This document shows, piece by piece, positions 1 through 64,000 of a stretch of DNA of 64,000 nucleotides. Origin of the DNA: Nitrospira defluvii (GTDB lineage: Bacteria; Nitrospirota; Nitrospiria; Nitrospirales; Nitrospiraceae); assembly GCA_000196815.1 (NCBI GenBank), contig FP929003.1, positions 2,937,501-3,001,500 of the forward strand, given 5' to 3'. The position numbers and the translations under genes are program-made. Under the pieces are notes generated by a model. The model had not been told where the DNA came from. It made no database searches and saw only the letters and a program-made list of their open reading frames with translations. Positions within the stretch are counted from its first letter, which is position 1; each line of letters opens with the position of its first letter.

Positions 1-753
1 TCCCACATACCGCAGGACAAACGGTGTGCCTGCCGTCCAATCGGTTCGAGAATCCGGCAACCACCGTTCCACATCCAGAGCGTTCTGAAACGGCAGAAAA
101 GGATACCCGTAGCGCTGCTGATATTCTTCGCACATGTGCTCGCAGATGGCGAACCGCCCCACCGCCTCACGGAGCGTCGCCTTCAGTTCACGACGCAACA
201 TGGGTCCCACGACCGGCCCCAATAAGCCGCCGGTGTGCAGCACCGCCGGCCAGTCATCCATCATATGCACCACCAGGGGAATCGCCCATCGCTTCGCAAG
301 CTGCCGAGTGAGATCCACCTGCTCCAGAGAACCCAGAAATCCGTAGAGCAGCGTCGGCTGAAATTCATTCACCCACGCCGTCAGTTCACTCGTGAGGTGG
401 GCGCGCTTGGGCACACTATCACCGATGACTCGTCGGGCCAACTCGATGGAGGACGTGCCTGCGGACACACCTTGGGCACCGGCGGACTCCGGCGTCCCGG
501 CGGAGCGGCGTTTGAAGTGCCCGTACGATCGTCTGACCAGCGAGAAGGGCCAGACCCAGCGGATTTCCTGCTCTGTCAGACGATAAAAATTCCGGCAGAC
601 CGTCCGGTCCACCGGAGTCGCATCATCGTGCAGATTGGCAAGTCGATCAGCCGGCCAGCCTCGGAACAGATTGGTCAGCGTGATGCCGCCGCCGGTCACG
701 AGATTGAAATTATTCCCCGTCACCACCAGAATTCGAGGGTAGTCCTGCGTCAC
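1..753 (-). CDS. Glycosyltransferase family 4-like protein (3' end beyond window)
   Basis: The reading frame is open for 251 codons to the window edge, so only the N-terminal domain is visible. Near the start it reads VTGNNFNLVTGGGITLTN, a glycine-rich donor-side loop typical of GT-B enzymes. Around residues 220-251 it reads QNALDVERW then FVLRYVG, the usual junction into the nucleotide-sugar-binding C-terminal domain of GT4 enzymes. The GTG start overlaps the stop of the upstream methyltransferase by four bases (GTGA), indicating translational coupling in one operon. Sugar specificity cannot be told, and the catalytic C-terminal half lies outside the window. Confidence 0.72.
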   Translation of the reverse strand, partial: MTQDYPRILVVTGNNFNLVTGGGITLTNLFRGWPADRLANLHDDATPVDRTVCRNFYRLTEQEIRWVWPFSLVRRSYGHFKRRSAGTPESAGAQGVSAGTSSIELARRVIGDSVPKRAHLTSELTAWVNEFQPTLLYGFLGSLEQVDLTRQLAKRWAIPLVVHMMDDWPAVLHTGGLLGPVVGPMLRRELKATLREAVGRFAICEHMCEEYQQRYGYPFLPFQNALDVERWLPDSRTDWTAGTPFVLRYVG

Positions 754-1595
754 CCGGTACTCTTTTCAGTTGGCTCAAGGAGAAACATCCAGTCGGCGGA
801 CCACGAAAACGGCAGCAGGTCGGCCACGCGATTGTTCATTCCATAGAGCGCCTGTCGAAACGGCGGCAGCCGGAGCAGCACATCGATGTACGGCCCGCAA
901 AGGAAGGTTCTGGCCCGCCGTTCCGTCACGCGGAACCCGCCGGCAGCGAATACGTCCAGGAGACGCCGCACCCGGAAAAACTGCACATGGCCGGATTCGA
1001 AATTCAAGAATCCGACCGGCTCCTGTTGGAACGAAGTCTGCACCGGCGCCGCCGCCTCGACGGATCGGGCTTGCATCGCCCGCCGCGCATGCACCAGGCG
1101 ACGAACTACCTGATCGATCCCTATTCTGGTCAGACCTCGTTGCAGGCGGCAGAACATTTCATACGATCCATAGCCGTTGGGGGTGGTAATGATGAGCGCC
1201 CCGTTCGGCTTCAGCAGACGCCTCAGGAGGCTCAGACAGTCGAGTGGCTGCTGGAGGTGTTCGAGGACTTCCGAACAAATAATCAGATCGGCGGCCACCC
1301 CTTCCTGGATCAACGACTCGAGCCGGGCGGTTCGAAACAGCAGATTCGGCAGCGGATATCTGCGTTGCGCTTCCTGAATAGACGGCTCATGCATGTCCAC
1401 CCCCAGCACGCGATGGCCCAGACAAGCCAGGGGATAGGTCACATGATCGCCCGTGCCGCATCCAAAATCGAGAATCGAGAGCGATGGAGCGCCCAGTCGC
1501 TGCGCAATTCCGGCCGTCCAGGCCTCGATCGTCTGCAGCCGTTTCACGATACCGTAGGAGGTTTCAGGGAAATTCCAGGCCCGGCTATCGGCCAT
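750..1595 (-). CDS. Class I SAM-dependent methyltransferase
   Basis: A 281-residue protein with a clear class I methyltransferase fold. Motif I is ILDFGCGTGDH at about residues 41-51, the acidic end of strand 2 is VLGVDMHEP, and the post-motif segment ICSEVLEHLQQP lies near residue 105, followed by LLKPNGALIITTPNGY. This arrangement is typical of Methyltransf_11/23 proteins that act on sugars, lipids or quinones. Its place between two GT4 glycosyltransferases suggests methylation of a surface glycan or its lipid carrier. It overlaps the upstream GT4 gene by 11 bases and the downstream one by 4. The substrate is unknown. Confidence 0.8.
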   Translation of the reverse strand: MADSRAWNFPETSYGIVKRLQTIEAWTAGIAQRLGAPSLSILDFGCGTGDHVTYPLACLGHRVLGVDMHEPSIQEAQRRYPLPNLLFRTARLESLIQEGVAADLIICSEVLEHLQQPLDCLSLLRRLLKPNGALIITTPNGYGSYEMFCRLQRGLTRIGIDQVVRRLVHARRAMQARSVEAAAPVQTSFQQEPVGFLNFESGHVQFFRVRRLLDVFAAGGFRVTERRARTFLCGPYIDVLLRLPPFRQALYGMNNRVADLLPFSWSADWMFLLEPTEKSTG

Positions 1596-2820
1596 GGATC
1601 ACCGTCTCATACAACTCCTCGAACCGTTGTGTTTGCAATGCCATATCGTATTCGGCTTCCGCAACTTCGCGGCACCGTGCGCGCAGTCGTCGCCGCAGAT
1701 CGGGATCGTCCAGGAGGCACTTGATGCCTTCCGACAGGTCGCCGGCATCCTTGTCGCGCGCCAGGTAGCCGGTCTCCATCGGCCGTACGGCTTCCCCTAC
1801 ACCGCCCACGTCGAAGGCCACCACCGGAGTGCCACAGGCCAGACTTTCCAGCACACCGTTCGGCAGGTTATCCGCCAGGGCGGGATGGACGAACAGATCC
1901 GCCGCCGAGTAGAGAATCGCCAACAGATGGTCGTCCTTCACGGTCTCGATGGCCGTCACGGGCACCGTCACGGCTGTCTCCCATTCACTGGCGCGGTTCC
2001 CGACCACCAAGAGTCGAAAGGGCTTCCGGGTCTTCCCCTTGAGAGCGTTCACAGCCTCTGTGACGAAGGTGCCGCCCTTGCGATAGGCCTGCGTCTCCAC
2101 GGAGCTGAATAACACGAGATCCTCATCCTGGGGGAGCCCTAACACCGCTCGAGCCGACGCTTGATCGATCGGTCGAAACACCTTCAGATTCAGACCGTTC
2201 GGAATCACTCGCACCGGCCAATGCCCGACCAGCGGGCTTTGCTCAGCCAGCCCGGCGATCCACCGCGATGGCGCCACCACCGTCACGTTCGCCTCGGCAT
2301 AGATACGCTGCTTCGTTCGCCACAGCAGCGCCGTCCGGTCCGCCTTCAAGGCAGGCTCGTCATTCAACAGCGGACAGGCACCGCATCCCGTTTTCCACCG
2401 TTCGCAATCATAGGAATAACAGCAATGGCCGGTCAGGGGCCACATGTCCGACAGACGCCAGACAAACGGCTTGCGCCGACTGGCAACGCCCAACACCGAA
2501 TGACTGAAATACCCGCCGTGCGTATTGTAGAGCTGCACGACATCGGCAGCCCGAAACCAGGGATGGCGCAGCAGCCGCCAGGACGAAGGCAAGAACAGAT
2601 ACTGCAGACTCAAGGCATCGGTCGCCCGGCGGGCCAGCCAATCCGCCGCGCGCCATGGCATGCTGCCCCAAATCGGTCCCGCGTCCGAAGCACCATGCAC
2701 CACCCCCGAGACAAGCATACGCGAGGTATGACCCCGCCGCATGAGGCTCGAATGAATTCGATAGGCCGCCCGGCCGGACCCGCCCAGGTTGTACTCTGTG
2801 CTGAGGTGAAGAATGTTCAT
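1585..2820 (-). CDS. Glycosyltransferase family 4
   Basis: A 411-residue GT-B glycosyltransferase. The N terminus (NILHLSTEYNLGGSGRAAYR) carries the glycine-rich loop, and the C-terminal domain has ADLFVHPALADNLPNGVLES followed by LACGTPVVAFDVGGVGE, the donor-binding E-rich motif of GT4 enzymes. A cysteine cluster (C133, C134, C139, C146, C149) sits in the acceptor domain; I recall this from a subgroup of O-antigen GT4 enzymes, and it may bind metal. It follows the acyltransferase-3 gene by 16 bases and overlaps the methyltransferase downstream. Probable role: addition of one residue to the surface glycan repeat unit at the cytoplasmic face. Linkage and sugar are unknown. Confidence 0.85.
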   Translation of the reverse strand: MNILHLSTEYNLGGSGRAAYRIHSSLMRRGHTSRMLVSGVVHGASDAGPIWGSMPWRAADWLARRATDALSLQYLFLPSSWRLLRHPWFRAADVVQLYNTHGGYFSHSVLGVASRRKPFVWRLSDMWPLTGHCCYSYDCERWKTGCGACPLLNDEPALKADRTALLWRTKQRIYAEANVTVVAPSRWIAGLAEQSPLVGHWPVRVIPNGLNLKVFRPIDQASARAVLGLPQDEDLVLFSSVETQAYRKGGTFVTEAVNALKGKTRKPFRLLVVGNRASEWETAVTVPVTAIETVKDDHLLAILYSAADLFVHPALADNLPNGVLESLACGTPVVAFDVGGVGEAVRPMETGYLARDKDAGDLSEGIKCLLDDPDLRRRLRARCREVAEAEYDMALQTQRFEELYETVIHGR

Positions 2821-2836
2821 ACACCGTGCGGCGGAC

Positions 2837-4045
2837 CTAGAGTGCCACCCCGCGAATACTGTTGCGAATCCGCCTGAGCGGCACCTCCACCACGACGTTC
2901 ATCCCGTAGGCGAGCGCCACAGACAGTAGAATCGCCGCCAGCTGATACCGGGCGCCTTTCGCCTCCAACAGAGTCGCGAACCCGACGACGATGGCATAAT
3001 GATTCAAATACAACGGGTATGAGAGGTCACCGAACCACCGGTCTGCGTTCTTCAATCTCACCCCCGCGCCGGCATAGGACAGAGGATAGATGAGTACTGC
3101 CGCCATCACAAGGAGCGCGAGGGCTGTCAGCCCTCTGCCTGTCATGAGGTTCGCGACCCAGGCATGATCGAGAGGCACCTCGCCCTGAATGTAGCGGGAA
3201 AAATGCAGCAGCACGAGAGGGACCACCACGACGACACCCGTCCATTCCACCGCACCGGCTCGTTTTCTCAGTCTATACAAGAGTACGCCGAGCAAAAAAT
3301 AGGGAACGAACGTCAAGGGTCTGTAGAGCGTGTGCACATATTCATGGCAAAGATGCGCCAGAAGCATTCCCCCTCCCATGCAATACAACAGGACACCGAC
3401 AGAAGCGTATCTGCCGATGAACCTCTGCCAGGACACCAGACATATCGCGAATACCGAGAGATAAAACATGACCTCTATGAACACGGCCCAGGCGTAGCTG
3501 ACAAAGTGATAATACTCCTTCAAGCCGATGAGATTATTTACGTTCAGAATCGGGATGAGCTCCGTCAAATTGACGAGGATGGTTTCGACGGAGAGCATGT
3601 CAGCACGAAAATACGCAGCCGGTAGAGCATGGGCACCATGGTTGATGAGCGCCGCATGAACGATCACAGAAACGCCTATGGCAGCCCAAAACGGGGGGAT
3701 CAACCGTAGGAACCTGTTGCCCAGAAAGCTATACGGCCGTCCCCAGTAGAACCGATCGATGGCTTCGGAAATAATAAACCCCGAGAGAATAAAAAAGGTC
3801 ATCACTCCGATGTTGCCGATCCCGATCGAGGACAGGAAATGTCGCTCGGGTGCTTCGAAGGCAAACTCCCAGGTGTGACTCAACACAACCAGCAGGGCCA
3901 GCACAAAACGGTATATCCCGAATACCTTGTATGCATCCTGCCCCTGTTCCCCCTTTATCCTGTCGGCGACCTGAACGGAAGCGGATCCGGGTCGATCGGT
4001 CACTGACCTACTGCCCACTTCCGCTGGTGATCGCGAGAAGGCCAT
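2837..4045 (-). CDS. Acyltransferase-3 family membrane protein (OafA-like)
   Basis: A 402-residue polytopic protein with about ten hydrophobic segments. The family signature near the start (YRFVLALLVVLSHTWEF, about residues 45-61) contains the conserved histidine, and SIGIGNIGVMTFFILSGFI follows. Members transfer acyl groups, usually acetyl, to sugars of O-antigen, exopolysaccharide or peptidoglycan across the inner membrane. The ATG directly abuts the TAG of the upstream asparagine-synthase-like gene, so the two are probably translated from one mRNA. The hydrophilic N-terminal extension of about 40 residues (Ser/Arg/Asp-rich) is cytoplasmic in the expected topology. The acceptor is presumably the glycan made by this cluster. 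Confidence 0.88.
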   Translation of the reverse strand: MAFSRSPAEVGSRSVTDRPGSASVQVADRIKGEQGQDAYKVFGIYRFVLALLVVLSHTWEFAFEAPERHFLSSIGIGNIGVMTFFILSGFIISEAIDRFYWGRPYSFLGNRFLRLIPPFWAAIGVSVIVHAALINHGAHALPAAYFRADMLSVETILVNLTELIPILNVNNLIGLKEYYHFVSYAWAVFIEVMFYLSVFAICLVSWQRFIGRYASVGVLLYCMGGGMLLAHLCHEYVHTLYRPLTFVPYFLLGVLLYRLRKRAGAVEWTGVVVVVPLVLLHFSRYIQGEVPLDHAWVANLMTGRGLTALALLVMAAVLIYPLSYAGAGVRLKNADRWFGDLSYPLYLNHYAIVVGFATLLEAKGARYQLAAILLSVALAYGMNVVVEVPLRRIRNSIRGVAL

Positions 4046-6001
4046 CTAGCGGCAGAGCTCCTGCCAGGAAAAATGCGGACATTCGGTCAGGGCCTGTTCG
4101 ATATACAGATTGTGCCAGAGCTGAAACATGAGGGCCGTCCAGACCTGCGGATGGTAGTCCGCCCGGCCTTCAACATGGGGTTGAACGAAACGCGCATAAA
4201 ACTCGGGTCGGAATATTCCCTGCTCGGCCAGCCTGGCGGGCGCAAGTAGCCGTTCAGCCAACGGACGGAGCGGTCCGCGTAACCACCGGGCCGTAGGGAT
4301 CACGAACCCGCGCTTCGGCGCATGCAGCAGGTCATCGGGCAACAGATCGCGCACGGCCTGCCGGAGCAAGTACTTGGGGTCCTCCGGCTTCGTCCGGATC
4401 TGGGCCGGAATACGCATGACCGCCTCGACGAACAGGTGATCCAAGAACGGCACGCGCGCCTCCAACGAATGGGCCATTGAAAACCGATCGGTCATACACA
4501 GGAACTCTTCCGGCAACTGCGTCTGCATCGCCAGATGCATGACCGCATCGCGGGGCTGCTCGCTCTGGGACTCCCGGTAATGGTCTCGCAACAGCTCTAC
4601 CGTGTCTTGAATGATTCTTCCGTCCGACGGCGACGTCAGGACCGCAGTCCGTTTCATGGACTCGGAGAGATAATAGAAGGCTTGCACGTAGTCCCATCCG
4701 AACGGATCGCGCCGCGCCTCCGGATAGTGACGCCATCGCTCCTTCCTTCGTAAACCTCCGATGCCATGCGGAATCTGGTCGACCAGCGACGCAACCAACG
4801 GCCAGCCGCGCTCCAGCCACGCCGGCAGCGGAGCGGCCTGTGTTCCCGGTGAAGTCCGCTGTTCCAGCTGAATGTATCGCCCGTAATCTCCGAACAGTTC
4901 ATCACCGCCGGTTCCCGTCATCCCGACCTTGACGTCTTGCTGCATGAACTGAAACACGTACCAGGACGGCAGCCCACCGCCGTAGGGCTCATCCAATGCC
5001 CACACCATTTTGAGCAAATCCCGTAGCAGGTCTTCCGGCTGGAGCACCAATTCATGATGGTCGGTCCCCCACCGCTGCGCGACCGCTCGCGCGAGCGGCA
5101 ACTCATCGAGCTCCGCGGCGCCCTCCCCCACAAACCCGAGCGAGTAGGTTTTGAGCTGCCGATGACCGCTCTCGGCCAACAGTCCGACGATGCTGGATGA
5201 GTCCAATCCGCCGGACAACGAGCAGCCGATCGGCACATCGCTGAGACTCCAACGACGAACCGCGGCGCCCAACTCGGCTCGAACCAGCTCACTCCATTCC
5301 TCCACCGACCGCTCCTCTTGCGGCGCAAAAGAAGGACGCCAATAACAGCGGGTTTCGAATCGGCCGGTCTCCAAGCCGTACCGAAACCAATGACCCGGTG
5401 CAAGCCGGGACACGCCACGGATGATGGAAGCCGTCCCCGGAACGAACCGTAGCGTCAGGTAGTGGGAAAGGCTGCTTTCATCGAGAGTTCGAGTAAGACC
5501 AGGCATCCGCAGCAGGCTCTTCAGCTCCGATGCGAATGCAAACGCATCGGGCCGCCGGGCATAATACAACGGCTTGATTCCCACCCGGTCCCGTGCGCCG
5601 AATAAAATGTTGCGCCGCTTGTCGTGGAGCACAAAGGCGAACATGCCGTTCAACTCCTCCAGCATGCCCTCCTGCTTCTCGTCATACAATCGCAACAGCG
5701 TTTCGGTATCGGAATTCGCCGTATGAAACCGGTGCCCGCGTTGCTCAAGTCCGCGGCGCAGATCCGGAGAATTGAAGATTTCGCCGTTGTAGACGATCCA
5801 CACCGACTGCTCGGGATTCGCCATCGGCTGGTGGCCGTGCGCGAGATCCAAAATACTGAGCCGGCGCATGCCCAGGCAGAGCTTGGCCGGAGGATCGTCG
5901 TAGTGACCGCCGTCGTCCGGGCCACGATGGACCAGCGCACCGGTCATGGCGCGGACAACCTCAGCGGCTCCGGGCCCCGCCATTCCGGCTATGCCGCACA
6001 T
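4046..6001 (-). CDS. asnB: AsnB-type glutamine-hydrolysing amidotransferase (copy 1)
   Basis: A 651-residue two-domain protein. The class II glutaminase domain starts with MCGIAG, where Cys2 is the nucleophile after Met removal, and has ALVHRGPDD and VYNGEIFN. The ATP-pyrophosphatase domain carries the PP-loop SLSGGLDSSS at about residues 261-270. The family makes asparagine from aspartate, but copies inside glycan clusters are thought to amidate uronic acids or other acidic sugars (Pseudomonas WbpS is the usual example). Here it lies between an unassigned GT-B-like gene and an acyltransferase, and a second copy lies at 22-24 kb, so a glycan role is more likely than amino-acid synthesis. Confidence 0.9.
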   Translation of the reverse strand: MCGIAGMAGPGAAEVVRAMTGALVHRGPDDGGHYDDPPAKLCLGMRRLSILDLAHGHQPMANPEQSVWIVYNGEIFNSPDLRRGLEQRGHRFHTANSDTETLLRLYDEKQEGMLEELNGMFAFVLHDKRRNILFGARDRVGIKPLYYARRPDAFAFASELKSLLRMPGLTRTLDESSLSHYLTLRFVPGTASIIRGVSRLAPGHWFRYGLETGRFETRCYWRPSFAPQEERSVEEWSELVRAELGAAVRRWSLSDVPIGCSLSGGLDSSSIVGLLAESGHRQLKTYSLGFVGEGAAELDELPLARAVAQRWGTDHHELVLQPEDLLRDLLKMVWALDEPYGGGLPSWYVFQFMQQDVKVGMTGTGGDELFGDYGRYIQLEQRTSPGTQAAPLPAWLERGWPLVASLVDQIPHGIGGLRRKERWRHYPEARRDPFGWDYVQAFYYLSESMKRTAVLTSPSDGRIIQDTVELLRDHYRESQSEQPRDAVMHLAMQTQLPEEFLCMTDRFSMAHSLEARVPFLDHLFVEAVMRIPAQIRTKPEDPKYLLRQAVRDLLPDDLLHAPKRGFVIPTARWLRGPLRPLAERLLAPARLAEQGIFRPEFYARFVQPHVEGRADYHPQVWTALMFQLWHNLYIEQALTECPHFSWQELCR

Positions 6002-6049
6002 GACGACACCCTCGAACTGTGATGTAGACTGCAGAGTAAGAAACTCGTG

Positions 6050-7738
6050 TTAGGCATGCGGCGAGAGAAAATCTTCCTCTCCGGATTGAATCCACGCAGC
6101 GAGCGCGCGGAGATCGGCCGCCGCGTGCAATTCCTGTCCTTTCGGCAGGCAGACCCTGGTCTGCAGGCTCGCCTTGGCATCGCGCTGATATTCCAACGCC
6201 ACCGCGCGCAGCGTCAGGGGGCGCGCGATGAACACGCCATAGGCAAACCGCTCCGCCAACTCGCGCTCCCGGGCCGTGAGCGAAGGAAGATCCTGAATGT
6301 GGGCCAACCGGTCCAGGTACTGCCCCCTCGATTCGGAGTCGACGGTGAACCCGAGACGGTCGTATCGTCCGGTCCCCGCGGTCAACACGGGAATGCCAAA
6401 ACTGGCCGCTTCAATCCCCACGGTTCCACGAACCGTCACACAATAGTCCATGACGGAATACAGGGACAGGGTACTCAGGCGACTGTCGGGTTGAATGATG
6501 CGCACATGCGGCGGCGGACTCCCCCCAAGCGAACGGATCGCCGTCAGCTCGGATGGCTCGGACCCGACTCCGTCTCTCATGTTCTTGACGATGTTGGCGG
6601 GATGAATCTTGACGATCCAGTTCACGCAAGGATTCGCATACGCCACCTTCATCGTCTCCACGAACCATTCTTCGTAGCTCTCGAACAGATCAGTTCCGTA
6701 GAAGAAGGTGCCGTCCCAGAAGATGTGCGGAAAGATGACGACGGTTTTTTTTCCATCCTCCAGGCCTAAAGTGCGCCGAACCTGAGCGGGATCCTCCAGC
6801 TTCGTGTGAAACTGTGTACCGACCTCGCTGTACCATTCGCCGCTGGTGTAGCTGCCGACCAATTCCCGCCGAAGGAGATTACGATCCGCCTCCGTCCACG
6901 GCTTGGCTTGTAATTCGCCCCACGTGGAGTCCGACAGCGAGGCCGGATGGACTTCGCGGTTTCCCCGACTGTAGCGCTTGAGCATCAATTGATTATTTCG
7001 GTGCGCGGCATTCCACGTGATCGTGTCGATGCCGGCGGCCAGACAGAGATCGAACAATTCTCCGCGCGGGCTGTACCCCGTATCCACGGACAGCACGAGT
7101 TGCGGGCGGAGGGTGTCGACGATGGCCTCCGCTGTCCTGGCATAACACATGGCGCGATGAAGAAACGGCAGGAGCGCGTCGCGAACACTCCGGTCTGAAA
7201 GATCGAGCCGCCCCACCCGCAAGTGACGCAATACCGTCGAGGCCGCATACTTTCCGACCCGGGCGCCGCAATAGTCGGCCTTGATCAGCTGCTCGAAGGA
7301 ACCGATGGATGCCATCACGTGCACCGCCTCGGCCATCGGCACCTGCCGGAAACAATCGTCCCAATACAGATGCTCTTGAACACCGATCTCACGGTAATAG
7401 GCGCCCATCCACCGGTCGTAATCCGTCAAGATTACCGGCCTATAGCCGGCCAACCGGAACGCCGTGACGAGAGCGATCTCAACCAACTGGCCCAAAGACC
7501 CCGAACTGACCACCAGCACCCGCTGATCGTCGGAGGATTCCGGGGGCGCGGCACGGCGAAACGCGGCCCCGTAGTCAGCGGCGAACCGTCGAAATGCTTG
7601 ATCGAGACCGGCTTCCTGATTACGGAACTCACGATCTACACTCTTTCGAAGATGGTACTGAAGAGCGCGAGCGGCGGGAAGCACGTGGGCGCGCGAAAGG
7701 ACGCGCTTGAGAGACGATTTCCAGTTGCGATGGGTCAT
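6050..7738 (-). CDS. Unassigned GT-B-like polysaccharide biosynthesis protein
   Basis: A 562-residue protein that I cannot assign to a named family. A Rossmann-like segment, RVLVVSSGSLGQLVEIALVT, lies at about residues 73-92. The C-terminal half has TVVIFPHIFWDGTFF, then NWIVKIHPANI and VTVRGTVGIEAASFGIPVLT. This series resembles the donor-binding halves of capsule (KpsS/KpsC-like), CDP-glycerol and Kdo-type transferases. There is no signal peptide and no membrane helix. It lies directly downstream of the SDR, neuC, neuB and neuA genes, so it may be the transferase that uses the CMP-nonulosonate. That link rests on position and a weak motif resemblance only. An A8 run in the gene stays in frame. 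Confidence 0.6.
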   Translation of the reverse strand: MTHRNWKSSLKRVLSRAHVLPAARALQYHLRKSVDREFRNQEAGLDQAFRRFAADYGAAFRRAAPPESSDDQRVLVVSSGSLGQLVEIALVTAFRLAGYRPVILTDYDRWMGAYYREIGVQEHLYWDDCFRQVPMAEAVHVMASIGSFEQLIKADYCGARVGKYAASTVLRHLRVGRLDLSDRSVRDALLPFLHRAMCYARTAEAIVDTLRPQLVLSVDTGYSPRGELFDLCLAAGIDTITWNAAHRNNQLMLKRYSRGNREVHPASLSDSTWGELQAKPWTEADRNLLRRELVGSYTSGEWYSEVGTQFHTKLEDPAQVRRTLGLEDGKKTVVIFPHIFWDGTFFYGTDLFESYEEWFVETMKVAYANPCVNWIVKIHPANIVKNMRDGVGSEPSELTAIRSLGGSPPPHVRIIQPDSRLSTLSLYSVMDYCVTVRGTVGIEAASFGIPVLTAGTGRYDRLGFTVDSESRGQYLDRLAHIQDLPSLTARERELAERFAYGVFIARPLTLRAVALEYQRDAKASLQTRVCLPKGQELHAAADLRALAAWIQSGEEDFLSPHA

Positions 7739-7768
7739 GAAGGCGCGCGGATGAGGTGCGATCTCCCG

Positions 7769-8767
7769 TTAAGTCATTTCATCGATCAGGTACGGCAACT
7801 CGGTGCTTTCCCATTTTTCAAAAATGCTGTTCATTTCAATGATCCGTCGGATGCCGTCTTCCAGCGTGACACGCGATTCAAACCCCAACAACCGTTTCGC
7901 CTTCTCGCCGGAACAGTAACGGCGATGGATCTCACGGCTCGCATGACGGTCGGTGCCTTGAAAGTCGGCGGCATATTTGATTTCGACCGGGGAATTCCCG
8001 CTCGCTTTGACCACGAGATCCGCCAGCTCTTTCAACGAGGTGGGCCGGTCGCTGTTGCCGAGATTGATCACCTGACCGACGGCTTCCGGCCTGAGCAGGG
8101 CCTCCACGACGCCCCGGGCCGTATCCTCACTGTAGCAATAGGAACGGATTTGATCGCCGCTGCCGTTGATCACGATCGGCTTTCCCGTCATCGCATTCTG
8201 AATGAACTTGGGCAGGACGAATTGGGCGGCCTGATAGGGGCCGTAGGCATTGAAGAAGCGCAGAATCACATGCTCGAATTCAGGATACCGTTGCGCATAC
8301 CCGATGCAGAGTTCCTCGCCGGCGAGTTTGCTCACCGCATAGACGGTCTTCCCCTGCGTGATGGTTTCTTCGGTGATGGGGTTCTCGATGGGTTCGCCGT
8401 AGACTTCCGACGAGGAGGCGAACACCAGCCGCTTGATCCGGTGTTGGATGGCACAGTCCAACACCCGCTTCGTGCCGTCCACATTGATTTCAAGGCAGCG
8501 CAGGCGATTGACCTCCGTCCGTCGCACACCGAGCAGTGCGGCCAGATGAATGACCGCCCCGCAGCCGTCCATGGCCTCGCGAATCGAGGAGATGTCGAGA
8601 ATCGACCCGTAAAAGACCTTCGTCTTTTCCGGCAGGGCCTTCCGGACACGAGCGATCTGCTCACCCAGGTCCAGCAGGTGCACCTCGATTCCCCGCCGAT
8701 CCAGTTCACGGCAAACCTGAATTCCGATACAACCGGCGCCGCCGGTGACCAATACAGGAGCATTCAT
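7769..8767 (-). CDS. NAD-dependent epimerase/dehydratase (extended SDR)
   Basis: A 332-residue extended short-chain dehydrogenase. The NAD-binding motif VTGGAGCIGIQV is at about residues 7-18, FASSSEVYGEP at 117-126 supplies the catalytic serine region, and Y143-AVS-K147 is the catalytic YxxxK. These are features of UDP-sugar 4-epimerases and 4,6-dehydratases. It lies 13 bases downstream of neuC. It could supply an epimerised or 4-keto sugar to the nonulosonate branch or to a different sugar of the repeat. The exact reaction cannot be read from the sequence. Confidence 0.85.
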   Translation of the reverse strand: MNAPVLVTGGAGCIGIQVCRELDRRGIEVHLLDLGEQIARVRKALPEKTKVFYGSILDISSIREAMDGCGAVIHLAALLGVRRTEVNRLRCLEINVDGTKRVLDCAIQHRIKRLVFASSSEVYGEPIENPITEETITQGKTVYAVSKLAGEELCIGYAQRYPEFEHVILRFFNAYGPYQAAQFVLPKFIQNAMTGKPIVINGSGDQIRSYCYSEDTARGVVEALLRPEAVGQVINLGNSDRPTSLKELADLVVKASGNSPVEIKYAADFQGTDRHASREIHRRYCSGEKAKRLLGFESRVTLEDGIRRIIEMNSIFEKWESTELPYLIDEMT

Positions 8768-8780
8768 AAATTCCGAGCCT

Positions 8781-9932
8781 CTAATAAGTCATCTGTTTGT
8801 TGAGGAGCTTGTCGAGATCGACATCTTCCAATACCTTGCAGATCCGCTCGGAGCTGTTGCCGTCTCCATAGGGATTCTCGCAGGTCTTCAATATCGTCCT
8901 GAAGCGATCGTCATGAAGCGCGCGCTCGATCGCCTCTCCGATCAGCCGACGGTCGAATTGAGGGACCGTAATGACATTGCAGGCCCGCATGCGGCCGGTC
9001 TGGCGGCTGCCGATGTCCAATGCCGGCAACTTGAACGACGGGGCTTCCAGAATGCCGACGCTGGAGTTGCCGATCAAGACCGACACGGCGGTCAACAAAC
9101 TTAGGAACACCTCGCGGTCCAGATTTTTGAACGTCTTAATCGTCGGGACCTGCTCGTACTGCCGGATCACGCCGATGATTTCCTGTCCTGCCGCATCCAC
9201 ATTGGGATAAATCACCAACGCCTGATGCCCGCTGGCCTTCACCGCCGCCAGAGTCTCTTCCATTTGTACTCTGGCGAGATGCACTTCCGCCAACACGGCA
9301 TGCTGAATGACCAGCAAGACCGGCTTGGTGAAATCCACCCCGAAGCGCTTTGCCAACTCGTCCCGATCCAGCTTCTTGCCGTGCACGACGTCGTCTAGTT
9401 GCGGAGCGCCGACGTTAAAAATCCGCCAGGGTTCTTCCCCCATTTTCCGCACCCGTTCGGCAGAATCCTCACAAGCCGGAAGGTGGATGTGAGCCAGCTT
9501 GGTAATGGCGTGACGGGCAGACCCGTCGATATGGCCGGACAGGTCGCCGGATTGAATGTGCGCAACCGGAATATTCATATAGGCCGCCGTCACCGTCGCA
9601 GCCAGGATCTCAGCACGATCCCCTGCCACCAGCAGAAGGTCCGGCTTCAGCATATCGAACACCTGCGCGAGACCCTGCATCTCGACGCCCAGCGATTTCG
9701 ACCAGGCCGTCGGTGTATCCCCGCCCACATACATGTCCACGCGGGCGGCCGGCGTAAATCCGTCTCGTACGATTTCATTGATCGACGATCCATATTCCTT
9801 CAACAGGTGCATGCCGGTCACGATGAGCTGCAATTCCAGCCGCTCGGACTGTTCGATCAAGTGCATCACCCGTTTGACATAGCCGTACGTAGCCCGGGCC
9901 TCGGACAGGACGGCGATTTTCCTCGGTTTCAT
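8781..9932 (-). CDS. neuC: UDP-N-acetylglucosamine 2-epimerase, hydrolysing (NeuC/LegG-like)
   Basis: A 383-residue protein beginning KIAVLSEARATYGYVKRVMH, close to the N-terminal pattern of NeuC-type hydrolysing epimerases. LLVAGDRAEILAATVTAAYM, VAHIQSGDLSG and the later IGNSSVGILEAPSFKLPALD match the UDP-binding motifs of the WecB/NeuC family. It converts a UDP-N-acetylhexosamine into the free 2-epimer plus UDP, giving ManNAc for NeuB or its bacillosamine-derived equivalent for LegI. The ATG overlaps the neuB stop (ATGA). Neighbours neuB and neuA make a nonulosonate pathway almost certain, although whether it acts on UDP-GlcNAc or a diamino sugar is not visible. Confidence 0.9.
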   Translation of the reverse strand: MKPRKIAVLSEARATYGYVKRVMHLIEQSERLELQLIVTGMHLLKEYGSSINEIVRDGFTPAARVDMYVGGDTPTAWSKSLGVEMQGLAQVFDMLKPDLLLVAGDRAEILAATVTAAYMNIPVAHIQSGDLSGHIDGSARHAITKLAHIHLPACEDSAERVRKMGEEPWRIFNVGAPQLDDVVHGKKLDRDELAKRFGVDFTKPVLLVIQHAVLAEVHLARVQMEETLAAVKASGHQALVIYPNVDAAGQEIIGVIRQYEQVPTIKTFKNLDREVFLSLLTAVSVLIGNSSVGILEAPSFKLPALDIGSRQTGRMRACNVITVPQFDRRLIGEAIERALHDDRFRTILKTCENPYGDGNSSERICKVLEDVDLDKLLNKQMTY

Positions 9933-10975
9933 GCGTTCAACTGCTCCCAGCGAATCTGACTGTCCTTCGGAATATCTGTTTTGGCGACCTTCCCGATCAC
10001 TTTCTTCAAATCTTTCGCCGCCACCGCACCGGGCCCCGGACTCGGTCGCTTCACCCAGACCATTGTCGGCGTAATGACCGTGCCGCGCGGAATCGCGACT
10101 TCCGACACGACGCTCTCGCGCGCCCAGGCGACAATTTCGCGTTCCTCCGGAAAAATCTGCCGTTCGGCGCCCCGTCCCCGGAACACCGCATCCACCCCCT
10201 TGACCAGCTCACTCAATTCATCCGGTTCGATCGATACGGGATGATCCGGCCCCGGCTGTTGCCGGTCGAGCGTGAAATGCTTCTCGATCAGACAGGCTCC
10301 CAAGGCGGCGGCCCCGATGCCGGTATAAATCCCTCGCGAGTGGTCCGACAAGCCGACCGGCACGGAGAAGAGCTCACGATACCTGGCAATCATACCCAGG
10401 TTTACCCGGTCGTAGGGCGTCGGGTACGCGGACACACAATGCGTCAAGGCGAACGGGGTCTTCAGTTGCCGCAACAGCGCAACCGTCTCTCCGACCTCTT
10501 CGATCGTGCACATCCCGGTCGAGACGATCATCGGTTTGCCCTTGCGGCCGATATGTTCGATCAGCGGCAGATTGGTCAGTTCACCGGACCCGGTCTTGTA
10601 CGCAGCCACCCCGAGCTCTTCCAGCATATCCGCGCCGATCCGGCTGAACGGCGTGCAGAGATACAGAATGCCCAAGGACTCGCAGAGTCGCTTCAGCTCA
10701 CGATGTTGATCGATCGACAGGTTGGTTTTATCCAGCGTCACATAGAGCGGCTCGGCAAAGTTCGCCGATTGCGGCGTCTCTCGCAACATCTCGTTGTCCA
10801 GGACATGGATCTGAAACTTGATGATGTGAGCGCCCATCGCATGCGCGATGTACACCATGCGTTTGGCGGTCTCAAAATCACCCTGATGATTGACCGCTGC
10901 CTCGGCGATCACCAACGGCGAATGGTCCGGTCCGATGCGATAGGGGCCGATGGGAATGGATTCGATCTCAACCAT
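9929..10975 (-). CDS. neuB: N-acetylneuraminate/legionaminate synthase
   Basis: A 348-residue synthase when started at the ATG preceded by GGAGGAGCAGC, the strongest ribosome-binding site nearby; a longer in-frame opening upstream only overlaps neuA. The barrel domain begins LVIAEAAVNHQGDFETAKRM and contains IIKFQIHVLDNEML, YKTGSGELTNLPLIEHI, MIVSTGMCTIEEV and FALTHCVSAYPTP, all hallmark NeuB/SpsE segments. The C-terminal SAF (antifreeze-like) domain covers roughly residues 285-345. It condenses a 2-acetamido-mannose-type sugar with phosphoenolpyruvate to give a nine-carbon acid. It overlaps neuA by 8 bases and neuC by 4. Confidence 0.93.
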   Translation of the reverse strand: MVEIESIPIGPYRIGPDHSPLVIAEAAVNHQGDFETAKRMVYIAHAMGAHIIKFQIHVLDNEMLRETPQSANFAEPLYVTLDKTNLSIDQHRELKRLCESLGILYLCTPFSRIGADMLEELGVAAYKTGSGELTNLPLIEHIGRKGKPMIVSTGMCTIEEVGETVALLRQLKTPFALTHCVSAYPTPYDRVNLGMIARYRELFSVPVGLSDHSRGIYTGIGAAALGACLIEKHFTLDRQQPGPDHPVSIEPDELSELVKGVDAVFRGRGAERQIFPEEREIVAWARESVVSEVAIPRGTVITPTMVWVKRPSPGPGAVAAKDLKKVIGKVAKTDIPKDSQIRWEQLNA

Positions 10976-11660
10976 GCTGCTCCTCCGTGAGACGCTGCGC
11001 CAGCACCGCCTCCGCCACAATAAAATCCAGGGGCTCATTGATATCGATGGCCTCGCGCGGATCCTCGACGACCACTCCATACCGCGTTCGGCCCAGGACC
11101 GATCGATCGCGCTCAAGCACATCGGTTTTCGTCACGTACACGGTGCTACTCTCTTCAAACAACGGCTGGCGTTCCTGCCGCCGTCTCGGCTGATCTGGAA
11201 ACAGGTATTCGAAGCGGCCGTCCTGCAGACGACCGTAACATTTGCGGGTCTCCGCCACCGTCATCACACAATCCAGTTGCGGATGTCGGATCGCCTCGGC
11301 AATGCAGCGATCGATCAGCCCCGTGGTCCTGAGCGGAGACGTGGGCTCCAGGGTGACGACATACTCAGGCCGATACCCGTCTTTTGCCAGCACCTCCAGG
11401 ACATGCAACAACGCCCATTCGGTCGGGGCTTGGTCGGTCGCCAACTCTGGGGGCCGCTCGATCACCTCCGCGCCATAGTCTCGCGCAACCCGGGCGATAT
11501 CGGGATGGTCGGTGGAGACGACACATCGATCAAGATAGGTCGAGCCCTTGGCGGCCTGGATCGTAAATGCCAGCAGCGGGGTGCCGTTCAACGGACGAAT
11601 GTTTTTCAAGGGAATCGATTTCGATCCCCCGCGGGCAGGAATGACCGCTAGGACATGCAT
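10968..11660 (-). CDS. neuA: CMP-N-acetylneuraminate cytidylyltransferase family
   Basis: A 230-residue nucleotidyltransferase starting MHVLAVIPARGGSKSIPLKN, the CTP-binding signature of CMP-sugar synthetases. It contains VVSTDHPDIARVARDYGAEV, and VVTLEPTSPLRTTGLIDRCI, and ends with the DIN-EPLDF segment. It activates the nonulosonic acid made by NeuB to its CMP form, the donor for a sialyltransferase. The frame is open further upstream, but that part is the antisense or overlapping frame of the gene before it, so I take the ATG that overlaps the preceding TGA by one base (TGATG). Confidence 0.92.
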   Translation of the reverse strand: MHVLAVIPARGGSKSIPLKNIRPLNGTPLLAFTIQAAKGSTYLDRCVVSTDHPDIARVARDYGAEVIERPPELATDQAPTEWALLHVLEVLAKDGYRPEYVVTLEPTSPLRTTGLIDRCIAEAIRHPQLDCVMTVAETRKCYGRLQDGRFEYLFPDQPRRRQERQPLFEESSTVYVTKTDVLERDRSVLGRTRYGVVVEDPREAIDINEPLDFIVAEAVLAQRLTEEQHG

Positions 11661-12031
11661 CAGGCCCCTGCCGCCTCCAGCACCTGCGCTGTATTCACCA
11701 CTTCCGCGTGCACCATGCGCAACCCCGAGATATGCCCGACCAGGTCCGTTCCGAACGGGGCCGGCTGCACCCGAGGTGTCGCATGGTACAGGGAGAAGTC
11801 GAAGTGGTTCAACGCATTCCCCTCCAGATAACGCGATGTTTCCAGATTCACCGACAAGAGTGTCCCGCCCGGTCTGAGCGTCCGCGCCATGAAACGGGGG
11901 TAGGCCGCGATGCGGGCACCGACCTCCTCCTCCCGCAGACACCGCACATAGTCCAACAACGTGCGCGCTTCTTCGCGGGTCGGCGAGAACGCCGTCTGAA
12001 ACATGGTCTTGTCGCGAAGCGTAAATTTCAT
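11660..12031 (-). CDS. Short protein resembling the C-terminal part of a sugar O-methyltransferase (possible remnant)
   Basis: A 123-residue product if begun at ATG; a TTG at 12049 would add six residues but has no Shine-Dalgarno sequence. The middle reads YVRCLREEEVGARIAAYPRF then MARTLRPGGTLLSVNLE, which resembles the last helix and strand of putative sugar O-methyltransferases, yet the SAM-binding glycine motif is absent. The upstream sulfotransferase stop lies immediately before it, so there is no room for the missing N-terminal domain. It may be a degraded methyltransferase or a small stand-alone domain. It is tightly packed between the sulfotransferase and neuA. Function unassigned. Confidence 0.5.
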   Translation of the reverse strand: MKFTLRDKTMFQTAFSPTREEARTLLDYVRCLREEEVGARIAAYPRFMARTLRPGGTLLSVNLETSRYLEGNALNHFDFSLYHATPRVQPAPFGTDLVGHISGLRMVHAEVVNTAQVLEAAGA

Positions 12032-12049
12032 ATCGCGTAGTCCCGGCAA

Positions 12050-13177
12050 CTATGCAAGCGGCGAGAGCAGGACCCGGCACAGATAGAGCCGGCGCTGAAT
12101 CAGGGCACGCGCCAACCGGACCTTCGAGGAGGCGTTCATATATTCCCATTGGTCCGGCGCCAGCCACTGCAGGAACAGCGGCAACTTGGCCGGGACCTGC
12201 GCGGCCTCCTGCTCGGAAAAATATCCCAACCGCCGACCGAGTTGATAGGTCCGGAGTAAGATCAACTTTCGCTCGCGTTCAGTCAGAATGTCATCGTACC
12301 CATAGGCCTTCGCCATATCGGAGACGACCTCCGCGGGTGTCTCCACGCCTTTCAAGCTGGAATTGATTGGCAGCGACTTCGTATGCCGACCGCCCAGAAC
12401 GGTTTGAACCGTCGGCTCTTCGGGAGGCGCCACGCCCAGCCAGGAGCAAATATCGGTGACCGTGCGAGTCGGCGCATCGCAGATATCTTCATAGCGAACG
12501 AGATAGTGATGCGTCGGGTCCGTCGTAAGGCCACGCAGCGTAAATTCCGCATGCGGTATCCATCGGGATTCCAGTTGTAACCGGAGAATGTCCCCGCCTT
12601 GAAACCAGAAGGGCTTTTGTTTCAGCACCATGTCCGTACGTTTGAGCGAACTGTAATTGGAATAGGGATGCCGCATGATGTGAATACATTTCATGCCGGG
12701 AAACAGGGCCTGGTAGCGGGAAAGATCGGAGACTTCGATCGACTTGAACATCAGCAGCGGCGTAGCCGGCAGGTTTCGCTGGTCGTAACAGAGGCGGATC
12801 GCATCCAGATAGGATTCCAGATCGTGTTTCGCATCGCCGGTCACGCGGGCCATGATGCGCTCGAGCGGAACTCCGTCGGGTGTGATGGGCTGTACCAGCT
12901 TCTCCAGATAGGTCTGCTTGAGTTCATCAAGCTGGTCGGCTGCCCAGGCTCGAAACAACTGCCGCTGCCGCTGCTCGAACGTCTCCCCTGCTTGACCCGG
13001 CAGGTGCGACGCACAGGAAGCCAACGTCCGTTTCACGGCGCTCCTCAGCGAACGCGGCGCAAAACTGCGCAAGTAGTTCAGTTCGATCGGGTAGATCCAC
13101 AGGCCGGGACTGCCGTCCAGCAGCCGCATGAGGAGCGACGACCCGTTGCGACCGGCGCCGAAAATACCAACCAGCAC
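12050..13177 (-). CDS. Sulfotransferase family protein
   Basis: A 375-residue protein with both PAPS-binding elements of the sulfotransferase fold. The 5'-phosphosulfate loop GAGRNGSSLLMRLL is at about residues 7-20. The 3'-phosphate motif with RHPYSNYSSLKR lies at residues 169-180. The GTG start is preceded by GGAGGGCATCC. Such enzymes transfer sulfate from PAPS to hydroxyls of carbohydrates or lipids in the cytoplasm. The APS kinase gene cysC is about 6 kb away in the same transcriptional direction, consistent with local PAPS supply. The acceptor is inferred to be the cluster's glycan. Confidence 0.85.
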   Translation of the reverse strand: MLVGIFGAGRNGSSLLMRLLDGSPGLWIYPIELNYLRSFAPRSLRSAVKRTLASCASHLPGQAGETFEQRQRQLFRAWAADQLDELKQTYLEKLVQPITPDGVPLERIMARVTGDAKHDLESYLDAIRLCYDQRNLPATPLLMFKSIEVSDLSRYQALFPGMKCIHIMRHPYSNYSSLKRTDMVLKQKPFWFQGGDILRLQLESRWIPHAEFTLRGLTTDPTHHYLVRYEDICDAPTRTVTDICSWLGVAPPEEPTVQTVLGGRHTKSLPINSSLKGVETPAEVVSDMAKAYGYDDILTERERKLILLRTYQLGRRLGYFSEQEAAQVPAKLPLFLQWLAPDQWEYMNASSKVRLARALIQRRLYLCRVLLSPLA

Positions 13178-13187
13178 GGATGCCCTC

Positions 13188-13970
13188 CTAACGGACGCGC
13201 TCGATGTGAGCCAACCGGTTGACTGACTTCACGAGGCGAAACGATTGTTGCGCCACGATTTCGTCCAGCAACTTTCCGACCGATTCCGAATGCGTGTGAA
13301 AGACGGCTTCATCACAGGCATCGTCGAAGAGCACCGCGCCGCCGACTTTCACGCGCCGGCCGAACCGCTCGAAATCATTCTTCACGCCCTCGTAACTGTG
13401 ATCGCCGTCGATGAACACGAGGTCAACCTCGCCGGTCTCGACTTCGATCGTGCGCGAATCGCCGACAAGCAAGGTCACGGACAATCCGAATCGCTTGCAA
13501 ATGTCACGAATCTCGTCGTCAAACGTGCGCTTCGTCCCCCGCTGATGCAAACGCGCTTCCTTTTCGCCGAGGTCGATCGACCAGAACTCGCCCTGGCCGT
13601 TCATGGCCGCGGCAATCGTCAGGGTGGAGCCTCCCTTATATCGCCCGATTTCAATAACCTTGCGCGGTTTCAAGCGACGGACCAACCCGAACAGGTACGC
13701 CGTCTGCCGGACGGTCATCGCGATCACCCCATGGTCGAGCGAGGTACTGGCGAACAGGCCGGAGAGGTCTTCAAATTGCAACGGAGCGGAGGGAGACAAG
13801 TCGAACGGCATCGTATCCAGGGATGGCGTCCGGTTCAGCTTTGGGCCGAGCGCCTCCAGCAGCAGTTGCGGATTTCGCTCCGCTAATTGCTTGGCAAACG
13901 CCGTACACAGGAACTCCGGTAATAAGGTAGCAAGGCCTTCTCCGATTCGAGAAGCAATCGCGTTCTTCAC
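13188..13970 (-). CDS. Class I SAM methyltransferase (Methyltransf_24 type)
   Basis: A 260-residue protein with a GTG start after GAGGGGACC. Motif I is KVIEIGRYKGGSTLTIA at about residues 104-120, an acidic SIDLGEKEA follows at 131-139, and DLVFIDGDHSYEGVKNDFER at 183-202 is the characteristic metal/catalytic stretch of the Methyltransf_24 and cephalosporin-hydroxylase-like group, ending with KVGGAVLFDDA. Such proteins often O-methylate sugars in O-antigen clusters. The sulfotransferase gene follows 10 bases later. The substrate is unknown. Confidence 0.82.
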   Translation of the reverse strand: MKNAIASRIGEGLATLLPEFLCTAFAKQLAERNPQLLLEALGPKLNRTPSLDTMPFDLSPSAPLQFEDLSGLFASTSLDHGVIAMTVRQTAYLFGLVRRLKPRKVIEIGRYKGGSTLTIAAAMNGQGEFWSIDLGEKEARLHQRGTKRTFDDEIRDICKRFGLSVTLLVGDSRTIEVETGEVDLVFIDGDHSYEGVKNDFERFGRRVKVGGAVLFDDACDEAVFHTHSESVGKLLDEIVAQQSFRLVKSVNRLAHIERVR

Positions 13971-14034
13971 GGTCCCCTCTTAATCTAACTCGCGCGGCGA
14001 GTCGTTGCTGGTTCTACAAGTGCGCATGCGCCCG

Positions 14035-15366
14035 TCAGTGGAGGGCAGCCGGGGCAGGGGCCGAACGGCAGCGATCCACCATGTCCTGAACAAGACTCAA
14101 CATTTTCGGAACGACGACATCCGACCGATAATAGGTCTCGAACGTGTGCTGTCCCCCCTGACCGATTCGCCTTCGAAGCACCTCATCGTCCACTGCCGAT
14201 ACAATCAGCTCCGCCAGTTCATCGGGCGTCTTCCCCAACAAGGCATTGACCCCGTGCTCGATTTCAGGCATCGCCAGTCCGCTGTTCTCATGCATGATGA
14301 CACAGGTGCCGAGGGCCCAAGCGAGCAGAATCCTGGTATTCCCCACCAGAAAGTCGGCGTTCACATTCGTGAGCACCAGGAAAGCGGACGACGATCGGAA
14401 CTCCTCATTGATGTCCTCCACCCACCCGCGGATCTTGACCCGCCGATCGTTGAGCGCGGCGGCCGAAGCAGCCGACGGTGTGCCTTTCCCCAGCAGATGG
14501 ATTTCAAACGGGCGATCCTTGAACCGGGCCGCAAGTCGAGGCAAGAGTTCCCGCCCCAGGTACGTCAGGGCGAAGGTATTGCCGGTCGCGCCGAGATTGC
14601 CCACACTGCCGATGATCTTGATCGGACGCGGCTGCGAGACGGACAGCGAGACAGGCCGCGGAGCGGGTTCGACGACCGGCCACATGTTTTGCAAATAGAT
14701 CGAATGCGGATGCCCGTGAACTCGATAAAAATCCGCATCCAACCGTGAATTGTTGGCCGTGACCTCGCAGGCATTCATCATGCTGATATTGAGCCGCTTT
14801 CGTCGTTCATTCCGTACCCGCTCGAACCACAACCACAGACGATCCTTTATCGAGGCCAACGGAAGACCGAACAAATCGGGATGTCGGAGTCGCGCCTGCA
14901 TCGGCAGATGATCCGGGTTCCCGTAATACACGAACTTCGGAACGCCTGAAATGTGATAGGTCGCGGCTAACGCCTCCCAACTCCAAATACTCAGAATGGC
15001 ATCCGCACCGGCCTCGCGCACCCGGCGTTCCACCATGCTCCCGAGACCGGAGGCGGGAAACAGGCGGCGCAGGGTCAACGAGGTAAACAATCGTCTAAGT
15101 CGTGACACCAGGCCTCGTTTGGAGGACAGGTCCGCCACGTCTTCGACGTACAGCATGGGGCAGACTACAACGCCGGGAAGCCTCACCTCGCGAAGCGTCT
15201 GTTCGGCCTGCTGCGCGGCCGCGCTTCCGCGAGGATCCCGGAAGATTACTTGGAGACACACCGAATGTCCGAGCTGCTGCGCCTTCTCCACCACTTCATG
15301 CCCCACCACCTCGATCGCTTCACCGCCGGCATGAGGCGCATTGGACAACAGGACAAAAATCTTCAT
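14035..15366 (-). CDS. Glycosyltransferase family 4
   Basis: A 443-residue protein. The N-terminal part starts KIFVLLSNAPHAGGEAIEVV, and a DXD-free donor half follows with LLGKGTPSAASA and AFLVLTNVNADFLVGNTRIL, then LAWALGTCVIMHENSGLAMP. This is the GT4 layout with the usual E-rich motif replaced by a less conserved version, so the family call is a little weaker than for its neighbours. The start overlaps the stop of the Gfo/Idh gene (ATGA). It is followed by about 64 bases before the methyltransferase gene. Confidence 0.72.
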   Translation of the reverse strand: MKIFVLLSNAPHAGGEAIEVVGHEVVEKAQQLGHSVCLQVIFRDPRGSAAAQQAEQTLREVRLPGVVVCPMLYVEDVADLSSKRGLVSRLRRLFTSLTLRRLFPASGLGSMVERRVREAGADAILSIWSWEALAATYHISGVPKFVYYGNPDHLPMQARLRHPDLFGLPLASIKDRLWLWFERVRNERRKRLNISMMNACEVTANNSRLDADFYRVHGHPHSIYLQNMWPVVEPAPRPVSLSVSQPRPIKIIGSVGNLGATGNTFALTYLGRELLPRLAARFKDRPFEIHLLGKGTPSAASAAALNDRRVKIRGWVEDINEEFRSSSAFLVLTNVNADFLVGNTRILLAWALGTCVIMHENSGLAMPEIEHGVNALLGKTPDELAELIVSAVDDEVLRRRIGQGGQHTFETYYRSDVVVPKMLSLVQDMVDRCRSAPAPAALH

Positions 15367-16478
15367 TGAAGGCGCCGGCCGGGGCTCGTGAACTCATCCT
15401 GCCCGGTCGGAAACCCCACCGGTATCCAGCATTGCCGGTCGTGGGCCAGGCGCATGGCGTCCATGACAACCTGCGCGCGCCAGCCATCTTCAAACGAGGG
15501 GGCCGCTGAAGCTCCGGATCGAATGGCACCCGCGAAACACTCGGCCATACGACCGACGAGCAGGGTCCGTCCGTCGGCCGCTCCTTCACCGGCAATCGAC
15601 ACGACCGGTATGTCCCGCCATGCTCCGGTCGCCGCATCCGACTGATACAGTCTGGTGCCGATGACGGTGTCGGCCAGGTTGGCATTTCCAACGATCAACG
15701 CCCCGCGCTCCCCGTAAATCGTGAGCCAGTGTCCGCGTCCGCCGGGTGTCGCATTCGACACCGTGATCGAAACAGGGATGTCGCCGTCCAAGAGCATCAT
15801 CGCGTCCAGCGTATCCGCCGCGACGGGACGATCCATGGGAGCGGATTGCACTGGGCCGCCCCTGGTGCTCAGACGGGCGGCCACGCTCCGGACGGGGCCG
15901 ACCAACCATTGAAGGTAATCGACGACATGCGCCCCGAACGCAAACAACACGCCCCCTCCGAAAGACGGATCAAACTGCCAGGACCAGGCACTGTTTCCGG
16001 CGGCGCGCCCCCGGACCGTCCATTCGACGGTCACTCTGATGATCCGTCCGATCTCGTGGCCATCGAGCAACTCCTTCAGGCGAACCCGCTCCGGCGCCAT
16101 CCGAAACATATAGTCGACCATGCAAACCCTGTGGCTCTCGCGAGCCAGCGCCCACATCCGCGCCGCCTGGCCGGCATCGATGCCGAACGGCTTCTCGCAC
16201 AACACATGCTTGCCCGCACGCAAAGCCGCCGTCACCACATCGAACTGAACCGACGGCGGAACGGCGACGACGACTGCCTCAACCTTCTCATCGTCGATCA
16301 ACTGCTGCCACGAATCGTGGACGGTCGGAATACCCAACCCCTGCCCCGCCCGCGCCGCTTTCTGACGATCCTGCCCGGCAATCGCCATGACCTCGACGGC
16401 TGGAATCGTTTGAAACGCAGGCGCATGGACCTTGGCACCGAACCCGGTCCCGATGATTCCAACGCTGAGTTTCGCCAT
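15363..16478 (-). CDS. Gfo/Idh/MocA family sugar oxidoreductase
   Basis: A 371-residue protein. The NAD(P)-binding motif VGIIGTGFGAKVHAPAF is at about residues 6-22, and the active-site region VLCEKPFGIDAGQA carries the family EKP signature with its catalytic lysine. The C-terminal domain contains DPSFGGGVLFAFGAHVVDYL, the GG-H-DxD-like segment. Enzymes of this family reduce keto sugars or oxidise hydroxyls of NDP-sugars. It lies between a C-methyltransferase (upstream) and a GT4 gene (overlapping), suggesting a role in making a branched or keto-reduced deoxysugar. Confidence 0.88.
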   Translation of the reverse strand: MAKLSVGIIGTGFGAKVHAPAFQTIPAVEVMAIAGQDRQKAARAGQGLGIPTVHDSWQQLIDDEKVEAVVVAVPPSVQFDVVTAALRAGKHVLCEKPFGIDAGQAARMWALARESHRVCMVDYMFRMAPERVRLKELLDGHEIGRIIRVTVEWTVRGRAAGNSAWSWQFDPSFGGGVLFAFGAHVVDYLQWLVGPVRSVAARLSTRGGPVQSAPMDRPVAADTLDAMMLLDGDIPVSITVSNATPGGRGHWLTIYGERGALIVGNANLADTVIGTRLYQSDAATGAWRDIPVVSIAGEGAADGRTLLVGRMAECFAGAIRSGASAAPSFEDGWRAQVVMDAMRLAHDRQCWIPVGFPTGQDEFTSPGRRLQ

Positions 16479-16498
16479 ACGACGCTCCGGCCCCGGCG

Positions 16499-17830
16499 CT
16501 ACCAGTCGAGAATGACGGGATCGGGCAACGGCATGATAAACTTCGATCGCAATCCCTTGCTGCGCAATTTACGAGGGATCGTCTCTCCCAAATGCCACGC
16601 CAATACCAGCGCGTATTCCGGTTGATCCTCAAAAAGACGCTTCTCATCCACCACCGGCACATGCGTGCCCGGGGTGAACAATCCCACCTTCAACGATGTC
16701 GCCTGCTCCGCCGTGTAGTCCAGATAGTCCGGACCGATACCGCAATAGTTCATCACCGTGCTCGACCGGCCGGGAGATCCGATGCCCGCGATCCGATGCC
16801 CCTTCATCTTCAAATCCGACAACAGGTGCATGAGTTTCCATTTGGACTGTCTGACCCGCTGGGCGAAGGTGGCGTACAAGGCAGACCCGTAGAGACCGTA
16901 GGCCTCCTCCTGTTTCACCAGCTCTTGCAGCCGGCCACTGGGATTTTTCCCGGTCCCTTTCACGGCATAGACACGAATGGACCCGCCATGATTCGGAATA
17001 CGCTCGGCATCGACCACGCTGAAACCAAACCGCTTCATCATATCCTGCATCGGCTTGATCGAATAGAAGCGCAGGTGCTCGTGGTAGATCGTGTCATATT
17101 GGAGCGTGTCGATCAGATCCAGCAGATAGTGCGACTCGGAGATGAACGTACCCTGGTCCCCCAGCAGCGCATGAATACCGCGGAGACAGGGACCGAGGTT
17201 GGCGACATGCGCAAAGACGTTGGCGGCAGTGATGAGGGAGGCCGGCCCTTCCTTCTGTAAAATATCCCGCGCGACGTCTTCGCTGAAGAACGCCTGCCGA
17301 GTCGGAATCCCTTTCGAATTGGCAATCTTCGCGATGCCTGTCGGCTCCACGCCCAACACCCGCATTCCCCTCGCCTTGAACCCCTCCAAAATCGTGCCGT
17401 CGTTCGACCCGATGTCGATGACCAGACTCCCGGGCTGAAGACCCAAGGTCTCGATCACCTTCCCGGCCATCGCATCGAAATTACTTTTGAGCGCGCCGGT
17501 AATTCCGGTCATGTAGGGATACCCCTCGTAGAACAACTCCGCGGGATCGACCGCATAGTCGATCTGGACCAGCCCGCACCGTTCGCAACGCAGGAGATGC
17601 AACGGATAAAACGGCTCGGGTAGGGTCAATTGTGCCGGACGCACCAATGAATCGCAGGGCGGATGATGGCCGAAATCCATGATCGAGAGGAGCGGCTGAT
17701 GCCCGCAATTCTGGCAATGGGTGAAATGTCCGCTGACCATTCCTGCCGGCTCGTCACCGACGAGCTGAGCGGACGCGCGCGCAGCGCCGCCGTCCTGCTG
17801 CAAAGAACCAGTTGACCTCTCACCTGCCAT
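16499..17830 (-). CDS. NDP-hexose C-methyltransferase family protein (TylCIII/NovU-like)
   Basis: A 443-residue, three-part methyltransferase. The N-terminal zinc-binding part begins near residue 31 with HFTHCQNCG and later has LLRCERCGLVQIDY. The SAM domain has SLVIDIGSNDGTIL, and YHEHLRFYSIKPMQDMMKRF with IPNHGGSIRVY carries the conserved histidine and tyrosine of sugar C-methyltransferases. The C-terminal domain contains AGIGSPGRSSTVMNYCGI. Start choice is backed by AAGGAGACGGAA directly upstream. It probably methylates C-3 of an NDP-4-keto-6-deoxyhexose. A Gfo/Idh oxidoreductase that could reduce the product follows 20 bases downstream. Confidence 0.86.
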   Translation of the reverse strand: MAGERSTGSLQQDGGAARASAQLVGDEPAGMVSGHFTHCQNCGHQPLLSIMDFGHHPPCDSLVRPAQLTLPEPFYPLHLLRCERCGLVQIDYAVDPAELFYEGYPYMTGITGALKSNFDAMAGKVIETLGLQPGSLVIDIGSNDGTILEGFKARGMRVLGVEPTGIAKIANSKGIPTRQAFFSEDVARDILQKEGPASLITAANVFAHVANLGPCLRGIHALLGDQGTFISESHYLLDLIDTLQYDTIYHEHLRFYSIKPMQDMMKRFGFSVVDAERIPNHGGSIRVYAVKGTGKNPSGRLQELVKQEEAYGLYGSALYATFAQRVRQSKWKLMHLLSDLKMKGHRIAGIGSPGRSSTVMNYCGIGPDYLDYTAEQATSLKVGLFTPGTHVPVVDEKRLFEDQPEYALVLAWHLGETIPRKLRSKGLRSKFIMPLPDPVILDW

Positions 17831-17928
17831 TTCCGTCTCCTTTCAAAGGTTGTCTCGCATGCATCGCTGCGACCGCTATCGCAGCCTGGTTGCACCAGGG
17901 CCGGCAACACACCGGCGTTCCATGCGAC

Positions 17929-19392
17929 TCATTTCGGCGCCGACCAGAGTCGCGCCACGGCTTGCCACGACCAGAGGGGCGCCGTCTTGATCCACAGCAC
18001 CGTCATGACAGCCGCTGCCATCATCAGTTTTGCCGAAAGCGGGAGCCCCACCCGATAGGTCATCACATACACGGCAAGCACGGCGCCCATACTCCAGAGC
18101 GCGCCCGTCTCAAGCCCATAGGGACACCCGAATCGGCGCGCCAGGAAAAACCGCATCCCATGCAACGCCAAGGCGCCAAAGACCGCCGCGCTCGTCGCCC
18201 CGATGACACCGAACAGCCAGGTGGCAGCCGCGACCAACCCCACCGTCCCGAGGCTCATTAGAATCGATGACCAGGACAGCAGGACGTTTTGACGCACCGT
18301 CAGCAGGTACTGGGTAAACGGCATTCCCATACTGTGCGCAAATACGAGGAAAAACCAGATCGGCACCAACTCGGCCGCCCGATCGAATTTCCCATGCGTC
18401 AGCAGATGGATCACCTCGGCAGAAAACAGCGTGACCAGCATGCCGCCCGCCGACACACAGAGGTACCACAGCGACACGGTCTCTTCAACTTGTCGCTGCG
18501 ACTGGCGAGGGTTTCCCGCAAACAACTCCAGGAACGTGGGCGTCATGGTCCGGGAATAGGCTTTGGTCACCGTAACGAACATCCCGCGATAACTTTGTGA
18601 ATGGGCATAGATGCCCAACGTCGAAAGATCCAGCCATCGTTGAATGACAAAGCGATCCATGCTGTTGGCCGCCACATCCATCAGACTGAACGGAATCGCC
18701 GGCAGGCCGCTTTGAACAATCTGCTTGCTCCAATGCAGGCTGGGCCGCAGAGATACGCGGCGGGCCGCATAACCGACTCCGTGCAGGACGGAGACAAGGC
18801 CCGCAGCAATCGGCGCGAGAAACATGGCCAGGACTCCGAGCTTCATCACCGAGAGGCCCACCAACGTCGTGGTCGCCCCTGCGGCCCACTGCAACGATTC
18901 GTTCGTCGCATGGCTGACAGGCGCGCGTTCGATGACCATCAAAGGACTGAGCGTCCCCCACAACGTACCGGCCAGTAACCCCAACAACACCAACCCGAAA
19001 TACTGCTGATACTCGGGGCGATAGTCTCGAATGAGATGCGGCAATACCCACGGAGCCAGCAACCAGAACAGCACCACCCACACTGTTTTCATCCCGAGAT
19101 TGGCCAACAGCAAGTTGAACAGCAGTTCTCTTCGGCCGGACTCCGGCGTCGCGTGCCAATGGGTCGAGAGCACCCAGTTGTCACCGGTCGAGGCAAGCGG
19201 CGTCACCAGCATGGCAATGGCAGTGAGAATGGCGACGGTGCCAAGATCAGCCGGGTCGAGGTAATACGTCGTGATCGGAACCATGACGCCGACCCCTATC
19301 AGGGTTTGGAGCAGCGTCGGCAGCAGAAACCAGAGGAAGCTCCTATCCACCACCGGCCGATCCTTTGAGGCTGAGTCGCCGAGCACCGCCAC
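17929..19392 (-). CDS. wzx: Wzx-type oligosaccharide flippase (MOP superfamily)
   Basis: A 487-residue integral membrane protein with about 12-14 hydrophobic segments spread over its length, typical of polysaccharide translocases of the MATE/MOP superfamily. It starts with a GTG two bases after the cysC stop, with the first helix at FLWFLLPTLLQTLIGVGVMV. The central loop VIQRWLDLSTLGIYAHSQSY matches the region commonly conserved in O-antigen flippases. It would flip undecaprenyl-linked repeat units across the inner membrane. No Shine-Dalgarno sequence is visible, so translation is probably coupled to cysC. Confidence 0.83.
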   Translation of the reverse strand: MAVLGDSASKDRPVVDRSFLWFLLPTLLQTLIGVGVMVPITTYYLDPADLGTVAILTAIAMLVTPLASTGDNWVLSTHWHATPESGRRELLFNLLLANLGMKTVWVVLFWLLAPWVLPHLIRDYRPEYQQYFGLVLLGLLAGTLWGTLSPLMVIERAPVSHATNESLQWAAGATTTLVGLSVMKLGVLAMFLAPIAAGLVSVLHGVGYAARRVSLRPSLHWSKQIVQSGLPAIPFSLMDVAANSMDRFVIQRWLDLSTLGIYAHSQSYRGMFVTVTKAYSRTMTPTFLELFAGNPRQSQRQVEETVSLWYLCVSAGGMLVTLFSAEVIHLLTHGKFDRAAELVPIWFFLVFAHSMGMPFTQYLLTVRQNVLLSWSSILMSLGTVGLVAAATWLFGVIGATSAAVFGALALHGMRFFLARRFGCPYGLETGALWSMGAVLAVYVMTYRVGLPLSAKLMMAAAVMTVLWIKTAPLWSWQAVARLWSAPK

Positions 19393-19394
19393 GG

Positions 19395-19937
19395 TCAGAG
19401 ATGGCCACGGTTGACGACCTCCAGGATACGCCCGACCGATACAGACGGAGATTCACGACTGGTATCCACGACGATGTCGGCCTGGAGCGGCTCTTCATAG
19501 GGATCGGACACGCCGGTGAACTGCTGAATCTCTCCCCGCAACGCCTTCGCGTACATGCCTTTGACGTCCCGCCGGATACATTCCTCAACCCCGCAGCGCA
19601 CCCACACCTCGACAAACGATCCCGGTCCTCCTACCTTCTCAATCATCGCGCGCACTTCGTTCCGGACGGCTCGAAAGGGCGAGACCGCCGCCACGATGCT
19701 GCAGACTCCGTGTTTGGTCAACACCTGGCAGACCCACCCGATCCGCAGGATGTTGGTGTCCCGATCGGCGCGGGAGAACCCAAGCCCTTTTGAAAGATGG
19801 GTGCGGACGACATCGCCATCCAACACTTCCACATTGGTCAGGCCCTGCGCCAGCAGGCTTCGAAAGAGCATGTTGGCCAGGGTCGTCTTGCCTGCGCAGG
19901 GCAACCCCGTCAGCCAGATGGTCAACGCCTTCTTCAA
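19395..19937 (-). CDS. cysC: Adenylylsulfate kinase
   Basis: A 180-residue P-loop kinase starting at TTG, five bases after TTGGAG. The Walker A motif GLPCAGKTTLA is at residues 11-21. EVLDGDVVRTHLSKGLGFSR and RADRDTNILRIGWV are diagnostic of APS kinase, and VEVWVRCGVEECIRRDVKGM is the lid and effector region. It phosphorylates adenosine 5'-phosphosulfate to PAPS. No ATP sulfurylase gene lies in the window, so APS must come from elsewhere. Its place in a glycan cluster containing a sulfotransferase suggests dedicated PAPS supply for sulfation rather than assimilation. Confidence 0.92.
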   Translation of the reverse strand: MKKALTIWLTGLPCAGKTTLANMLFRSLLAQGLTNVEVLDGDVVRTHLSKGLGFSRADRDTNILRIGWVCQVLTKHGVCSIVAAVSPFRAVRNEVRAMIEKVGGPGSFVEVWVRCGVEECIRRDVKGMYAKALRGEIQQFTGVSDPYEEPLQADIVVDTSRESPSVSVGRILEVVNRGHL

Positions 19938-19964
19938 CTCAGCTCCAACCCTCCAGCAGTCCGT

Positions 19965-22076
19965 CTACGTCGAACTCGGTGCCATAGAAGAAATCGTGAA
20001 CACTCCTTCCACCGGAAGCGGGCCTTCCCAGCTCCAGCGGAGAAAAGGAGCCCGCCGCGCCCTGCCATATTGCTCCGCCACACTCTCCTCATCGAGACGC
20101 GGGGCGATGGCTCCAGGCGTTCCATTCGCGGACAACCGCGGACCGTCCAGCCAGAACCGCTGCCTGGGGGTCACCACCGACCATCCGTTTTCCGCGGGCT
20201 GCAACGAACAATGAGGCGCAAAGGTCAACGTCCATTCCAAACGATGCGGGTGAGAACCGCTCACGGGACTGAACAGATGATCCGTGACGCGCCACGACCC
20301 GTTCAGCCAGTCGGCCCGCAACTCGCGCCGGTGCCTCACCGGGTGGAAGAACCGTTCATATCCATCGTGGTCCGCCGCGGCCTGTTCCACGGGTCCACCG
20401 GTTTCCCATTGGAAACGGTGCAGCCGGCTATCCGGGTGCAAACAAAAGAACTTCCCAGGAATGAGACGGTTCTGCTCCGCTTGATCCACCCTAACGGTTG
20501 AGTGGTAGAGGGTGCTGCGAAATCGATTATAGGATTGCGGGTCGGAAGTATAGAGAAAACAACCCGAATCCACAAGAATATCTTCCCCGCCGAGGTGCAA
20601 CTCCACTGCGAGCAGGTCGTTGTGCTTGTGGGTTCCGACACCCCCCGATCCAAGCGGATTGCAGTTGAGCAAGGCATAGTCGGCCCGCCCGCGCAGTATA
20701 TAGAGTCCTGCCTCCGGAAAGGCCCGGCTCCCGATCTGTGCCGAGACTGGCTCCCTCCTCCACGCGGCACAGCGGAGACCACCGAACCACAACCCTTCGA
20801 CCCACGAGGGGCCAGCCGCCGCCCACCAGTCCGGACGATCGAACAACACCGCGCCGACGGCGAGCAGGTGGCGGTGATCCCGAACATCGGCCTGCCCGTA
20901 CCCGGTTAAAATATGCAGGCGACCGTTATCGGCGTCTCCGATCTGCGGTGCCAGACCATTGGGCTTGGTATAACCCTGAACGAACTCACACATCTTCCGC
21001 AAACGATCATGAAAGGTCGGCGGCAACTCCACCCCATAGTAACGGCACAGCACGCCCGACGACAGAAACATTTCCGTCACCAAGCGGTGATAGGACAGAC
21101 TCGACTCATAGTGGGCGCCGTCGGCGAGCACCTGCCGATCCATCTCACGCACCAACTCTCGAAGCGCAAACGCCTTCCAACCCTCTGCATCACGGACTTC
21201 CTTCAAGCAAAGTCCGAGATAGAGTAATCCCACGAGATCAGCCAGGTAGTGATTGGTCGTGACTCCATCGTCGCGGACTTCGAGATTGCCCATAAGGAAC
21301 CGCCCGTGAGCCACCAGCGACGCCAGTACCTCCGTCAGCCACGCCTCTGTCATGAGCGGCGACTCCGCCAACAAGCCGAGCGACCACAACCAGTTGACGG
21401 CGCGGATTGCGACATCCATGGGACAGGCCCAGTTGACCCCCTGCGCGGTCGGATTCGCGTCGATCCAGCTGGTCATTTGTGCCAAACATTCCCTTGCATA
21501 CTTTTCGTCTCCGCTCAGGAGGGCTGTCTGCGCCAGCAGCACGAGGTGGTGACCACGTGACAATTCCCATGGCACCTTGATATCGACCCCGACTTCATGG
21601 CCATGGGCCACGTCAAGAAAGCACTGCTCGGGATTCCAGCGGTAGCCGGACTTAAAATCCCGATGCCAGTCGATCATCGTTCCCAATGCCACGGGGCCGG
21701 AACCCAGGAGGTCGAACACATGCCCGCATATCCGGTCGGCCGATTCGATGGTCGCCTCCAGTACCCCTGGCGCCTGCAGTTCATAGAGCCCGCGAATCGC
21801 CGCCACACTCTCCGCTGAAACCGGGAGACGCTGGTTCAAGGAGCCACGTATTCGCCCCACCACAGCGGAGAGGTCTCCTGGAGTGACCCCTAATGCGGCT
21901 GCCAGTTCCCCTCGCGAAACCCGGTAGGGCTGACGCAACACGTGAGCACGATGCCGCCTTACGCGCAGGGGGCGAATGGCCTTGCGGATGCCCATGCGCA
22001 CAGTTGCAAGCAGTCCGATATGCTGCACTTTGGACAGGAGACGGGCTGCAAAATCGAGCGGCGCCTCGCTACCCAT
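19965..22076 (-). CDS. Heparinase II/III family protein (polysaccharide lyase-like)
   Basis: A 703-residue protein when begun at the ATG preceded by GGGAGTGATTCCC; an in-frame GTG at 22148 would add 24 residues. The alpha-toroid half has NWACPMDVAIRAVNWLWSL, TTNHYLADLVGLLYL and HYESSLSYHRLVTEMFL. The C-terminal half has GGVGTHKHNDLLAVELHLGG and ILVDSGCFLYTSDPQSYNRF, core motifs of heparinase II/III C-terminal domains. I see no signal peptide or lipobox at the N terminus, which is odd for a lyase of exported glycans. It may edit or release glycan during synthesis. It precedes cysC by 27 bases. Confidence 0.86.
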   Translation of the reverse strand: MGSEAPLDFAARLLSKVQHIGLLATVRMGIRKAIRPLRVRRHRAHVLRQPYRVSRGELAAALGVTPGDLSAVVGRIRGSLNQRLPVSAESVAAIRGLYELQAPGVLEATIESADRICGHVFDLLGSGPVALGTMIDWHRDFKSGYRWNPEQCFLDVAHGHEVGVDIKVPWELSRGHHLVLLAQTALLSGDEKYARECLAQMTSWIDANPTAQGVNWACPMDVAIRAVNWLWSLGLLAESPLMTEAWLTEVLASLVAHGRFLMGNLEVRDDGVTTNHYLADLVGLLYLGLCLKEVRDAEGWKAFALRELVREMDRQVLADGAHYESSLSYHRLVTEMFLSSGVLCRYYGVELPPTFHDRLRKMCEFVQGYTKPNGLAPQIGDADNGRLHILTGYGQADVRDHRHLLAVGAVLFDRPDWWAAAGPSWVEGLWFGGLRCAAWRREPVSAQIGSRAFPEAGLYILRGRADYALLNCNPLGSGGVGTHKHNDLLAVELHLGGEDILVDSGCFLYTSDPQSYNRFRSTLYHSTVRVDQAEQNRLIPGKFFCLHPDSRLHRFQWETGGPVEQAAADHDGYERFFHPVRHRRELRADWLNGSWRVTDHLFSPVSGSHPHRLEWTLTFAPHCSLQPAENGWSVVTPRQRFWLDGPRLSANGTPGAIAPRLDEESVAEQYGRARRAPFLRWSWEGPLPVEGVFTISSMAPSST

Positions 22077-22240
22077 GGGAATCACTCCCAACGATGCTCT
22101 CGACAGGGAGGAGGAGGAGACGGCGGATGGAACCCGACTGGCTGTCACGCCACCCGACTTCCAGCAAGCTGCGGAAAAACTTGATGGTTGCGCAACAGGC
22201 TACGATCAATTCATGCGCCGTGGAGGCATAACAATCACCC

Positions 22241-22365
22241 GCAGGCTGCGCAAAAAGGCCGTCCAGCAAGGCCGCAGCAAGCGGAGAGGCGGATCGTCCT
22301 TTCGCCGGACGGGGAGCCTCCGAGCGCCGCGAGAACGCCGCTGGCGGACTTTTTCCACATCCTGC
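22241..22365. repeat. Intergenic repeat, copy A, with imperfect inverted ends
   Basis: This 125-bp element starts GCAGGCTGCGCAAAAAGGCC and ends GGACTTTTTCCACATCCTGC. The two ends are imperfect inverted copies of each other. The first 36 bases match copy B at 37778 closely (both continue CGTCCAGCAAGGCCGCAGC), and the last 35 bases match too (GAACG-CGCTGGCGG core). Copies are in the same orientation. It lies 13 bases downstream of the asnB-2 stop and upstream of the heparinase gene. It encodes no evident protein. It is most likely a dispersed palindromic intergenic element rather than an insertion sequence. Confidence 0.7.
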
Positions 22366-22378
22366 TGGATCCAGCGCA

Positions 22379-24277
22379 CTAGGCAAGATACGCCTTCCAC
22401 CACAGCGCCAGATTAAAGAGATACCAGCTGCGAGGATCGCGCTGCCGGCACACCAGATCCAGCACTGCAGCTTTATCCAGGATATCGGTCCGGTCGCAAA
22501 AATCGGCAAGTGTGTCCTGCATCAACGTACCCAGGCGGCCCTGCATCCATTCCTGCACCGGCACGCCAAATCCCTGCTTCGGCCGATCAATGATGGCGTC
22601 CGGAATCACTCCGCGCACCGCCTGTTTGAGCAGCGTCTTGACCACGCCCCCTCTGGTCTTGACCGCCTCGGGAACACTCATGGCCAGTTGCACAAACTCA
22701 TGATCGAGAAACGGTACCCGCGCTTCCAGACTCGCCCCCATGCTCATCTTGTCGACGCGCATCAGCAATAACTCGGGCAGTCTGAAGTTGAGATCGAGAT
22801 AGCTCATCCATTGCAGCGGGCCCTGCTCCCAGGCCTTGGCCTGGAACCGTTCATGGATCGGCCGGATGGCTTCCCAGGATGTCAGGTGTCGAAATTGTCG
22901 TTGCAAACGCGGCGAGAGCAGGCGTTGTTTCAAGGCTTCCGGAAAGGCTTCCGCGCCGCCCCAGAACACGGGTTGATGGAGGATCCCGCGTCGCAACCGT
23001 TCGTAGTGAATGCTCTCCCCGTACCCGCACCAGTGCAATCCGTGAAGGCCAAGACGTTTCAGCAAGGACGGCACCGGCCAATGGTTCCATTCCTCAAGCA
23101 TCTTGGATGTTTTCCAGGAGGGATAGCCCCAGAACAGCTCATCGGCTCCCTCCCCGACCTGACAGACAATCACGCCGTGCCGGCGTGCCAGCTGAGACAC
23201 ATAAAACACCGGGACACAGACGGGATCCGCAATCGGTTCATCCTGCAGGGCGATCATGCGGGGTAAGAACGCGATGAGGTCATCGAGGGACAGCAACCGT
23301 TCGTGATGATCCGCACCGACCTGCTCCGCCATGAACCGGGCGTGACTCAGTTCATTGCGATAGCTCGGATACTCACCGTCATAACCGATCGTAAATGTTC
23401 TGACGCGTTGACTGTCTCCCTGCGAGAACAGGGCCGCATTGGTGCTGGAATCGACACCTCCGGACAGAAACACGCCGACCGGCACGTCGCTCACCTTGCG
23501 AAGCGCAACCGACTCCCGCAATTTCTCCAGGACCCGAGCGGCGATGGCCTCATCCGTCTCCCCCAGCAGGGGGGACGTGTGATCCCACACATCCCAATAC
23601 CGACGTTCTTCCATCGTCCCATCGGCGCGCACGCGAAGCCAGGTCCCGCCGGGGAGCTTCCTGATGCCGTCAAACAGGGTTTGCGGAGCCGGCGTCGTGA
23701 GAAATGACAGATAGTGAAAGAGCGATTCCTCGTGCAGCGCCCGCGGCTGCTCCGGGTCCTGCAGCAAGGCCTTGATCTCGGAGGCGAAGACCAACCGGCC
23801 GTGGTGCAGGCTGTAATACAGCGGCTTCACACCAATACGGTCGCGAATCAGCCATAATTCCTGCCGCCGCACATCCCAGAGCGCGATCGCAAACATGCCG
23901 CGAAATTTGGCGACACAGTCGATGCCCCAGGTTTCGAACGCATGCAAAATGACTTCGGTATCCGAATGGTCCGTCCGCCAGCGATGCCCCCCCAGTGCCT
24001 CCAATTCACACCGGATCTCCGTATGGTTGTAAATCTCCCCATTGAACGCCACCCAGAGGGTTTCATCTTCATTGGCCATCGGTTGTCGAGCCGCCTCGCT
24101 CAAGTCGATGATCGAGAGCCGGCGATGCCCCAGACCGATCCGTCCTTGCGAATCGATCCACAGCCCGGCCCCGTCGGGGCCCCGATGGACGAGACTGTCC
24201 CTCATCCGCATCACATAGGGTTCTGAAATACGGAATGAACCGGGGGAGAGGACCAGCGCTCCGACTACACCGCACAT
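22379..24277 (-). CDS. asnB: AsnB-type glutamine-hydrolysing amidotransferase (copy 2)
   Basis: A 632-residue paralogue of the protein at 4-6 kb. Cys2 in MCGVVG is the glutaminase nucleophile, and SLVHRGPDGAG and AFNGEIYNH complete that domain. The synthetase domain has the PP-loop VFLSGGVDSST at about residues 269-279 and EGADELFWGYPSWK further on. The two copies differ substantially in sequence and are 16 kb apart in different glycan modules, so they probably act on different acceptors. It follows fcl by about 158 bases, a stretch with no gene. Confidence 0.9.
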   Translation of the reverse strand: MCGVVGALVLSPGSFRISEPYVMRMRDSLVHRGPDGAGLWIDSQGRIGLGHRRLSIIDLSEAARQPMANEDETLWVAFNGEIYNHTEIRCELEALGGHRWRTDHSDTEVILHAFETWGIDCVAKFRGMFAIALWDVRRQELWLIRDRIGVKPLYYSLHHGRLVFASEIKALLQDPEQPRALHEESLFHYLSFLTTPAPQTLFDGIRKLPGGTWLRVRADGTMEERRYWDVWDHTSPLLGETDEAIAARVLEKLRESVALRKVSDVPVGVFLSGGVDSSTNAALFSQGDSQRVRTFTIGYDGEYPSYRNELSHARFMAEQVGADHHERLLSLDDLIAFLPRMIALQDEPIADPVCVPVFYVSQLARRHGVIVCQVGEGADELFWGYPSWKTSKMLEEWNHWPVPSLLKRLGLHGLHWCGYGESIHYERLRRGILHQPVFWGGAEAFPEALKQRLLSPRLQRQFRHLTSWEAIRPIHERFQAKAWEQGPLQWMSYLDLNFRLPELLLMRVDKMSMGASLEARVPFLDHEFVQLAMSVPEAVKTRGGVVKTLLKQAVRGVIPDAIIDRPKQGFGVPVQEWMQGRLGTLMQDTLADFCDRTDILDKAAVLDLVCRQRDPRSWYLFNLALWWKAYLA

Positions 24278-24435
24278 AAGGAGAGGTTCCTACGATCGAC
24301 GACTGGGGAGGGCGGTTCCTGGGTGAAGAACGTGCATGAGGACATCTTGTCGCCGACACAGGCACTCAACGGGGCCGCCCGCATGATCGCTCCAGACGAT
24401 CTACGCACCGACAGACCGGCTGATGCTTCCACCCG

Positions 24436-25386
24436 TCATGACACACCTGACCGTGACTCGCCCAGCTGCTGACGGTACCAGCTATAGGTCCGGCGCAAGC
24501 CGTCCGCCAATGACGTCGCCGGCTTCCATCCCAGTGCGGCGATACGGCTGGAATCCATCAACTTCCGCGGCATGCCATCCGGCTTGGCACGATCCCACTG
24601 CATATCCCCTCGATATCCCACCACCTCGGCGACCTGCGCGGCCAGTTCTGCGATCGCAATGTCCTGCCCTGCCCCGACATTCATGATCATCGCATCGGAA
24701 TAGCGATCCATCAGGAACAGGCACGCATCCGCGCAGTCGTCCACGTGCAGAAACTCACGCCGCGGAGCTCCGGTGCCCCAGAGGGTGGGAGCGGTGCCCT
24801 GTTCACGCGCTTCGTGGAAGCGTCGCAGCAAGGCCGCCAGGACGTGCGCCGTCTGGAGATCGAAGTTATCGTTGGGACCATAGAGGTTCGTGGGCATCGC
24901 CGCAATAAAATCGCAACCGTATTGCCGGCGATAGGCCTGGCACATTTTAATGCCCGCAATCTTCGCCACGGCATACCACTCGTTGGTCGGTTCGAGCGGG
25001 CCGGTCAGCAAATACTCTTCCTTCATCGGTTGAGGAGAATCCCTCGGGTAGATGCAGGATGAGCCCAGCAGCAGCAATTTCCTGACACCGTGAACATAGG
25101 CGTGATGGATGACATTGGTCTGAATGGCCAGATTGTCATAGATGAATTCGGCAGGAAATGTGCTGTTGGCGAGAATACCCCCCACCTTTGCTGCGGCAAG
25201 ATACACGTAGTCGGGCTTGGTCTCTGCAAAAAATTCGGCCACGCGCCTGTTATCGCGCAAATCCAATTCCTTGCTGGTCCGGAGGAGCAGATTGTCATAT
25301 CCCCGGGCCTTGAGCGCCCGCACGATGGCCGATCCCACCATCCCCCGATGCCCAGCCACATAGATGCGCGCGTGTGTATCGATCAC
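24436..25386 (-). CDS. fcl: GDP-L-fucose synthase
   Basis: A 316-residue extended SDR. It begins with ARIYVAGHRGMVGSAIVRAL, the GxxGxxG variant typical of Fcl/WcaG. AAAKVGGILANSTFPAEFIY, GSSCIYPRDSPQPMKEEYLL and EWYAVAKIAGIKMC supply the catalytic Ser, Tyr and Lys, and ATNLYGPNDNFD-like PTNLYGPNDNFDLQTAHVLA follows. It epimerises at C-3 and C-5 and reduces GDP-4-keto-6-deoxymannose to GDP-L-fucose. The GTG start directly abuts the gmd stop. Confidence 0.94.
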   Translation of the reverse strand: MIDTHARIYVAGHRGMVGSAIVRALKARGYDNLLLRTSKELDLRDNRRVAEFFAETKPDYVYLAAAKVGGILANSTFPAEFIYDNLAIQTNVIHHAYVHGVRKLLLLGSSCIYPRDSPQPMKEEYLLTGPLEPTNEWYAVAKIAGIKMCQAYRRQYGCDFIAAMPTNLYGPNDNFDLQTAHVLAALLRRFHEAREQGTAPTLWGTGAPRREFLHVDDCADACLFLMDRYSDAMIMNVGAGQDIAIAELAAQVAEVVGYRGDMQWDRAKPDGMPRKLMDSSRIAALGWKPATSLADGLRRTYSWYRQQLGESRSGVS

Positions 25387-26394
25387 CTAGGCCCCCTTCG
25401 ATGCGGTGCCCTGCAACTTCAGCTGCTCAGCTTCCATATCCGCCTCCACCATCATGATCGCCAGTCGGTGAAAATCAACCGTCGGTTTCCACCCGAGCTT
25501 CCGCTGCGCTTTCGCCGGATCGCCGACGAGCAGATCGACTTCGGTGGGGCGGTAATACCGCGGATCGATCTTCACATACCGCTGCCAGTCCAACCCCAGA
25601 TGGCCGAACGCCACATCGAGAAACTCGCGGACCGTGTGGGTTTCACCGGTCGCCACGACATAGTCGTCCGGCTCATCCTGCTGCAGCATCAGCCACATCG
25701 CCCCGACATAATCTCCGGCATATCCCCAATCCCGTTTGGCGTCCAAGTTGCCGAGAAACAAGTCCTGCTGCAGTCCCAGTTTGATCCGCGCTGCCGCCTT
25801 GGTGATCTTCCGCGTCACGAATGTTTCGCCGCGGCGCGGCGATTCATGATTGAAGAGGATGCCGTTGCAGGCGAACAAGCCATAGGCCTCACGATAATTG
25901 ACCGTGATCCAGTGGGCATAGACCTTCGCCGCGCCGTAGGGACTACGGGGATAAAAGTGCGTGGTTTCCCGCTGCGGCACTTCCTGCACCTTGCCGTACA
26001 TTTCACTCGATGACGCCTGATAAAACTTGGGACGCAGCCCCGACTCACGAATCGCTTCCAACAGCCGAACCGTTCCCAGGCCCGTGATTTCCGCAGTGTA
26101 TTCAGGAATATCGAAACTCACCCTGACATGACTCTGCGCCCCGAGATTGTAGATTTCATCGGGCTGCACGGTACGGATGATTTTATTCAGTGAGCTCGCA
26201 TCGTTGAGATCTCCATAGACCAGATGCAGCTTGGCTCCCGAGGTATGCGGATCCTGATAAATACCGTCGATCCGCGCCGTGTTGAAGGAACTCGAACGGC
26301 GAATGATCCCATACACATCGTATCCCTTGGCCAGAAGAAATTCGGCCAAATACGAACCATCCTGGCCCGTGATACCGGTGATCAATGCATTCAT
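25387..26394 (-). CDS. gmd: GDP-mannose 4,6-dehydratase
   Basis: A 335-residue extended SDR starting [20 protein letters not shown], the diagnostic Gmd N terminus. [59 protein letters not shown] and [20 protein letters not shown] include the catalytic Ser/Glu/Tyr/Lys set. It turns GDP-D-mannose into GDP-4-keto-6-deoxymannose, the substrate of the next gene, fcl. No GDP-mannose synthesis gene (manC/manB) is in the window. The 138 bases upstream contain a TTGACA but no convincing -10 box at the right spacing. Confidence 0.95.
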
Positions 26395-26532
26395 TGAGCA
26401 GGCACTCCGTTCAATCTTCCCGTCCTAAAGGAACTGAATATGGACAATGACCCACTTGTGATCGATCTGCGACGCGGTGTCAAGCACAGCACAGGTCCAC
26501 ACCGACACTAGAGACGTGGGCCGACACGCCGC

Positions 26533-27927
26533 CTATGCAGCCGGCTGCTGCGCCTGCGAGGTGCCCTCATCCTGAGGGCTCCCCGGCTGCCGACCGGATC
26601 CGCCCGATCGCCAGGACGACCCCGTCACGGTGAGGCCGACCGCCGCGAGCAGCCAAAATATGTGCGCCAGGCTGCCCATAAACATATAGTCGAAGAGATT
26701 GCGTACGGCGAAGCCGATGACGGCCAGCCCGATACCCGCAGCCAGCACCGACCACCTATCGTTCCATGCAGCCCCCCAGGGAATCGGAATGAGCCGGCGC
26801 AGGAGAGCGACAAAGATCCAGACAAAGCTGAGCAACGCAGGAAGGCCGCTCCCCAGTGCGACCATGAGAAAGGTGTTGTGCATGGCCGGAATGATGCGAG
26901 CCCCTTCAGGCACCTGTGCCTGTGCCTCAACCGAGTATTCAGGGAATTTTTTCACGAACGAATTATTCCCGTATCCAATCCCGGCCACGGGATGCATCGC
27001 CACCTGCCGCAATCCGATGGCCCACACCGTCAACCTGGTATCCACCGTACTGGCGGCCACCGTATCACGCTGAAATCCGGCTTGCGACGCGACCAACAGC
27101 CCAGCTCCCGCCATCGCGAGAAGTCCCAGCACCCACAACGCCAGACGCCGGCCACCCACCATCGCTGCCAATGCGAGACCTTGAGCCGCATGACCAAGCC
27201 ACCCGCCACGCGTATAGGAAAACAGCTGCGCGCCCCCCATCAGCGCAAGCGCCAAGGCCTGTGCCGCCCGAAACCAGGCCAGGCGACCCAGGACGATGAG
27301 GCTGCCGACCACGGGAATCGTCATCACCATGTACGTACTGAGCCAGTTGTAGTCCGACCTGAACGCATTGGCCCGGATATACCGGTCTCTCCACGTGCCG
27401 CCCCTGCCGGCGAAATCAACCAATGAATAGACCGCAAGCGCCGCCCCGGTCAGTGCCAGCGCCCAGAGAATCTGCTGCGGCAGGTTCTCCCGTCGACAGC
27501 GATCCAACACGAGCAGGGACCAATACAATACGCCCGCCTGCGCCACGAATTTTTTCCATTCGGCAAAACTGTAAGCGGAGTCGGTCGCGAAGGGAACCGT
27601 GCAGAGCACCCAGATCATGAAGAGCCACAGAGGAAGATCCAGCGGAGTTTTGATCCAGGGACTCACGCGCTCGATCGCGCACATCCCCAGCGAGAGCACG
27701 ACGAGCACAATCACGGCATGTTCCTGATAGCGAAACAGCATCGGGAAAAAACTCGAACAGGCGACCGCGACCATCACATACCCTTGGCATGCCCAGAAGA
27801 GTGCATGGCTGGAAACGGATCGCGCGTCCGTGTGAACGGACCGGAGGGCGGAATCGGCGGGCGGCGACGTCACAACATTCATTCCATCAGAGTCGAGGGT
27901 CACAGAAAGAGGCACAACGAACGACAT
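26533..27927 (-). CDS. O-antigen ligase/polymerase family membrane protein (Wzy_C)
   Basis: A 464-residue polytopic protein with about 11-12 hydrophobic segments and a large periplasmic loop between roughly residues 290 and 355. The Wzy_C signature FSYTRGGWLGHAAQGLAL precedes it, and AGIGYGNNSFVKKFPEYSVE and IPAMHNTFLMVALGSGLPAL lie in and after the loop, carrying the conserved H-N element. It could be the O-antigen ligase (WaaL) joining glycan to lipid A-core or the Wzy polymerase; the family does not separate these by sequence alone. It starts at ATG after GGAGTGTATGG and has its own likely promoter upstream. Confidence 0.82.
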   Translation of the reverse strand: MSFVVPLSVTLDSDGMNVVTSPPADSALRSVHTDARSVSSHALFWACQGYVMVAVACSSFFPMLFRYQEHAVIVLVVLSLGMCAIERVSPWIKTPLDLPLWLFMIWVLCTVPFATDSAYSFAEWKKFVAQAGVLYWSLLVLDRCRRENLPQQILWALALTGAALAVYSLVDFAGRGGTWRDRYIRANAFRSDYNWLSTYMVMTIPVVGSLIVLGRLAWFRAAQALALALMGGAQLFSYTRGGWLGHAAQGLALAAMVGGRRLALWVLGLLAMAGAGLLVASQAGFQRDTVAASTVDTRLTVWAIGLRQVAMHPVAGIGYGNNSFVKKFPEYSVEAQAQVPEGARIIPAMHNTFLMVALGSGLPALLSFVWIFVALLRRLIPIPWGAAWNDRWSVLAAGIGLAVIGFAVRNLFDYMFMGSLAHIFWLLAAVGLTVTGSSWRSGGSGRQPGSPQDEGTSQAQQPAA

Positions 27928-28148
27928 CCATACACTCCACCCTCTCAGGCCGGACGCGCAGACGGCTCGTGCCCAAGAGCATCCCCTCTCGGCCTCCCGT
28001 GGCCTCGACCGGCATGTCGGTATTCTTGCGTGAAGCGGATCACCCGTTTACCGGTCCGACTGAGCAAGCACGCACACAGGCTCGAACTTACCGGCCACAT
28101 ACACCGGGCATCGTCACGAGAAACGCTACGAGGGCTCTGCGGAACCGC

Positions 28149-28177
28149 AGTATAGAGAAATCGCGGGGGTTGCACAA
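28149..28177 (-). promoter_or_regulatory. Putative sigma70 promoter for the O-antigen ligase/polymerase gene
   Basis: Read on the minus strand, TTGTGC (-35) is separated by exactly 17 bases from TATACT (-10). Four of six positions match the -35 consensus, and five of six the -10 consensus. It is the best promoter-like pair in the gap and points at the ligase/polymerase gene. Confidence 0.45.
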
Positions 28178-28181
28178 GAAA

Positions 28182-28198
28182 TGTGTCTGACTGACACA
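28182..28198. promoter_or_regulatory. Inverted repeat upstream of the ligase promoter (possible operator)
   Basis: TGTGTC-TGACT-GACACA is a perfect six-base inverted repeat with a five-base centre. It lies four bases upstream of the putative -35 box of the leftward promoter, a position typical for an activator site. No regulator gene lies nearby and the palindrome is short, so it may be chance. Confidence 0.25.
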
Positions 28199-28231
28199 GT
28201 CAACTGCGGGGGTGCATACGAAGCGAGACTG

Positions 28232-29083
28232 CTAAGAAACCGCTGAGGACACGGCCGGCAGGGCCTTCATGAATCGCTGCAATCCATCCTGCCAGGATGG
28301 CATGGTGAACCCGAGATGATGGAGACGATCTGCCGATAAGACCGAATAGGCCGGTCGCTTCGCCGGTCTCGGCATGTCGGCCGTCGTGATCGCCTCAACG
28401 GGCACAGGGCGTCCGGACAAGCGGACAATCTCCGTCGCGAATTCGTGCCAGGTACAGTCCCCGGCATTGGTCACATGCAATACACCCCGCGCCGAATGCG
28501 CCAGCAGCTTTCCGATCATGCCGGCAAGATCTCCGGAAAAAGTGGGGCACCCCCGCTGATCGGCTACAACTTTCAAACAGGGTCGTTCGGAAGCCAACTG
28601 CAATATGGTCTTGACGAAATTCCGGCCGTGCAGGCCATAGAGCCAGGCGGTACGCACCACCAGGGTGTTCTCACAACAGGCCAAGGCCCGCTGCTCACCC
28701 GCCCGTTTCGACTCGCCATAGGCACTGACGGGATTGGTCGGATCAGTCTCGACATACGGGCGTGTGCCCCGACCGTCGAACACATAATCGGTGGAAATAT
28801 AGATGAGCCTCGCACCGACTAGGGCGGCCGCACGGGCTACCCGCTCGGTTCCCTCGGCATTCGCCGCCATGGCCAAGGCCGGGTTCCGTTCCGCCCCATC
28901 CACATCTGTGTGCGCCCCGGCGTGAATCACGACTTCGGGCACGGCCTCGACAATCACACGGCCGCAGTCCTGATGAGTCAGATCGAACGTCGGGAGATCG
29001 AGCAACGTCAGTTGATGCCCCTGCAGGACCTGCCGGAGATCCGTGCCCAACTGTCCCTGCGCCCCGGTGATTACAATCCGCAC
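28232..29083 (-). CDS. rfbD: dTDP-4-dehydrorhamnose reductase
   Basis: A 283-residue SDR when started at the GTG preceded by AGGGGACGGC; this start overlaps the rfbB stop by 13 bases. It begins RIVITGAQGQLGTDLRQVLQ. VIHAGAHTDVDGAERNPALA, YISTDYVFDGRGTRPYVETD and PVSAYGESKRAGEQ (YxxxK) are diagnostic of RmlD. It reduces dTDP-4-keto-L-rhamnose to dTDP-L-rhamnose. rfbB and rfbA are adjacent, but the 3,5-epimerase gene rfbC is not in the window. Confidence 0.93.
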   Translation of the reverse strand: MRIVITGAQGQLGTDLRQVLQGHQLTLLDLPTFDLTHQDCGRVIVEAVPEVVIHAGAHTDVDGAERNPALAMAANAEGTERVARAAALVGARLIYISTDYVFDGRGTRPYVETDPTNPVSAYGESKRAGEQRALACCENTLVVRTAWLYGLHGRNFVKTILQLASERPCLKVVADQRGCPTFSGDLAGMIGKLLAHSARGVLHVTNAGDCTWHEFATEIVRLSGRPVPVEAITTADMPRPAKRPAYSVLSADRLHHLGFTMPSWQDGLQRFMKALPAVSSAVS

Positions 29084-30099
29084 GCCGTCCCCTGCTGCAA
29101 CCGCTTCGCATACTGCTGTTGATAATAGTCTTTGAACTCTCCGGACTTGATTGTCCGCCACCAGCGCTCATGCGTGCGATACCACTCGACCGTCTGCTTC
29201 AGTCCCTCCTCGAAGGACACTTGCGGCGACCAACCCAAGGCGCGCAGGCGGCGACAATCGATCGAATAGCGACGATCGTGCCCCGGGCGGTCCTCCACGA
29301 AACGAATCAACGAGCGGGATTTCCCCAGCGTCGCCACGATCTGTTCGGCCACCGTGATATTCTCCCGCTCATTGCCGCCCCCGACATTGTAGACGGTCCC
29401 CGGTTCCCCCTGTTCGAACACATGCTGAATCCCTGCCGCATGGTCGTAGACCGACAACCAGTCCCGGCATTGCCTCCCGTCGCCGTACAACGGGAGCGGC
29501 TCCCCGTCGATCGCATTGGTCGCAAACAGCGGAATGAATTTTTCAGGATACTGGTTCGGGCCATAGGTATTGCTGCCGCGCGTGACCACGACCGGAAACC
29601 GGTACGTCGTCCAATAACTCAGCACCAGCAGATCCCCTCCGGCCTTGCTCGCCGAATAGGGACTCCGCGGTTCCAGCCGATCTCCCTCCGTGGAACTGCC
29701 CTGCTCGACACTGCCGTACACCTCGTCGGTGCTGACCTGGAGAAACCGTTGCACCCCGGCCTGACGCGCTTCCTCCAACAGGATACCCGTGCCCACGACA
29801 TCCGTGCGGGCAAAGGCTCCGGGATCGAGAATCGACCGGTCGACGTGGGTTTCCGCCGCGCAGTTGATGATGCCCTCGATGCGGTGTGTCTGCAGCGTGG
29901 CATGCACGGCTTTCTGATCGCAGATGTCGGCCTGCACAAACGCATACTGCGGATGGCCGGCCAGATCGGCGAGATTTTCCAGATTGCCGGAATACTTGAG
30001 CGCATCCAGATTCACCACCGAATGGCGGCCGCTCTGAATCAAGCGACGCACCAAATGCGACCCGATGAAGCCGGCCCCGCCCGTCACGAGAATACGCAT
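29071..30099 (-). CDS. rfbB: dTDP-glucose 4,6-dehydratase
   Basis: A 342-residue extended SDR starting RILVTGGAGFIGSHLVRRLI. NCAAETHVDRSILDPGAFAR, QVSTDEVYGSVEQGS and SPYSASKAGGDLLVLSYWTT contain the catalytic Thr-Asp-Glu and the YxxxK pair of RmlB, and GSNTYGPNQYPEKFIPLFAT follows. It makes dTDP-4-keto-6-deoxyglucose, the branch point for rhamnose and for C-methylated or amino deoxysugars. It lies immediately after rfbA and overlaps rfbD. Confidence 0.95.
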   Translation of the reverse strand: MRILVTGGAGFIGSHLVRRLIQSGRHSVVNLDALKYSGNLENLADLAGHPQYAFVQADICDQKAVHATLQTHRIEGIINCAAETHVDRSILDPGAFARTDVVGTGILLEEARQAGVQRFLQVSTDEVYGSVEQGSSTEGDRLEPRSPYSASKAGGDLLVLSYWTTYRFPVVVTRGSNTYGPNQYPEKFIPLFATNAIDGEPLPLYGDGRQCRDWLSVYDHAAGIQHVFEQGEPGTVYNVGGGNERENITVAEQIVATLGKSRSLIRFVEDRPGHDRRYSIDCRRLRALGWSPQVSFEEGLKQTVEWYRTHERWWRTIKSGEFKDYYQQQYAKRLQQGTACGL

Positions 30100-30834
30100 T
30101 TAGAACTCCATCCTGTTCGCCCCGGTCTGGGCCACGAGCTGGTTGGCGGCCAGTAACGATTCGATTGTGCCGGCATCCGTCCACCAGCCATCCAACACAT
30201 TCCAGGTCAACTCCCCGGATGCAATATAGGCGTTGTTGACGTCCGTGATTTCGAGTTCACCGCGTCCGGAAGGCTTCAACGTCCGGGTAATTTCAAACAC
30301 GCGTGCGTCGTAAAAGTAGATCCCCGTCACCGCGTACGAGGACTTGGGATGCGCCGGTTTCTCTTCAATGCTGAGCACCCGATTCCCTTCAAGATACGGG
30401 ACACCGAACCGCTGCGGATCTTTCACTTCCTTGAGAAGAATCTTGGCGCCCTTCTTCTGGGCGCGAAATGCCTCCGCCGCTTTCGCGATATTGCCCTGAA
30501 TTAAGTTGTCGCCCAGCACGACGCAGATCGGTCCCTCATCGGCAAAGTGTTCTGCCAGCCGCAACGCATCGGCGATGCCGCCTTCCCCCTGCTGATACGT
30601 ATAGCTGAGATGTTTGAGGCCGAAATCGCGCCCGTTCCCCAACAACTTCAGGAAATCCCCGGCGCTGTTCCCGCCCGTCACCAACATCACTTCCGTAATG
30701 CCGGCGTTGACCAGCGTCTGGATGGGATAATAAATCATCGGCTTGTCATACACGGGCAGGAGATGTTTGTTCGTCACCTTCGTGAGCGGCAGCAATCGAG
30801 AGCCGAGCCCTCCTGCCAGTACAACACCCTTCAT
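30100..30834 (-). CDS. rfbA: Glucose-1-phosphate thymidylyltransferase
   Basis: A 244-residue sugar nucleotidyltransferase, shorter than the roughly 290-residue RmlA of enterobacteria and of the compact class. It begins MKGVVLAGGLGSRLLPLTKV, then NKHLLPVYDKPMIYYPIQTL. VVLGDNLIQGNI supplies the metal-binding aspartate, and VLSIEEKPAHPKSSYAVTGI the sugar-binding region. It makes dTDP-glucose from dTTP and glucose-1-phosphate. rfbB starts one base after its stop, so the two are cotranslated. Confidence 0.93.
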   Translation of the reverse strand: MKGVVLAGGLGSRLLPLTKVTNKHLLPVYDKPMIYYPIQTLVNAGITEVMLVTGGNSAGDFLKLLGNGRDFGLKHLSYTYQQGEGGIADALRLAEHFADEGPICVVLGDNLIQGNIAKAAEAFRAQKKGAKILLKEVKDPQRFGVPYLEGNRVLSIEEKPAHPKSSYAVTGIYFYDARVFEITRTLKPSGRGELEITDVNNAYIASGELTWNVLDGWWTDAGTIESLLAANQLVAQTGANRMEF

Positions 30835-30898
30835 CCATCACCCCCAGGGTCACAAGATCATCGAGTCCGGCGGGCCGTCTGGCCTGCGCAGAGAGACA

Positions 30899-31096
30899 TC
30901 ACCAGCCTCTCTCAACCGGATCATACCGTCTCGCCCGGCGTTCAGACCAGGAAATTCGCTCATACAGCCGGGGAAACGCCAACCAGGCCTCCTCCATGAA
31001 TGCCGTCACGAAGCGTTCGAGACCGCAGGCCGACGCAGGCGCACACGCAGTCCATCGAGGAGACCGAACGAAACAGGCCTCGCCGGGCTCGAGCAC
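30899..31096 (-). CDS. Possible small hypothetical protein
   Basis: A 65-codon frame (GTG start) between lhgO and rfbA. The product would be arginine- and aromatic-rich, with FVTAFMEEAWLAFPRLYERI in the middle. The composition looks protein-like, but the start has no convincing Shine-Dalgarno sequence and I recognise no family. The remaining bases of this 297-base gap (30835-31131) show nothing further that I can support. It could equally be a chance frame in GC-rich DNA. Confidence 0.22.
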   Translation of the reverse strand: MLEPGEACFVRSPRWTACAPASACGLERFVTAFMEEAWLAFPRLYERISWSERRARRYDPVERGW

Positions 31097-31131
31097 CGGA
31101 CGCCTGGACAGGCAGTCATGAAGTGTCCTGG

Positions 31132-32334
31132 CTAGGCGAGCCTCATCGTGTCGACGACATGCTCGGCAAACGGCAGTGACGAGGTAAATGCGGGCGAGAC
31201 GGCATTCAACACATGCGTGGAACGCACCCCCGGCTCAATCACGAAATCACTGACCAGTTCCGCCGTTCTCGTATCGACCAACTGCGCCCGAATACCCGGC
31301 GCTTGCCCCGGCAGCAAATCGGCTTTCTCGAACCCCCGTCCGAGATCTGCCGCCTCACGGAAAAAACCCGCGCGCGTCAGCTTGATCATCTCGGTCCAGG
31401 CAATCGAGCGAAAATGGTCCCGGTTGCGACCGAAGAGTCGCATCAAATAGGCCAGCATCGTGACAGTCCCGCCGATCGTGGCCCCGGTCAGGCCCCGATA
31501 CTGCTCACGACCCAGCAGCGGGAGGGCCGAAGGTCCGATCGTGACATCGCCCTCGGGCCGTCGAGTAAAATGCACGCCCAGGAAAGGGTTTCGCAGGTCC
31601 GGAACCGGATAAATGTTGCCACGCACTTGCAATGCGGACCCGGGACGCAGCTGGTAGAACTGTCCGCGAAACGGTAAGATTGCGAAGTGCAGACCGACTT
31701 CGTGAGCATGCGCAATTCGGTCGGCAAAGAGTCCGCCGCAATTCACGAAATGCCCGTAGGTCACACGGCCCCGATCGGTGCGCGCCGCCCCATCGCTCTC
31801 CCGCCCTTGCCAGGCACAGCCGAAGCGAAACTCCACGCCTTCGCGCTCGGCGTCCGCCACCATGGCCGCCATGACCCGCTGCGGGTTGACGACCGCGGTA
31901 TCCTGCACGTACAGCGCCTGCTGGACGGTCTTCGCGCACGGTTCCACCTCTTTCAGAGCCTGTTGATCGAGCAGGCTCGCACGAACTCCATTGGCCTGGG
32001 AGCGTGCATACAATTCACGCAGGGCCGGCAACTCCGCTTCCGTCCGCGCCACAATCACCTTGCCATGCTCGTTGAGTGGAATGGCCTGCTGCCGACAATA
32101 GGCCCGCAACCGCCGGTTCCCCTCTACGCACAGCCGGGCCTTGAGTGTCCCGGCCTTGTAATACACGCCCGCGTGCAGCACACCGCTGTTGCGACCGCTC
32201 GCATGCCGACCGGCCGTGGATTCCTTCTCCAGCACGACCACCTTCACGCCATACCGACGCCTGAGTTCCCTCGCAATAGCGACGCCGATCACTCCAGCCC
32301 CGGCGATTAAAACATCGCACGTCTCTCGCGCCAT
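31132..32334 (-). CDS. lhgO: L-2-hydroxyglutarate oxidase
   Basis: A 400-residue FAD-dependent oxidoreductase of the DAO family when started at the ATG preceded by GAGGGG; a longer opening adds 40 non-conserved residues. The dinucleotide motif CDVLIAGAGVIGVAIARELR is at the N terminus, then VVVLEKESTAGRHASGRNSG, VLHAGVYYKAGTLKARLCVE and FVNCGGLFADRIAHAHEVG, all diagnostic of LhgO/YgaF. It oxidises L-2-hydroxyglutarate to 2-oxoglutarate, feeding electrons to quinone. It is a housekeeping repair function, out of place among glycan genes. A GT4 gene lies about 120 bases upstream. Confidence 0.9.
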   Translation of the reverse strand: MARETCDVLIAGAGVIGVAIARELRRRYGVKVVVLEKESTAGRHASGRNSGVLHAGVYYKAGTLKARLCVEGNRRLRAYCRQQAIPLNEHGKVIVARTEAELPALRELYARSQANGVRASLLDQQALKEVEPCAKTVQQALYVQDTAVVNPQRVMAAMVADAEREGVEFRFGCAWQGRESDGAARTDRGRVTYGHFVNCGGLFADRIAHAHEVGLHFAILPFRGQFYQLRPGSALQVRGNIYPVPDLRNPFLGVHFTRRPEGDVTIGPSALPLLGREQYRGLTGATIGGTVTMLAYLMRLFGRNRDHFRSIAWTEMIKLTRAGFFREAADLGRGFEKADLLPGQAPGIRAQLVDTRTAELVSDFVIEPGVRSTHVLNAVSPAFTSSLPFAEHVVDTMRLA

Positions 32335-32458
32335 ATGATGCATCCCCTCGACATCGGGCAAGGTCCAGTCAGAGACCCATGACAACACAGCAGCGGCAAC
32401 CTGTCGAGCACCATCCGTGTTGCTGCCGATCCGGTTCGCCCAGCGAGGGGCCACTGAC

Positions 32459-33538
32459 TCAGCCTACTAGACGTCGATAGACCGCCACCGTCTCAACCGC
32501 GGTGCGATCCCATGAGAATGCGCGCGCCCGGGCCAATCCCTGGGTCCTCAATTCGTCCTGCAGAGAGGGGGACGTCAACACACGGGCGAGTTCCATGGTT
32601 AATCGAACGTCATCCTGCGGATCAACCAGCACCGCCGCATCGCCGGCCACTTCAGGCAGGGAGGACACGTTCGAACAGATCACCGGGCATCCACACCCCA
32701 TGGCCTCCAACACCGGCAGCCCGAAGCCTTCGTAGAGCGAAGGAAACACAAAAACCGTGGCCTGCTGATAATACGCGACAAGTTCCCGGTCGGACACCAT
32801 GCCGACCAGTTTCGTGTGGGCGCCGATGCCATGGCGCTCGACGGCCGCGCGAATATCCTGGCGTTTGCAGACATCACCGGCCAGGAGCAGATCGAAGCGG
32901 CTACGTAGCGGCTCGGCAAGTTTCGCAAAGGCATCGATGAGGACCCCGACGTTCTTGGTTGGATCCGCCCCGGCCACGCAGAAGACATAGGGTTTGCCCT
33001 CCCCCCGATGCTCGGCGGGTCCAAATCGTTCGGTATCGAGGCCCAGTGACGTCACGGTCACCTGCTCGGGACGAAGCGGAACATGCGCCAGAAGATCGTG
33101 CCGCGAATGTTCGGAGATCGTGATGACGTGGTCGATCTTCTTCCAGCGATCCCCGACCAGCCACTGTTCGATGCGACTATGGAGATTGGGACGGGCACGG
33201 AGCGCCGGGAACAGCAACGGCTTGACGTCATGGATGGTGGCCACGAACTTTCCGCGTTTCCAGGCCACGCAGGAATCGTACGGAAAGTGGAGCACGTCGT
33301 ACGGGCCGACCAGGAGCGGAGCCATCTGCTCCCAGAAACGGCGACGGAACAGCGGGAACCGGATCACGCGATAGCGCATATTCGGACGCGCGGTGAACGG
33401 ATGCTCCGCGTGAGGAATCAGAATCTCGTATTGATTCGTCTGATCGACGCGCCCCAACGCCTCAATCAGTTCCCGGGCATATCGCCCGATCCCGACGTTG
33501 AGATTCTTGAGATGCCATGCGGCTATGACGATCTTCAC
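32459..33538 (-). CDS. Glycosyltransferase family 4
   Basis: A 359-residue GT-B enzyme with GTG start. N-terminal KIVIAAWHLKNLNVGIGRYA contains the glycine loop. VCVAGADPTKNVGVLIDAFA opens the donor domain, and FVFPSLYEGFGLPVLEAMGC then GCPVICSNVSSLPEVAGDAA is the canonical EGFGLPxLE motif of GT4 mannosyl- or rhamnosyl-type enzymes. It is the last leftward gene before a divergent gap and reads toward lhgO. Donor unknown; GDP-fucose, GDP-mannose and dTDP-rhamnose are all made nearby. Confidence 0.9.
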   Translation of the reverse strand: MKIVIAAWHLKNLNVGIGRYARELIEALGRVDQTNQYEILIPHAEHPFTARPNMRYRVIRFPLFRRRFWEQMAPLLVGPYDVLHFPYDSCVAWKRGKFVATIHDVKPLLFPALRARPNLHSRIEQWLVGDRWKKIDHVITISEHSRHDLLAHVPLRPEQVTVTSLGLDTERFGPAEHRGEGKPYVFCVAGADPTKNVGVLIDAFAKLAEPLRSRFDLLLAGDVCKRQDIRAAVERHGIGAHTKLVGMVSDRELVAYYQQATVFVFPSLYEGFGLPVLEAMGCGCPVICSNVSSLPEVAGDAAVLVDPQDDVRLTMELARVLTSPSLQDELRTQGLARARAFSWDRTAVETVAVYRRLVG

Positions 33539-33791
33539 AATATTGCGCGGAAGAGACCTAAGGTGGAGGACAGGACCGGCTCACGATCAGGCAGAGGGGC
33601 CATCGCACGAACGATCGGATGCGATGGCGTGACGAAGAAGCCCTCGCACGCAATCGGCGGGCATGGAATCACAGCCTACCCGGCAAGTCAAGACAGCCGG
33701 CTCGATGTCCCCTGGATCGTCCCGCAGCAGCGCCGGTTGACTGCGTTCACCGCCTATGTTACCGATTAACGCCTCCAAGGAACTCACGCCC

Positions 33792-34667
33792 GTGGCACAG
33801 ATCAGTGTCGTCATTCCCGCCTACAACGGCACCTCCAGGTATCTGAAAGAGGCCATCGATTCCGTGCGCGCGCAAACCCTGGCCGCCTCCGAGATCATCG
33901 TCGTGGACGATGCCTCGACGGACGGCACGGGCGCATTGGTGCAAGCCATCCCGCAGATCCGTTACGTGCGTCACTCACAGAACAGCGGACAAGCCGCCGC
34001 CAGAAATACCGGCGCGCGCCTGGCCCACACCCCTTATGTGGCATTTCTCGATCAGGACGATCTATGGGAGCCCACCTTCCTGGAAGCGACGCTCGGCATC
34101 CTCGAAAGCGCTCCGCAGGCCACCCTCGTGCACTGTGACGGGTACCAGGTCAATGAACGGAACGAGATTCTCGAATACGATGCCGCGATGAAACAGCAGC
34201 GCAGCATCACGCAATTGCTGCGGGGCGGACACGACGCCGCCACATCGGGCTCGCTTTTCCGCAAGCCCTGTTTCGATGCCGTGGGCGGCTACGATGCGGG
34301 CCTTTCGATTTGGGAAGACATCGATCTGATCATCCGGCTCTACGGTCCGGGCCGATTCATTCATCTTCCCACACCGCTCTATCGGCACCGGCTCTACGGA
34401 CACAATGCGTCGCGGGACATCCCCTCGTTGCGCGCGCTGGACGGTCGGCGCCGATTCCTCGAAAAACACGCCGCTTCCTGCCGACCCGGCACCCCCGAAG
34501 GCGATGCCCTCTCGCACGATTGGGCCGTCTATTATGCCGACCTGGGCAAACACCACCTGCGGGCCCATACGCCCACCGCCGCTCGTCAGGCGTTCCAGTC
34601 GGCCCTGCGCCACGAACCGCTCAACGTCAAAACCTGGTCGCGGCTGGTCAGATCGTACTTTGTCTAG
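33792..34667 (+). CDS. Glycosyltransferase family 2
   Basis: The only plus-strand gene in the glycan region. With a GTG start placed 10 bases after AAGGA the product is 291 residues and begins AQISVVIPAYNGTSRYLKEA; an ATG at 33756 would add 12 residues but has no ribosome-binding site. VDDASTDGTGALVQAI carries the UDP-binding aspartate, FLDQDDLWEPTFLEATL the DxD-type motif, and GGYDAGLSIWEDIDLIIRLY the ED catalytic-base motif of GT-A family 2. Its stop overlaps the stop of the opposite-strand methyltransferase by four bases. Donor unknown. Confidence 0.88.
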   Translation: MAQISVVIPAYNGTSRYLKEAIDSVRAQTLAASEIIVVDDASTDGTGALVQAIPQIRYVRHSQNSGQAAARNTGARLAHTPYVAFLDQDDLWEPTFLEATLGILESAPQATLVHCDGYQVNERNEILEYDAAMKQQRSITQLLRGGHDAATSGSLFRKPCFDAVGGYDAGLSIWEDIDLIIRLYGPGRFIHLPTPLYRHRLYGHNASRDIPSLRALDGRRRFLEKHAASCRPGTPEGDALSHDWAVYYADLGKHHLRAHTPTAARQAFQSALRHEPLNVKTWSRLVRSYFV

Positions 34668-35680
34668 CCCGCGCTCCGATCTTTCCTGGCAGACACCTTC
34701 AACTCAGTCCCATACCCCAGATGCCCGACACAGAAACAGAACGGGCGGATGAGCACTTTCTCGATCAGCCGGCGACAGGGCACTGCGCGATTGAACCGCT
34801 CTTCACACAACCGGTCCAGGCTCGCCATAAAGTAGAGCGATCCCAAACCGGTGCGGACCGACTCAATCCGGAACCCGGCCGCCTCCAACACACGCGTCAG
34901 CGTGGCACGCTCATAGTGGTACAGATGGCGCGGCAGTTCCCATGGAAACCACCATCGTCCGAACAGTCTCGCTTCCAGGCTGCCGGCATTCGGACAGAGG
35001 ATCACGACCCGCCCCTCCCAATCCACAATCCGCCAAACCTCCCTAAGAAGCGGCAACGGAGCGTGTACATGCTCGAGGACATGACTGAACAAGACCGTAT
35101 CGAACGTTCGTTCCGGATAGGCCATCGAGGCCAGATCGCCCTGACGGACCCGGTCGCCGAAGCGAGCCTGCGCCTGCGCCACTGCCACCGCGCTGGCATC
35201 CACCCCCGACACCTTCCATCCCTGCTCCTGCAGGACCGCCAGATTGCCTCCCGAACCGCACCCGACATCCAGCACCCGCCCCTGCCCCACCCATGGAAGC
35301 AGCCCGCGCCCCCGCCAGCGGCGCCATAGGAACTCAGGCCATAACAGGAACCGGCGCGCCCATTGCCAGCGACGGGCCGATTCCGACACCGGATAACCAT
35401 AGAAATCCTGGGCGATCCATCGCCGGATGTTTCCTGACCATCGTTTGGCTGTGCGGCGTAGATCGCCGGTCTGCCGAGGTGCGGCCTCGGGATAATAGGC
35501 GGCGGGATAGTACCCGCCGATCTCCTCGCGAGTGGGGCGAGGATTCAAAAACAGCAGGCGGCAGCCCCGACAACGAACAACCGTAAATAAATCGTCGGTG
35601 ACGCGGTGCGTGAGATCGTATTGGCTAAAGAGGGCGGTGTTTGACGCTTCCCCGCACACCTCGCAACTGATGGTTTCCAT
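34664..35680 (-). CDS. Class I SAM methyltransferase with N-terminal zinc-ribbon-like motif
   Basis: A 338-residue protein begun at the ATG of METISCEVCGE; an in-frame opening upstream reaches 35737. Cysteines in ISCEVCGE and VRCRGCRLLFLNPRPTREEI form a CxxC...CxxC pair typical of the methyltransferases linked to O-antigen clusters. Motif I is GRVLDVGCGSGGNLAVL, then VSGVDASAVAV and TVLFSHVLEHVHAPLPLLRE. The C-terminal segment contains aromatic and basic residues. It probably acts on a lipid-linked sugar or phosphate cap. It is convergent with the plus-strand GT2 gene. Confidence 0.85.
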   Translation of the reverse strand: METISCEVCGEASNTALFSQYDLTHRVTDDLFTVVRCRGCRLLFLNPRPTREEIGGYYPAAYYPEAAPRQTGDLRRTAKRWSGNIRRWIAQDFYGYPVSESARRWQWARRFLLWPEFLWRRWRGRGLLPWVGQGRVLDVGCGSGGNLAVLQEQGWKVSGVDASAVAVAQAQARFGDRVRQGDLASMAYPERTFDTVLFSHVLEHVHAPLPLLREVWRIVDWEGRVVILCPNAGSLEARLFGRWWFPWELPRHLYHYERATLTRVLEAAGFRIESVRTGLGSLYFMASLDRLCEERFNRAVPCRRLIEKVLIRPFCFCVGHLGYGTELKVSARKDRSAG

Positions 35681-35747
35681 AACCCCTCTGGCGATTGTGG
35701 TTGGAGGCGATCGGCGCGAGACCTGATGAACAGACACAGCGCCGGCG

Positions 35748-36647
35748 TTAGGGCTTCAGCGCACGCAGCCAGCGCGTATAACATCGCATACGGGTCGGGG
35801 CCTTGCGGATCGCTGCCCAGTAATGCCCGCGCGCGTCACCCCGACGTCCGGCCCGTTCTGCCGCCGCCCCTTTCAGGAGAAAATAATTCGCCCATTCCCG
35901 ATCCAACGCAGCGCGTTGCGCCGCCGTCAGGGGAGCGAACCCCTCAAGGCGCATGAGAAAACGATCGCGACTGGCCAGGACGCGCTCTCGATGGGTCTGC
36001 TCATCGAAGGCCATGTCTCGATAGCCGTGCCCCCGCTGGAGCTTGTGCACCAACACCTCATCGAGGCACTCGAACCTGGTCACCCGAAACAGCCGGATCG
36101 TGAGATCGGAGTCTTCCGACCCGTACAGTTCAGGATCCAGACTCCCGATTTGATCGAGCACCGCTTTCCGGATCAGGAGTGTCGACGGCAGCGCGACATG
36201 ACCACCGGCAAATGCTTGCACCATCGGCTCACGGCTCGACCGCGCCGACACACGCTCCTCCAAGGTGCCGTCCTCAAACCGCACCTCGAAGTCCGTATGG
36301 ACCAGCCCCACGTCCGGACGGGCACGCATGATCGCCAACTGGGCGGCGAGTTTGCCCGGCAACCAGACATCGTCACAATCCAGCAGCGCGATGAACTGCC
36401 CCTGCGCGGCGGCGATGCCGTAGTTGCGGGAACGGGCCGGCCCGCCGTGGCTGCGTTGAAACCATCGAATGCCCTCGCGTTGCTCAAGACGTTTCAACAC
36501 CTCTTGCGTTCCGTCGGTCGATCCGTCATCCACGACCAGGATTTCCACGGCACCATGTCCCTGCGCCCGCACGCTGGCTACGGCCTTGGCGACGAACGAC
36601 GCGCCGTTAAACACCGGAATGACGACACTCACCAGTTCGTCGCTCAT
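35748..36647 (-). CDS. Glycosyltransferase family 2
   Basis: A 299-residue GT-A protein beginning DELVSVVIPVFNGASFVAKA. VDDGSTDGTQEVLKRL, RNYGIAAAQGQFIALLDCDD (the DxD-type motif ends in LDCDDVWLPGKL), and ELYGSEDSDLTIRLF (catalytic ED region) follow in order. A C-terminal helical tail resembles that of the plus-strand GT2 gene 1 kb away, including the motif ANYFLLKGAAAERAGRRGDA near the end. It overlaps the GT9 gene upstream by four bases (ATGA). Confidence 0.9.
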   Translation of the reverse strand: MSDELVSVVIPVFNGASFVAKAVASVRAQGHGAVEILVVDDGSTDGTQEVLKRLEQREGIRWFQRSHGGPARSRNYGIAAAQGQFIALLDCDDVWLPGKLAAQLAIMRARPDVGLVHTDFEVRFEDGTLEERVSARSSREPMVQAFAGGHVALPSTLLIRKAVLDQIGSLDPELYGSEDSDLTIRLFRVTRFECLDEVLVHKLQRGHGYRDMAFDEQTHRERVLASRDRFLMRLEGFAPLTAAQRAALDREWANYFLLKGAAAERAGRRGDARGHYWAAIRKAPTRMRCYTRWLRALKP

Positions 36648-37687
36648 GTCTCTATCCTCGCCGGCGCACGGTCCAACATCCGGCCGGCCGCCGTACAGAC
36701 CTCATCCACTGTTATCTGTTGCATACAACTCTCGTCCCCGCGCAAGCAGGTCTGATGATAACAGGCACGGCAATCGAGGCCTTTGTAGATCACCTGCGAC
36801 GGTCCTCCGCGCGGCCCCCACCGTTGCGGATAGGTCGGCCCGAACAGCGCCACGACCGGCGTGCCCATCGTGGCGGCGATGTGCATGGCGCCGCCGTCGT
36901 TTCCGACGAACAACGCACAACGTTTGACCAACGCGGCGAACTGCAGGAGCGAAAACTTCCCCGCCACCACAATGGGCGCACAGCGAGTCTTGCGGGCGAC
37001 GTGCTCGGCCACCTCGCGTTCACGCTGGTCGCCGCCGAGGAGAATCCGGCAGGCAAACCTGTCGGCGAGACGATCGGCCAGCTGAGCGAACCGTTCATGC
37101 GGCCAGACTTTCAGCGAGTAACGCGCCCCCGGCTGCAACAATATCAACAATTGAGAGGATTGCGCAGACAAGAGTCCGGTCTCCTGCATCCAGGTCGCCA
37201 CCGCCTGCTCATCCGTCGGCGACGGGTACACTGCAGGGGCGCCCGGCTTCGTGTCCAGCCCCAGAGCCCGCAATGCGCAGAGATCGTAGTCCACTCGATG
37301 CTGATCCGTCTGGCGTGGCTTGGCCACCCGACTGTACAAGAGCCCACGCCAGCGATGTTCGGCGTTAAACCCGATACGGACGGGCGCACCGGTCGCCAGA
37401 CTGATGACGGCCGAGCGATCGCCATCGGTCAGATCGACGACGCCGTCAAAGCCTCGCCGGCGTAGCATCTGCACATACTTTAGCTGCGTGTCCCAGGATC
37501 CCTTTTCGAGACACAACACCTCGTTCACGTCGGGATTGTTGGCCAACACCCCTTCCGTTCCACGATTGACCAGCATCGTCAGGCGCGCCTGTGGGAAGGC
37601 AGTCCGCAGCCCGCGCAACACCGGCGTCGATAGGAGCACATCGCCGATATGCCGCAATTTGATGATCAGAATGTTCTGAAGCTTCAC
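36644..37687 (-). CDS. Glycosyltransferase family 9 (heptosyltransferase-like)
   Basis: A 347-residue GT-B enzyme of the ADP-heptose:LPS heptosyltransferase family. It starts NILIIKLRHIGDVLLSTPVL and contains QPGARYSLKVWPHERFAQLA, the heptosyl-donor-binding stretch ALFVGNDGGAMHIAATMGTP, then VALFGPTYPQRWGPRGG. CRACYHQTCLRGDESCMQQI is the cysteine-rich end common in GT9. It is distinct from the waaC and waaF proteins at 44-47 kb, so it probably adds an outer-core or non-heptose residue. It lies immediately upstream of the repeat copy B gap. Confidence 0.87.
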   Translation of the reverse strand: MKLQNILIIKLRHIGDVLLSTPVLRGLRTAFPQARLTMLVNRGTEGVLANNPDVNEVLCLEKGSWDTQLKYVQMLRRRGFDGVVDLTDGDRSAVISLATGAPVRIGFNAEHRWRGLLYSRVAKPRQTDQHRVDYDLCALRALGLDTKPGAPAVYPSPTDEQAVATWMQETGLLSAQSSQLLILLQPGARYSLKVWPHERFAQLADRLADRFACRILLGGDQREREVAEHVARKTRCAPIVVAGKFSLLQFAALVKRCALFVGNDGGAMHIAATMGTPVVALFGPTYPQRWGPRGGPSQVIYKGLDCRACYHQTCLRGDESCMQQITVDEVCTAAGRMLDRAPARIET

Positions 37688-38013
37688 CAGAGCGTCCTTA
37701 GCGAGTGATTGAGAAACGACTCCGACACCACTGAAATACCGGGCTGCGGGAAATCACGCGCCGGAACAGGATCCCCCGCAGGCTGTTCAAACAGTCCGTC
37801 CAGCAAGGCCGCAGCGAAGTCCGCGACGCGAAGCATAATGAACGTCACGTCTGCCGACGGGCGCGAGCCGGTGAGCGCCCAGCGTCCCGAGGCGAATCGG
37901 TCCTTGGTACCCGCCCACCCGAGCCTGCCAGGACAGGCTCTTGTCCCATGGCCGTACGATGCGCCTCTTTGCGATGCGGGAACGACGCTGGCGGGATTTT
38001 TCAACAGCCTGCC
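37688..38013. other. Intergenic region occupied by repeat copy B
   Basis: This 326-base gap between the GT9 gene and the GT4 gene that follows in the transcriptional direction contains no credible coding sequence. About three quarters of it is repeat copy B, which ends one base from the GT4 stop codon. The remaining 90 bases, next to the GT9 start, show no recognisable promoter. Confidence 0.55.
37778..38012. repeat. Intergenic repeat, copy B, with inverted ends
   Basis: A 235-bp element starting GCAGGCTGTTCAAACAGTCC and ending GGGATTTTTCAACAGCCTGC. Its outer 10 bases are perfect inverted repeats (GCAGGCTGTT / AACAGCCTGC), and the imperfect match extends further inward. The interior is longer than in copy A and contains GAGGCGAATCG matching, inverted, CGATGCGCCTC, plus an AGCCTGCCAGGACAGGCT hairpin. 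Both copies lie right after stop codons of leftward genes and in the same orientation. They bound a 15.4-kb block holding asnB-2 through the GT9 gene. Confidence 0.72.
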
Positions 38014-39117
38014 TCAGGCACAGAGTTCACGATAGAGAGCACTGGTACGCAACGCCGCCTGCTGCCAGGTAAACAGTCTCGCGCGCGCGAAGCCACGATC
38101 CCGAAGCTGCTGCCGCAGCGCCAGCTCGGAGAGCACCTTCACCATCGCCGCTCCCAACGCCTCGGCATCCTCCGGGTTCACCAGCACCGCCGCATCCCCT
38201 GCCACTTCCGGAAGAGACGACGTCGAGGAGGTAATCGTCGGTGCGCCGCACGCCATCGCCTCCAGCACCGGCATGCCAAAGCCCTCATACAACGACGGAA
38301 AGACAAACACGTCGGCGGAGGAGTAGAGCCGGCGCAGATCCTCACGATTGAGACGACCGGTGCAGCGCACGTCCTGCTCCAACCCGAGCGACCGGGCCGT
38401 CGCGAGATAACTTCCCTGCGGATGCTCCGCATCTCCCACAAGCAGAATGGCCCGCCCTCCAAGCTGCGAACGCGACTGCGCCACAGCCTGCAGAAAGACA
38501 CGGTGGTTTTTTCGTGGATCAGCCCCGCCGACGAACAGGATAAATCCGGCGGATGGAATCGCCCACCGTGCCCTCAACGCATCCATCCCCTGCTCATCCT
38601 GAACCGGAGAGAATTCCTCGGTCACGCCGTTATGAATGACAACCACCCGTTCACGTGGAATTCCATACAAGGCTTCTATTTCGCGGGCCGAAAACTCCGA
38701 TACGGTCACGACCCGTCGCGCGCGATTGGCTGTGGCGATGGCCCGCCGGGAGGAACCAGCCTGCCCCAACAACTTCCTCGAATACTCCGGATGCCTGGCC
38801 AGCCACAGATCATGGATGGTGACGATGCCGCCGGAGCGTCCCGTCGTATGCATCTTGAAGTTGGGGCCGTGATAGAGATCGAGCGTATCCCACACGCCCC
38901 GGCATGGCATCAGCCACCGCGGCGTTTCCACCCACCGCAGACGATCGTGGACCGGCCAGCCTGCAAGCCGGCCCGCTTGCAGGGACCCGGGCCGGAGATA
39001 TCCGACATACTCGACTTGCTCATCCAAGGCCAGCAGCGACCGGAGCAGATGATACGTATGCCAGCCGACACCGCCCTTGTCCCCCACGATTGACGCCGCG
39101 TCGATCCCGATACGCAT
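38014..39117 (-). CDS. Glycosyltransferase family 4
   Basis: A 367-residue GT-B enzyme. It starts RIGIDAASIVGDKGGVGWHT, with the glycine loop, and TVSEFSAREIEALYGIPRER and FILFVGGADPRKNHRVFLQA lead into the donor domain. FVFPSLYEGFGMPVLEAMAC followed by GAPTITSSTSSLPEVAGDAA is the canonical GT4 motif. It closely resembles the GT4 protein at 32-33 kb in this region, suggesting duplication. It is the last gene of the bamA-led leftward run, and repeat copy B begins one base after its stop codon. Confidence 0.9.
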   Translation of the reverse strand: MRIGIDAASIVGDKGGVGWHTYHLLRSLLALDEQVEYVGYLRPGSLQAGRLAGWPVHDRLRWVETPRWLMPCRGVWDTLDLYHGPNFKMHTTGRSGGIVTIHDLWLARHPEYSRKLLGQAGSSRRAIATANRARRVVTVSEFSAREIEALYGIPRERVVVIHNGVTEEFSPVQDEQGMDALRARWAIPSAGFILFVGGADPRKNHRVFLQAVAQSRSQLGGRAILLVGDAEHPQGSYLATARSLGLEQDVRCTGRLNREDLRRLYSSADVFVFPSLYEGFGMPVLEAMACGAPTITSSTSSLPEVAGDAAVLVNPEDAEALGAAMVKVLSELALRQQLRDRGFARARLFTWQQAALRTSALYRELCA

Positions 39118-39166
39118 CAGGGAAACGGGACCTCCGCCAGGTTCACGCCGGGCAAGGTTGGATCGA

Positions 39167-39928
39167 TCATGCGTCCCGCCTGACGTTCACACGCTCCCAG
39201 GCCTTGGCATATTTGACGAACGTGTGGAGGCCGGCAAACATCGCCACCACCAATCCGTGCACCCCGTCGCGATACCCTCCGCGAGAGAACAGGGTTTTGA
39301 GTATCGTACCGAGATGGTGCGTGGCAATGACCCAGCCGCTGATATGGGTGACCCGTTTGAGTTTCTCATCGGCACCGAGCGTCGTATACCGCATCATCTT
39401 GCGGATGTGATGGTTGACGGTGGGCATGCTGTAGTGATCGAAGGGCTCCCGAAGCCGCTCCCGACGCCCGCTGAGCGTGAAGTTTTCGTGCAGCGTCACA
39501 TCGTCGTACCGGCCGGCAGTGTTTCGAAAGAGCCGCAGCTGATAGTCTGGATAGAGCCCGCCGCCTCGAATCCATTTCCCGTAGAAAAAATTCCGCCGGG
39601 GAATCTCATACCCTCCGATGTCGGCTGCCGGGGCCGTCGCCAGTAATGCGTCGATTTCCCGTCGCAATCCCCCGGTCACGCGCTCGTCGGCATCCACCAC
39701 GAGAATCCACTCCGCCGTCGCCTGATCGATGCCGAAATTTTTTTGCGGGCCGTACCCGGGCCATGGGCGGACAAACACTTTCGGGGTGTACTGCTTTGCC
39801 AGCTCCACCGTCCTGTCCCGGCTTTCCGCATCCACGACGATCAGTTCGTCGGCCCAGCGCAGGGAGTCAAGACAGTCGGCAATATTCTTTTCTTCATCTT
39901 TGGTGATGACTACCGCCGCAATCGTCAT
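39167..39928 (-). CDS. Glycosyltransferase family 2 (WaaE/KdtX-like)
   Basis: A 253-residue GT-A protein from the ATG preceded by GGAGAACG and beginning TIAAVVITKDEEKNIADCLD; an ATG at 39964 that overlaps the upstream stop (ATGA) would add 12 residues. SLRWADELIVVDAESRDRTV, GPQKNFGIDQATAEWILVVD (DADE follows) and PRRNFFYGKWIRGGGLYPDY are the hallmarks of the WaaE subgroup of GT2, core beta-glucosyltransferases. A related copy lies immediately upstream. Probable role: adding glucose or a similar residue to the inner or outer LPS core. Confidence 0.86.
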   Translation of the reverse strand: MTIAAVVITKDEEKNIADCLDSLRWADELIVVDAESRDRTVELAKQYTPKVFVRPWPGYGPQKNFGIDQATAEWILVVDADERVTGGLRREIDALLATAPAADIGGYEIPRRNFFYGKWIRGGGLYPDYQLRLFRNTAGRYDDVTLHENFTLSGRRERLREPFDHYSMPTVNHHIRKMMRYTTLGADEKLKRVTHISGWVIATHHLGTILKTLFSRGGYRDGVHGLVVAMFAGLHTFVKYAKAWERVNVRRDA

Positions 39929-39960
39929 CGTTCTCCGTCCCGCTCCATCGTCGGTGACCG

Positions 39961-40764
39961 TCATGCTTCGCCCTGCTTCACGGTCGCCGCCTGGCTGCCT
40001 TCAGTCGGCACCCGGGACTGCAACTCCCAGAAACGCGCGTACTTGATGAACGTATAGTAGGCATAGAGTCCGGATAAGATAAGTCCGGGTACCCCGTCGA
40101 GACACCCTTTCCGCCCCACATACATTTTGAGAAAAGTGAAACAGGGATGGGAGATCAGTTGATGCGGGGAAAATGCACGCCCCTGCTCGACCATGCGCCG
40201 TGCCATAAGATCGGAATAGCGCTCCTGCTTCGCTAAGTAATGGTCGATATCCCGGAACGGGTACTGCAGCGCAGCGGCCGTCAAGTAACCGATTTTCCCT
40301 TCCAGATCGAAGCTTTCATGGACGAGCTCCTCCCGATAACGCAGCCGGCTCTTGCGAAACAACTGCGGCTGCCGGTAGTCGGGAAACCAGCCGCAATGTT
40401 TGATCCAGCGCCCCAGAAAGTAATTCTTGCGGGGGACGAAGTAGGCATCGGCCTCCGGGCCGGCAGCCAGCACGCGCCGGATCTCGTCGCGTAACTCAGG
40501 CGTCGCCCGTTCATCGGTATCCAGACTGAACACCCAGTCGTGCGTGGCATGGGTCAGGGCTTCGTTCCGCAGTCGTCCGAATCCGTGAAAGTCATGCTGG
40601 TAGACCTTATCGGTGAATTCCCGGCTGATCCGCTCGGTGGCGTCCGTACTGTGAGAGTCCACCACGATGATTTCATCCGCCCAGGTGATGGACTCCAGGC
40701 AAGCCCGCATATTGGGCTCGTCGTTGTAGGCGATGACCACGGCCGACACCGGAATATGATTCAC
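39961..40764 (-). CDS. Glycosyltransferase family 2 (WaaE-like, tandem paralogue)
   Basis: A 267-residue GT-A protein beginning PVSAVVIAYNDEPNMRACLE. SITWADEIIVVDSHSTDATE, NEALTHATHDWVFSLDTDER and PRKNYFLGRWIKHCGWFPDY match, position by position, the downstream paralogue, and both share the NFFYGKWI / NYFLGRWI element. The pair probably arose by tandem duplication and now adds successive or alternative core residues. It follows the sulfatase-fold transferase gene by 52 bases. Confidence 0.88.
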   Translation of the reverse strand: MNHIPVSAVVIAYNDEPNMRACLESITWADEIIVVDSHSTDATERISREFTDKVYQHDFHGFGRLRNEALTHATHDWVFSLDTDERATPELRDEIRRVLAAGPEADAYFVPRKNYFLGRWIKHCGWFPDYRQPQLFRKSRLRYREELVHESFDLEGKIGYLTAAALQYPFRDIDHYLAKQERYSDLMARRMVEQGRAFSPHQLISHPCFTFLKMYVGRKGCLDGVPGLILSGLYAYYTFIKYARFWELQSRVPTEGSQAATVKQGEA

Positions 40765-40816
40765 AGCAACAGATCCTTATCGAACAACGGCGAACAGGAA
40801 ATTATGCCCCGCACGA

Positions 40817-42961
40817 TCATAATCGTGTCCCGAACTCGCGCCAGGACCAGAGACGATTCGAATCGAGCGCGACATTCGCCACCTCGTAGAGAGCCATCAA
40901 CTCCCGGTCGCGAGCAGCAAGCCGTCGTCGCCGGCCCGGCTCGTGCTCGGATAGCGCTTCGAAATTGAGCGTGGCCTCTTGAAACGACTCGGTCGAGAAC
41001 GAATACAATAACAGCCCGTCCGGGCTGGCCAGGCCGACCAGATTGTCGTAGACACTGGTGAGATAGGCCACCTGGTCCGGCAGACAATCCCGCACCAACA
41101 GACAGGTCAGGTCACGTCCGGCAAACGCTCCCACGGCAGGCAGAATGCCGTTGAGCGCCAGCAGGGTCGGAGCCACATCGACCTGACTGGCAATGGTCGA
41201 TACCGTCCGCGGGCGATAGGTGGCCGGAGTACGCAGCGACTCGTCCATCCAGATCAACAGCGGCGATGCAAAATGACCCGCCTTTCGCTCGATGTCGCTA
41301 CTCCCCACCGGCTCGTGCCGGCCATGATCACCCAGAATGACGACGACGGTATTCCGCAAGAGTCCCTCGCGAACGAGCCTGGTGAACACCCGCTCCAACT
41401 CGTGATCCGTATATCGCAGAGCGCCGACATACTTGTCCTGCACCCGCTCCTGCAGCAGACTCACCTCGGGATGGTTCTGCGGGGCCGCGAAGGGATGGTG
41501 GGTCGACAACGTGAGGGTCGTCAGAAAAAACGGCCTGCCCTCCGCCTGGCGTTGCTTGATGCGTTCGTAACAGAGATCGAACAAGGCGCCGTCCACGATA
41601 CCAAGGCCCATTCGTTCCGCATCCTTGGGAAAATCTCCCTCGTCGATCAGCTGCTGCAAACCATTGCGCGCCACGAATGACTGAAGCCGGTTCAGGTCCC
41701 GATGCTGCCCGATCACCATCTCCGTTCGGTAGCCCTGACGCTGTAACAAAGACGGCAGACAGAGGTAATCGTGGGCATAGCGCGTTTTCATCGCGGCGGC
41801 CCCCTGCCGCGGAAAGGCGCTGCAGAGGGTCGCAAACAGTCCCCGTGACGTTTGAACGCCGTTGGAGAAAAAGTTCTCGAAGTAGACGCTCTCCTGCTTC
41901 AGGCGATCCAAAAACGGTGTCCCCTGAACCTCGCCGTACGTCTGTTCGAGATACCGGCGATCCAGCCCTTCGAGAAACACCAACAGGATGTTCGCCTGCC
42001 CGGGTAACCGAACACCGTCCGAGGAAGCGGCCATGGTTCTGACCAGGGGATACCGTTGATCGACGAACGCTTCCCCGGGGCCGAGCAATCGCTGCGCCGT
42101 CTGGACGGCGACTTCATAGGGCATCGCCTCGGCGTTTGCCCGCTGTTCCATCGCCCCCCGTGAGACGACGGCAATGCGTAACGCCTCAGCCGCAAAGAGG
42201 ACGGGATTCTGCGCCAGCGTGTAATAGACCATGCTTCCGATCGGCGCGATCCGGATCCCGTAGGGGCCGGAATGGTGAAAGCCGGCTCCGCCTGCCACCA
42301 GTGCGACTAGGAGGAAGGTGTTCGCCTGAAACCCCGAGCCGGGCCGCCAGCGAGCCAGCGCCGGCACAATGGCGCAGGAAAAACTCCACCACCACAGTCC
42401 CATCGCCACAGCCTGAATCCCCAGGAAGAGCGCGAGCCGAGCGGCCCATTTTCCGGTCTCGCTTAACTCTGCGCTGGTTTGCCGCATCGCCTGCGCATTG
42501 GTACTGTCCGGTGTCGAGGCAGGCGCAAAGAGGTCGCCGACATATTCGAGAAACACGAAGTCCATATGCTGCCGGTTGAACCCGTAGTACCCCATGTCCA
42601 CACACAGCAGAACAAACAGCAACAAGCCGGTCAGCACAGACCCCACATGCAGCCCGGATCGAAAGGACAGAAGGAAGGGTTGGGTCAGACGGCTCAATCC
42701 GCTCCAGCCATGCCCTCGCAGAGCCCATGCCCCTGCCCCGACCCCGGCCAGCACCAACGCAAAGGTGGCGGTAATGAAATCCCCCCGTACACCGACGACC
42801 AGGGTCTTCAGCAGGAGCGGCAGACTGGGAACTTCGTGCGCAAACGCGTCGCGCAGCAGAAACATCCGCTCCGCCATTTGCATCACGACGAAGAGGATCC
42901 ACCAGAACAGCACGCTTTTGCGAATCGAGGCGCGGGCGTCCGCCCATCGTTGCATCATCAT
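40817..42961 (-). CDS. LtaS-type sulfatase-fold membrane transferase
   Basis: A 714-residue protein. About five N-terminal transmembrane helices occupy residues 1-240, followed by a large periplasmic alkaline-phosphatase/sulfatase domain. ILLVFLEGLDRRYLEQTYGE has the first metal-binding glutamate, ENFFSNGVQTSRGLFATLCS the threonine nucleophile region, and VVILGDHGRHEPVGSS the D-H-G-x-H metal site. This is the LTA synthase / phosphoglycerol and phosphoethanolamine transferase layout. In a diderm, neighbours argue for decorating LPS core or a periplasmic glycan with a phospho-substituent taken from phospholipid. It starts at three consecutive ATGs overlapping the GT4 gene. Confidence 0.86.
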   Translation of the reverse strand: MMMQRWADARASIRKSVLFWWILFVVMQMAERMFLLRDAFAHEVPSLPLLLKTLVVGVRGDFITATFALVLAGVGAGAWALRGHGWSGLSRLTQPFLLSFRSGLHVGSVLTGLLLFVLLCVDMGYYGFNRQHMDFVFLEYVGDLFAPASTPDSTNAQAMRQTSAELSETGKWAARLALFLGIQAVAMGLWWWSFSCAIVPALARWRPGSGFQANTFLLVALVAGGAGFHHSGPYGIRIAPIGSMVYYTLAQNPVLFAAEALRIAVVSRGAMEQRANAEAMPYEVAVQTAQRLLGPGEAFVDQRYPLVRTMAASSDGVRLPGQANILLVFLEGLDRRYLEQTYGEVQGTPFLDRLKQESVYFENFFSNGVQTSRGLFATLCSAFPRQGAAAMKTRYAHDYLCLPSLLQRQGYRTEMVIGQHRDLNRLQSFVARNGLQQLIDEGDFPKDAERMGLGIVDGALFDLCYERIKQRQAEGRPFFLTTLTLSTHHPFAAPQNHPEVSLLQERVQDKYVGALRYTDHELERVFTRLVREGLLRNTVVVILGDHGRHEPVGSSDIERKAGHFASPLLIWMDESLRTPATYRPRTVSTIASQVDVAPTLLALNGILPAVGAFAGRDLTCLLVRDCLPDQVAYLTSVYDNLVGLASPDGLLLYSFSTESFQEATLNFEALSEHEPGRRRRLAARDRELMALYEVANVALDSNRLWSWREFGTRL

Positions 42962-44058
42962 GCGATCACCCGCCGATAGACACGCTCCAACTCATCCACC
43001 ATCCGGTCGATCGAATAGGACTGCTCCACCGTCTGACGGCCCCGTCGCCCCATCGCGGCGCGAAGCTCGGGATCGATCAGCAGGCGACCGATCCGGTCGG
43101 CTAACGCACCGGCATCCCGCGGCGGGACGATGAACCCCGACTCCCCGTCGGCCAGCACATCGGGAATCGATCCGGTGGTCGTCGAGACGACCGGAAGTCC
43201 GATCGCCAGGGCCTGCATCAGCACCTGCGGAATCGTATCGCCTTCGACCGTGGGAATCACAAAGAGATTCAATGACCGGAACACATCCAGGAGGTCATCG
43301 CGAAATCCCAACATGCGCACGCCGGCGGTCAAACCGAGGCGTTCGATCTGCGCGCGGATGTTCTGCTCTTCCGGCCCTTCACCCACGATGAGAAAGGCCA
43401 CTCCCTGGTGTTGCTTCAGCACCTGGGCGGCCGCCTCCACAAGATACCGGTGGCCTTTATAGTCCCGCAGGTAGGAAATCATCCCGACCAGCAGATGCCC
43501 GGTGGGAATCCCCAGCTCGACCCGGATATCGTGCTGAGGTTTGGCCGGCGAAAAATGTTCCACATCCAAGCCGATGGGAAACGACGCGACACGGTCCGGC
43601 GCCAATCCGTCCCGATGGATGAGGTCTTGCCGGTTCCGTTCGCTCCCGGTCACGATGACCATGTCGAAGAGACGCCGATACAACACATGCGTGGTGACAT
43701 TGTTATTGAGCGGCGCCGAAATATGCCGCGTGCGAATGATCTTGGGGCGCGGATCGAGCAGGCGCGACGACAGCGCCGCGATCCAGCTATCGCGTGAACT
43801 GTTGACGTGGACAATCTCGGGACGCTCCCGCTTGAGCAACGCGCGAAAGGCCAGAATCGACAGCGGCAGCCGCCATTGCCGCATGACAAACGGTTCGACC
43901 GGAAGCCCTCGTTCCCTCGCCATGGCCATGATGGGGCTGCGCGGCTCCAGGACCAATCGAATGCGATGGCCGCGCTTCAGCAGACGTTCAGCGTGGAGCA
44001 GCACGGCCAGTTCCTGCCCGCCGACCGCCGTGCTCGATTCCGCGATAAGAATATTCAC
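42958..44058 (-). CDS. Glycosyltransferase family 4
   Basis: A 366-residue GT-B enzyme starting NILIAESSTAVGGQELAVLL. It carries GGQE in the acceptor glycine loop, VGMISYLRDYKGHRYLVEAA at the start of the donor domain, and LFVIPTVEGDTIPQVLMQAL followed by AIGLPVVSTTTGSIPDVLAD, a GT4 donor motif. It overlaps the waaC-like gene upstream and the LtaS-type gene downstream by four bases each, so it belongs to the core-synthesis operon. Likely adds a core hexose. Confidence 0.9.
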   Translation of the reverse strand: MNILIAESSTAVGGQELAVLLHAERLLKRGHRIRLVLEPRSPIMAMARERGLPVEPFVMRQWRLPLSILAFRALLKRERPEIVHVNSSRDSWIAALSSRLLDPRPKIIRTRHISAPLNNNVTTHVLYRRLFDMVIVTGSERNRQDLIHRDGLAPDRVASFPIGLDVEHFSPAKPQHDIRVELGIPTGHLLVGMISYLRDYKGHRYLVEAAAQVLKQHQGVAFLIVGEGPEEQNIRAQIERLGLTAGVRMLGFRDDLLDVFRSLNLFVIPTVEGDTIPQVLMQALAIGLPVVSTTTGSIPDVLADGESGFIVPPRDAGALADRIGRLLIDPELRAAMGRRGRQTVEQSYSIDRMVDELERVYRRVIA

Positions 44059-45098
44059 AATAATCCTGGCTTGTGTGATCGCTCAAGTTGCTGTTCGACG
44101 GCACGAACGACCGATTCCGGTCCCACGGCGGTCAGACATTCGAGGGGCACCGCACGGGCACAGTCACGGCGAAAACAGGGTCTGCATTCCACCGCATGCG
44201 ACAGGACGACATGACCCTTCCCATAGGGCCCGGTTCTGACGGGATTCGTCGGGCCGAACAGGGCCACCACCGGCGTCCCCACCGCTGCGGCGATGTGCAT
44301 CGGCCCGGAATCGTTGGTCACCAACACGGTCGCGCGACGGAGTAAACCGGGGAGCAAGCCTACAGGGGTCTGTCCTGTCAGATCAATTGCTTTCGTATGC
44401 ATGAGCGCCGTCACCGCGAGCGACTCCGGCCGCTCGGCCGGCCCGCCGATCAACACCACCGGTAGGCCATGCGTCTGAGAGAGCCGGTCCGCAGCCTCGG
44501 CAAAATGTTGCGGCGGCCAACGCTTGGTCTCCCAACGCGCGGACACGTTCATGGCGACCCAGGGTTGCTGAGCGACAATTCCTGCCCGGGCCAACATCGT
44601 CTCCACGGCCTGCCGGTCTTCCGATCGATCGACGAATTCGAACTGCGGCTGCGTTGGTCGTGCCGCGCCCAGCGCCTCGGCAACCAGCAGGTATCGATCG
44701 ACGGCATGCATCGGCACGGAAGGCACTGCCACCCGACTGGTGTAGAACATGGGGCTGCCCTCCCGCGCGTTGGCAAACCCGAGCCGACGGTCGCAACCGG
44801 TCGACCAGGCCATCGCCCCGCTCCGGAAGAGCCCTTGAAGATCGACGACCAGATCGAAGCCGGCCGCGCGAAGAGCAGGCACCCGACCCAACCAGCCCCT
44901 GAGGCCCTCCGACACAGAACAGACTTGGTCGACTCCGGCCATGACGTCCACCAACGGCGCCCATTGCCGCTTCACCAGCCAGGTGACCTCGGCTTGGGGA
45001 AACCGCTCGCGCAACGCCGCCAGGGTCGGCATCGCATGGACGATGTCGCCCAGTGAACTCGGTTTGATCAGCAGGAGTCGTCGTACGGGATCAGTCAT
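44055..45098 (-). CDS. waaC: Lipopolysaccharide heptosyltransferase I-like (GT9)
   Basis: A 347-residue GT9 enzyme. It starts RRLLLIKPSSLGDIVHAMPT, the N-terminal signature of WaaC/RfaC. WVAMNVSARWETKRWPPQHF and VLVTNDSGPMHIAAAVGTPV bind ADP-heptose, and VALFGPTNPVRTGPYGKGHV then CRPCFRRDCARAVPLECLTA complete the domain. It would add the first L-glycero-D-manno-heptose to Kdo. The fused WaaF/GmhB gene lies 17 bases upstream. The I versus II assignment rests on the start motif and neighbours. Confidence 0.87.
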   Translation of the reverse strand: MTDPVRRLLLIKPSSLGDIVHAMPTLAALRERFPQAEVTWLVKRQWAPLVDVMAGVDQVCSVSEGLRGWLGRVPALRAAGFDLVVDLQGLFRSGAMAWSTGCDRRLGFANAREGSPMFYTSRVAVPSVPMHAVDRYLLVAEALGAARPTQPQFEFVDRSEDRQAVETMLARAGIVAQQPWVAMNVSARWETKRWPPQHFAEAADRLSQTHGLPVVLIGGPAERPESLAVTALMHTKAIDLTGQTPVGLLPGLLRRATVLVTNDSGPMHIAAAVGTPVVALFGPTNPVRTGPYGKGHVVLSHAVECRPCFRRDCARAVPLECLTAVGPESVVRAVEQQLERSHKPGLL

Positions 45099-45115
45099 TC
45101 GGCCACCAGAGATGA

Positions 45116-46807
45116 TCAGCGCTGTAGGTCGGCGGCGGGCCTGTGCGTCGCATGGGCGACGATCCAGTCCACCGCCTGCGACAACCCCTCGGCCACATAG
45201 TCAGGAGGCAGATCGCGCGCCGTCAAGTCGGCCAGGGCCTCCGCACCGGACGGGCCGGTCATCACCAGCAGACTCTGCGCCCCCACCTGCTTGGCCAATT
45301 CGACATCACGAACACTGTCGCCGATCACATACGAGCGGCTCAGGTCCACCTGCAATTCGGCATGGGCCCGGTCGATCATGCCCCGGGCCGGTTTGCGACA
45401 ATTGCAGTGATCGTCGGGATGGTGGGGACAGAAATACAGACCATCGAGCGTCACCCCGTCCTCAGCCAGCACCAGCCGCAACTTGCTGTGAATCGCTTCG
45501 AGATCCCTTGAGGTAAAATATCCCCGCCCCAGCCCAGACTGATTCGTGACGACGACCAGACGCGCCCCCGCCTGTTTCAACCTGGCCAACGCCGCCCCCA
45601 CGCCGGGTAGAACCGTGAAGTCATCGGGAGACTTCACATACCCCGTATCGAGGTTCAATGTGCCGTCACGATCGAGAAACACCGTGACACCCGCCAGCGA
45701 CGTGGAAGAAGGGCTTGGCGACGGCGACGCCGGTTCGACCGCCGGAGGAGGGGCCACCAGCGGCAGATGCTGCACCGCTGCATCGTGGACCTGCTCCACC
45801 GTCACCCCGGTCATGCAGCGGTGATCGATAGGACACTCCCGCAAGAGACAGGGCGCGCAGGAGACCGGCTGCCGGACCAACTTGGCGTCGACGCCGAACG
45901 GCGAGGTCGTCTGCCAATCGGTCGGACCGAACACAGCTACCAGCGGAACCTTGAAGGCCGCGGCCACGTGCATGGGCCCCGTGTCGTTCGTGAGAAACAA
46001 CTGACACCGCTTCACGAGCGCCATCAATTCTCGCACCGTGGTCTGGCCGGAACAGACGACCGTGCGGGTCTTGATCTGGTCGGCGATGGCTTTTCCCAGC
46101 GGCTCCTCACCCTTGGCTCCCAGGATCGCCACGCCGACTCTGGCATCCGATTGCCCCTGGGCCTCCTTCACCACACGATTCACGACCTCGGCGTATCGAT
46201 CCGGCAACCATCGTTTGGCATGGCCATAGGTCGAGCCGGGGTTCACCCCGATCACCAGATCCGACGGACCGATTCCGGCATCCGCCAGCCGCCCGGCGAT
46301 CAGCGCCGATTCATCCGGCGTGACATACAGACGAGGCGCAGGCGCAGGACCGTGCCCGCCCAGCGGCTTCAGGAGATCCCAGTAATACTCGACCTGATGC
46401 CGTTGCGCGGCGCGTGGAGGCACGGTCACCGGGTCGGTCAGCAACAGCGTTCGGCCGTCCGTCGCGTAGCCGAATCGTCTGGGAATACCCGCCAGGAAAC
46501 TGATCAGCGCCGCCTCGAACGCATTCTGAAACAGGATAGCCAGGTCGAATCGGTGACGACGCAGCACCGCGGCCAGGCTCCATTTCCCGACCAGCCCCGC
46601 ATGGCGTCCCCGATCGTCATACACCAGCGTCCGGTTCACCGCCGGATGCTGCGCCAGCAGATCCGCAATGCCGGGCTTCACGAGCAGAGTGATCTCGGCC
46701 TGCGGAAACAGGGTGCGTACCCGGCTCAAAGCCGGTTCGCACATGACGGCATCTCCCAGCCAATTGGGCCCGCGGACGACGATGCGACGGATCCCTTCCT
46801 TACGCAT
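45116..46807 (-). CDS. waaF-gmhB: Fusion: heptosyltransferase II (WaaF) plus heptose-bisphosphate phosphatase (GmhB)
   Basis: A 563-residue bifunctional protein from the ATG of MRKEGIRRIVVRGPNWLGDA, which overlaps lpxK by 8 bases. Residues 1 to about 345 form a GT9 domain with VIGVNPGSTYGHAKRWLPDR and LFLTNDTGPMHVAAAFKVPL. A Pro/Ser-rich linker (PPPAVEPASPSPSPSSTS) joins it to a HAD phosphatase: D379-x-D-G-T nucleophile motif, VVVTNQSGLGRGYF, and a zinc site C460-x-H...C468-x-C470. GmhB removes the 7-phosphate of heptose-1,7-bisphosphate during ADP-heptose synthesis, and WaaF uses the final donor, so both ends of one pathway are joined. Confidence 0.9.
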   Translation of the reverse strand: MRKEGIRRIVVRGPNWLGDAVMCEPALSRVRTLFPQAEITLLVKPGIADLLAQHPAVNRTLVYDDRGRHAGLVGKWSLAAVLRRHRFDLAILFQNAFEAALISFLAGIPRRFGYATDGRTLLLTDPVTVPPRAAQRHQVEYYWDLLKPLGGHGPAPAPRLYVTPDESALIAGRLADAGIGPSDLVIGVNPGSTYGHAKRWLPDRYAEVVNRVVKEAQGQSDARVGVAILGAKGEEPLGKAIADQIKTRTVVCSGQTTVRELMALVKRCQLFLTNDTGPMHVAAAFKVPLVAVFGPTDWQTTSPFGVDAKLVRQPVSCAPCLLRECPIDHRCMTGVTVEQVHDAAVQHLPLVAPPPAVEPASPSPSPSSTSLAGVTVFLDRDGTLNLDTGYVKSPDDFTVLPGVGAALARLKQAGARLVVVTNQSGLGRGYFTSRDLEAIHSKLRLVLAEDGVTLDGLYFCPHHPDDHCNCRKPARGMIDRAHAELQVDLSRSYVIGDSVRDVELAKQVGAQSLLVMTGPSGAEALADLTARDLPPDYVAEGLSQAVDWIVAHATHRPAADLQR

Positions 46808-47882
46808 GGCCTGCCATCCTGCCCGGTGCTGAACCGAGTCGCAACAATCGCTCCAACTCCTCCTGCCCCGACACAATCTCAGTGCGAAGCCTCACGGCCC
46901 AGCAAGCCTCTTTCGCGCCCAACAACAGCGCAACCTTGTCGGCATCTTTCTCCGTCGTCACCAGCAGGTCGGCGCCGCCGGCTTTCGCCTTGGCTCGAAT
47001 GGTGTCGAGCATGTCACGCGTGTAGTGCACATGATCGGGAAATGCCAGCATCTCGACCACGGTGATACCCAATCCGTCGACCAACGCGCGAAAGGACTCC
47101 GCATTGCCGATCCCGCTGAAGAGCAGAGCCGACCGGCCGCGAAACGCATCCAACGGAAGCCGTTCGGCCGTCCCCACGCGCCGGAACTCCTCCGCCCGGA
47201 ATCCCACACGAACCAGCGACGGAAGTGAGCCGCAGGCATCGAGCAATAGACACCGCACCGACTCCCCTCCGTGCACCTCATCGACCCGGGTAATAAGGAC
47301 GGCCGACGCACGCGCCGCCGCCGAGAGGGGCTCCCGTAATCGCCCGATCGGCAATGCCGCCTGGATCCCCGCTGCGTCCGTCGCATCCACCAGCAGCAGA
47401 TTCACATCGCGATGGAGCTGGACGTGCTGAAACCCGTCGTCCAACACAAAACAATCCACCGGGAGTTGCGCCAACACCCACTGGCCAAGCGCATATCTGT
47501 CCGCCCCCACCGCCACGACGGCCTGAGGACAGCGACGCGCGATCAGATAGGGCTCATCCCCGGCTTCGTCCGGCCCCGCTAAAATCCGTTGCCCGTCTGA
47601 GACCAGCAATTGCGGAGCCCTGCTGCGCCGCCGATACCCTCGGCTCAGAATCGCCACGCGTTTGCCCTGCGCCGTCAGTCGTTCCACCAGGTACATGACG
47701 ACCGGCGTTTTGCCTGTGCCACCGACGGTGAGATTCCCGACACTGATCACAGGGCGAGGCAACCGGCGCGTGGAAAACCACCCTTGTGTATAACACCACA
47801 GGCGAAACCTGGCCGCGAGTTCGTAGGGATACCCGAGCCACCGTAACCAGGACCGCGGCCCTCTCGACATGGTCGCTGCCAT
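46800..47882 (-). CDS. lpxK: Tetraacyldisaccharide 4'-kinase
   Basis: A 360-residue kinase. The Walker A motif VGNLTVGGTGKTPVVMYLVE (about residues 48-67) is specific for LpxK. DEPYLIARRCPQAVVAVGAD, DCFVLDDGFQHVQLHRDVNL (the DDGxQH motif) and LLVTTEKDADKVAL near the end are also diagnostic. It phosphorylates the 4' position of the lipid A disaccharide at the inner membrane. It overlaps the waaA stop by one base (TAATG), so the acceptor-making kinase and the Kdo transferase are co-translated. Confidence 0.95.
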   Translation of the reverse strand: MAATMSRGPRSWLRWLGYPYELAARFRLWCYTQGWFSTRRLPRPVISVGNLTVGGTGKTPVVMYLVERLTAQGKRVAILSRGYRRRSRAPQLLVSDGQRILAGPDEAGDEPYLIARRCPQAVVAVGADRYALGQWVLAQLPVDCFVLDDGFQHVQLHRDVNLLLVDATDAAGIQAALPIGRLREPLSAAARASAVLITRVDEVHGGESVRCLLLDACGSLPSLVRVGFRAEEFRRVGTAERLPLDAFRGRSALLFSGIGNAESFRALVDGLGITVVEMLAFPDHVHYTRDMLDTIRAKAKAGGADLLVTTEKDADKVALLLGAKEACWAVRLRTEIVSGQEELERLLRLGSAPGRMAGHA

Positions 47883-49237
47883 TACGATTGCCGACTCGAC
47901 AACTCACGCCCCTGTTCAACCCGCGCGTTTTTCGAGGCCTCCCGTGCCGGCAGAAACGTCGCGATGACCTCCGCGCTGCGCTGGAGCGCGCCCTGGTTGT
48001 CTGTCACGACCCGCTGCGCCGCCTGCCCCATCCGCTGCAACGCGGCGGGATCGCGAAGGAGCGCTCGCAAATCCTGCGCAAGAGCCTGTTCGTCCCGTAC
48101 CACCGATCCTCCCTGCGCCTTCACCAGGAGCGCCGCCACTTCGGCACAATGGTCGGTGTGCGGACCGAACAGCACCGGTTTCCCCCAGACTGCCGGCTCC
48201 AAGAGATTATGCCCGCCCACCGGCGCGAGAGTGCCCCCGACAAAGGCCACCACCGCGTCCCGATACAACAGGGCCAACTCCCCGCGCGTATCCAGGACCA
48301 ATACCCGCGCGCCCTCGCCCGCCATGGGCGCTTGCCCGCCTGTGCTACGCCGGCTCACCGTGAGGCCTTTCAGCAGGATCATCTGTTCCACCTGCGCCGC
48401 CCGTTCAATATGGCGGGGAGCCAGGACCAAGCGGAGCTCGGGGTACTCAGGACTCAGGATCCGATAGGCATTGACGATCGCTTCTTCCTCGCCGGGATGG
48501 GTGCTCCCGGCCACCAGCAACAGTTCCCGGTCGGTCAGCCCGAGCGCCGCTTTCGACACGGCCGTGCCGCCGGCCCCCGCCTTGGGAATCGGTTGATCGA
48601 ACTTGATGTTGCCGGTGCACCGAACCCGTGACGGCTCGGCGCCTAACTCGATCATACGCTGCGCATCCCGCTCCGATTGCATGAGGCAACAGCTGATCAT
48701 GTTCAGCATGGTCCGGTAGAAATCCCGGATAACCGGCACACGTTGCCGCTCAAACGAACGGGTGGACAATCGTCCGTTCACGAGAATCGACGGCACATTC
48801 CGCCGCTGCAAACTCCGCAGGATATTCGGCCAGAGTTCCGTCTCGACAAAAATATACAGACTCGGCTTGAGACGGTCGATCGCCTGATTGACGACCCATG
48901 GAAAATCGAGCGGCGCGTACCGGTGCTCGGCCACGCCCTCCAACCGCTGCTCCACTGCCTCGCGCCCGGTTTCGGTCACGGTCGAAACGACCAACCTCGT
49001 CTCGGGGTACCGCCGACGCAACTCCCGCACAAGCGGCGCCACCGCGACCACCTCGCCTAACGACACGGCATGAATCCAGATGCAACCAGCCCTGCCGCCT
49101 GGCTCGGAAGCGGGCGGCTCCGCGCGCAGTCCCAGTCGCTGCGGCAACCCGCGACGGCAACGCTGCTTGGCCAACAAGACGAACAGGATAATCGGGGAAA
49201 CCAGGAGCAGAAGACTATTGTAGAGCAGATACCACAT
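47882..49237 (-). CDS. waaA: 3-deoxy-D-manno-octulosonic acid (Kdo) transferase
   Basis: A 451-residue GT30 enzyme. The ATG overlaps the TGA of the correctly framed DUF374 gene (TGATG); an in-frame GTG one codon earlier also exists. A single N-terminal helix (YLLYNSLLLLVSPIILFVLL) anchors it. IWIHAVSLGEVVAVAPLVRE carries the catalytic glutamate. LVAGSTHPGEEEAIVNAYRI and AFVGGTLAPVGGHNLLEPAV are diagnostic KdtA motifs. It adds Kdo to lipid IVA. Mono- versus bifunctionality cannot be told from sequence. Confidence 0.95.
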   Translation of the reverse strand: MWYLLYNSLLLLVSPIILFVLLAKQRCRRGLPQRLGLRAEPPASEPGGRAGCIWIHAVSLGEVVAVAPLVRELRRRYPETRLVVSTVTETGREAVEQRLEGVAEHRYAPLDFPWVVNQAIDRLKPSLYIFVETELWPNILRSLQRRNVPSILVNGRLSTRSFERQRVPVIRDFYRTMLNMISCCLMQSERDAQRMIELGAEPSRVRCTGNIKFDQPIPKAGAGGTAVSKAALGLTDRELLLVAGSTHPGEEEAIVNAYRILSPEYPELRLVLAPRHIERAAQVEQMILLKGLTVSRRSTGGQAPMAGEGARVLVLDTRGELALLYRDAVVAFVGGTLAPVGGHNLLEPAVWGKPVLFGPHTDHCAEVAALLVKAQGGSVVRDEQALAQDLRALLRDPAALQRMGQAAQRVVTDNQGALQRSAEVIATFLPAREASKNARVEQGRELSSRQS

Positions 49238-49949
49238 CACGGACCAGCCCGCAGGACGGCCTCATCGGCCTCGATCGTCATGCGGTTCAGCGTCTCTTCC
49301 AACTCCCGGCGGAACCGCTCGAGGTCGTCGGCCGAGGCATCGTGCGGCACGCTGATCGGCGGCCCCAGGAGAAAGAGGCCCCGCGAGAACGGATAGGGCA
49401 TGATGAACCGGTCCCAGCTCGCGAAGAGTTTTTTTTTGAGCAGCCGAAGGCCATCGGGATGATCGGCAGGCCGGTGGCCCGCGCCAACTGCACCACACCG
49501 ACCTTCGCAATCTGACGCGGGCCCTTCGGTCCGTCAGGGGTCAGTACCAGGTTGCCGCCGGACCGCCCCAGGCGAATCAGCTGTCGAAACGCTTCCGCGC
49601 CCCCTCTGGTACTGGAGCCCCGAACGGCGTCCAATCCGAACCGTGCCACGATGCGGCGGATCAATTCGCCGTCGCGATGCTGACTGATCAACACATGGGC
49701 TTCGAGTCCCGGAATGGCCAGCGGCATCATCAGCTGCTGAGCATGCCAGAAGGCCAGGATTACGCGCTTCTCTTCTGCAAACAAGCGGTTCACATGCTCT
49801 GAGCCTTCGGTGCGCCAGGTCATCGTGCGGCGCAGCATCTGAATGATCCGGTAGCCGACGGGAGGCACCACCGCGACCTTGAGCGCATTGACGATCCGCT
49901 TCTGCAACGGCTGCGGCTGAGGACCCGCCGCCGATCGATCAGTTGTCAT
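49237..49949 (-). CDS. DUF374 lysophospholipid acyltransferase family protein, out of frame at an A9 run
   Basis: From the ATG after GGGAGTTCA, the frame encodes WRTEG, LAFWHAQQLMMPLAIPG, LISQHRDGELIRRIVARFGL, SSTRGGAEAFRQLI and LTPDGPKGPRQIAKVGVVQL, all DUF374 motifs. At nine As (minus strand) the frame shifts. As read, it ends at 49287 with an unrelated tail. One extra A restores LFASWDRFIMPYPFSRGLFL and a TGA that overlaps the waaA ATG, giving a normal 237-residue protein. The family probably acylates lipid A or a related lipid. The shift is a sequencing or assembly error, a real mutation, or transcriptional slippage; this cannot be decided from the sequence. Confidence 0.82.
49429..49437 (-). 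other. A9 homopolymer: frameshift or slippage site in the DUF374 gene
   Basis: Nine consecutive Ts on the plus strand (nine As in the mRNA). The conserved reading frame before it and the conserved one after it differ by one base, requiring ten As. Runs of nine or ten As are classic polymerase-slippage sites as well as typical homopolymer-error sites. Confidence 0.85.
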
Positions 49950-49980
49950 TGAACTCCCATCCCCGCCTTCACCTGCGTCC

Positions 49981-51717
49981 CTACTCCGAGATCGCATCGG
50001 CAAACTGCATCGCATGCAAGCGCTTATACATGCCGCCCTTCCGCAGCAGCTCTTCGTGCGAGCCGACTTCCGCCACCTTGCCCCGGTCCAAGACCACGAT
50101 GCGGCTGGCATTCTGAATGGTCGACAGGCGGTGCGCCACGACCAGAGTCGTTCGGTTGTGCATCAGATTGGTCAGGGCCAACTGCACGATGCGCTCCGAT
50201 TGGGTGTCCAGCGCCGAGGTCGCTTCATCCAGAATCAGGATGGGCGGGTCGCGGAGGATCGCCCGAGCGATCGCCAGACGCTGCCGTTCCCCCCCCGAGA
50301 GCTTGAGCCCGCGCTCTCCGATCAACGTATCATACCCGGCCGGCATCCGGACAATGAACTCATGCGCATAGGCCAGCTGGGCCGCTCGCATCACATCGTC
50401 GGGCGTGGCGCCCTGCCGCCCGTAGCCGATATTGTTGCGTACCGTATCGTCGAACAGCACGACTTCCTGGGAGACAATGCCGATCTGCCCGCGCACCGAC
50501 CGCAAACTGCAGGTCTGAAGGTCCACCCCGTCGATCAGAATCTGCCCGCCGGTCGGATCGTAGAACCTCGGCAGCAGACTCACCAGCGTGGTCTTTCCAC
50601 TCCCGCTGCTGCCCACAAAGGCGATGATCTCGCCCGCCCGGATCGTCAGATCGATACCGCTCAGCGCAGGCTCGCTTTGGCCTTCATACTGAAACGCGAC
50701 CTGCCGGAATTCGAGGGACCTGGAAATGGCCGGCAACTCCGTCCGGCCGCCGTTGTCCTCCTGCTCCGTCGGCAAATCGAGCACATCGAACACCCGCTCG
50801 GCGGCCGCCAGCGCCTGCTGCACCGTGTTGTTCGCGCCGGACAATCTTCTGATCGGCGTGTAGGCCATGAACATGGCCGCCAGGAATGAGAAGAAGGCGC
50901 CGGGAGTCATTTCATCGTGGATGACCAGATACCCGCCGTACCAGATGATCCCCGCGACCCCGAGCACACCGATGACCTCCATATGGGAGGAACCCAGCGA
51001 GGAAACCTGAATGGCCTTCATCGTCGTATGGATGAAGGCGTCGTTGCTCAGACGGAATCGCTTGGCCTCTTCCTCTTCCCGGCCGAACGATTTCACCATG
51101 CGGATTCCAGCCAACGTTTCTTGCAGCGTCGAGGCCATGTCGCCCATGCGTTCCTGGCCGCGCGTCGCCAGATTCCTCAACCGTTTTCCCATTCTCGCCA
51201 TGGTCACCACGGAGAGCGGCACCACGATCATCGAGACCGCCGCCAGTTTCCAGTTCTGGTAAATGATCACGCCGATCATGGCCAGAAACGTCAGTCCCTG
51301 CTGAAACAGATCCTTGAGCACCCCTGCCACGGCGTTGGCCATCTGGTTCACATCGTTGATGACTCGGGAGACCAAACGACCCGACGTATTCGTGTCGTGG
51401 AAGTGAACCGGCAGTCGAACGAGTTTGGAAAAGAGCTGCTCTCTGATGTCGCCGATGACCTGGTTCCCGACATAGTTCATCAGATAATTCTGCCCGTAGT
51501 TGAACACCCCCTTGAGCACCGCCACCGCCAGGATCGCGATGGGAAGCACGAGCAGCAGGCTTTCATCCTTGCTGATGAACAGGCCGTCGAGGACCGGCCG
51601 CACCAACCAGGCATAGGCGGCGGAGAGTCCGGCCACGAGCAACGCGCACAGAAACGCCGCGCCCAGTCGAAACCGGTAGGGATTCAGATACTTGAGGAGC
51701 CGAAGATACTGTTTCAT
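49981..51717 (-). CDS. msbA: MsbA-type lipid A ABC exporter
   Basis: A 578-residue half-transporter starting at the ATG that overlaps the lpxB stop (ATGA); an in-frame GTG lies three codons upstream. Six transmembrane helices occupy residues 15-300. The nucleotide-binding domain has FVGSSGSGKTTLVSLLPRFY (Walker A), LKLSGGERQRLAIARAILRD (signature), ILILDEATSALDTQSER (Walker B) and a switch histidine in LVVAHRLSTI. It flips core-lipid A across the inner membrane using ATP. Position between lpxB and the acyltransferase/waaA genes supports the MsbA assignment over other exporters. Confidence 0.93.
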   Translation of the reverse strand: MKQYLRLLKYLNPYRFRLGAAFLCALLVAGLSAAYAWLVRPVLDGLFISKDESLLLVLPIAILAVAVLKGVFNYGQNYLMNYVGNQVIGDIREQLFSKLVRLPVHFHDTNTSGRLVSRVINDVNQMANAVAGVLKDLFQQGLTFLAMIGVIIYQNWKLAAVSMIVVPLSVVTMARMGKRLRNLATRGQERMGDMASTLQETLAGIRMVKSFGREEEEAKRFRLSNDAFIHTTMKAIQVSSLGSSHMEVIGVLGVAGIIWYGGYLVIHDEMTPGAFFSFLAAMFMAYTPIRRLSGANNTVQQALAAAERVFDVLDLPTEQEDNGGRTELPAISRSLEFRQVAFQYEGQSEPALSGIDLTIRAGEIIAFVGSSGSGKTTLVSLLPRFYDPTGGQILIDGVDLQTCSLRSVRGQIGIVSQEVVLFDDTVRNNIGYGRQGATPDDVMRAAQLAYAHEFIVRMPAGYDTLIGERGLKLSGGERQRLAIARAILRDPPILILDEATSALDTQSERIVQLALTNLMHNRTTLVVAHRLSTIQNASRIVVLDRGKVAEVGSHEELLRKGGMYKRLHAMQFADAISE

Positions 51718-52847
51718 GCGCGACACTCGGCCAGGACGGCTTCTGCGGCACGACGCGACGCGCCGGGTGTGCCCAACGCCCGGCGCACCGACAAGAGCGC
51801 GGCCTTCATGTCTTCATAGGCCCGGGGATCCGCCAACAGCCGTTCGGTTTCTTGCACCAGTCGTTCCGGCGTCGCCTCATCGTGAATCAGTTCCGGCACG
51901 ATCCCCCGTCCGGCGACCAGATTCGCGAGACCGATCCAGGGCACCCGAATCAGGAGACGCGCCAACCGGTACGTGAGCCAGGATGAGGCCCGATAGAACA
52001 AAATCATGGGCGTTCCCACCACCGCAGCCTGCAAGGTGGACGTGCCCGACTTGACGACCAGCAGGTCCGAGGCCGCCATGACTTCACTGGCCTGATTGCG
52101 AAAGACCCGAATGGGCACCGGGCTCGCTTTCAGGAGATCGGCAAGGAACTCGTCTTGAATCGATGACGCCTGCGCCAGGATGAATTGAATCGCCGGATGC
52201 CGCTCGGCAAGGCGCTGCACCGTCTCCAGAAGCAGCGGAATATGCTCGAGCAGTTCGCCTTTTCGACTGCCCGGAAACAGGCCGATCACAGGGCCCGCAT
52301 CCGACAGTCCGAACTGCCGGCGCAACGCTTGCCGATCGTACGACGGCGCGACTTCGTCGAGCAGCGGATTCCCGACAAACGTACACCGCACACCGGCCTG
52401 TTTGTAGAGCGGTTCCTCGAACGGCAGAATCGCGAGCACATGATCGACGCGCTGCTGAATCCAGCGCATCCGCCCGCGCCGCCAGGCCCACACTTGCGGC
52501 GCAATGTAGTACAACACTTTGAGACCGCAGGCCCTGGCCACTCGCGCAAAATGAAAATTGAGGCCGGGGTTGTCGATCAACACGACGAGATCCCAGCGTT
52601 CCCCCTTGATCAATGTCCGGATACGCGAAATCCGCCGCAGCATCGTTTTGACGGCAGACAGGCCGATGAGCCCCATCACATCCAGCTGGGGAATATCTTT
52701 CACCAGTTCCGCGCCGGCCGCCCGCATCGACGCGCCGCCGACACCCACAATCTGAAGGGCGGGGGACAGCTCCTTGAGCGCCTTGACCAAGTGAGCTCCA
52801 TGGAGGTCGCCGGACGCTTCTCCGGTGACGATTAAGATGCGCGGCAT
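51714..52847 (-). CDS. lpxB: Lipid-A-disaccharide synthase
   Basis: A 377-residue GT19 enzyme. RILIVTGEASGDLHGAHLVK, VVLIDNPGLNFHFARVARAC and KVLYYIAPQVWAWRRGRMRW are diagnostic of LpxB. LPFEEPLYKQAGVRCTFVGN, then GLFPGSRKGELLEHIPLLLE and VKSGTSTLQAAVVGTPMILF, complete the domain set. It joins UDP-2,3-diacylglucosamine to lipid X. It lies after the Gfo/Idh-family gene and overlaps msbA. Confidence 0.95.
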   Translation of the reverse strand: MPRILIVTGEASGDLHGAHLVKALKELSPALQIVGVGGASMRAAGAELVKDIPQLDVMGLIGLSAVKTMLRRISRIRTLIKGERWDLVVLIDNPGLNFHFARVARACGLKVLYYIAPQVWAWRRGRMRWIQQRVDHVLAILPFEEPLYKQAGVRCTFVGNPLLDEVAPSYDRQALRRQFGLSDAGPVIGLFPGSRKGELLEHIPLLLETVQRLAERHPAIQFILAQASSIQDEFLADLLKASPVPIRVFRNQASEVMAASDLLVVKSGTSTLQAAVVGTPMILFYRASSWLTYRLARLLIRVPWIGLANLVAGRGIVPELIHDEATPERLVQETERLLADPRAYEDMKAALLSVRRALGTPGASRRAAEAVLAECRA

Positions 52848-52886
52848 GCTGCTCGTCTCGTGCAGATCGGCACAGAGGTCATCCCC

Positions 52887-53876
52887 TTACACATTCTCCC
52901 GGCCAAAGGCCACTGCCGCAGCCTCATCCGCCGAATGGCGTTGCGTAAACCGGCTGATGGCATCCAGGACCAGGGTCGCCAGATTGAGCGCCGCTTCCCC
53001 GTCTTCACCGGATACGACGGGACGAGTCCCGTTGTTCACCGCCTGAATGAACGAGTCCAGCTCGAGCCGCAACGGCTCCTCATCTCCGGCCTGGTAAGAT
53101 TCGATGTCGATGGTCGGCTTGGCGCCGGCCGCCTGCACACGACGGGACACGACAGCCTGGCGCGTTTGAAAATCGATCGAGACGTAACGATCGCGCTGGA
53201 AGACACGCAGCCGGCGCATCTTGTTGGTCGAGACGCGACTCGCCGTCACGTTCGCGACACAGCCGCCGGCAAAGGCAATACGGGCATTGGCGATATCGAT
53301 GTTCGACGAGAGCACCGGCACGCCGGCCGCCCGCACCTCTTCGACCGGCCCCGGATTGAACGACAACACCAGATCCAGATCGTGAATCATCAGATCCAGC
53401 ACGACATCGACGTCGGTCCCTCGCTCACCGAAGGCGCTCAAGCGGTGACATTCGATAAAGGCCGGGCGTTCGATGAAGGGGCGCATGCGCTGCATGATCG
53501 GATTGAACCGCTCGCTATGTCCGACCTGTAACAAGCACCCGCGGCGCGCGGCCAGCTCGACCAATTCACGGGCTTCCGCCGATGTCACGGCGATCGGTTT
53601 TTCGACCAACACGTGCTTGCCCGCCTCCAGGCAGGCTTTGGTCGCCGAAAAATGCGCAGAGGTAGGAGCGGCCACACTGACGATATCGACCTGCTTGAGG
53701 AGGTCGTCGAGGTCCGTGCAGGCTTGTACGCCGTGCCGATCGGCAATCAACTTGGCACGGGTCGGCGAGGCATCGCACACACCGACCAGCGTTGCGCCGG
53801 GGAGAGTCGCATAGTGGCGGGCATGGTGCTGCCCCAGGTGACCGACACCGATCACGCCGGCTCGAAGCTGTTTCAT
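52887..53876 (-). CDS. Gfo/Idh/MocA family oxidoreductase in the lipid A operon
   Basis: A 329-residue protein beginning KQLRAGVIGVGHLGQHHARH, a nucleotide-binding motif. VSVAAPTSAHFSATKACLEA and HVLVEKPIAVTSAEARELVE (EKP catalytic region) are family hallmarks. VVLDLMIHDLDLVLSFNPGP contains the His-Asp catalytic pair. It lies between lpxI and lpxB, so a function tied to UDP-GlcNAc-derived lipid A precursors is plausible; in other bacteria related proteins (GnnA) oxidise UDP-GlcNAc to allow amide-linked lipid A. There is no adjacent aminotransferase (GnnB-like), so that role is unproven here. A candidate ATG start is used; a TTG three codons upstream is also possible. Confidence 0.88.
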   Translation of the reverse strand: MKQLRAGVIGVGHLGQHHARHYATLPGATLVGVCDASPTRAKLIADRHGVQACTDLDDLLKQVDIVSVAAPTSAHFSATKACLEAGKHVLVEKPIAVTSAEARELVELAARRGCLLQVGHSERFNPIMQRMRPFIERPAFIECHRLSAFGERGTDVDVVLDLMIHDLDLVLSFNPGPVEEVRAAGVPVLSSNIDIANARIAFAGGCVANVTASRVSTNKMRRLRVFQRDRYVSIDFQTRQAVVSRRVQAAGAKPTIDIESYQAGDEEPLRLELDSFIQAVNNGTRPVVSGEDGEAALNLATLVLDAISRFTQRHSADEAAAVAFGRENV

Positions 53877-53998
53877 CGCGCCCAATCCTGTCTCATCCGG
53901 ACGGCCTTATTTCGCATCCTGCGTATTCTATTCAACCTGACACCTTACAGACGCTGATCGCTGCGCAGGGTGCACGACTCGAGTGTTTCCGAAGCCGG

Positions 53999-54841
53999 TT
54001 ATGTCATTCCGATGATTGCGATGCCGGCCCGGTTCGCCTTCGCAATCGTGTCGTCACGATCCAGAAGAATCCCGCGTCCCGCTTCCAACGCCAGGACCGA
54101 CGCCTTCACAGACTCCATCACCTCGATGGTGCGCGGACCGACGGCAGGAAGATCGAACCGGAGATCCTGCTGGGGTTTGCACCGTTTCACCACCACGGCG
54201 CCGCCATGCGCCAGTTCACCGCCCCGGCGGATCGCGCCATCGGTTCCTTCCACGGCTTCGACAGCCACAATCACCCGATCCTTCACCACGACGCACTGGC
54301 CGATATCCAGCGCTCCGATCTGTTTTCCGACATCCCAGCCGTACCGGATGTCTTCCCATTCTTTCTTGCTCGGCTCGCGCCTCGTCAACGTGCCTTCCTC
54401 GACCAGGATCCCTTCCAGGCCGAATGTAGACTCGCAGATCTGAATGCCTTCCTGTTCGATCTCTTCGGCCACCCGGCGGAGGATGTCGTCGTCCTTGAGA
54501 TGAATCAGTTTCGCGGCCAGAGCCAAGGCGCGAAAGTCAGGCCGGACCGTGGAAAATATGTGCGTCTTCTTGATACCGCCCAGCATGACTGCACGCTGCA
54601 CGCCGTCGCCCTTGAGCGCCTCGATCAACTTGCCGAACTGGCCGATCTTGATCCAGTGGATGTGATCGACATGCCGCGCGAGTTCCGGGTCGGTTTCGCC
54701 CTCATGCGCCACCGCGGACACGGAATATCCGAGTCGCTTCGCATTGTCGGCAAAAATGATCGGAAACCGGCCGTTGCCCGCAATCAGCCCGATCCGCTGC
54801 CCATCGGATGCGTGCCTATGCTCGGCCACTTGCTTCGCCAC
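53999..54841 (-). CDS. lpxI: UDP-2,3-diacylglucosamine diphosphatase
   Basis: A 280-residue protein of the DUF1009/LpxI family. GQRIGLIAGNGRFPIIFADN opens it, and IGQFGKLIEALKGDGVQRAV with MLGGIKKTHIFSTVRPDFRA lies in the first domain. AGRGILLDRDDTIAKANRAG (family end motif) follows VSPRTIE-like VGPRTIEVMESVKASVLALE. It cleaves UDP-2,3-diacylglucosamine to lipid X and UMP, the same net step as LpxH in enterobacteria by a different enzyme. It is separated from lpxA by three bases and from the Gfo/Idh gene by 122 bases without a strong promoter. Confidence 0.95.
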   Translation of the reverse strand: MAKQVAEHRHASDGQRIGLIAGNGRFPIIFADNAKRLGYSVSAVAHEGETDPELARHVDHIHWIKIGQFGKLIEALKGDGVQRAVMLGGIKKTHIFSTVRPDFRALALAAKLIHLKDDDILRRVAEEIEQEGIQICESTFGLEGILVEEGTLTRREPSKKEWEDIRYGWDVGKQIGALDIGQCVVVKDRVIVAVEAVEGTDGAIRRGGELAHGGAVVVKRCKPQQDLRFDLPAVGPRTIEVMESVKASVLALEAGRGILLDRDDTIAKANRAGIAIIGMT

Positions 54842-54844
54842 GTG

Positions 54845-55654
54845 CTACTCCTCTTCGCCCTCTTGTTCCTTGCCGACCGACCGGCAGATCCCGCGTTTGG
54901 TCCCTTCCATAAACGCGGCCACCTGCATGACATCCGGGCTGGCACTGAAGCTCTCGCGCGCCAGCTTGACGGCCTCCGCCACCCGGTGCCCGGAACGAAA
55001 CAGGACTTCGTACGACTTCTTGAGCGCCGCGATCCGCTCGGAGGAGAATCCATGCCGTCGCAGACCGATGGAGTTCAGCCCGTACATCCGGGCGCGATAT
55101 CCACCGGCAGCCCGCATGAACGGCGGCAGGTCCTGGCCGAGCGCGCAGCAACCGCCGACCATCGCATAGGCGCCGATCCGCACGAACTGGTGAATGCCCG
55201 AGAGTCCGCCGATGATGGCGTGATCGCCGATCGTAATATGGCCGGCCAGACTTGCCGCATTCGCGAGTATGAGATGATTGCCGAGGTGGCAATCGTGCGC
55301 GACATGGACATAGGCCATCAGGAAGTTGGAGTCGCCGATACTGGTGACTCCGCCGCCTTGCACCGTCGCCCGGTTGACCGTCACGTACTCCCGCAGAATA
55401 TTGTCGTGACCGATCACGACCTTGGTCGGCTCGCCCTTATACTGCATATGTTGAGGCGGTCCGCCGACCGATACAAAAGGATGTAATTCGCACCGCTCTC
55501 CAATATCGGTCCACCCATCGATGCACACGTGGGACAAGACGCGAGTGCCTGCGCCGATCCGGACGTGTTCACCGACGACGGAATAAGCGCCCACTTCCAC
55601 ATCGTCAGCGAGCACCGCTTTGGGATGGACCACCGCGGTCGGATGTATGTTCAC
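54845..55654 (-). CDS. lpxA: UDP-N-acetylglucosamine acyltransferase
   Basis: A 269-residue left-handed beta-helix protein built of hexapeptide repeats (IHPTAVVHPKAVLADDVEVG and following). FMAYVHVAHDCHLGNHLILA carries the catalytic histidine, and AIIGGLSGIHQFVRIGAYAM then GYRARMYGLNSIGLRRHGF form the C-terminal junction. It acylates the 3-OH of UDP-GlcNAc, the first step of lipid A synthesis. fabZ lies upstream and lpxI downstream. The acidic tail EEGEE-like end is unusual but short. Confidence 0.96.
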   Translation of the reverse strand: MNIHPTAVVHPKAVLADDVEVGAYSVVGEHVRIGAGTRVLSHVCIDGWTDIGERCELHPFVSVGGPPQHMQYKGEPTKVVIGHDNILREYVTVNRATVQGGGVTSIGDSNFLMAYVHVAHDCHLGNHLILANAASLAGHITIGDHAIIGGLSGIHQFVRIGAYAMVGGCCALGQDLPPFMRAAGGYRARMYGLNSIGLRRHGFSSERIAALKKSYEVLFRSGHRVAEAVKLARESFSASPDVMQVAAFMEGTKRGICRSVGKEQEGEEE

Positions 55655-55718
55655 TCAAAACCTCCTCACCATCGACTGCTATGCTGTTCAACGCCACGCG
55701 ACCGACACAGGGTTCCGG

Positions 55719-56174
55719 CTACTTGGTCCCGCCGGCCTGTTCATCCGTGACCATGGCCGTGACCTCCGCCTCACACACCAGTTCGGACTCGACGAAGGCC
55801 CTGCCTTGCATCTTCCAGAACGGCGCGCGCTTCTTCAGCACATCCACTTCCAAGCGAAGAATGTCACCCGGGACCACCGGCTTCCTGAATTTCGCCCCGT
55901 CGATGCCGGTCAAATACACGACCGGCCGACCGACCGCCCCCAACGACTTGAACGCCAGCACCCCGCCCACCTGGGCCAGTGCCTCAAGAATCAACACGCC
56001 GGGCATGACCGGACGACCGGGGAAATGCCCCTGAAAAAACGGCTCGTTGATCGTCACATTCTTGATGCCGACGATCCGGCGGTCCGGATCGAGTTCGCGA
56101 ATGCGATCGACCAGCAAGAACGGATACCGGTGGGGAAGGATCGATTGAATCTCAACATTGTCCATCACTGACAT
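55719..56174 (-). CDS. fabZ: 3-hydroxyacyl-[ACP] dehydratase
   Basis: A 151-residue hot-dog-fold protein. IQSILPHRYPFLLVDRIREL carries the conserved YPFLLVDR motif with the catalytic histidine, and FQGHFPGRPVMPGVLILEAL supplies the second active-site residues. It dehydrates 3-hydroxyacyl-ACP, competing with LpxA for the same 3-hydroxyacyl-ACP pool, which explains its linkage to lpxA in many diderms. lpxD, often next to it, is absent here. Confidence 0.96.
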   Translation of the reverse strand: MSVMDNVEIQSILPHRYPFLLVDRIRELDPDRRIVGIKNVTINEPFFQGHFPGRPVMPGVLILEALAQVGGVLAFKSLGAVGRPVVYLTGIDGAKFRKPVVPGDILRLEVDVLKKRAPFWKMQGRAFVESELVCEAEVTAMVTDEQAGGTK

Positions 56175-56216
56175 CAGCCCCGCCTCCTGTGTTGCGTAGA
56201 CGATTACACATCCCGG

Positions 56217-56753
56217 CTATTTGTTTTGCCGGTCGAACTCCTTGACGATCTGCTCCGTGAGGTCGACCGACGGATGGCCGTACACGACGATCTTGACGGT
56301 GGACTCGCTGCCCCGGTCGATGACGGCGATATACCCTTCCTTCTGGGCCACCGCGGAGACCGCCGCATGGATGCGCTGCGCGAAATCAAGGACCATGCCC
56401 TTCTGCTTCTCCTGCACCTCACGGTTGAAGTCCTGAATCCGGCGCTGATAGGCCTCCAGCTTCGCCCTGAATTGTTCCTGCTTCTCCTTGCGGATCTCGT
56501 CGGTGAGCGCGCTGTCCTGGAGCGCTTTCTCAAGCTCTTTCAATTCCTGGTCGTCGGAATCGATGATCTTCTGGCGCGTCGTCGAATAACTTTTGAGATC
56601 TTCAAGGGCGCGTTTCCCGGCCACGCTCCGCTCGACGACCTGTTGCTGGTCCATCATCGCGACCTTGAGGCGATCCGCCGCCTGCGCAGGCTGCGCCAGG
56701 CACGCCAACACCACCGGCACCGCACCCGCTACGATCCAAGTACGTACGTTCAT
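56217..56753 (-). CDS. OmpH/Skp family periplasmic chaperone (copy 1)
   Basis: A 178-residue protein with a Sec signal peptide (NVRTWIVAGAVPVVLACLAQ, cleavage likely after PAQA). KVAMMDQQQVVERSVAGKRA opens the mature OmpH domain, and a heptad-rich coiled coil follows from about residue 60 to 130 (KELEKALQDSALTDEIRKEK). The C terminus forms the final strand near VVYGHPSVDLTEQIVKEFDR. It holds unfolded outer-membrane proteins for BamA. An ATG 15 bases upstream is possible, but this ATG follows GGGAG. Confidence 0.9.
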   Translation of the reverse strand: MNVRTWIVAGAVPVVLACLAQPAQAADRLKVAMMDQQQVVERSVAGKRALEDLKSYSTTRQKIIDSDDQELKELEKALQDSALTDEIRKEKQEQFRAKLEAYQRRIQDFNREVQEKQKGMVLDFAQRIHAAVSAVAQKEGYIAVIDRGSESTVKIVVYGHPSVDLTEQIVKEFDRQNK

Positions 56754-56764
56754 GGGCTCCCTCA

Positions 56765-57340
56765 TCATGGATACGTTTTATTGAATTCTTCGATCACCTG
56801 CGACGACACATCCACCCCCTCGTCGAAGTACAGCGTGGGCCCCCCGCGGCCGCGATCGAACACGGCCTGGAGTTCCAACCGTTTGGCCACTCGGCCCGAC
56901 AAGGTTTCAATTTTTTCGCGGAATCCGTCCAGCACCTCTTTCTGCTTATCCTGCACTTCACGATTCAGGTCGGTGACCTTCTGCTGATACTCCGACATAC
57001 GACGACGGAATTGCTCTTCCCGCTCGCGCTTGGCGTTGGCGCTCAACACACTGCCCTGCTTCATGAAGTCTTCTTCCATCCGCCGCAACTCTTTTTCCTC
57101 CAACTCGATCAAGGCCTGCCGGTTCTTGGCAAACGACGCCAGCATGTCCTTCGCCTTTTTTCCGGCATTGGTGTCGCTCAACACTCGCTGGGGATCCACC
57201 ACGCCGATACGCGTGGACGTCGGCACCGTCGAATGGTTCGACCGGCATCCGCCGACCAGCACCGACAGGGTCAGGAGCGCCAGGCACATCCCGGCCCAAC
57301 CGGCTCTCCTCGATCCGCTGCAACACACTGGTCTCCCCAT
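56765..57340 (-). CDS. OmpH/Skp family protein (copy 2), predicted lipoprotein
   Basis: A 191-residue paralogue of the downstream gene. Begun at the ATG nine bases after AAAGGA, it has a basic N terminus, a hydrophobic core LALLTLSVLVGGCRS and a lipobox VGGC with the lipidated cysteine at residue 32. TRIGVVDPQRVLSDTNAGKK, then a coiled coil KELRRMEEDFMKQG-like region, form the Skp fold. If lipidated, it would be membrane-anchored, unlike classical Skp. It lies between bamA and the soluble copy, suggesting divided chaperone roles. Confidence 0.85.
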   Translation of the reverse strand: MGRPVCCSGSRRAGWAGMCLALLTLSVLVGGCRSNHSTVPTSTRIGVVDPQRVLSDTNAGKKAKDMLASFAKNRQALIELEEKELRRMEEDFMKQGSVLSANAKREREEQFRRRMSEYQQKVTDLNREVQDKQKEVLDGFREKIETLSGRVAKRLELQAVFDRGRGGPTLYFDEGVDVSSQVIEEFNKTYP

Positions 57341-57378
57341 TCCAGCGATTCCTTTCTCAGACACTCACTCGGCCTGTA

Positions 57379-59703
57379 TTAGAACAGCGATCCGATCGTA
57401 AATTCGAACACACCCATTCGCTCCGTGGGCCGAGGATCCAGGTTGATTCCATAGGCCGCCCGCAAGGGACCGAACGGAGAAATCCACCTGGCTTCGAACC
57501 CGGCCGCGCTCCGCAGTTTGTTGAACTGCACCGGTTCGTTATCGTCGAATCCGTTTCCGTAATCGAAGAAGAAGACACCGTTCAGTTTCGCCTCGGACGA
57601 GATCGTGAAAATGAAATCGTTGTTGAAAATGAGTTCCTTCGCGGAACCCAAGAGAGATCCGTTCGGCGTCACAGGCCCCGCCCGCCCGAATACGAACCCG
57701 CGCATGGTGTTGATACCGCCGACGAAGAACCGCTCGGTGAGGGGAATGGGCCGGCCCCCGATCCCCTCCGTCGAACCGTACCGAACGTGCACCGAGAACC
57801 TCGTGTCGTAGATCAACGGCGTGTACTTGATCACGTCCGCATAATACTTGAAAAAGTGATTGCTGCCGCCCAGCGCAGGCGTTCCGTAGTCGACCCCGAG
57901 ACTGAAGCGCCAGCCGGTGCGAGGATCCAGGTAATAGTCGCGCGTGTCTCGAAAAATCGACGTACGAAAACCCGTCGACGATTGCGTCCCGAGCTGGCGG
58001 CAGATGAGCGGAATAAAATCCGGGCACAGCCCTACCTCAGGATCGCTGTATTTGAGTTGCTCGCCGAACAGACTGATGCTCCCGTTCACATACTCCGACA
58101 ACCATCGGCTCCACGTCGCGCTGACACCCGACTTGGACTCGAAGTAGGAGATGTAGTTGGTCATCGACCGATAAATATCCAGCTGCAGGGCATTGTACGA
58201 ATCGTTCACGTAGGGGTTGCGGAACGTCACCAATCCCAACGACCGTTGCTGGCCCAATTGCCCGCGGATGCGACCCAACCAGCCGTTCCCGCCGAGATTT
58301 CCTTCGGTGATATCCGCGATCGCCACCAGTTTATCCAATGTGCTGAATCCACCGCCGATGCTGAACTGGCCGGTGGGCTTCTCCTTCACTTTCACATTGA
58401 GGTCGACCTTGTCCACATCAACCTGCTGCGGCAGAATTTCGACCGTCTCGAAAAAGTTGAGATTGTTCAATCGCTGGAAACTACGCTTCAATGCCAGGGT
58501 GTCGACCACATCCTGCTCGTCCAAGCGCAGTTCGCGGCGTACCACATTGTCGCGGGTCTTGTCGTTGCCGTTGACGTGGATCTCGCGGATCCGCATCATT
58601 TCCCCCTCTTTCACATTGAGGAGAATCGTGGCCGTGCGCGTATTGTTGTCGGGCGTCACGTTGGGCACGACGTCGGCGAACACATACCCCTTCGCACCGT
58701 ACAAATCCGTGATGCGCGTGATTTCTCCCCGGATCTTGGCCCGCTGAAAAATTTCGCCCGGCCTGATGTTCAGGCCTTCGCGCAATTCATGATCCTCGAA
58801 CACCGTGTTCCCGCGAAATCCGACTTCCTGCACGATGAACGGCTCGCCTTCAACGATCGAATAGTTGATTTCGAACCACTTCTTGTCCTCGCTCAGTTCC
58901 AGCGTCGGCTGGCTGATCTGCACGTTCAGGTAGCCCTTGTTCAAATAGACTTCCCGCATGCGCTCGATATCGTTGCCCAGTTCTTCGCGCTTCAGCACGC
59001 CGGCATCGGACAGCAGGGACGGCACCTTCAACTGCGTGATGATTCCGTACCAGGGAATCCATTCCCGGGTCGCCGTCACCTTAAAGACTTCTTCCTTGGT
59101 CACGGCCCGCATCCCCTCGAAATTGATATGGAGGACTTTGGCCTTGGTGCCTTCCTTGATGAAGTAGGTCAACCGTTTCCGGTCCTCGTCCACCGCCTGG
59201 ATGACGGGAATGACCTGACAGTTGTAATACCCGTCCTCTTGATAGGCGAGCCGGATTTTTTCCGCGCTCTCTTTGGCCTGCTGCTGATCGAGGAACGTCT
59301 GGCTCTTGATCGTGATCTTTTCCTTGAGCTTGTCGTCGCTCAATTCCTCGTTGCCGTCGAACACGATCTCCGTGATGAAGGGCTTTTCCCGGACGACAAA
59401 CCCGACGGACACACCTCCCGCCGCCGGTTCCGTCTCCACTTGTACGTCTTCAAAGTAGCCGGTGCCGTACAGGATCTTGACCTGCTCGCGGAGCGCGTCG
59501 GCCGTAAAACGATCGTTGGCCTTGAGCGTGAGACGCCCCTCGATCGCCTGGAGTTCAATGCGCTTCTGCCCGCTGATGGTGACCGACGTGACCGTCGGCA
59601 CGCCGTCCTGGGCGTACAAAGGCGCCTCTACACCGAACGCGTAGAAGGCCACCAGCGCGAGAATAAGAATCGGCACCCACCGCCTGCCTCCCGACTTGGT
59701 CAC
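57379..59703 (-). CDS. bamA: Outer membrane protein assembly factor BamA
   Basis: A 774-residue protein from the GTG six bases after GGAAGG; a longer opening upstream has no conserved sequence. Signal peptide with hydrophobic core VPILILALVAFYAFG ends near PLYAQ. Five POTRA domains follow (VTSVTISGQKRIELQAIEGR opens the first), and the C-terminal 16-strand barrel includes FVGGINTMRGFVFGRAGPV, the region of the conserved substrate-insertion loop, and ends with a final aromatic (GSLF). It folds and inserts outer-membrane barrels. It is the first gene of the long leftward run. Confidence 0.95.
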   Translation of the reverse strand: MTKSGGRRWVPILILALVAFYAFGVEAPLYAQDGVPTVTSVTISGQKRIELQAIEGRLTLKANDRFTADALREQVKILYGTGYFEDVQVETEPAAGGVSVGFVVREKPFITEIVFDGNEELSDDKLKEKITIKSQTFLDQQQAKESAEKIRLAYQEDGYYNCQVIPVIQAVDEDRKRLTYFIKEGTKAKVLHINFEGMRAVTKEEVFKVTATREWIPWYGIITQLKVPSLLSDAGVLKREELGNDIERMREVYLNKGYLNVQISQPTLELSEDKKWFEINYSIVEGEPFIVQEVGFRGNTVFEDHELREGLNIRPGEIFQRAKIRGEITRITDLYGAKGYVFADVVPNVTPDNNTRTATILLNVKEGEMMRIREIHVNGNDKTRDNVVRRELRLDEQDVVDTLALKRSFQRLNNLNFFETVEILPQQVDVDKVDLNVKVKEKPTGQFSIGGGFSTLDKLVAIADITEGNLGGNGWLGRIRGQLGQQRSLGLVTFRNPYVNDSYNALQLDIYRSMTNYISYFESKSGVSATWSRWLSEYVNGSISLFGEQLKYSDPEVGLCPDFIPLICRQLGTQSSTGFRTSIFRDTRDYYLDPRTGWRFSLGVDYGTPALGGSNHFFKYYADVIKYTPLIYDTRFSVHVRYGSTEGIGGRPIPLTERFFVGGINTMRGFVFGRAGPVTPNGSLLGSAKELIFNNDFIFTISSEAKLNGVFFFDYGNGFDDNEPVQFNKLRSAAGFEARWISPFGPLRAAYGINLDPRPTERMGVFEFTIGSLF

Positions 59704-59901
59704 CGCAATCCTTCCGTACCACTTGGGAATGCAAGCACTGGTTGTCCTGAAGTTCGAGATAGGAAACCACCGCGTTCCGTGTCGCGTCTGGTGCGCCGGG
59801 CCGACCGGCCTTGCGCAGGCACTCACGAACTGTTGTCGTTACCATCACCGATGCGCCGCTTTCGTTGCAGCACCACCGCACATGTGCAGAAAAACTCTCG
59901 G

Positions 59902-59930
59902 ATTATATTGACCACATTTTTCAATGTAAA
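59902..59930 (-). promoter_or_regulatory. Putative sigma70 promoter for the bamA run
   Basis: On the minus strand, TTTACA (-35) is followed after exactly 17 bases by the perfect -10 box TATAAT. Five of six positions match the -35 consensus. The predicted start is near 59895, giving a leader of about 190 bases before the bamA GTG. Confidence 0.75.
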
Positions 59931-59984
59931 GGAGTTTCCCCGCGCAACGACGCACGCGCCGAGCCGAAAAGACCGGAGGAAATC

Positions 59985-60013
59985 TTGACTTCACTTACCC
60001 CATCACATACTAT
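59985..60013 (+). promoter_or_regulatory. Putative sigma70 promoter for galU (implies leaderless mRNA)
   Basis: TTGACT (-35), a 17-base spacer and TACTAT (-10). The -10 box ends six bases before the galU ATG, so a typical transcription start would fall on or just before the start codon, and there is no Shine-Dalgarno sequence nearby. Confidence 0.7.
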
Positions 60014-60019
60014 CCCCCT

Positions 60020-60961
60020 ATGACGAGAACAGATGTACGTAAAGCTATTATTCCCGCTGCCGGACTGGGCACTCGCTTCCTCCCCGCCACCAAAGCCTCT
60101 CCCAAAGAGATGCTGCCGCTGGTCGACAAACCGCTGATTCAGTACGTCGTGGAAGAAGCCGTCGCATCCGGTATCGAAGACATCATCGTCATCACGGGCC
60201 GCGGCAAGCGCGCGATCGAAGACCACTTCGACCGCTCTCTGGAACTGGAAGAAAATCTCAAGGGCAGCGGCAAGGGGCAGGTGCTCAACCAGATGCGGCA
60301 CATTTCGAATCTGGCAAACTTCTGTTACGTCCGCCAGCCGGAAGCCATGGGCCTCGGGCACGCGGTGCTCTGCGCCCAGCACCTGATCGGCGATGAGCCG
60401 TTCGCCGTCATTTTGGGCGATGAAATCATCGACGCGGCGGTCCCCGGCCTCGCCCAGCTCATTCATATTTACAAGCAACGCAAAGGCGCCGTCCTGGGCG
60501 TGCAGGAAGTTCCGCCCCAGGAGGTGAGTCGCTACGGCATCATCTCGGCCCGAGGCCTGGGCAAAGGGCTGCACCGGGTCGATGACCTGGTCGAGAAACC
60601 CGCGCCCGCCGATGCGCCGTCGAATCTCGCCGTCATCGGCCGGTATGTCTTGCCGCCGGAGATCTTCCCGATCCTCCGCAAGACGCCTCCGGGTAAGAAC
60701 GGAGAAATTCAGTTGACCGACGCCTTGCGGCAACTCGTCAAGCACACCCCGATGTTCGCCCACGAAATCGAGGGACAGCGGCACGATGCGGGCGACAAAC
60801 TCGGATTCCTCATTGCCACCGTGGAATTGGCGCTCAAGAATCCGTCCTTGGGACCTGCGTTCGGCGAGTTCCTGCAACAACGACTCCGACCGACCGCCGC
60901 CGACGTGCGTCGCCGCGGCCCAAGCCGATCCGGCCAAGGTCGAACACGCACCACCAACTAG
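60020..60961 (+). CDS. galU: UTP-glucose-1-phosphate uridylyltransferase
   Basis: A 313-residue nucleotidyltransferase. KAIIPAAGLGTRFLPATKAS, PKEMLPLVDKPLIQYVVEEA and IIVITGRGKRAIEDHFDRSL are diagnostic of bacterial GalU. ILGDEIIDAAVPGLAQLIHI carries the metal-binding aspartate, and DDLVEKPAPADAPSNLAVIG the sugar-binding region. It makes UDP-glucose for LPS core and other glycans. It is transcribed away from the lipid A run and precedes lon by 86 bases. Its ATG lies about seven bases from a likely -10 box, so the mRNA may be leaderless. Confidence 0.95.
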   Translation: MTRTDVRKAIIPAAGLGTRFLPATKASPKEMLPLVDKPLIQYVVEEAVASGIEDIIVITGRGKRAIEDHFDRSLELEENLKGSGKGQVLNQMRHISNLANFCYVRQPEAMGLGHAVLCAQHLIGDEPFAVILGDEIIDAAVPGLAQLIHIYKQRKGAVLGVQEVPPQEVSRYGIISARGLGKGLHRVDDLVEKPAPADAPSNLAVIGRYVLPPEIFPILRKTPPGKNGEIQLTDALRQLVKHTPMFAHEIEGQRHDAGDKLGFLIATVELALKNPSLGPAFGEFLQQRLRPTAADVRRRGPSRSGQGRTRTTN

Positions 60962-60970
60962 CCCTGGGCA

Positions 60971-61007
60971 TGACGGACTACCGTCACCCGAACCGTGCCA
61001 CAGCACG
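60971..61007 (+). other. Two small hairpins between galU and lon
   Basis: TGACGG-ACTA-CCGTCA and CGTGC-CACA-GCACG are two adjacent perfect inverted repeats with four-base loops. Neither has a T tract, so they are not intrinsic terminators. They may act as mRNA processing or stability elements between the two genes. Confidence 0.3.
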
Positions 61008-61047
61008 TCACCATCACTGAGACCCTACAGCAGCAGACTGGAGCCTC

Positions 61048-63543
61048 ATGGCTGAAGCAGTAGAACAAGACTTCTCAAGCAACCAGAACCTCGAACCGCC
61101 GGACCAGCTGCCCCTGCTGCCCGTCCGAGATATCGTCGTGTTTCCCTACATGGTGCTCCCGCTGTTTGTCGGGCGCGAGATGTCGATCAAGGCAATCGAA
61201 GCCGCGCTCGCGGGCAACCGCATGTTGTTCCTCGCCACCCAGAAATCCCTGGATGTGGAAAACCCGCAACCGGACGACATTCACGCCGTCGGCACCGTGG
61301 GCATCATCATGCGGATGCTCAAGCTGCCCGACGAACGGATTAAGATTTTAGTCCAGGGACTGGCCAAGGGACGGATCGAAGAATACATCCAGAACGACCC
61401 CTATTATTCGGTTCGCATCGAGAAACTCGTCGAGACGAAGCAATCCGGATCCACGCTGGAGACCGAGGCCGTCATGCGCACGGTCAAGGAGCAGATCGAG
61501 AAGATCGTCAGCCTCGGCAAGGTGCTGATTCCCGACGTGATGGTGGTCATTGAAAATCTGGAAGATCCCGGCCGGCTCGCCGACATGGTGGCCTCCAATC
61601 TCGGACTGAAGGTCGACATCACGCAGGCCGTCCTGGAGATCGTGGACCCGATTCAGCGGCTGCGCCAGATCAGCGAAATTCTCTCCAAGGAAATCGATGT
61701 CCTCTCCATGCAGCAGAAGATCCAGGCGCAAGCCAAAGGGGAGATGGACAAGACCCAGCGCGAATACTTCCTGCGCGAGCAGTTGAAAGCCATCCAGAAA
61801 GAACTCGGCGAGTTGGACGAACGGGCGGAGGAAGTGGCGGAATTCCGCAAGCGCATCAAAGACGCCAAGATGCCCGAAAAGGTTCTCAAGGAAACCGAGA
61901 AGCAGCTCAAGCGGCTCGAAAAAATGCATCCGGACACGGCGGAGTCGGCCACGGTCCGGACCTATCTGGAATGGATGGTCGAGCTCCCGTGGAATAAGAA
62001 ATCGAAAGACAATCTCGACCTGAAAGCCGCAATGAAGGTCCTGAACGAGGACCACTACGACTTGGAAAAAGTGAAAGAACGCATCGTCGAATACCTCGCC
62101 GTGCGCAAGCTCAAAGAGAAAATGAAGGGGCCCATCCTCTGTTTCGTGGGACCGCCCGGCGTCGGCAAAACCTCGCTCGGCAAATCCATCGCCCGCGCGC
62201 TCGGCCGTGAGTTCGTCCGGATCAGTCTGGGCGGAGTCCGCGACGAGGCCGAAATCCGTGGCCATCGCAGGACCTACGTCGGCGCACTGCCGGGACGGAT
62301 TATCCAGGGCATGAAACAAGCCGGCACGAACAATCCCGTGTTCATGCTCGACGAGGTCGACAAAGTCGGCATGGATTTCCGCGGCGATCCTTCGGCCGCG
62401 CTGCTGGAAGTGCTGGATCCCGAACAAAACAGCACCTTCACCGATCACTATCTCGGGGTGCCCTTCGATTTGACCGAAGTCATGTTCGTCACGACGGCCA
62501 ACCTCATGGATCCGATATTGCCCGCGTTACGGGACCGCATGGAGGTCATCGACATCCCGGGGTATACGGAAGAAGAGAAACTCGGGATCGCGCAGAAGTA
62601 CTTAATACCCAGACAGATGAACGAGCACGGCATTACCGAAAAACATATCCGCGTGAACGAGCCGGCCATCCGCCACGTCATCTCGCACTACACGCGCGAA
62701 GCCGGAGTCCGGAACCTCGAACGGGAAATCGCCAACCTCATGCGGAAAGTCGCCAAGAAGGTCGCCGAGGGCAAATCCGAGTGTCACGCTATCGACCAGA
62801 CCAATTTGAACAAGTTTCTGGGTGTGGCGAAGTTCGTTCCGGAGGCGGAACTTGAAAAGGACGAAATCGGCGTCGCCACCGGCCTTGCCTGGACGGAGAG
62901 CGGCGGCGACGTGCTCTATATCGAAGCGACCGTCATGAAGGGCAAGGGGCAACTCACCCTCACCGGGCATCTCGGCGACGTCATGAAAGAATCCGCACAG
63001 GCCGCCCTGAGTTATGTCCGCTCCCGGGAGAAGACCCTGGGCATCAGCCCCGACATCTTTGCCAAGAACGACATTCACATTCACGTGCCGGCCGGCGCCA
63101 CACCAAAAGACGGACCGTCTGCCGGCATCACCATGGCCACGGCCATCGCTTCGGCGCTGGCCCAGATCCCCGTCCGGCGCGACCTGGCCATGACCGGAGA
63201 AATCACCCTGCGCGGGCGCGTGCTACCGATCGGAGGCTTGAAGGAAAAAATCCTCGCGGCCAAACGGGCGAAACTCGCGACCGTCGTCCTTCCGAAGCGC
63301 AACAAGAAGGACCTGGAGGAAATTCCCAAACATATCCTCAAAGGCATCGAGTTGATCTTTGTCGATACAGTCGATGATGTCATCAAAGCGGCCCTGCGGC
63401 GATCATCGTCCCGCACACCGCGCGCATCGGCCCCGAAGACTCCCGTCAAGAAATCGGCGCGCGCGACTACATCCAAGCGGGCAACCGGCTCGCCCAGGAA
63501 AAGCCTCCACCTTCCGACGGCTTTGCCATCGTTGATGCTCTAA
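61048..63543 (+). CDS. lon: ATP-dependent protease Lon
   Basis: An 831-residue protease. The N-terminal substrate-binding domain begins [20 protein letters not shown]. The AAA+ module has Walker A GPPGVGKT with K374, then [20 protein letters not shown] (Walker B). The C-terminal serine protease has [10 protein letters not shown] with the catalytic S691 and GGLKEK with K734, giving the Ser-Lys dyad. A basic, low-complexity tail of about 40 residues ([20 protein letters not shown]) extends past the usual end. The ATG follows TGGAGCCTC. It degrades damaged and regulatory proteins in the cytoplasm. The frame after it starts one base past its stop. Confidence 0.97.
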
Positions 63544-63544
63544 T

Positions 63545-64000
63545 ATGCCGTCAGGCCGATCCCGCCGGACCAGTTCTGTCGGTAGCGAGTTCGTCCTGAT
63601 CCGGCTGCTGCAAGCACAGGCCGCCCGACCCGATCGTCAGGTGTTCAAGGGGATCGGCGATGACACGGCCATCCTCAAGACCTCGTCCGACCAATGGACC
63701 CTCATCACGACGGACCTCCTGGCTGAGGGTGTGCACTTCGATCCCGCCACCTCCTCCTATGACGACATCGGATACCGGGCGGCCATCGCCAACTTAAGCG
63801 ATATCGCCGCCATGGGCGGCACACCCCGATTCATGCTCGTGGCCATCGCAATTCCGCCGACCTGCTCGACAGAACAGATTCAACGACTCTATCGCGGGAT
63901 GATGCAAGCCGCCGATCCCTATCGGGTCTGCCTGGTCGGCGGAGACACGTCCGCCTCCAAGTCCGGCCTGTTTCTCAGCATCACGCTCACCGGAACCGTA
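63545..64000 (+). CDS. thiL: Thiamine-monophosphate kinase (3' end beyond window)
   Basis: The first 152 codons are visible and open to the window edge. SEFVLIRLLQAQ opens it, then FKGIGDDTAILK (metal-binding D-D), TLITTDLLAEGVHFDPATSS, YRAAIANLSDIAAMGGTPRF and LVGGDTSASKSGLFLSITLT, the ordered motifs of ThiL/PurM-like kinases. It phosphorylates thiamine phosphate to thiamine diphosphate using ATP. It starts one base after the lon stop, so it is likely cotranscribed. The C-terminal domain lies outside the window. Confidence 0.92.
   Translation, partial: MPSGRSRRTSSVGSEFVLIRLLQAQAARPDRQVFKGIGDDTAILKTSSDQWTLITTDLLAEGVHFDPATSSYDDIGYRAAIANLSDIAAMGGTPRFMLVAIAIPPTCSTEQIQRLYRGMMQAADPYRVCLVGGDTSASKSGLFLSITLTGTV

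Follow-up and report, generated by a model that had tools for sequence, protein, structure and literature searches.

In a nitrite-oxidising Nitrospira bacterium, a 562-residue GT-B-like protein (hereafter P562) lies in one run with the genes for the synthesis of a CMP-nonulosonate, and the evidence supports it as the best candidate for the transferase of this locus. Judging from its motifs and remote homology, P562 is probably a CMP-nonulosonate transferase. Its sequence looks like that of KpsC/KpsS-type retaining transferases and not like that of the known sialyltransferases, and it may use a mechanism that is so far known only for Kdo and pseudaminic acid. P562 is a variant inside a known superfamily and not a new kind of system. 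The first-pass annotation of this DNA had already proposed the protein as candidate transferase; this proposal is now backed by a (K/R)XHP motif, by homology to KpsC, by co-variation with neuCBA and by linkage to CMP-ulosonate genes in other phyla.

The locus and its product

The window, i.e. the whole stretch of 64,000 nucleotides that was analysed, comes from a complete Nitrospira genome of 4.32 Mb. The genes for a sulfotransferase, a methyltransferase remnant, NeuA, NeuB, NeuC, an SDR protein and P562 form a tight run, all on the minus strand, and beyond P562 the same run contains an AsnB-like amidotransferase, an acyltransferase, a GT4 enzyme and a methyltransferase. The relevant features of the window are:

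6050..7738, minus strand: P562, candidate CMP-nonulosonate transferase, GT-B-like, KpsC/KpsS-related, 562 aa
7769..8767, minus strand: extended SDR sugar epimerase/dehydratase, 332 aa (Pfam Epimerase)
8781..9932, minus strand: NeuC, hydrolysing UDP-GlcNAc 2-epimerase
9929..10975, minus strand: NeuB, nonulosonate synthase, 348 aa (NeuB and SAF domains)
10968..11663, minus strand: NeuA, CMP-nonulosonate synthetase, 231 aa (start backed by the L022 homologue)
11660..12049, minus strand: methyltransferase-like gene remnant, 129-aa open frame (348 aa in the L022 version)
12050..13177, minus strand: sulfotransferase (Sulfotransfer_3), upstream of neuA and kept in window-type clusters
1585-2820 and 14035-15366: two GT4 genes of the same run
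47882-49240: WaaA, lipid-A Kdo transferase (PF04413)

Two longer frames were rejected as upstream-start artefacts, namely a NeuB open reading frame beginning at 11122 (49 additional N-terminal residues) and a 168-residue N-terminal extension of the NeuA frame. The gene run had been described correctly in the first-pass annotation, but the SDR gene between P562 and NeuC had been overlooked. Since Wzx, Wzy/ligase, heptosyltransferases, WaaA, LpxB and LpxK are encoded in the wider locus, it probably directs the making of a surface glycan that is linked to LPS or similar.

The donor sugar

NeuC, NeuB and NeuA had been read as a full path to a CMP-nonulosonate, and profile scores and solved relatives confirm that all three genes are real. 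NeuC passes TIGR03568 (408.6 bits; cut-off 235.9). NeuB meets the Pfam NeuB and SAF models, and its nearest solved relative is the Neisseria NeuB/SiaC (242 bits versus 126 for pseudaminate synthase). Likewise, the nearest solved relatives of NeuA are CMP-Neu5Ac synthetases (99 bits versus 38 for KdsB). It had also been noted that aminotransferases of the legionaminate and pseudaminate pathways are missing, which holds genome-wide for the DegT-family proteins classified (best 6 of 12 matches): none of them reaches the LegC or PseC cut-off. A legionaminate pathway built from unlinked genes is unsupported, as these same DegT aminotransferases (best 6 of 12) fail both models. Altogether, the NeuC profile score, the nearest solved relatives of NeuB and NeuA and the failure of the classified DegT proteins with LegC and PseC support as donor Neu5Ac or a different sugar whose C5 substituent is equatorial, and argue against pseudaminate.

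Plain Neu5Ac, the sugar preferred in the first-pass annotation, is still favoured but falls short of proof, as the conserved SDR might modify either the sugar or its acceptor. NeuB stays under the cut-off of the Neu5Ac-synthase equivalog (TIGR03569; 329.9 versus 399.65 bits) and the reaction of the SDR is unassigned, so that the exact sugar is not fixed to Neu5Ac. It is quite possible, if short of probable, that the donor is a derivative of Neu5Ac, with the SDR acting on the UDP-sugar before NeuC or with an unlinked aminotransferase feeding a Leg-type pathway. Besides the NeuB score, this would be consistent with an SDR that is 92-98% conserved across all window-type clusters and has LegB (TIGR04180) as its nearest NCBIfam model; among the loci examined, this SDR is confined to window-type Nitrospira clusters. 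However, the SDR reaches 155.9 bits, far under the LegB cut-off of 475, and the failure of the classified DegT proteins (best 6 of 12) with LegC and PseC also speaks against a derivative. A derivative of this kind is a matter of the donor and agrees with P562 as a CMP-nonulosonate transferase.

Known transferase families

No sialyltransferase had been recognised in the first-pass inventory of the window, and a Pfam scan that covered 40 window proteins yielded none either. While the inventory stands in this respect, it had missed WaaA, a recognised CMP-ulosonate transferase that adds Kdo onto lipid A. Profile searches with single families disclosed no recognised sialyltransferase in the genome. 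In this genome and 28 congeners, PF07388 (GT38) and the Maf family PF01973 gave no match although their positive controls fired; PF06002 (GT42), PF07922 (GT52) and PF11477 (GT80) gave no match either, and these negatives are weaker because no positive control fired. P562 itself has no Pfam match to GT38, GT42, GT52 or GT80, no family above cut-off in Pfam and NCBIfam, no match in PHROGs and no relatives in the viral contigs searched.

The bacterial sialyltransferases of GT38, GT42, GT52 and GT80 resemble P562 in their HP motif and in using CMP-sialic acid, the type of donor proposed for P562. They differ in that their profiles match neither P562 nor any other protein of the genome, and in that they are inverting enzymes. 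To our knowledge, all known sialyltransferases invert and none makes a beta-linked product.

Homology of P562 to KpsC

The C-terminal half of P562 aligns with KpsC (hhalign 93%, E 2.6e-7) when the alignment of its close clade is compared with three KpsC segments, while a NeuC alignment used as a control gave 0.1%. With the wider P562 family the match to KpsC rises to 97.8% (E 9.3e-13). In the PDB, a profile of 19 family members matches KpsC chains at E values from 7.7e-8 to 4.6e-4 (6mgc 7.7e-8, 6mgb 1.9e-7); up to E 10, its matches include no chain of a sialyltransferase. The relationship emerges only with the wider-family profile or by profile-profile comparison, P562 alone and the close-clade profile having found no PDB chain of note. 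Against Capsule_synth (PF05159), P562 scores 15.2 bits, under the curated cut-off of 20, whereas its distant Nitrospira relatives (34-38% identity) score 24-27 bits, above that cut-off; at E 0.01, the only Capsule_synth matches in the Nitrospira genomes searched are homologues of P562.

In the hhalign alignment, PHIFWDGTFFYG of P562 is placed on DQTFNDMSVTYG of KpsC, with D342 opposite Asp160, which is proven to be the KpsC nucleophile (PMC10148158). Three segments of P562 can be located in this way:

6713..6727, minus strand: H338-I-F-W-D342, aligned to KpsC QXXXD by hhalign, D342 being the candidate nucleophile
6599..6610, minus strand: K377-I-H379-P380, (K/R)XHP CMP-binding motif, on KpsC KVHP by hhalign
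6410..6424, minus strand: T439-V-G441-I-E443, counterpart of the SxxGxE phosphate/ribose-binding segment, aligned with KpsC

All 42 distinct members of the family carry (K/R)XHP, and E443 is kept in 41 of them, the remaining one being truncated. Column 342 is an Asp in 29/42 members; in the other 13 it is a Glu with an Asp just before, in an SSxDE-like pattern. (K/R)XHP binds CMP in Kdo transferases and sialyltransferases alike (PMC12887879), and we strongly infer from homology that P562 binds CMP-nonulosonate through KIHP and TVGIE. The strict QXXXD is absent, its Gln being replaced by His338 (a His in the P562 clade) and its Asp kept, which is why we do not file P562 as GT99 or GT107. The Gln of QXXXD binds the Kdo carboxylate, and the presence of His at this position may be part of how P562 would accommodate an equatorial C5 substituent.

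P562 thus shares with KpsC, whose retaining beta-Kdo transferase modules belong to GT99/GT107, the (K/R)XHP and SxxGxE segments and an Asp at the nucleophile position, and the dual-module form of KpsC is found again in one relative of P562 (L091, see below). It differs from KpsC by HXXXD in place of QXXXD, by an N-terminal half without recognisable similarity and by its linkage to NeuCBA, KpsC being linked to Kdo genes. Two other enzymes are likened to P562 by description. KpsS1 (GT118) from Acinetobacter baumannii is a KpsC/KpsS-related retaining pseudaminyltransferase with a CMP-nonulosonate donor (PMC12887879), but the C5 substituent of pseudaminic acid is axial while the NeuC and NeuB encoded beside P562 imply an equatorial one. 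Since NeuC stands outside the Pse pathway, the donor of P562 should differ from the CMP-Pse of GT118. In KrkA (GT140), the Kdo transferase of E. coli K13, the CMP site is of the (K/R)XHP type and the nucleophile is an Asp (PMC12887879); unlike P562, KrkA uses a Kdo donor and is fused to a ribosyltransferase.

Structure prediction yielded a generic GT-B fold with KpsC among the matches, in models of low to moderate confidence and with no specific family match. The full-length AlphaFold2 model of P562 (five sequences) is poor (pLDDT 47.8), and its PDB matches (2-epimerases, TM 0.2-0.3) were discarded. Residues 300-520 were modelled as a Rossmann domain (pLDDT 66.4, pTM 0.72) with generic GT-B matches, including the KpsC structures 6mgb, 8fuw and 6mgc, none above the others: in Foldseek, 6mgb ranks fourth, and epimerases and other GT-B enzymes score equally. 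Sialyltransferases are absent among the 50 matches listed, which excludes nothing. The domain model fits a KpsC-like P562 but does not decide.

Linkage to CMP-ulosonate synthesis

The P562 family and a strong NeuB occur together in 20 of the 29 Nitrospira genomes and are both missing from five; P562 is found alone in one genome, on a 5 kb contig, and NeuB alone in three, two of which are fragments. For this co-occurrence, Fisher's test gives p 0.0025 (29 genomes, ancestry ignored), with absences that depend in part on a search with a single sequence. Nearly all pairs share one neighbourhood, and in one genome P562 and NeuB lie on two short contigs whose ends carry the same SDR gene. In three clusters (L032-L034), identity falls to 31-39% for neuCBA and to 34-37% for P562, with the flanking methyltransferase at 80-86%. 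P562 is exchanged together with neuCBA when a divergent set replaces it.

The GT4 genes do not behave in this way. As both lie in the same run as neuCBA, one of them could be the user of the CMP-nonulosonate, P562 having some other role. However, the GT4 gene at 1585-2820 is still 87% identical in L032, where neuCBA changes, and the one at 14035 is exchanged in L029 and L030, which keep neuCBA. In addition, we know of no GT4-type CMP-ulosonate enzyme, and we regard a GT4 user as improbable.

Elsewhere in the phylum Nitrospirota, a member of the family lies near neuB in eight genomes and 12-21 kb from it in three others; neuB is absent near the family member in three genomes of one genus, and four genomes of this survey were uninformative for the linkage. 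In one of the eight (L091), a single protein of 1175 aa consists of two complete P562 modules, each with HxxWD, KVHP and TxGIE, and its gene has a neuBC set on either side. The N-terminal half of the protein is nearest to the P562 of L032 and the C-terminal half to the P562 of the window; of the two neuBC sets, one is nearest to L032 (62-75%) and the other to the group of the window and L093 (43-52%). The halves of the fusion therefore match the clades of the flanking neuBC sets, as expected for modules that each use a sugar of their own.

Beyond the phylum, NeuA or NeuB genes accompany the members in Azospirillum, Legionella and Synechococcus, and in Pseudosulfitobacter a member adjoins kdsA/kdsB, the genes for CMP-Kdo. 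From these two kinds of neighbours it follows that the common partner of the P562 family is CMP-ulosonate synthesis. A P562 that, like KpsC and WbbB, uses CMP-Kdo as donor to transfer Kdo, and that adjoins neuCBA only through a shared LPS locus, would also be in line with the Pseudosulfitobacter neighbourhood, with the KpsC homology and with the presence of lipid A and Kdo genes in the window. Such a Kdo transferase seems hardly probable, as P562 tracks the neuCBA alleles, double fusion included, and most of its relatives sit with NeuB or NeuA genes.

Proposed mechanism

We propose that NeuC, NeuB and NeuA would make the CMP-nonulosonate and that P562 would add the nonulosonate from this donor onto a surface polysaccharide or LPS precursor. 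CMP would be held in the C-terminal Rossmann domain by KIHP (377-380) and TVGIE (439-443). The reaction would most likely resemble that of KpsC in being a double displacement, in which Asp342 attacks the C2 of the sugar and CMP departs; an acceptor hydroxyl would then displace the covalent sugar-enzyme intermediate, and the anomeric configuration would be retained. We infer the donor and the acceptor as well as the role of Asp342, and also retention, which follows only if double displacement via D342 holds. Taken alone, a retaining step appears to us evenly balanced. More tentatively, and with some doubt, P562 may be a retaining sialyltransferase that acts via a covalent sialyl-Asp342 and makes a beta-linked Neu5Ac or Leg-like sugar.

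A recent paper argued that equatorial-C5 sugars are donors which retaining Kdo-like enzymes would not readily accept or evolve for, the reason given being that the known retaining enzymes position the acceptor by the axial C5 group (PMC12887879, 2026). The type of NeuB and NeuC found here implies an equatorial C5 substituent, and thereby a donor of the class that this prediction disfavours for KpsC-like enzymes. Alternatively, P562 could be an inverting CMP-nonulosonate transferase in which D342 is the general base or a structural residue. Sialic acids are without the axial C5 group that retaining Kdo enzymes use and inverting sialyltransferases also carry (K/R)XHP (both PMC12887879), and P562 lacks the Gln of QXXXD. 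Nevertheless, homology to the retaining KpsC, with an Asp on the nucleophile position, and the fact that no solved sialyltransferase is similar up to E 10 make inversion rather unlikely. A general base was sought in P562 and none was identified.

Significance

Environmental nonulosonate clusters are often without a recognisable transferase, which leaves the final pathway step beyond annotation. The P562 family would fill this gap in Nitrospira and elsewhere. Furthermore, the Nitrospira cluster constitutes a natural and direct test of the prediction on equatorial-C5 sugars (PMC12887879). If P562 is indeed a retaining sialyltransferase, a rare covalent glycosyltransferase mechanism would be extended to the sialic-acid class, and an enzyme for making beta-sialosides would be at hand.

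P562 relatives in other loci

P562, the KpsC/KpsS-related candidate CMP-nonulosonate transferase encoded beside neuCBA, has a double counterpart in one comparison locus:

L091:7992-11519, 1175-aa protein with two P562 modules

The motifs of both modules are intact, and two different neuBC sets flank the gene. This protein parallels KpsC, which is also dual-module. In a second P562-like subfamily, located in other neuB loci (L041, L042, L047 and L098) and immediately adjoining neuB in L041 and L042, HXXXD is replaced by SSxDE. We also observed a P562 relative, close to a contig end, whose coding sequence is interrupted by a TAG stop codon in frame and by a shift of reading frame (G044:C55:7427-8430).

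Other genes in the locus of P562 and neuCBA

7769-8767, SDR (extended sugar epimerase/dehydratase)
11660-12049, methyltransferase-like gene remnant, upstream of neuA
12050-13177, sulfotransferase
19395-19937, APS kinase
19965-22148, heparinase II/III-like protein
40817-42961, sulfatase-family protein

Among clusters of the window type, the SDR is more conserved than P562 (92-98% versus 69-96% identity), and it was not found in the remaining neu clusters compared. In L022 the methyltransferase-like gene, situated between the sulfotransferase and neuA, encodes 348 aa; an internal deletion has left a 129-aa open frame of it in the window, and the same short gap is seen in L023. The heparinase II/III-like and sulfatase-family proteins belong to the same LPS/EPS locus. 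Finally, since the sulfotransferase adjoins neuA and an APS kinase lies within the same locus, the glycan may be sulfated.
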